DNA of 16,485 nt from Candidatus Levyibacteriota bacterium. GTDB lineage: Bacteria > Patescibacteria > Microgenomatia > Levybacterales > UBA12049. Each line of letters starts with the position of its first letter. The first letter of the stretch is position 1. Below, piece by piece: positions 1 through 16,485 of this stretch. The stretch spans positions 1-16,485 of the forward strand of contig PPGL01000104.1 of assembly GCA_003173915.1 (NCBI GenBank). Reading direction: 5' to 3'. A program made the translations under genes and the position numbers. A model generated the notes under the pieces. That model saw only the letters and a program-made list of their open reading frames with translations, searched no databases and was not told the origin of the DNA.

Positions 1-71
1 TTACACTGTATAAACGAACGCCAGTTTCATCAAAATAAGCATTGAGACATAAAGCTATTCAAGAGAACAAA

Positions 72-80
72 TGATACAAT
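72..80 (+). promoter_or_regulatory. Extended -10 promoter for the FemAB-like gene
   Basis: TG at 72-73, one base, then TACAAT at 75-80 form an extended -10 element. It ends only six bases before the ATG at 87, so transcription would begin at or next to the start codon. No -35 box is visible at the usual distance and there is no Shine-Dalgarno sequence. The window-edge stretch 1-71 carries no gene that can be called. Confidence 0.5.
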
Positions 81-86
81 ACACTC

Positions 87-1100
87 ATGTGGAAAGATAT
101 TACCTTAAAAGAAAAAGAAGCATTTAACACATATGCGACACATCCTCTTCAAGCATTTGAATGGGGAGAATTTAGACAAAAAACCGGTGTTGGAGTTATC
201 CGAAAAGGTCTTTCTCGAAATGGGAAACTATTGGAGTGCATACAACTAACTATTCATAGGATTCCGAGAACTCCTTTCACCATAGGATATTTTCCTAAAG
301 GAAACATGCCAACACAAGAGACAATTACCGAACTTATCCGTATTGGAAAAGAAAATAATTGTATTTTTATACAGCTCGAACCAAACGTAGAAAAAACACA
401 AAATACAGAAAAGCAATTTTCTTCTCTTGGGCTGATGCCATCAGTACACCCGCTTTTTACAAAATATACATTTCAACTCGACCTCATCAAATCAGAAGAA
501 GAATTACTAAAAAATATGCATCCAAAAACTCGTTATAATATTCGAGTTGCAAAAAAACACGAAGTCATAGTAAAAGAAGATAGTTCACCTGAGGCATTCC
601 AAGCATATCTCAAACTTACTGCCGAAACAACAAACAGACAAGGGTTTTTTGCACATACTCCCTTGTATCATCGACTTATGTGGAAAACGCTACAAGGGGA
701 TGTTAAAAAAAATAATCTTTCTGCACACCTTTTTGTTGCAAGTTATAAAGAGAAAATTCTTACCACATGGATTCTTTTTGTCTTTCACAACGCATTGTAT
801 TATCCTTACGGCGCGTCAAGTTCGGAAAATAGAGACTTGATGGCATCAAATCTTATGATGTGGGAAACAATAACATATGGGAAAAAACTTGGATTAAAAC
901 TATTTGATATGTGGGGAAGTCTTGGTGAAAATCCTAGTCCTCAAGATCCATGGTTTGGATTTCATCGATTTAAGCAAGGATATGGACCACGTCTTATTGA
1001 ATTTTCTGGAAGCTATGACCTTGTTATTCATCCATCTCTTTATACAGGATATAAATTTGCAGACAAGCTTCGATCGTTTTTGCTACAATTAAAAAAATGA
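87..1100 (+). CDS. FemAB/FemX-family peptidoglycan bridge aminoacyltransferase
   Basis: Members of this family use aminoacyl-tRNA to add amino acids to the lysine or other third residue of the lipid II stem peptide on the inner face of the membrane, building the interpeptide bridge. The 337-residue length and two-lobed GNAT-like layout fit. The first lobe starts with the typical HPLQAFEWGEFRQ (residues 19-31). The second lobe opens with the conserved HPKTRYNIRVAKK (145-157) and ends with the family pattern of a DMWGS segment, a GFHRFKQGYG segment and an E-x-x-G stretch near residues 275-310. The start is the ATG just after a TACAAT box. The stop overlaps the next gene (ATGA), so the two are probably co-transcribed. 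The amino acid added cannot be told from sequence. Related GNAT enzymes of other function are the main alternative. Confidence 0.88.
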   Translation: MWKDITLKEKEAFNTYATHPLQAFEWGEFRQKTGVGVIRKGLSRNGKLLECIQLTIHRIPRTPFTIGYFPKGNMPTQETITELIRIGKENNCIFIQLEPNVEKTQNTEKQFSSLGLMPSVHPLFTKYTFQLDLIKSEEELLKNMHPKTRYNIRVAKKHEVIVKEDSSPEAFQAYLKLTAETTNRQGFFAHTPLYHRLMWKTLQGDVKKNNLSAHLFVASYKEKILTTWILFVFHNALYYPYGASSSENRDLMASNLMMWETITYGKKLGLKLFDMWGSLGENPSPQDPWFGFHRFKQGYGPRLIEFSGSYDLVIHPSLYTGYKFADKLRSFLLQLKK

Positions 1101-2029
1101 CAGGAGTAACGCCGTATAAAAAAGGGTATCTTCCAGTATCTGACGGGCATGAGCTTTACTACGAAGCCTGCGGAAATCCGCAGGGAAAACCGATACTGTT
1201 TCTTCATGGAGGACCTGGAGGAGGATTTGACGATGATGATAAACGTTTTTTTAATATGGACAAGTGGCATGTTATTTTTTTTGACCAACGCGGATCAGGA
1301 AAAAGTAAACCCTTTGCTTCTCTTCATGAAAATACAACACAAAAGTTATTGCAGGATATTATAGCAATGTTAGATTTTTTTCAGATAAAAAAGGTCTGCC
1401 TTTTTGGAGGATCATGGGGTTCAACATTAGCTCTTGCCTTTGCAGTAACACACCCTGAAAAAGTAACCGGATTAATGCTTCGTGGTATTTTTTTGGGAAC
1501 AACATCAGAAATTGAATACTGGACAGAGGGTGGAGTTGCAGATTTTTTCCCTGATGTATGGAATAGGTTTGTCAGTGTTGTACCAGAAAATAAAAGAGAT
1601 AATATTCTTGCATATTATGATACCTATATGAGAGAAGGAGACAAGCAGACAAAACATACTCTTACGTATGAATGGGCACGCTATGAAATGTCTCTTCTCC
1701 ATTTACAAACAAATGAAAAACGAATCGATGAGGATTTACAAAAACTGTCTTTTGAATCACTTTCGCCAATTGAAATTCATTACATGCTTAATAATTGTTT
1801 TCTGTCCAAAAATTATATTTTAGATAACCTTAAAAAACTAGCTAATAAACCTACAACAATTGTCCAAGGAAGATATGATGTTATTTGTCCTCCAAAATCT
1901 GCATATATACTTCATAAAGCACTCCCTCACTCATCCTTATATTTCGTAGTTGCAGGCCATAGTAGCTCCGAAAGCGAGATAACAAAAAAACTTATTGAAG
2001 AGACAGAAAACATGTGGGAAAAAGTATAA
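1097..2029 (+). CDS. pip: Proline iminopeptidase (alpha/beta-hydrolase, S33)
   Basis: Predicted cytosolic serine peptidase that releases N-terminal proline from peptides. The 310 residues match the usual family length. Visible landmarks are the oxyanion-hole motif HGGPGG at 37-42, DQRGSGKS at 63-70, the nucleophile elbow GGSWGS with Ser106, the acidic residue Asp261 in GRYDVICPP, and His288 in VAGHSSSE, together a complete Ser-Asp-His triad. The cap-domain region around 135-230 is present. Its ATG overlaps the TGA of the FemAB-like gene by four bases, which implies translational coupling. A role in recycling peptides is inferred from context only. Other S33 peptidases (for example tricorn-interacting factor-like enzymes) are less likely because HGGPGG and GGSWGS together are the Pip signature. 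The stop abuts the convergent methyltransferase gene with no spacer. Confidence 0.92.
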   Translation: MTGVTPYKKGYLPVSDGHELYYEACGNPQGKPILFLHGGPGGGFDDDDKRFFNMDKWHVIFFDQRGSGKSKPFASLHENTTQKLLQDIIAMLDFFQIKKVCLFGGSWGSTLALAFAVTHPEKVTGLMLRGIFLGTTSEIEYWTEGGVADFFPDVWNRFVSVVPENKRDNILAYYDTYMREGDKQTKHTLTYEWARYEMSLLHLQTNEKRIDEDLQKLSFESLSPIEIHYMLNNCFLSKNYILDNLKKLANKPTTIVQGRYDVICPPKSAYILHKALPHSSLYFVVAGHSSSESEITKKLIEETENMWEKV

Positions 2030-2584
2030 TTACGCAAGCATTTTGTACAGGTAAATTTTGTTTTTTGTGTCATGACGAATAAGTTGTAACCTATTATGAA
2101 ATAATTCTTGTGGAAATGGATAGACATAACTTACAAAAAGCGCACCTGTTTTAACTTCTTTTAAAAATTTTGGGGTAAGCCTTTTTAATGCATTTGGAAT
2201 AAGGTAAATAAAAAAAACATCTGCTTTTCCAAAAGGAATATTGAAAAAATTGTCCCTGACAAGTGCTACTCTCTCATCAACTTTAAAACGAAATTTTATA
2301 TTAAACCATGCATTTAAAAAACGCAGGGGATCAATTTCTATTCCAACAGCGGGTGCATGAAATTCTTTTGCAGCAATGCAAATTGTATTACCTGTTCCAC
2401 AACCTAAATCATAAATAACTGTTTTTTCATTAACACTTGCAAGTTTACACATAGCGCGAGCAATATCTGGCTTTGTTGTCCAAAAAGGAGCCCACGGACT
2501 ATCAGGTGGCCACACCATTGAAATAAGAAGTAATAATAAAAAAATTGCTACCAACAACAATGCGTTTACAAGAAGGAAAAGCAT
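2030..2584 (-). CDS. Membrane-anchored class I SAM-dependent methyltransferase
   Basis: A 184-residue protein with one strongly hydrophobic N-terminal segment (residues 1-25), followed by a Rossmann methyltransferase core. The SAM-binding motif I is DLGCGTGN (59-66), preceded by the beta strand TVIY. The acidic motif II residue is in GIEID (81-85), and a DNFF segment near 110 fits motif III. The catalytic part is short, and no substrate-recognition domain can be identified. Such anchored small methyltransferases are common in CPR genomes and their substrates are unknown; lipid, protein or quinone substrates are all possible. It lies ten bases downstream of the sodX-like protease gene on the same strand, so it may be the last gene of the sodN-sodX transcript. 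A functional link to Ni-SOD is not established. Confidence 0.82.
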   Translation of the reverse strand: MLFLLVNALLLVAIFLLLLLISMVWPPDSPWAPFWTTKPDIARAMCKLASVNEKTVIYDLGCGTGNTICIAAKEFHAPAVGIEIDPLRFLNAWFNIKFRFKVDERVALVRDNFFNIPFGKADVFFIYLIPNALKRLTPKFLKEVKTGALFVSYVYPFPQELFHNRLQLIRHDTKNKIYLYKMLA

Positions 2585-2594
2585 ATCATTTATT

Positions 2595-2873
2595 TTACAC
2601 TGTTTTTGGATATATTACCCTACCAATTATTTCTTTTTTTTCAATCCAACCAAATGTACGACTATCAGTACTTTCATAAGTGTTATCACCAAGAACAAAA
2701 TATTTATTTCGCTTTATCTCTTTTACTCTTTTTAAAAAATATCGTTTTGTAGGATAATGATAAAAAACAATCACACTTCCCAACACGATAGCGGAAAAAC
2801 GATGGTTGATAACCAGTACTCTATCTCCAGGTGAAAAAGTTGGTTTCATACTATTGCCTGTTACACGAAACAC
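2595..2873 (-). CDS. sodX: S26-family peptidase, probable Ni-SOD maturation protease (SodX-like)
   Basis: Short signal-peptidase-like serine/lysine protease of 92 residues. It shows GNSMKPT with nucleophile Ser8, YFLKRV with the general-base Lys48, and the later boxes GDN (62-64) and S-T-D-S-R-x-F-G (68-75). Compact S26 proteins of this kind, encoded beside sodN, remove the Ni-SOD leader so that His1 and the two cysteines become free to bind nickel. The neighbouring upstream gene is exactly such a precursor, which makes this role much more likely than general protein export. The start called here is GTG with no Shine-Dalgarno site. The frame stays open upstream through a hydrophobic stretch (IFKKIFFSFSPLLV) but without ATG, GTG or TTG, so the true N-terminus is uncertain and could include a short membrane-associating segment. 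Confidence 0.85.
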   Translation of the reverse strand: MFRVTGNSMKPTFSPGDRVLVINHRFSAIVLGSVIVFYHYPTKRYFLKRVKEIKRNKYFVLGDNTYESTDSRTFGWIEKKEIIGRVIYPKTV

Positions 2874-2919
2874 TAGTAGAGGAGAGAAAGAAAAAAATAT
2901 TTTTTTAAAAATTGAACTA

Positions 2920-3393
2920 TTACGAAGTATAGGTAACTATTTCTCCTTTTGTTGGATATAATGATGGGACACGAACAGGAGTAACGTTTTTGGTTTTATA
3001 AAAAATTTCAGCAACTTGTAACACTTTTTCAATAAGCATCTGAGCTTTTTCAACACTCACCTGCTGACGAGTTTCAATAGAAAGTTTCACTGCATCTTTA
3101 AGTAATCCTTTCAACTCTGGAAACTTTTCGTGATGCTCTGGTTTGAAATAATCATGTTCAAGTGTACCTAACTCGCTTTCAACTCGAGAACCATGTTCTT
3201 CTTTTACATGAACAACTCTAGAAACATCATGCATCGTTTCTTTTTCTCCCAAAAGTTGTGTCATACGAAGTACCGTGTGTGCAGCAATTTGTGCTGGCGT
3301 TGGGTCATAGATACCACACGGAATATCACAATGTGCGTAAACTGTTTGAGAGGGAAAACGAGAAAGAATTTTTTGTAAAATTTTCTGTTTCAT
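2920..3393 (-). CDS. sodN: Nickel-type superoxide dismutase precursor
   Basis: Converts superoxide to oxygen and hydrogen peroxide at a nickel centre. The decisive feature is the nickel-hook sequence HCDIPCGIYDP at residues 21-31, matching the family consensus H-C-x-x-P-C-G-x-Y. His21 becomes the mature N-terminus, and Cys22 and Cys26 are the thiolate ligands. The first 20 residues (MKQK...VYA) are the propeptide to be cut before His21. The mature part of about 137 residues is somewhat longer than well-studied Ni-SODs, with an extra C-terminal tail (TPVRVPSLYP). The four-helix body is visible as amphipathic stretches between about residues 32 and 135. The putative maturation protease lies 46 bases downstream. 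A TTGACA/TACTGT promoter sits directly before the ATG, suggesting a leaderless message. There is no twin-arginine or Sec signal, so it should be cytosolic. Confidence 0.93.
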   Translation of the reverse strand: MKQKILQKILSRFPSQTVYAHCDIPCGIYDPTPAQIAAHTVLRMTQLLGEKETMHDVSRVVHVKEEHGSRVESELGTLEHDYFKPEHHEKFPELKGLLKDAVKLSIETRQQVSVEKAQMLIEKVLQVAEIFYKTKNVTPVRVPSLYPTKGEIVTYTS

Positions 3394-3401
3394 GTAGTTA
3401 T

Positions 3402-3430
3402 ACAGTAGTCTTTTGAGGTTTTCTTGTCAA
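3402..3430 (-). promoter_or_regulatory. Promoter of sodN
   Basis: On the minus strand, a perfect -35 TTGACA (3430-3425) is separated by 17 bases from a weak -10 TACTGT (3407-3402). The -10 ends eight bases before the sodN ATG (3393), which would give a leaderless or nearly leaderless mRNA. No Shine-Dalgarno site precedes the ATG. Confidence 0.5.
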
Positions 3431-3559
3431 GATCTTTTACTTTTTTCATACCTATATTTACACGTATCAACTGAAAATAAAACAGGATTAGATTGTTACA
3501 GGTTGCGTAAACATCTATACCTTCTATTCATGTTGTGAACACCCAGATATTCGTTAATA

Positions 3560-3568
3560 TGCTATAAT
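3560..3568 (+). promoter_or_regulatory. Extended -10 promoter for the T-box leader
   Basis: TG at 3560-3561, one base and a consensus TATAAT at 3563-3568 make a strong extended -10 element. No convincing -35 is seen 17 bases upstream. Transcription would start near 3574-3576, giving a leader of about 180 bases before the PEP carboxylase ATG. The stretch 3450-3555 upstream holds nothing else that can be recognised. Confidence 0.6.
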
Positions 3569-3573
3569 AGAGA

Positions 3574-3734
3574 AAAGCGTTGATACTGCAACACAGTGGA
3601 GCTGAGGAAAGAAATTCTTTAAGAATGTAGAATCCTTCGGGTTGCCCGTTATAGCAATAAGAGAATAAAGTAAGGTGGCACCGCCCAGAACTTCTGAGCC
3701 CTTACAAAATTAGCAATAATTTTGAGGGCTTTTT
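3574..3734 (+). ncRNA. T-box riboswitch leader (tRNA-sensing) with antiterminator and terminator
   Basis: The T-box core AAGGTGGCACCGCC (3672-3685) matches the family consensus AGGGUGGNACCGCG in 12 of 14 positions. The antiterminator folds as helix A1 GTAAGG (3670-3675) with CCTTAC (3700-3705), the seven-base bulge TGGCACC (3676-3682), and helix A2 GC (3683-3684) with GC (3698-3699) plus CAGA (3686-3689) with TCTG (3693-3696). The competing terminator pairs AGCCCT (3697-3702) with AGGGCT (3725-3730) and CAAAATT (3705-3711) with AATTTTG (3718-3724), then a T run, and it consumes the 3' half of A1. TGGC in the bulge would pair with a tRNA ending GCCA, meaning discriminator base G. Upstream, TTGC/GCAA (3642-3645/3654-3657) and GCAAC/GTTGC (3588-3592/3641-3645) are alternative helices. 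The specifier codon is not resolved. Confidence 0.88.
3697..3734 (+). terminator. Intrinsic terminator of the T-box leader
   Basis: A 13-base-pair hairpin with a two-base bulge: AGCCCT and CAAAATT on the left pair with AATTTTG and AGGGCT on the right around the loop AGCAAT, followed by TTTT. Its left arm overlaps the 3' half of the antiterminator, so the two are mutually exclusive, as expected for transcription-attenuating T-boxes. Confidence 0.85.
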
Positions 3735-3755
3735 GTATTTTTTTATTATAGTAAT

Positions 3756-5264
3756 ATGCAAAAAAGAAAAATTTCTGCAACCATGGCAACACAACATCCA
3801 GATCATGCTGCAACTCCTTATTGGCATTCCGGTCCATTTATTAGCACCCAAGATGAAGCACGCGAAGCATTTTTGGCTTTTTCCGAACTTGGCATACATG
3901 AATATAAGTGGGACTGGGAAGGAAAATTGGTCGATGAATCAGTCCTTGAAAGATTTTTTGCAGAACATTTTGATTTTTTTAAGAAATATCCATTAGGACA
4001 AGAGCGATTCTTAACATACAGACTACCAAATCCTAAAGTACAAACAGAGTTTAGAATAGGACGAGCATTCATGAATTTGGCAAGTGCCGCCTCTGTTGCC
4101 AAACATTTTGGTCTTCCCACTCCTCCTCTTTTTGAAGTTATTTTACCCATGACAGAAACTCCTGAGGAAATTATTGCTCTTCAAATTGCATATCAAGAAA
4201 TGCATAAGCTAAAACATCCTTTATATCGTTTAGAAAATATTTTGACAAATCTTCGTGTTATTCCACTTTTTGAGCAAGTTGGGACGATTATTAACTCTGA
4301 CAAAATTTTACCAAAATATTTTTCACTTTATCAAAAAGAATTTAAAAAACTTCCACCGTATTTTCGACCATATGTTGCTCGCTCTGATCCAGCACTTAAT
4401 TCAGGCATGCTTCCAACTGTTTTGGCAATAAAAATAGCTCTTTCAAATTATCAACAGCTTGAAAAAGAGCTTGGCATTCCAATGTATCCAATTATTGGGG
4501 CAGCAGCACTTCCATTTCGTGGAGGAATTTCTCCACATACCATAATGGATTTTGCGAACGAATATAAAGGGATACGAACAACAACAATCCAAAGTGCATT
4601 TCGATATGATTTTGAGAAACAAGAAGTTATTGATGCAATTGCACAACTTGAAGATATTCTTCCAAAACGTACTGCGATACATATTGACTCAAAAGATCAA
4701 CAAGAATTAAAACATGTTATTGCACAAAGTGAAATTTTCTATCGCCAAACAATAGAAAAAATGGCTCCCCTTATTAATGCGATCTCCTCACATATTCCAC
4801 CCAGGAGAGAGCGGGTTCAGCATATTGGTTTGTTTGGATATTCAAGAGGGGTTGGTAAAGTCAAACTTCCTCGTGCAATTACTTTCACAGGAGCACTCTA
4901 TTCTCTTGGCATTCCACCAGAAATTATTGGAACAGGAAGAACTTTAAGACTAATAAGAACACAGGGAAAAGAAGCATTGGTAAAAAAGTATTATCTCAAT
5001 CTAACATCAGACCTTTCGTTTGCAGGAAGATTTCTTAATAAATCTGTTTTGAAAAAACTTACGAAAACATCTTCTGCTTGGGAAGAAATAGAAACAGATG
5101 TAAAAGAAATTGAACAATTTTTGGGGCATACACTTGCTCCACAAAAAGATACAGAAAAAGAGCATCACCATATTTCAACAGTACTTTTTCAGCATCTTGA
5201 AAAAGGACTCCCAATACAATCCCATATCAATCAGAGCGCACTTCTACGAAAAAGCTTAGGATAA
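3756..5264 (+). CDS. ppcA: Archaeal-type phosphoenolpyruvate carboxylase
   Basis: Carboxylates PEP with bicarbonate to oxaloacetate, feeding aspartate, asparagine and related synthesis. The protein (502 residues) is the short archaeal-type family, not the ~900-residue bacterial type. It has the N-terminal signature ATMATQHPD (8-16), WDWEGK (52-57), FEVILPMT (126-133), ARSDPALNSG (208-217), FRGG (254-257), GLFGYSRGVGKVKLPRA and the closing EIIGTGR segment. The ATG at 3756 is supported by the position of the TQHPD motif relative to family members. No Shine-Dalgarno site is visible before it. Expression should depend on the T-box upstream, so carboxylase synthesis would rise when a particular tRNA is uncharged. 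Discriminator G is compatible with tRNA-Asp or tRNA-Asn, which would make metabolic sense, but this is inference. A few bacteria are known to carry this enzyme, probably by transfer from archaea. Confidence 0.93.
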   Translation: MQKRKISATMATQHPDHAATPYWHSGPFISTQDEAREAFLAFSELGIHEYKWDWEGKLVDESVLERFFAEHFDFFKKYPLGQERFLTYRLPNPKVQTEFRIGRAFMNLASAASVAKHFGLPTPPLFEVILPMTETPEEIIALQIAYQEMHKLKHPLYRLENILTNLRVIPLFEQVGTIINSDKILPKYFSLYQKEFKKLPPYFRPYVARSDPALNSGMLPTVLAIKIALSNYQQLEKELGIPMYPIIGAAALPFRGGISPHTIMDFANEYKGIRTTTIQSAFRYDFEKQEVIDAIAQLEDILPKRTAIHIDSKDQQELKHVIAQSEIFYRQTIEKMAPLINAISSHIPPRRERVQHIGLFGYSRGVGKVKLPRAITFTGALYSLGIPPEIIGTGRTLRLIRTQGKEALVKKYYLNLTSDLSFAGRFLNKSVLKKLTKTSSAWEEIETDVKEIEQFLGHTLAPQKDTEKEHHHISTVLFQHLEKGLPIQSHINQSALLRKSLG

Positions 5265-5265
5265 C

Positions 5266-5295
5266 TTGACAAACCTAGTAAATTTATGATACTAG
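5266..5295 (+). promoter_or_regulatory. Promoter before the exported-protein/histidine kinase cluster
   Basis: A perfect -35 TTGACA at 5266-5271 begins one base after the carboxylase stop codon. The -10 is less clear: GATACT (5288-5293, 16-base spacer) or TG-A-TACTAG (5287-5295, extended form, 18-base spacer). The start would fall near 5300-5302, about eight bases before the ATG at 5310, leaving almost no leader. Confidence 0.5.
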
Positions 5296-5309
5296 TATGA
5301 AAGTAATTT

Positions 5310-5597
5310 ATGTCTTCATCTAAACTTCCTTTTTTATTATTTTTTATCGTTATCATTGCACTTGTTGGAGGAATTTTTCTTATGTCTTCTCATAAAATAC
5401 AAAAACCAGTTGCTACCCAAACTGGCTCTGCTATACAAACAATCTCTCCAACTCCCTCACCTATTCTCCCAGCAGGAACAAGCAATACGCAACTTGATCA
5501 AGATACAACGCAGATTGATAATTCAATGAATTCATATAACAATGACGCAACTGCAGTAGACCAAGGACTAAACGATCAACAAACAAATTTACAATAA
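5310..5597 (+). CDS. Small membrane-anchored extracytoplasmic protein, unknown function
   Basis: Not recognised. A 95-residue protein with an uncleaved-looking N-terminal membrane segment (about residues 6-25) and an outside tail rich in Ser, Thr, Pro, Asn, Gln and Asp. The part at 45-55 is a Pro/Ser linker of the kind used in CPR exported proteins. The last 40 residues (DQDTTQIDNSMNSYNNDA and onward) are polar and could form a short helix with a regular hydrophobic spacing. Its stop overlaps the next start by one base (TAATG), so it is translated together with the secreted helical protein, and the two are likely partners. A position ahead of a histidine kinase gene suggests an envelope-sensing role, but this is only context. 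Confidence 0.7.
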   Translation: MSSSKLPFLLFFIVIIALVGGIFLMSSHKIQKPVATQTGSAIQTISPTPSPILPAGTSNTQLDQDTTQIDNSMNSYNNDATAVDQGLNDQQTNLQ

Positions 5598-6382
5598 TGA
5601 AAAAACATATTATTACAATCATTACTGTTGGTATAGTGACACAGTCAGTTTTTGTACCGATAAGTTTTGCACAAACTGTTACCCCAACACTTGGACCACG
5701 AGCACAAAAAATAGAGGAATTACAGCAATCGAGAATCACCGATCTAAAAACGCGCGCAGATGCAGAAATTACCAGAAGAATTACTTCTCTTTCCTCTCTT
5801 GTTACACGACTTGGCAATATAAAACATCTCACAGCAGCACAAGTTTCATCCTTTACAAACGAAGTAAATACTGAAATTAGCAACCTAACTGCTCTTAAAA
5901 CAAAAATTGACGCTGACACAGACCTCCAAACACTTCGGATAGATGTACAATCAATAATAAAGTCGTATCGAGTTTATGCACTTTTTCTCCCACAAATTAA
6001 CCTCCTTGACGGCGCAGATAGAGCCCTAAATGTTATTGGTGAGTTTTCGGCTTTGATCACAAAACTTCAACAAAGAATTCAAGAAGCGCAAAACGCAGGA
6101 CAAAATGTTTCTGCACTACAAACTTCTCTTCAAGACATGCAAAGTAAGATTACAGATGCTACTTCTCAAGCACAAGCAATAATTTCCTCTGTTAGTCCTC
6201 TCACACCTGATGGATATCCTGGCAATAAAACAACACTTCAGTCTGCTCGTGGTATGATGAAAGTCATCTATCAAGATTTTGTTGAAGCACGAAGTGATGC
6301 AAAAACGATTATCCAAGGTCTCAAACTCATGAAGCAAGGAGCTTCACCTGTACCTTCAGTATCGCCTACACCAACACAATAA
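5597..6382 (+). CDS. Secreted alpha-helical protein with C-terminal Pro/Ser tail, unknown function
   Basis: Not recognised as a named family. Of 261 residues, the first 25 form a clear Sec signal peptide (KKH start, hydrophobic core, SFA before QT). The mature part is almost wholly helical: heptad-like stretches around 35-110 (KIEELQQSRITDLKTRADAE and onward) and 140-190 (LQQRIQEAQ...LQDMQSKITDA) suggest coiled coils. A less regular region near 195-220 contains PDGYPGNKTT. It ends in a PVPSVSPTPTQ tail. It has no cysteine and no C-terminal membrane anchor, so it would be released or held by binding partners, such as the membrane protein encoded one base upstream. The histidine kinase gene follows after 53 bases, which may mean shared regulation. 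Confidence 0.72.
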   Translation: MKKHIITIITVGIVTQSVFVPISFAQTVTPTLGPRAQKIEELQQSRITDLKTRADAEITRRITSLSSLVTRLGNIKHLTAAQVSSFTNEVNTEISNLTALKTKIDADTDLQTLRIDVQSIIKSYRVYALFLPQINLLDGADRALNVIGEFSALITKLQQRIQEAQNAGQNVSALQTSLQDMQSKITDATSQAQAIISSVSPLTPDGYPGNKTTLQSARGMMKVIYQDFVEARSDAKTIIQGLKLMKQGASPVPSVSPTPTQ

Positions 6383-6435
6383 GAGATTACTAGAAAAGTA
6401 CATACCTAGAACCTCTTTCTGTTGTTATATATTTT

Positions 6436-7371
6436 ATGAAAAGTCTCTTTGGTAAATTTATTCCATTTATATTTTTATGTGCGTTCTTTTTTACGTCTTT
6501 TAGTTTATTTACAATATTCACCAATGTCATGACGTTACAAAAAGACGAGATGCTTATTGCAAAAAATAATGCCGAAATAGCAAAAGAGTATAAAATTATA
6601 TACACAAACACCGTACTTACTTTTTTTGGAAATACATTTATTATTCTCATTGCATTTTATTTCTTAAGAAAAGAATTCCAAGAACGATCAGAAGTAGAAC
6701 TCGCAAAAGATGATTTTATTAATTTAGCAAGTCATGAGTTAAATACTCCTATAACAAGTTTGAAAATTTTTAGCAAAGTTTTACGAAACAAACTAGATAG
6801 CGGGAAATCTTTTGAAACAAAAAAATATTTAGATAAAATTGACGAGCAAACGAATAAACTCGTAATGTTAATAACTGATCTTCTTGATATTTCGCGTATT
6901 CAAACTGGCAAGATAAAAATTAATAAAGAAAGATTCAAACTTTCATCGCTTATTTCCGACACGGTTGAAGGAATACAAGGAACGACTCAAATGCATACAA
7001 TCATCACAAAGCAGGCTTATGTACAAGACATTCTTGCAGATAGATATAGATTGTACCAGGTGTTGGTAAATTTATTAACAAACGCTATTAAGTACTCTCC
7101 AAAAGGAGGAGAAATTATTATTAACACAATAAAAAACAGCAAATCTGTGACTATTTCCGTTTCAGATGAAGGAATTGGCATTGATAAAAAATATCAACAG
7201 AAAATTTTTGAAAAATTGTATCAAGTTACTGGAGTGAAAGAAAAAACATTTCCAGGACTTGGGATAGGACTTTTTATTTCTAAAGAAATTATTGATATGC
7301 ATGGAGGAACAATGTGGGTAAAAAGTATTAAAGGCAAAGGATCAACATTTTCCTTTACTATTCCAGTCTGA
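6436..7371 (+). CDS. Sensor histidine kinase (HisKA-HATPase), minimal sensor
   Basis: Membrane histidine kinase of 311 residues. Two membrane segments (about 8-30 and 57-77) enclose an outside loop of only about 25 residues. There is no PAS, HAMP or other sensor domain before the catalytic part. The H-box is NLASHELNTPITSL with phospho-acceptor His100. The ATPase domain has the N-box LVNLLTNAIKYS (Asn212, Asn216), the G1 box DEGIGID (244-250) and the G2 box GLGIGLF (274-280). All catalytic residues are present. The short loop suggests that it senses membrane state or a partner protein; the two exported proteins encoded just before it are candidates. Its partner regulator starts one base after its stop. 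The start is the ATG after a TTATATATTTT run with no Shine-Dalgarno site. Confidence 0.93.
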   Translation: MKSLFGKFIPFIFLCAFFFTSFSLFTIFTNVMTLQKDEMLIAKNNAEIAKEYKIIYTNTVLTFFGNTFIILIAFYFLRKEFQERSEVELAKDDFINLASHELNTPITSLKIFSKVLRNKLDSGKSFETKKYLDKIDEQTNKLVMLITDLLDISRIQTGKIKINKERFKLSSLISDTVEGIQGTTQMHTIITKQAYVQDILADRYRLYQVLVNLLTNAIKYSPKGGEIIINTIKNSKSVTISVSDEGIGIDKKYQQKIFEKLYQVTGVKEKTFPGLGIGLFISKEIIDMHGGTMWVKSIKGKGSTFSFTIPV

Positions 7372-7372
7372 T

Positions 7373-7732
7373 ATGGAAAAGCGAATTATTATTATAGATG
7401 ACGATAAAGATATTTTGGAAGCATTAAAAGAATTGCTTGAAATTGAAGGATATGTTGTTAAAATTAACCCAAATGGTGATAACGTCCTTGCTTTAATTGA
7501 GCAATTTAAACCAAACACGCTTTTACTAGATTTTTTACTTTCTGGTAAAGATGGTGCTTCAATTTGTAAAGCAATCCGTCAGTGTGAAAATACGAAATTT
7601 TTGCCAATTATTATGATGTCTGCGCATCCGTATGCGCAAAAAGCAATTGCTGATTGCGGAGCAAATGAGTTTATTCGAAAACCTTTTGATGTTGAATATC
7701 TTCTTAGAATATTAACGGCGTACAGTAAATAA
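7373..7732 (+). CDS. Receiver-only response regulator (CheY-like), partner of the adjacent kinase
   Basis: Single receiver domain of 119 residues with no output domain. The acidic pocket is Asp10/Asp11 in IIDDDKD, the phospho-acceptor is Asp53 in LLLDFLLSGKDG, the switch residue is Ser83 in IIMMSAHP, and the invariant lysine is Lys103 in RKPFD. It begins one base after the kinase stop, so the pair should be co-expressed and the kinase is the likely phosphodonor. Without a DNA-binding domain it must act through protein contacts or as a phosphate relay. It closely resembles the second receiver protein encoded at 9777-10148 (shared LLSGKDG, PIIM-x-SAHP, GA-x-x-FI-x-KPFD), suggesting paralogues from a local duplication and possible cross-talk. 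Confidence 0.92.
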   Translation: MEKRIIIIDDDKDILEALKELLEIEGYVVKINPNGDNVLALIEQFKPNTLLLDFLLSGKDGASICKAIRQCENTKFLPIIMMSAHPYAQKAIADCGANEFIRKPFDVEYLLRILTAYSK

Positions 7733-7733
7733 A

Positions 7734-8045
7734 CTATTTTTTTCGAGCAATAAATTTAAAAAACCTACTTTGTTTTCCATCGCGTGTTTCATCTTGGTAT
7801 AGGAAGGCAAGATTTTTTTCATCAAACTTTTCGAAAAATTCTTCCCATGAAATTTTATTAAAAGGCTCCTCTTTTCCAAAACCTGGAAATTGGATTCGTA
7901 AGAGACCCGTCTCGCCTGATTTACTTGTTCCTTTTACAGATACTGGCACTCCTCCCCGCTCCTCTACCCATTTTTGTACAGTTTCGTGATCACTCGTAAT
8001 TTTACTTTGTCCACCTCCTGAATTTTTTTTCGTTTGCTCGGACAT
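7734..8045 (-). CDS. Conserved small hypothetical protein, stress-associated type
   Basis: A 103-residue soluble protein. Its pattern is a disordered Ser/Gly/Lys start, DHETVQKWVEERGG (20-33), VKGTSKSGETGLLRI, then ISWEEFFEKFDEKNLAFLYQDE and a closing SRFFKFIARKK. I recognise this arrangement as a widespread family of short uncharacterised bacterial proteins. Database entries sometimes label such proteins as glucan branching enzyme, which their size cannot support. No catalytic motif is evident. Its start is fixed by one of the strongest ribosome binding sites in the window (AAAGGGGGTG at 8060-8051), implying high expression. It lies on the same strand as the KGG protein gene and shares that strong-site feature, so a joint stress role is plausible. 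Convergent with the response regulator, with only one base between stop codons. Confidence 0.78.
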   Translation of the reverse strand: MSEQTKKNSGGGQSKITSDHETVQKWVEERGGVPVSVKGTSKSGETGLLRIQFPGFGKEEPFNKISWEEFFEKFDEKNLAFLYQDETRDGKQSRFFKFIARKK

Positions 8046-8050
8046 AATAT

Positions 8051-8060
8051 CACCCCCTTT
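8051..8060 (-). promoter_or_regulatory. Strong Shine-Dalgarno site
   Basis: On the minus strand AAAGGGGGTG, followed by ATATT and the ATG at 8045, can pair over nearly its whole length with the 16S rRNA tail (consensus AAGGAGGTG, one mismatch). Most other genes in this window lack any such site. Confidence 0.75.
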
Positions 8061-8193
8061 AATAGAACGCCCCTGAGGGTATTCTTAAATGGAATCTGTA
8101 GCGTAGTTTGTTACATCAAAACCTTAACCAAAAAAAGGTAAGAAGGAAGTAATAGGAGAGAATTCATGTATATAAATGCTCCTTTGGCTTAAT

Positions 8194-8222
8194 TTGACAA
8201 TCCAAATCAATTGAATTATTAT
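8194..8222 (+). promoter_or_regulatory. Sigma70-type promoter for the HxxEH protein gene
   Basis: Perfect -35 TTGACA (8194-8199), 17-base spacer and near-consensus -10 TATTAT (8217-8222). Transcription would start around 8229, leaving a leader of about 40 bases before the ATG at 8270. The rest of the gap (8061-8193) contains a loose CTTAACC/GGTAAG inverted repeat around 8122-8141 and nothing else that can be named. Confidence 0.65.
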
Positions 8223-8269
8223 AAATCGATAAAGAAGTTGTAAGAGGTCTGTAAGTTCATTTCAGCAAT

Positions 8270-8800
8270 ATGACATTATCCTATCCATCTAAAATTAGTA
8301 CTAATTTTTTCTCACTTTTCATCCGCCCACTTACTAACCAAACAATTATTGATATGCAAGTTTTATCACCTATTCTCAATACATCTCTTTTACCAAATAC
8401 CTATACAATTTTACAAGATCATCTCCCTTCAATTCATACATCTATGTGTTTTAATGACAAAAATCTTCCTTTTTCAAAAGAAGTCCGCAAAACAGAAATT
8501 GGTCATTTGTTTGAACATATGTTACTTGAATACATTTATCAAATAAAGATTTCACGCGGATATACAAATGTTTCGGTAAAAGGAGAAACACAATGGGATT
8601 GGTATAAAACTCCTATGGGTTTTTTTACAATTTATTTAAATTTAGGAAGCGATGAACAGTATATTTTTTTTACTGCTCTCACACCTGCTATTCAATTATT
8701 ACAATTTATTTTTCAAGACCATCAAAAGAACCACGTAGGGGTAAAATCCATTCCATCTTCGGAAAAGAACTTTACCCCTGTGCTTGTTTCAAAATCCTAA
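8270..8800 (+). CDS. Stand-alone protein resembling the N-terminal domain of cyanophycin synthetase, HxxEH motif
   Basis: A 176-residue protein with no signal peptide. Its middle follows, segment by segment, the pattern I recall from the N-terminal domain of cyanophycin synthetase (CphA). There is LPS-x-H at 52-56 with Cys60, then an F-x-x-E-V segment, then EIGHLFEHMLLEY (76-88) against the CphA pattern GH-x-x-EH-x-ALEL. A GETQW segment (105-109) follows, then MGFFTIYLN against the CphA stretch GVYNVVFEY, then a helix near 134-150. The HxxEH (His79, Glu82, His83) could bind a metal. There are no ATP-grasp or Mur-ligase domains after it, so it cannot make cyanophycin. Its action may be hydrolytic or structural. 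The similarity is judged by eye and is inference. No Shine-Dalgarno site precedes the ATG, and no in-frame alternative lies upstream. Confidence 0.6.
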   Translation: MTLSYPSKISTNFFSLFIRPLTNQTIIDMQVLSPILNTSLLPNTYTILQDHLPSIHTSMCFNDKNLPFSKEVRKTEIGHLFEHMLLEYIYQIKISRGYTNVSVKGETQWDWYKTPMGFFTIYLNLGSDEQYIFFTALTPAIQLLQFIFQDHQKNHVGVKSIPSSEKNFTPVLVSKS

Positions 8801-8801
8801 G

Positions 8802-9038
8802 TTAGGCTGCCATTTCTTCTCTTTCTCCGCGGGCCTTTCCACCTTTTCGACCAGCTTCTCTTGCTCGTTGAGGATTACGTGCAAAATTTCCTCCACTTAC
8901 ACTACCACCTTTACGACCAATTGAGCTGTAAAAATCTTGACCATGCGTTCGAGCTGTTGCAAGACCGCCTTTTCGACCAGCCTTTTTATGACCATCTGCA
9001 TCACCATGCCATCCTCTTCCTTTTTTATTTGCTGCCAT
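8802..9038 (-). CDS. KGG-repeat stress-induced protein (GsiB/LEA-like)
   Basis: A 78-residue, very hydrophilic protein rich in Gly, Lys, Arg and Ala. It is built from three copies of a motif with the core A/I-G-R-K-G-G, at about residues 20-25, 40-45 and 62-67, each followed by small residues and a short charged spacer (THGQDF, NPQRAR). This is the KGG stress-induced repeat seen in the Bacillus general stress protein GsiB and plant Em-type LEA proteins, which are thought to protect cells from desiccation or other stress while being largely unfolded. There are no cysteines and no signal. The start is secured by an exact AGGAGG (9051-9046) seven bases from the ATG, and a good promoter lies just upstream. 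The stop is one base from the stop of the convergent HxxEH gene. Confidence 0.9.
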   Translation of the reverse strand: MAANKKGRGWHGDADGHKKAGRKGGLATARTHGQDFYSSIGRKGGSVSGGNFARNPQRAREAGRKGGKARGEREEMAA

Positions 9039-9045
9039 TATTCCA

Positions 9046-9084
9046 CCTCCTTTCTTATATTAAGCCTACTTGTTTTACAGTAAA
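9046..9084 (-). promoter_or_regulatory. Promoter and Shine-Dalgarno site of the KGG protein gene
   Basis: On the minus strand, -35 TTTACT (9084-9079), 16-base spacer, -10 TAATAT (9062-9057), then AGGAGG (9051-9046) and the ATG at 9038. The whole initiation region is compact: transcription would begin close to 9050, just ahead of or within the ribosome binding site. The remaining gap 9085-9205 shows no recognisable gene. Confidence 0.6.
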
Positions 9085-9205
9085 TTGCTGGGGTTAAATA
9101 ACAGGCAAAACAACGTAAGACTTTCGGAAGAAACATAATGAAGCATATGCTCGCTTTGTTAGAAGAGAGAATTATTAGAATATTGTAAGAAATAGGTAAG
9201 AGAAT

Positions 9206-9760
9206 TTACTTATCCACTAGGTGTTTTAGTGATAAAAAGTCTTCAAGAAATATACGTTTCCATAGAGGACTTCTAAGGGCCGCTGCAGGATGAATTGTTA
9301 GAAAATATATTCTTTTCTGCTTTTTAAAATATCTTCCGTGCTCTTTTAGTACTGATATTTTTTCTCCAAGTACTGCCTGCGCAGCAACGGATCCTAGTAA
9401 AACAACAATCTCTGGGTCTATTATTGCAACCTGCTTATCAAAATGTATCTTGGCATGTGCGATATCAGCTGGTTTTGGAGTTTTATAAATTGGTAAATAT
9501 TTAACAGGACTAGTAATGTATACTTCTTTTTCAGTAAAACCGCTATTTCGGATAGTTTCACGAAGCAACTGGCCTGATCTACCAATAAATGGTCTCCCTG
9601 TTTCTGCTTCTTTTTTACCAGGAGCCTCTCCAACAAAAATCACCTTTGCATCAACATCTCCCTCACCGATTACAGGCAAACCAGTAGCATTTTTTTTACA
9701 AATTGGACAATCCTTGATTTCATCTGCAATATCTTTTAATTCTTGGGATTTACTTTGCAT
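9206..9760 (-). CDS. Family-4-like uracil-DNA glycosylase with incomplete Fe-S cysteine set
   Basis: Base-excision repair enzyme that removes uracil from DNA. With the ATG start it has 184 residues. Motif 1 is GEAPG (44-48), followed by GRPFIGRSGQLL (55-66), and the C-terminal active-site loop is HPAAALRSP (157-165), all typical of the thermophile-type family 4. That family normally binds a 4Fe-4S cluster with four cysteines. Here CPIC supplies Cys18 and Cys21, but the KCRPP-type position reads KYLPI (Tyr88), and the usual A-C-R position reads AHAK with no Cys. The cluster may be absent or differently ligated. A TTG 42 bases further upstream would give 198 residues but overlap the preceding regulator gene by 26 bases. 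ATG at 9760 is preferred because it places CPIC at the normal distance. Probably co-transcribed with the receiver gene 16 bases upstream. Confidence 0.87.
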   Translation of the reverse strand: MQSKSQELKDIADEIKDCPICKKNATGLPVIGEGDVDAKVIFVGEAPGKKEAETGRPFIGRSGQLLRETIRNSGFTEKEVYITSPVKYLPIYKTPKPADIAHAKIHFDKQVAIIDPEIVVLLGSVAAQAVLGEKISVLKEHGRYFKKQKRIYFLTIHPAAALRSPLWKRIFLEDFLSLKHLVDK

Positions 9761-9776
9761 AAAAAGAGTGGAAGTA

Positions 9777-10148
9777 TTAATGCTTTGGTAGGTATTTTTC
9801 AATCATTTCCAAAAGCTGTTCTATATCAAATGGTTTGGCAATAAAATCGTCTGCTCCGGACCTTCTTGCTGCTTCTTTTGCACTTGGATGAGCTGAAACC
9901 ATAATAATTGGGATCTTTCGTGTTTCTTCAAAACTTTTAAGCTTTTTTGCTATTTCTCCTCCATCCTTACCAGAAAGCAACATATCAAGAAGAATAAGAT
10001 CGGGTAAATTTCTTTTGTCGAGTTGCTCTAAGTATTCACCATTTTCAACAGCAATTACCTTATGCCCTGCGTCTTCAAGTAAATACTGCACTGCCTCTAA
10101 AATATCAACATTATCATCAACCAAAAGAATTGTCTTTTGTTTATCCAT
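9777..10148 (-). CDS. Receiver-only response regulator (orphan)
   Basis: Single CheY-like receiver of 123 residues with all key residues: Asp11/Asp12, phospho-acceptor Asp55 in LILLDMLLSGKDGG, Ser85 in IIMVSAHP and Lys105 in AKPFD. No output domain and no kinase gene beside it. It is clearly similar to the receiver at 7373-7732, so the kinase at 6436-7371 may phosphorylate both. It precedes a uracil-DNA glycosylase gene by 16 bases in the same orientation. Whether this links signalling to DNA repair or merely reflects compact packing is unknown. A well-spaced promoter ends seven bases before the ATG, indicating a leaderless message. Confidence 0.92.
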   Translation of the reverse strand: MDKQKTILLVDDNVDILEAVQYLLEDAGHKVIAVENGEYLEQLDKRNLPDLILLDMLLSGKDGGEIAKKLKSFEETRKIPIIMVSAHPSAKEAARRSGADDFIAKPFDIEQLLEMIEKYLPKH

Positions 10149-10155
10149 CAGGATA

Positions 10156-10184
10156 ATTGTAGAAAACTATTGGTTGAATAGCAA
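10156..10184 (-). promoter_or_regulatory. Promoter of the orphan response regulator
   Basis: On the minus strand, -35 TTGCTA (10184-10179), 17-base spacer, -10 TACAAT (10161-10156). The -10 ends seven bases before the ATG at 10148, and there is no Shine-Dalgarno site, so the start of transcription should coincide with the start codon. Confidence 0.6.
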
Positions 10185-10200
10185 GCCAAGTTAAGAAAAA

Positions 10201-10824
10201 CTAAAATCCTAAGACCTCTTTTACAAGAAAAACATGTACTCTATTTGGAGACGGCTCTCTGTTAAAAATAAGTACTTTGCTGGGAAATGTATTCCACGTT
10301 TCTGGAAGATCATACGCTTTTTGCGCTCGTTTTGATTCCAGAGGAACAATATATTCATCAATTCGTTTTTGTCCTTCCTGTATGTCCTCTACAATTTTAT
10401 TTGCACTAATAACAAAAATAACATGTTTTGCCCCAAAAACTTCTCCTGGAAGTTGACTACCAGAATTGGAAGCAATTATAAGTTGGCCTTTATGAGTAAC
10501 CGCATGTACAGAACCCAGCCCGTACTCTTGACTTGAACGAAGCGCACGAATTTTATCTGCGTCTTTCTCTCGATCAAGAGAAAATATTTTTTTCCTGATA
10601 GAAATATAGGCACCTGAATTATCAATTGCGTCCAAAATTCCTGCTTGCTCTAAAGTAATTGATGTGTTCGCTAAAACTTCAGCTCCTTTAGGAATCATTT
10701 CTAAAACTTTCTTTGTTGCTTCTTCTTTATTTTCAACTACAATTGTGGAAAAACCATTGTTGGAGAGATTTTGTGCCGTTTTTTCAATAACTTCTTCAGA
10801 TGGGATAGTAATCCAGCGATTCAT
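10201..10824 (-). CDS. LUD-domain protein (LutC/YkgG-like)
   Basis: A 207-residue single LUD (lactate utilisation, formerly DUF162) domain protein. Recognisable segments are the helix-rich N-terminus, YGLGSVHAVTHKGQLIIAS (101-119), SGSQLPGEVFGAKHVIFVIS (121-140), KIVEDIQEGQKRIDEYIVPLE (143-163) and the terminal FNREPSPNRVHVFLVKEVLGF block. In the three-gene Lut system, LUD proteins work with Fe-S subunits to oxidise lactate. Here LutA- and LutB-like neighbours are missing and the protein has no cysteine, so lactate oxidation is not supported. Stand-alone LUD proteins like this are widespread and have no settled function. The gene is divergent from a redox-type HxlR regulator with which it shares an 86-base promoter region, so it is a likely regulatory target. 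Confidence 0.87.
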   Translation of the reverse strand: MNRWITIPSEEVIEKTAQNLSNNGFSTIVVENKEEATKKVLEMIPKGAEVLANTSITLEQAGILDAIDNSGAYISIRKKIFSLDREKDADKIRALRSSQEYGLGSVHAVTHKGQLIIASNSGSQLPGEVFGAKHVIFVISANKIVEDIQEGQKRIDEYIVPLESKRAQKAYDLPETWNTFPSKVLIFNREPSPNRVHVFLVKEVLGF

Positions 10825-10830
10825 AAGTGT

Positions 10831-10859
10831 ATCTTACAGCAAGTACTTCATTTTGTAAA
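10831..10859 (-). promoter_or_regulatory. Promoter of the LUD-domain gene
   Basis: On the minus strand, -35 TTTACA (10859-10854), exactly 17 bases, -10 TAAGAT (10836-10831), six bases before the ATG at 10824. This implies a leaderless mRNA. A palindrome AAGTAATTACTT (10858-10869) overlaps the -35 region and could bind the divergent HxlR regulator. Confidence 0.65.
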
Positions 10860-10888
10860 GTAATTACTTATAATATAGCAATATGCTA
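10858..10888. promoter_or_regulatory. Candidate HxlR operators in the divergent promoter region
   Basis: Two dyads lie between the divergent starts: the perfect 12-base palindrome AAGTAATTACTT (10858-10869) and the inverted repeat TAGCA-ATA-TGCTA (10876-10888). The first overlaps the -35 box of the LUD promoter. The second sits where the -35 of the HxlR promoter would be. Either could be an operator for auto- and cross-regulation. In AT-rich DNA short dyads also arise by chance. Confidence 0.4.
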
Positions 10889-10898
10889 ATAAATATAG

Positions 10899-10904
10899 TA
10901 TAAT
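10899..10904 (+). promoter_or_regulatory. -10 box of the HxlR regulator gene
   Basis: Consensus TATAAT at 10899-10904, followed by GTGTGT and the ATG at 10911. The six-base distance implies that the message starts at the ATG. No consensus -35 is visible; that position holds the inverted repeat at 10876-10888. Confidence 0.55.
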
Positions 10905-10910
10905 GTGTGT

Positions 10911-11216
10911 ATGAATAAGAAAAATGTCTGTGGGGTAGCAGCAACATTAAAAGTTATTGGAAGTAAATGGTCTATGCTTATTCTTCATAATCTTTTTGAA
11001 GGGGAAAAAAGATTTGGAGAATTACAACGGACTCTTTCCCCAATTAGTCCAAAAACACTTTCCCTACGACTTCAAGAGTTAGAAAAAGAAGGAATTATCA
11101 CAAAAAAAATATTTGCAGAAATTCCCTTACACGTTGAGTATAGTCTAACAAAAAAAGGCATGACACTGAGAAAAATTTTTGATACTATGGCGGCCTGGGG
11201 AGAAAAAGAATCATAA
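10911..11216 (+). CDS. HxlR-family winged-helix transcriptional regulator, redox type
   Basis: A 101-residue DNA-binding protein. The HxlR pattern is complete: Cys7 ahead of ATLKVIGSKWSMLILHNLFEGEKRFGEL (11-38), the recognition-helix region SPISPKTLSLRLQELEKEGII (43-63), the wing with VEYSLTKKG (75-83), and a dimerisation helix ending in MAAWGEK. Members such as YodB and HypR sense electrophiles or disulphide stress through the cysteine at this N-terminal position, and Cys7 is the only cysteine here, so a one-Cys redox switch is plausible. A GTG two codons upstream is in frame, but the ATG at 10911 is preferred because it lies six bases after TATAAT. The probable targets are itself and the divergent LUD gene. 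The stop is four bases from the stop of the convergent sortase gene. Confidence 0.9.
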   Translation: MNKKNVCGVAATLKVIGSKWSMLILHNLFEGEKRFGELQRTLSPISPKTLSLRLQELEKEGIITKKIFAEIPLHVEYSLTKKGMTLRKIFDTMAAWGEKES

Positions 11217-11220
11217 TTTA

Positions 11221-11796
11221 TTATGTTATTGGTTTTGCAATGACAATTAATCTTTTTGCATCCATAAAACCAGTACAGGTAAAAAGAGTTATTGTCTCAT
11301 CTTTTGTTGGACTAATAACTGAAACATCTGAAGGATATACTTGCGTTATTTTTGTAACTTTATAGGTGAAAGTATGATGTTTTGTAGTAACAATTACTTT
11401 ATCTGCGATAGTAACGTTTTGTAAAGGTAAAAAAAGTCCTTCTCGAGCGTGAGCAAAAATAACAGTATTTCCCTTTTCTCCAGGTAAACCGGATCCAAGT
11501 CCATATGATGCTGTAGTTGTTGATAACTCCCAATATCCATCTACAACTTTTGCAGGAACAATAGATAGATTAATGCCAACGGAAGGGATAACAATCCGCT
11601 GTGGAACTTCTCCTTTTTTTTGTTTTTTCGTAAGCGCATTACTAATAACAATAGGTTGTAATGTATGAGAGGTGAAAAAATTGTTATCAACAACAAATGT
11701 ATAAAAAAACGGGAATAAGAAAAATACTAAAGACAATGCTAGGAAAAAAACAGAAACTCTACGTAGAAGAGACTTGGAAATAACTATTGTATACAC
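11221..11796 (-). CDS. Sortase (class D/E-like) membrane transpeptidase
   Basis: Cysteine transpeptidase that attaches exported proteins to the cell surface. In 191 residues it has one N-terminal membrane segment (about 12-36), a linker, and the sortase barrel beginning RIVIPSVGINLSI (67-79). The catalytic triad is complete: His116 in VIFAHAREG, Cys174 in TLFTCTG and Arg182 in AKRLIV. The start is GTG at 11796, three bases after the stop of the upstream gene, whose product has a signal peptide and a C-terminal membrane helix with a basic tail, the usual shape of a sortase substrate. The compact barrel and the TLFTCTG context are nearer to class D/E sortases than to class A or B, but subclass is uncertain. 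It is probably translated with its substrate from one message. Confidence 0.9.
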   Translation of the reverse strand: MYTIVISKSLLRRVSVFFLALSLVFFLFPFFYTFVVDNNFFTSHTLQPIVISNALTKKQKKGEVPQRIVIPSVGINLSIVPAKVVDGYWELSTTTASYGLGSGLPGEKGNTVIFAHAREGLFLPLQNVTIADKVIVTTKHHTFTYKVTKITQVYPSDVSVISPTKDETITLFTCTGFMDAKRLIVIAKPIT

Positions 11797-11799
11797 AAT

Positions 11800-12435
11800 T
11801 TATATAGAAGTCCGTTTAACAATACTAAATAGTATAGCTCCAATAGCCGCAGTAAGTGTACCAAGCATTGTGAAAAGATTTTGTGTTTGCGAATCAGATG
11901 ATGTTGCAGAAATTCCCAGTACTCGAGACGGAGATACTGTTGGAGCAGGAGTATTTGTCGCACTTATTCCCAAAACCTCACTCGTAGGCGTCGGGGTCTC
12001 TGTCACAGAAGATGAAGAAACTGATTCAGAAGACGATGTTGTATTCTCGGATACACTTCCTACCGCTCCCGGTGCTGGTGTTGTAACAGTAACATTTTGT
12101 CCTGTTGGACAAGGGATAACAGCTGCAGAATTTGTATTTCCAGAATTTGAGATATTTGTCGAACTCGAAGTATTTCCAGTAGTAATACCGCTACTTCCTC
12201 CTGTATTTCCTGATGCTCCATTTCCTCCTGTGTTATTTTGAGAATTAACATCATTATTGATATTTGATGAATTATTTTGAGAAACAGATGTTTTACAATT
12301 TGTTGTTTGAGTAATTGTATTTGTAGAATTTGCACCATTGCCTGAAATTGTTTGAGACCTTGCAGCTGGAACAAGTGTTAAAAGAGGAACAGCACTTGCT
12401 GTTAGAATGATACTTGATAAAAATCTTTTTTGCAT
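11800..12435 (-). CDS. Exported Ser/Thr/Asn-rich surface protein, probable sortase substrate
   Basis: A 211-residue exported protein of no named family. It has a Sec signal peptide (about 1-28), a low-complexity mature part rich in Ser, Thr, Asn and Gly, and two cysteines (47 and 109) that could form a disulphide. A Pro/Thr linker (about 147-170) is followed by a C-terminal hydrophobic helix (187-206) and the basic tail KRTSI. This is the architecture of cell-wall sorting signals, and a sortase gene follows after three bases. However, no LPxTG-like motif is present. Instead VLGISAT occurs twice, at 154-160 and 172-178, the second ahead of the helix. It may be a lineage-specific recognition sequence, or the protein may simply stay membrane-anchored. 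The start is ATG, with no Shine-Dalgarno site seen. Confidence 0.8.
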   Translation of the reverse strand: MQKRFLSSIILTASAVPLLTLVPAARSQTISGNGANSTNTITQTTNCKTSVSQNNSSNINNDVNSQNNTGGNGASGNTGGSSGITTGNTSSSTNISNSGNTNSAAVIPCPTGQNVTVTTPAPGAVGSVSENTTSSSESVSSSSVTETPTPTSEVLGISATNTPAPTVSPSRVLGISATSSDSQTQNLFTMLGTLTAAIGAILFSIVKRTSI

Positions 12436-12500
12436 AGGACTAATGGATACAGGTTTATTCTCAATAAGGTGGGAGAAAGTGGTAAGAGATGAGAAAGAGT

Positions 12501-14168
12501 CTACCGTCTATCGATAATTCTTTCTTCCTCTACATGAGATTGTGATGGATGATTTTTTTGTGACGGAGGAACTGGAGTAATATTTGGAAGGAAAAATGAA
12601 CATAGAGCGCCAAGTGCTATAAAAATTAATGCAGTAAATAGCGCTTCTTGTGATGCACTCACAATACCATTTTGTATATCCATTTTTAATGCTGCAGTAA
12701 TTACTGGGTGTAAAGGACTTATATTCACTTGTTGTCCTCCTTCAATAGTAATATTTTTGATTTTATCTTGCAGTATGGTTTTAAGAATTTGTGGAATAAA
12801 TATATCTGAGGAAACATTATTTTTAATATGTGTCGTCAGTCCACTTGCCAAAACTGCTCCTATAATTGCAATTCCAATGCTTGTTCCTACCTGTCGAATT
12901 GTCGCATTTGCGGCGGAAGCTTCTCCTGCAAATTTTATAGGAATTGCAGAAATAGTAATATTAGTAAGTTGTGCTGATGCCATACCTATTCCTATACCAA
13001 AAAGTATCAGAGAAGGCGCTAATGTCCATCCTGTTGCAAGAGGATTAAGAGACAGTGATAACCAAAATGTGCCGATAACAAGAAATAACATTCCTATAAC
13101 AATAAGCCATTTGGGACCGATTCGACTTGCAACAAATCCAGATATAGGTCCAAAAATACCAATTGCAATAGAACTCGACAAGAAAACCTCACCTGTTTGA
13201 AATGCATTAAGACCTAAAACAGTTTGTAGAAAAATAGGCATAATAAAAAATACACCAAACTGCCCTAGTGATACAATTCCAAGTGTTAGTAAACCCAAAC
13301 TAAAACTTTTCTCTTTAAATAAACTTAATCGAAGTAATGGAGACTTTCCATTCTTTTCAAGAGTATATTCTCTCCAGATAAAAAACCCTAAAAATATAAA
13401 AGCTATAAAAAATGCTATAGGAATAATAGAAATATTTGAGAACGGCCAGGTATAGTTACCAAGCGTAAATGTCATGTTTGGATGAAACCACCCATATTTT
13501 CTTCCTTCTATAAATCCAAAAACTAATGCGAAAAGTCCAATACCAGAAAAAAAAGTTCCCAGAAAATCAAACGAATCTTCATTCTCTCCGAGAGATTCTT
13601 GTATAAAAATAGAGCCTAAAATTGCTAAAATGGCAACAAAAACATTGATTCGCAGAGACCATCGCCATGAATAATAGGTTGTTAAAAACCCACCTAGTAG
13701 TGGACCAATGGTTGCAGATGCACCAGCAACTGACCCCCAAATCCCAAAAGCAATAGATCTTTCTTTTCCCTGAAACTCACTGGTAAGTAATGATAAAGAC
13801 GTTGTTAGCATCATTGCAGCACCAATTGCTTCAATAAGTGCCTCTCCTAAGAAAAGGATATATGCATTTTGAGAAATTGAAGCGATAAAAGATCCAGTTG
13901 CAAAAAGTGCACATCCGAGTAAAAAAATCTTCTTTCTTCCAATAATATCTGCCACTCTGCCTACAGTAATAAGAAGTGTTGCAATAATAAGAGCATATCC
14001 AGAAACCACCCATTGTAATGCATCAAATGTAGTATGAAGGTCTCTAATAATATAAGGAATTGCAACATTTAAAACAGAATTATCTATAATAACAATTGCG
14101 AGTCCCAACGCTAAAAAAACAAGAGCAATCCATCTATTTTTTGGTGTTGCGAAACGAGAGAAATTCAT
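12501..14168 (-). CDS. DHA2-family (EmrB/QacA-type) MFS drug/H+ antiporter
   Basis: Proton-driven efflux permease of the 14-helix MFS branch, 555 residues. Landmarks are motif D1 in IDNSVLNVAIP (28-38), motif A GRVADIIGRKK (70-80) between helices 2 and 3, the antiporter motif C in GSVAGASATIGPLLGGF (145-161), and the WRWSLRINV segment (168-176) after helix 5. The C-terminal half has further hydrophobic helices. Between the last two lies a long polar loop (about 460-500) with an NNVSSDIF segment. The tail is hydrophilic. The substrate cannot be read from sequence; many DHA2 members export cationic dyes, antibiotics or other toxic compounds. No periplasmic adaptor gene (EmrA type) is nearby, so it likely works alone across a single membrane. 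CATAAT ends six bases before the ATG, suggesting a leaderless message. Confidence 0.93.
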   Translation of the reverse strand: MNFSRFATPKNRWIALVFLALGLAIVIIDNSVLNVAIPYIIRDLHTTFDALQWVVSGYALIIATLLITVGRVADIIGRKKIFLLGCALFATGSFIASISQNAYILFLGEALIEAIGAAMMLTTSLSLLTSEFQGKERSIAFGIWGSVAGASATIGPLLGGFLTTYYSWRWSLRINVFVAILAILGSIFIQESLGENEDSFDFLGTFFSGIGLFALVFGFIEGRKYGWFHPNMTFTLGNYTWPFSNISIIPIAFFIAFIFLGFFIWREYTLEKNGKSPLLRLSLFKEKSFSLGLLTLGIVSLGQFGVFFIMPIFLQTVLGLNAFQTGEVFLSSSIAIGIFGPISGFVASRIGPKWLIVIGMLFLVIGTFWLSLSLNPLATGWTLAPSLILFGIGIGMASAQLTNITISAIPIKFAGEASAANATIRQVGTSIGIAIIGAVLASGLTTHIKNNVSSDIFIPQILKTILQDKIKNITIEGGQQVNISPLHPVITAALKMDIQNGIVSASQEALFTALIFIALGALCSFFLPNITPVPPSQKNHPSQSHVEEERIIDRR

Positions 14169-14174
14169 TTACCA

Positions 14175-14214
14175 ATTATGAAGGTATTTTTTGAGAATTA
14201 GGCTCAGGTATACT
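14175..14214. promoter_or_regulatory. Divergent promoter elements between the MFS and GT-C genes
   Basis: For the minus-strand MFS gene, CATAAT (14180-14175) ends six bases before its ATG, with no clear -35. For the plus-strand glycosyltransferase, TATACT (14209-14214) is a good -10 with only a T-rich -35 region, giving a leader of about 28 bases before the ATG at 14249. Confidence 0.45.
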
Positions 14215-14248
14215 TTACAAATTATTAAGAAACAGGTAAAAATGAGGT

Positions 14249-15535
14249 ATGAGGAAACTTTATTCCGATATAGAAAGACTCTGGGGAGGAAAATTATCTT
14301 TGATACTATTTTTTATCCTTCTTGGACTTTTTATTTTTACTCGAACATATCTTTTGGAGGAAAGAGCAAATTTTAGCTGGGATCAGACAACAATTGCGTG
14401 GGCGGTAAAACACATTCTCGTTGATCACCAGATACTGCTTACAGGAATGCCCGCAAAACTTAATGCTGGTTTTTCCATTGGTCCTTTATATTATTATTAC
14501 AGCGCAGTTTTTTATTGGTTTACAAATTTAGACCCAGTTGCATCACTGTTGATTAGTGTCACAACTGCAATTATTAATTTTTTTGTTATTTTTTTCATTA
14601 TAAAAAAACTTTTCAATTTACCTGTTGCCTTTTTAACACTCGCTATAGAAATAGTTTCGGTCTTTCTAGTAACATCTGAGCAATCTCAATGGCCGGTACC
14701 TTTTATTCCAACAATTTCTCTCCTCATCTTTTATGCGCTATATAGAGCACTTACGGGTAACATAAAATATTTACTTCTTCTTGGCTTTTTCATTGGCTTA
14801 TCTTTTCATATTCATTTCACGTCTGTTTTTTTCCCGGTTATTGTTCTTTGTTGTTTACCTTTTTTCCCAAGAAAAAAAGAAACTTTTTTTTATTTTTTTG
14901 GCGCAGCAGGAATTGCATTTGTTTTTTTACTGCCAAATGTTATTGCAGCAATACAAACCCACAACCAAGCAGGAAATAATCTTGTTTCCTATCTACATCA
15001 AACATTTCGTTTTTTCCATGGACGCCATTTTTTACAACTTACCCACGATGCTTTTATTCAATTTGAATTAACGTTAGGGCTAGCTGCTTTTTGGAGTAAA
15101 TTTATCCCACTAATTCCTCTTGGGTTTTGTGTTGCTTATTTTTCTCAAAATAAATCAAAATCCACTCGATTATTTTTATATCTTTTTGTGTTATGGATAC
15201 TCATTCCTTGGATTGCATTCACGATGTATACAGGAGAACTTACAGATTATTACTTTTCAATCAATCGACCCTTAGCACTTTTTAGTATTTCTTTTTTACT
15301 TTTTTATCTTTGGCAACAGAAAATAATAGTTACAAAAATTTTTGCAGGAGCATTTTTCTTATATTTCTTCTACATAAATTGTATGCGATTTTTTGCACCA
15401 ACGCATGGAAACTTTGATATCGTTAAAGAAAATGCATTTCATGCAATTCAAGCTGGAGAAAAGATAAACTATACAGAAGGCGTTCCAGAAGCGTATTTCT
15501 ATTATGTTTATACAAGAGAAAAAGATAAAGAATAA
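14249..15535 (+). CDS. GT-C fold membrane glycosyltransferase (ArnT/PMT, GT39-like)
   Basis: Polytopic membrane protein of 428 residues with about ten hydrophobic helices. After the first helix (18-31) an outside loop holds FSWDQTT (42-48); Asp45 in this position matches the catalytic acidic residue of the first loop in GT-C enzymes. These use polyprenyl-phosphate sugars to glycosylate lipids, proteins or wall polymers on the outer face of the membrane. An LYYYYSAVFYWF segment near 78-92 and an HIHF segment near 187 follow the usual arrangement. The C-terminal soluble part is short (about 50 residues), and the protein is shorter than many GT39 members. Donor and acceptor are unknown. Its 3' end overlaps the next gene by 32 bases. 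GTC-type O-antigen ligases are a less likely alternative. Confidence 0.82.
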   Translation: MRKLYSDIERLWGGKLSLILFFILLGLFIFTRTYLLEERANFSWDQTTIAWAVKHILVDHQILLTGMPAKLNAGFSIGPLYYYYSAVFYWFTNLDPVASLLISVTTAIINFFVIFFIIKKLFNLPVAFLTLAIEIVSVFLVTSEQSQWPVPFIPTISLLIFYALYRALTGNIKYLLLLGFFIGLSFHIHFTSVFFPVIVLCCLPFFPRKKETFFYFFGAAGIAFVFLLPNVIAAIQTHNQAGNNLVSYLHQTFRFFHGRHFLQLTHDAFIQFELTLGLAAFWSKFIPLIPLGFCVAYFSQNKSKSTRLFLYLFVLWILIPWIAFTMYTGELTDYYFSINRPLALFSISFLLFYLWQQKIIVTKIFAGAFFLYFFYINCMRFFAPTHGNFDIVKENAFHAIQAGEKINYTEGVPEAYFYYVYTREKDKE

Positions 15536-16094
15536 GAAAACTCGCGTACGCCTTTTTATCGCATACATGCTTTCCAATCACTTTCAAGAAAAACTTATTC
15601 AGTGGAAACAATTACATACCCATCTTCCTGTTAGATGGACACCTGCAGAAAATCTTCATGTTACCATTATTCCTCCGTGGTATGAGCAGAACCTTAACAT
15701 TATTGAGAAACTTCTAGAAGAACATCTTACATATCCAGCATTCTCCCTCAAATTTACTGATATTGGTCCAGGACCATCACCTGAAAATCCACGACTTATT
15801 TGGACAACAGCTCCATCTTCAGATGTAATTCTCAAGCTGCGAAAATGTGCGCAGCGTATACTCATGTTACCAGAGGAAAAACAACAATTTATTCCACATA
15901 TCACCATAGGAAAATTTTTTCCAGATAGAAATACTACTCACCCATTTCCACCTTTTCATTCTCATTTTGTGTGGACCGAGCATATTAAATCTATTCAACT
16001 TGTACAATCTTTTTTACATAAAGACGGAGCCTATTATAAAGTATTAAAAAAAATCCCTCTTACAAGTAGAACTACTGAGGACTACCAGTTGTAA
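15504..16094 (+). CDS. thpR: RNA 2',3'-cyclic phosphodiesterase (2H, ThpR/LigT family)
   Basis: Predicted to open 2',3'-cyclic phosphates on RNA ends and take part in RNA repair or tRNA-related ligation chemistry. The 196-residue protein has both catalytic H-x-T motifs of the 2H superfamily: HVTI at 52-55 within NLHVTIIPPW, and HITI at 132-135 within FIPHITIGKF. The typical RVRLFIAYML strand starts the fold at residue 14. The start at 15504 overlaps the glycosyltransferase gene by 32 bases. The next ATG (15567) would delete the first beta strand, so the overlap is probably genuine, although a non-ATG start in between cannot be excluded. The 3' end overlaps the convergent LytR_C gene by 23 bases. 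It has Thr in both motifs, as most LigT-like members do. Confidence 0.9.
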   Translation: MFIQEKKIKNKKTRVRLFIAYMLSNHFQEKLIQWKQLHTHLPVRWTPAENLHVTIIPPWYEQNLNIIEKLLEEHLTYPAFSLKFTDIGPGPSPENPRLIWTTAPSSDVILKLRKCAQRILMLPEEKQQFIPHITIGKFFPDRNTTHPFPPFHSHFVWTEHIKSIQLVQSFLHKDGAYYKVLKKIPLTSRTTEDYQL

Positions 16095-16485
16095 TAATAA
16101 CATCATATGCACCAGTGGATGCGGATTGTTGTATGGTAATATTTCCAAGAGAACTCTTAAGCGTAGTCACTAAGTCATCAAATGCTATTTTCGAGACCTG
16201 ATAAGACACAACAATTCCTGACTCCGTTGCAGAAATAGGAGCATTTCCTGTATCAATCAATGAAAATCCAGCGTTTATTAGATTATTCTTAATATTGACT
16301 GCTTGCCCGACAATACCTGATCCATTAAGAATATCTATTCTCGTCTCTTTTTCCCCAAGCTGTCCGTATGTTGGTTCTGTAGTTATTAAAGGAGAAATCT
16401 TTGCTTCAACTGTTGGGGAAGGCGTGGAAGAACTCGTTGTTCGAGGAGGAACAGTTGGAAAAAGAAGAGGATATGAATAATATAA
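16072..16485 (-). CDS. LytR_C-domain protein, C-terminal part (5' end outside window)
   Basis: An open frame runs from the window edge at 16485 to a TAG at 16072, giving 137 visible residues. The visible part begins with a hydrophobic stretch and a Pro/Ser/Thr linker (PPRTTSSSTPSPTVEAK). It continues as a typical LytR C-terminal domain: RIDILNGSGIVGQAV, then NLINAGFSLIDTGNA, a beta-rich middle with SGIVVSY, and FDDLVTTLKSSLG ending in YDVIITTG. This domain occurs at the C-terminus of LytR-CpsA-Psr enzymes, which attach polymers to peptidoglycan, or alone on membrane-anchored proteins. Which case applies cannot be told because the N-terminus is missing. A TTG at 16258-16260 could be mistaken for a start, but the domain clearly extends upstream of it. 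Its 3' end overlaps thpR by 23 bases, tail to tail. Confidence 0.82.
   Translation of the reverse strand, partial: LYYSYPLLFPTVPPRTTSSSTPSPTVEAKISPLITTEPTYGQLGEKETRIDILNGSGIVGQAVNIKNNLINAGFSLIDTGNAPISATESGIVVSYQVSKIAFDDLVTTLKSSLGNITIQQSASTGAYDVIITTGSPQ

Follow-up and report, generated by a model that had tools for sequence, protein, structure and literature searches.

T-box riboswitches with a short Stem I have been described mostly in connection with translation. The available text of a review (PMC7583486) states that a short Stem I is found mostly in translational T-boxes, that most intermediate and ultrashort elements are translational, and that a transcriptional T-box generally needs contact with the tRNA elbow. 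The short and ultrashort T-boxes of ileS in Nocardia farcinica and Mycobacterium tuberculosis, as far as the accessible portions of PMC7583486 and PMC10651847 describe them, combine a Stem I containing a kink-turn (K-turn) and an apical specifier with a Stem II S-turn and a Stem IIA/B pseudoknot. Truncation of Stem I in class I T-boxes had also been noticed earlier in TBDB, the accessible part of which names neither Patescibacteria nor PEP carboxylase.

The leader reported here precedes ppcA in the window, i.e., the whole stretch of 16,485 nt that was analysed, from a Candidatus Levyibacteriota bacterium. It shares all of the above features of the ileS type but differs from it in that its output looks like an intrinsic terminator, its codon is one for Asn or Asp, and its host is a patescibacterium. 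With the transcriptional T-box (RF00230), it shares the T-box sequence, the 7-nt UGGNACC bulge, the competition of an antiterminator with a terminator, a specifier that matches the gene, the Stem II S-turn, and the IIA/B pseudoknot, whereas its Stem I has only 28 nt and no distal tRNA-elbow motif, its specifier is apical rather than in a side bulge, its target is a PEP carboxylase, and its score is below gathering. Compact T-boxes in front of non-discriminating aspS (L270–L273, L275, L277, L279, L288, and L289), which were found by a model built on ppc leaders, have the same aptamer and AAC or GAC loops; they precede a tRNA synthetase gene, while the ppc leaders precede a gene for a carbon-metabolism enzyme. 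Literature searches, with subscription papers mostly outside their reach, gave no report linking a T-box to PEP carboxylase (the sole co-mention being a lysine riboswitch paper), none of a T-box riboswitch in the candidate phyla radiation or Patescibacteria, and none of an “ultrashort Stem I” T-box; in the accessible text of a review of Patescibacteria (PMC11665869), riboswitches figure only as tools. Within the literature searched, the T-box family and the truncated Stem I are known, while the combination of an apical specifier with a terminator and the PEP carboxylase target look new. Judged by sequence and comparative evidence, the leader is very probably an ultrashort-Stem-I, transcription-attenuating T-box that would control ppcA through the charging of tRNA-Asn.

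Architecture of the ppcA Leader

The leader is located between ppcA and a divergent nickel superoxide dismutase gene (Table 1). The sequence-only reading, made from the letters of the window, had placed an archaeal-type PEP carboxylase directly behind a T-box leader, and both profiles agree, as the ppcA product matched PF14010 with an E of 8.8e-136 and scored 492.1 bits against TIGR02751 (cut-off 146.05), placing it in the archaeal-type family. The divergent genes, sodN (132.8 bits vs. 90) and a maturation protease gene (70.4 vs. 63.25), occupy 2595–3393 on the minus strand; a sodN-like ORF was also seen by eye upstream of ppc in L001/L057 and apparently occurs in L002.

Table 1. Features of the ppcA leader and its gene; positions are those of the window.
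Feature	Position	Strand	Evidence
Extended −10 promoter element, TGCTATAAT; transcription start would be ~3575, at the foot of Stem I	3560–3568	+	Read by eye
Entire T-box leader RNA, through the T-rich tract of the terminator	3575–3738	+	Rfam match, fold, energies
Ultrashort Stem I, 28 nt	3576–3603	+	Fold, covariation, Rfam alignment
Specifier codon AAC (Asn), then purine A3593	3590–3592	+	Loop decoding rule
Stem II with S-turn letters AAGAAA (3609–3614) and GUAGAA (3627–3632)	3605–3636	+	Alignment A2
Stem IIA/B pseudoknot: CGG/CCG, and UUGC (3642–3645) with GCAA (3654–3657)	3638–3658	+	Covariation
Antiterminator; T-box bulge UGGCACC (7 nt) at 3676–3682	3670–3705	+	Rfam alignment, energy calculation
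Intrinsic terminator hairpin, then TTTT; 5′ arm overlaps the antiterminator	3697–3730	+	Energy calculation, strict terminator script
ppcA, archaeal-type phosphoenolpyruvate carboxylase, 502 aa	3756–5264	+	ORF, PF14010, TIGR02751

That reading had correctly put the switch in front of ppcA but had begun it elsewhere; the start falls at about 3575, next to the extended −10 element, which a consensus promoter scan did not list (no fitting −35). Stem I is composed, in 5′ to 3′ order, of AGC, GUUGA, UACUG, the loop CAACA, CAGUG, GA, and GCU, which form an AGC/GCU base helix, a K-turn (GUUGA/GA), a UACUG/CAGUG helix, and a 5-nt apical loop. Because Stem I has 28 nt and this loop only 5 nt, the leader falls outside the canonical long Stem I subclass, and the distal tRNA-elbow motif (IDTM) is absent; a short Stem I hairpin with the specifier in its apical loop is instead a feature of ultrashort translational T-boxes. 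Both the Stem II S-turn and the IIA/B pseudoknot that characterise T-box riboswitches are present, the S-turn letters being nearly invariant and among the most conserved columns of the aptamer in an alignment of ppc leaders (A2, described below), and the pseudoknot showing covariation.

Specifier Codon and tRNA Discriminator

The specifier was read with a loop rule, by which a cognate codon followed by a purine lies within the Stem I hairpin loop, one closing base per side being counted as loop; this agrees with the published rule, given in the accessible text of PMC7778990, that the specifier occupies positions 2–4 from the 3′ end of the specifier bulge. The rule was scored on two sets of leaders whose downstream genes were named from NCBIfam. 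Among 40 class leaders, picked for short matches (≤~180 nt) among the matches listed and thereby favouring a short Stem I, scoring covered the 24 whose downstream gene could be tied to an amino acid, with loop finding confined to the place of Stem I after an unrestricted version had often chosen the wrong hairpin; the cognate codon was found in 19 (all but L133, L151, L157, L158, and L170), against a gene-shuffled mean of 6.25, and none of 5000 shuffles was as high. A wider sample comprised 30 loci from the 85 genomes with a match to the ppc-derived model, 28 of which were scored (L268 is the L001 locus, and L269 gave no ORF); here, with the range of loop lengths widened after a first look, the cognate codon was found in 25 (all but L278, L282, and L292; shuffled mean 11.4, again with 0/5000 as high).

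All 14 ppc-associated loops, picked by eye, contain AAC or GAC followed by A. Seven have AAC (the window, L122, L009, L015, L026, L121, and L123) and seven have GAC (L001, L024, L046, L111, L120, L127, and L117); an AAC/GAC-type codon was found in 3/21 loops of control leaders for other amino acids. The specifier is hence cognate to the function of the downstream gene, as in T-boxes generally, and the codons are of the kind that the sequence-only reading had anticipated, namely for an amino acid derived from oxaloacetate (AAC, for Asn, in the window and AAC or GAC in its relatives).

One point counts against the Asn reading, as the apical loop has 5 nt in the window and 6 nt in most relatives, so that the register is not fixed by length alone and CAACA might be read as CAA (Gln) or ACA (Thr), making another tRNA the effector. 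This alternative is improbable; among the candidate codons, only AAC precedes the required purine under a rule that was right in most of the test leaders of both sets, and all 13 related ppc leaders carry AAC or GAC. The tRNA discriminators bear on it as well. According to the accessible text of TBDB, UGGN usually pairs with the discriminator, wobble being allowed. Among the relatives, tRNA-Thr has discriminator U (11/11), which gives no pairing with UGGC, while tRNA-Gln has G (3/3), as the Gln reading would demand; the discriminator is A on tRNA-Pro, tRNA-Ile, and tRNA-Glu, and U also on tRNA-Gly.

Returning to Asn and Asp, the evidence on the inference that UGGC calls for discriminator G, and so for tRNA-Asp or tRNA-Asn, is mixed. 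Discriminator G was found on 5/5 tRNA-Asp of relatives and on one of two tRNA-Asn called by ARAGORN (that of L252, in G004), but N is C in only nine of the 14 ppc leaders (the window included) and U in the other five, where it would have to wobble with G73. The second ARAGORN call, in L081 (~89 nt, discriminator C), is probably spurious and was rejected. No tRNA-Asn was found among the tRNAs read from G001 and G311, the latter of which has an AAC leader, and a DNA pattern for tRNA-Asn gave nothing in four genomes. In the wider sample, N was C in 6/7 readable Asp/Asn synthetase leaders vs. 0/14 readable Ile/Val/Tyr leaders; all three class-sample aspS leaders (L135, L137, and L142), which count against the pattern, have U, and several leaders before genes of no known identity have C. 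The UGGN evidence for an Asp or Asn tRNA is supportive, not decisive.

Rfam Match and Covariation

A permissive Rfam scan matched RF00230 to 3571–3706 (43.9 bits, E 9e-9), so that the T-box call of the sequence-only reading has a covariance-model match behind it, though one under the gathering score of 93; at gathering scores, Rfam gave nothing across the window. The gathering score is a curator’s cut-off and not a structural feature, and the low score results from the ultrashort Stem I, 74 Stem I positions of the model being represented by 3 bases. The leader (3573–3738) folds better than its shuffles (z −2.22; 5/200 shuffles as good), and its unconstrained fold includes the terminator, with part of the T-box region paired elsewhere.

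The nearest relative, L001 (PEPC 68% identical), shows this architecture before ppc as well. Alignment A2 contains 12 of the 13 ppc leaders then known (L111 was omitted for its long loop) and was made structure-free with plain MAFFT, which misaligns some helices. Two-sided changes occur at 17/24 pairs (0/500 shuffles as high), and the covariation score is 0.368 vs. 0.161 in shuffles (0/500 as high), falling to 0.074–0.142 when pairing partners are slid; paired cells amount to 72.8% vs. 59.7% in shuffles (0/500 as high), a measure that favours the window structure because the structure was read from the window itself. The measure “further pair types” was reached by 5/500 shuffles and the other four of the five measures by none. 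The IIB pseudoknot helix shows two-sided changes in 3/4 pairs, with 91.7% of cells paired; pairing is weak in the inner Stem II helix (45.8%) and in IIA (63.9%), which counts against the structure and is partly due to plain MAFFT shifting these helices. The base of Stem I is weak or rearranged in L127 and L046. By eye, an extra hairpin seems to be inserted on the 5′ side of Stem I in L046 (~2655–2735), with the GAC loop kept. With the shared architecture of L001 and covariation beyond that of 500 shuffles, the leader is no chance match.

A Stem I without the tRNA-elbow motif, a score below gathering, and a patchy distribution among relatives might also be expected if the loss of the distal Stem I had left a degenerate T-box relic, or a plain terminator, unable to sense tRNA. 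This is highly improbable, since pairing in Stem I, in the outer Stem II helix, and in the IIB pseudoknot is maintained by compensatory changes, the S-turn columns are nearly invariant, and among other leaders of this kind the loop codon agrees with the gene downstream.

Output of the Leader

The sequence-only reading had described a near-consensus T-box, a complete antiterminator with a 7-nt bulge, and an exclusive terminator, all of which are upheld by the sequence and by calculated energies. The T-box sequence AAGGUGGCACCGCC lies at 3672–3685, and the antiterminator arms are GUAAGG/CCUUAC (A1) and GC.CAGA/UCUG.GC (A2). Antiterminator and terminator overlap at 3697–3705 and are therefore mutually exclusive; the terminator hairpin is the more stable (−14.1 vs. 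−9.0 kcal/mol for the antiterminator), and termination is therefore likely the default. This hairpin, which carries a 2-nt bulge, was missed by a generic terminator scan.

A strict script, which looks for a stem and a T tract beyond the T-box, found a terminator in 11/14 ppc leaders (shuffled expectation 0.3); the three that miss the rule (L001, L111, and L122) have, by eye, a hairpin separated from the T run by a single base. From these sequence features, the ppc leaders seem to act on transcription; the output of the wider class of short leaders, with 16/28 leaders of the wider sample passing the same script, is less sure. In place of the sequestered ribosome binding site of ultrashort translational T-boxes, the ppcA leader has a terminator with a T tract. 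That it is nevertheless a translational T-box of the actinobacterial ultrashort type, whose 3′ hairpin hides the start region instead of terminating, as its ileS-like K-turn Stem I, S-turn, and IIA/B pseudoknot (accessible text of PMC7583486 and PMC10651847) and the modest terminator count of the wider sample might suggest, is very unlikely in view of the T tract in the window, of the ppc leaders, each with a terminator by script or by eye, and of the lack of any Shine-Dalgarno sequence apparent by eye ahead of the ATG at 3756.

Distribution among PEP Carboxylase Genes

An initial protein-pattern scan for ppc relatives found none; an alignment search with PEPC succeeded and gave 48 ppc loci from named genomes; across the class, PEPC turned up in 41/373 genomes. 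The class and phylum genomes were taken to be patescibacterial, as they contain, among other named loci, L003 (Levyibacteriota) and L009 and L026 (Woesebacteria). The sequence-only reading had looked to orthologous ppc genes for the same leader and would have counted loss of the antiterminator in relatives with a conserved ppcA against itself; this objection applies in part, control of ppc being patchy. With motif scans and a covariance model trained on 12 of the leaders, a T-box was located upstream, on the ppc strand, in only 14/71 PEPC sources, but with a codon for Asp or Asn in every one; the 71 include one duplicate (L034 = L108), two archaeal loci (L042 and L045), and four sources with <400 nt upstream (L022, L035, L126, and L129). 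Twelve of the 14 had themselves gone into the building of that model; L111 and L117, which had not, were matched by it at 6e-8 and 3e-10. No convincing model match was found upstream of PEPC in the other 57/71 sources, including L002 and L003, which are near the window in the tree, and a motif scan of L131, which is outside the 71, found no T-box. Hairpins near the ATG in L002 and L005 had been considered as T-boxes and were dropped, having neither a T-box motif nor a model match.

The T-box stands before ppc itself in eight cases (the window, L001, L024, L046, L111, L117, L120, and L122) and before an aminotransferase–ppc pair in six (L009, L015, L026, L121, L123, and L127). The best NCBIfam match of all six aminotransferases is aspartate aminotransferase, at scores of 370–424 that lie below the cut-off of 550. 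One genome (G046) has two ppc genes, one of them a partial match, each with its own AAC T-box, L122 before ppc and L123 before an aminotransferase–ppc pair; this assembly may be real or may reflect a binning error. In L024 (2850–2960), a long inverted repeat separates the T-box terminator from ppc; by eye, a core like that of the repeat also occurs near another T-box match in the same genome (L059), Rfam gave no match to the repeat at E 0.05, and it is perhaps a small mobile element.

In a quick PEPC tree of 61 rows (ten of the 71 sources are absent), the nearest named kin of the window are Microgenomates and Levyibacteriota bacteria. Presence vs. absence of the T-box requires nine changes on this tree, six of which are forced by well-supported branches alone, and the label is clustered (as low in 1/500 shuffles). 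The ppc switch has been gained or lost repeatedly, which weakens any claim of ancestral control of ppc; that it recurs in this position with an Asp or Asn codon speaks for a function.

T-Boxes in the Class at Large

T-boxes had been considered mainly a feature of Firmicutes and Actinobacteria, an expectation that does not hold here, as they are common in this class; RF00230 matched in 151/281 class genomes at E ≤ 1e-3 (over the gathering cut-off in 17), a search that also matched 5/14 control genomes, and the ppc-derived model matched in 85/379 phylum genomes at E ≤ 1e-4. By eye, the 17 above-cut-off leaders resemble canonical long Stem I leaders. Since some genomes have both a long and a short leader (e.g., G062, G070, G223, and G091), the short leaders are best regarded as a separate, second class alongside the canonical T-boxes. 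Several of the canonical-looking long Stem I T-boxes of class genomes (L061–L077) precede ORFs of no assigned identity.

For 9/10 Asp-type synthetases in the wider sample, those of the nine compact aspS T-boxes named above, the best match is the tRNA(Asn)-type non-discriminating aspartate ligase, and for the tenth (L285) it is bacterial aspS. Near-identical T-box ends (UGGCACC) in L156, L160, and L169 (G088, G183, and G064) precede ORFs of ~300 aa with no NCBIfam match at 1e-20; by eye, the ORFs of L160 and L169 look related, while the start of the L156 ORF does not. A compact T-box in L152 (G062), with the loop AUGACA (GAC, Asp), precedes an ORF that looks asparaginase-like by eye and has no NCBIfam match at 1e-20. 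In L138 and L147, the first gene found after the T-box encodes a CsaA-type tRNA-binding protein, and a similar small ORF seems, by eye, to lie ahead of proS in L164, L168, and L170. Near-identical T-boxes in L139 and L141 (G258 and G058), with a loop that seems by eye to hold UAC (Tyr), precede genes for M20-type peptidases/deacylases.

On balance, we lean towards the view that T-boxes that have an ultrashort Stem I and terminate transcription form a large and little-noticed class in Patescibacteria. Their specifier would lie in a hairpin loop of 5 to 10 nt, and they would make no contact with the tRNA elbow; their targets would be synthetases and amino-acid synthesis, with PEP carboxylase among them through repeated gains or losses. 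If so, the tRNA would have to be captured ahead of the polymerase’s arrival at the terminator, in the absence of the motif credited with fast capture, and a tRNA-sensing attenuator could work with an aptamer of ~90 nt.

Proposed Mechanism and Biological Meaning

From the computed parts, their covariation, the specifier rule, and the gene context, we infer tRNA binding, the sensing of charging, the direction of control, and the use made of oxaloacetate. The apical loop of Stem I would present AAC to the anticodon GUU of tRNA-Asn, with the K-turn, the Stem II S-turn, and the IIA/B pseudoknot bracing the codon–anticodon contact. The 3′ end of an uncharged tRNA, GCCA, would pair with the UGGC of the T-box bulge and stabilise the antiterminator, allowing ppcA to be transcribed, while the terminator would form when the tRNA is charged or absent. 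A fall in the charging of tRNA-Asn would in this way lead to synthesis of PEP carboxylase and to oxaloacetate for aspartate and asparagine.

PEPC makes oxaloacetate, and aspartate aminotransferase converts oxaloacetate to aspartate. The sequence-only reading had proposed that the cell tunes carbon fixation by sensing uncharged tRNA; this interpretation is supported, with the adjustment that the likely role is the supply of oxaloacetate for Asp and Asn and not carbon fixation in general. Non-discriminating aspartate ligases load Asp on tRNA-Asn before amidation, and the charging of both tRNAs would therefore report aspartate supply. Such a shared readout of aspartate may explain the exchange of AAC and GAC between close relatives, as between the window (AAC) and its sister L001 (GAC; SH-aLRT support 97).

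As the loop codon is mostly readable directly, leaders of this class could help to connect unidentified genes of these genomes with particular amino acids. The ppcA leader would also provide a compact natural case for asking whether a transcriptional T-box needs contact with the tRNA elbow, as stated in the accessible text of the review cited above (PMC7583486). For the organisms themselves, a group in which regulation has been little studied, it would extend control by tRNA charging from synthetases and amino-acid enzymes to an anaplerotic enzyme of carbon metabolism.
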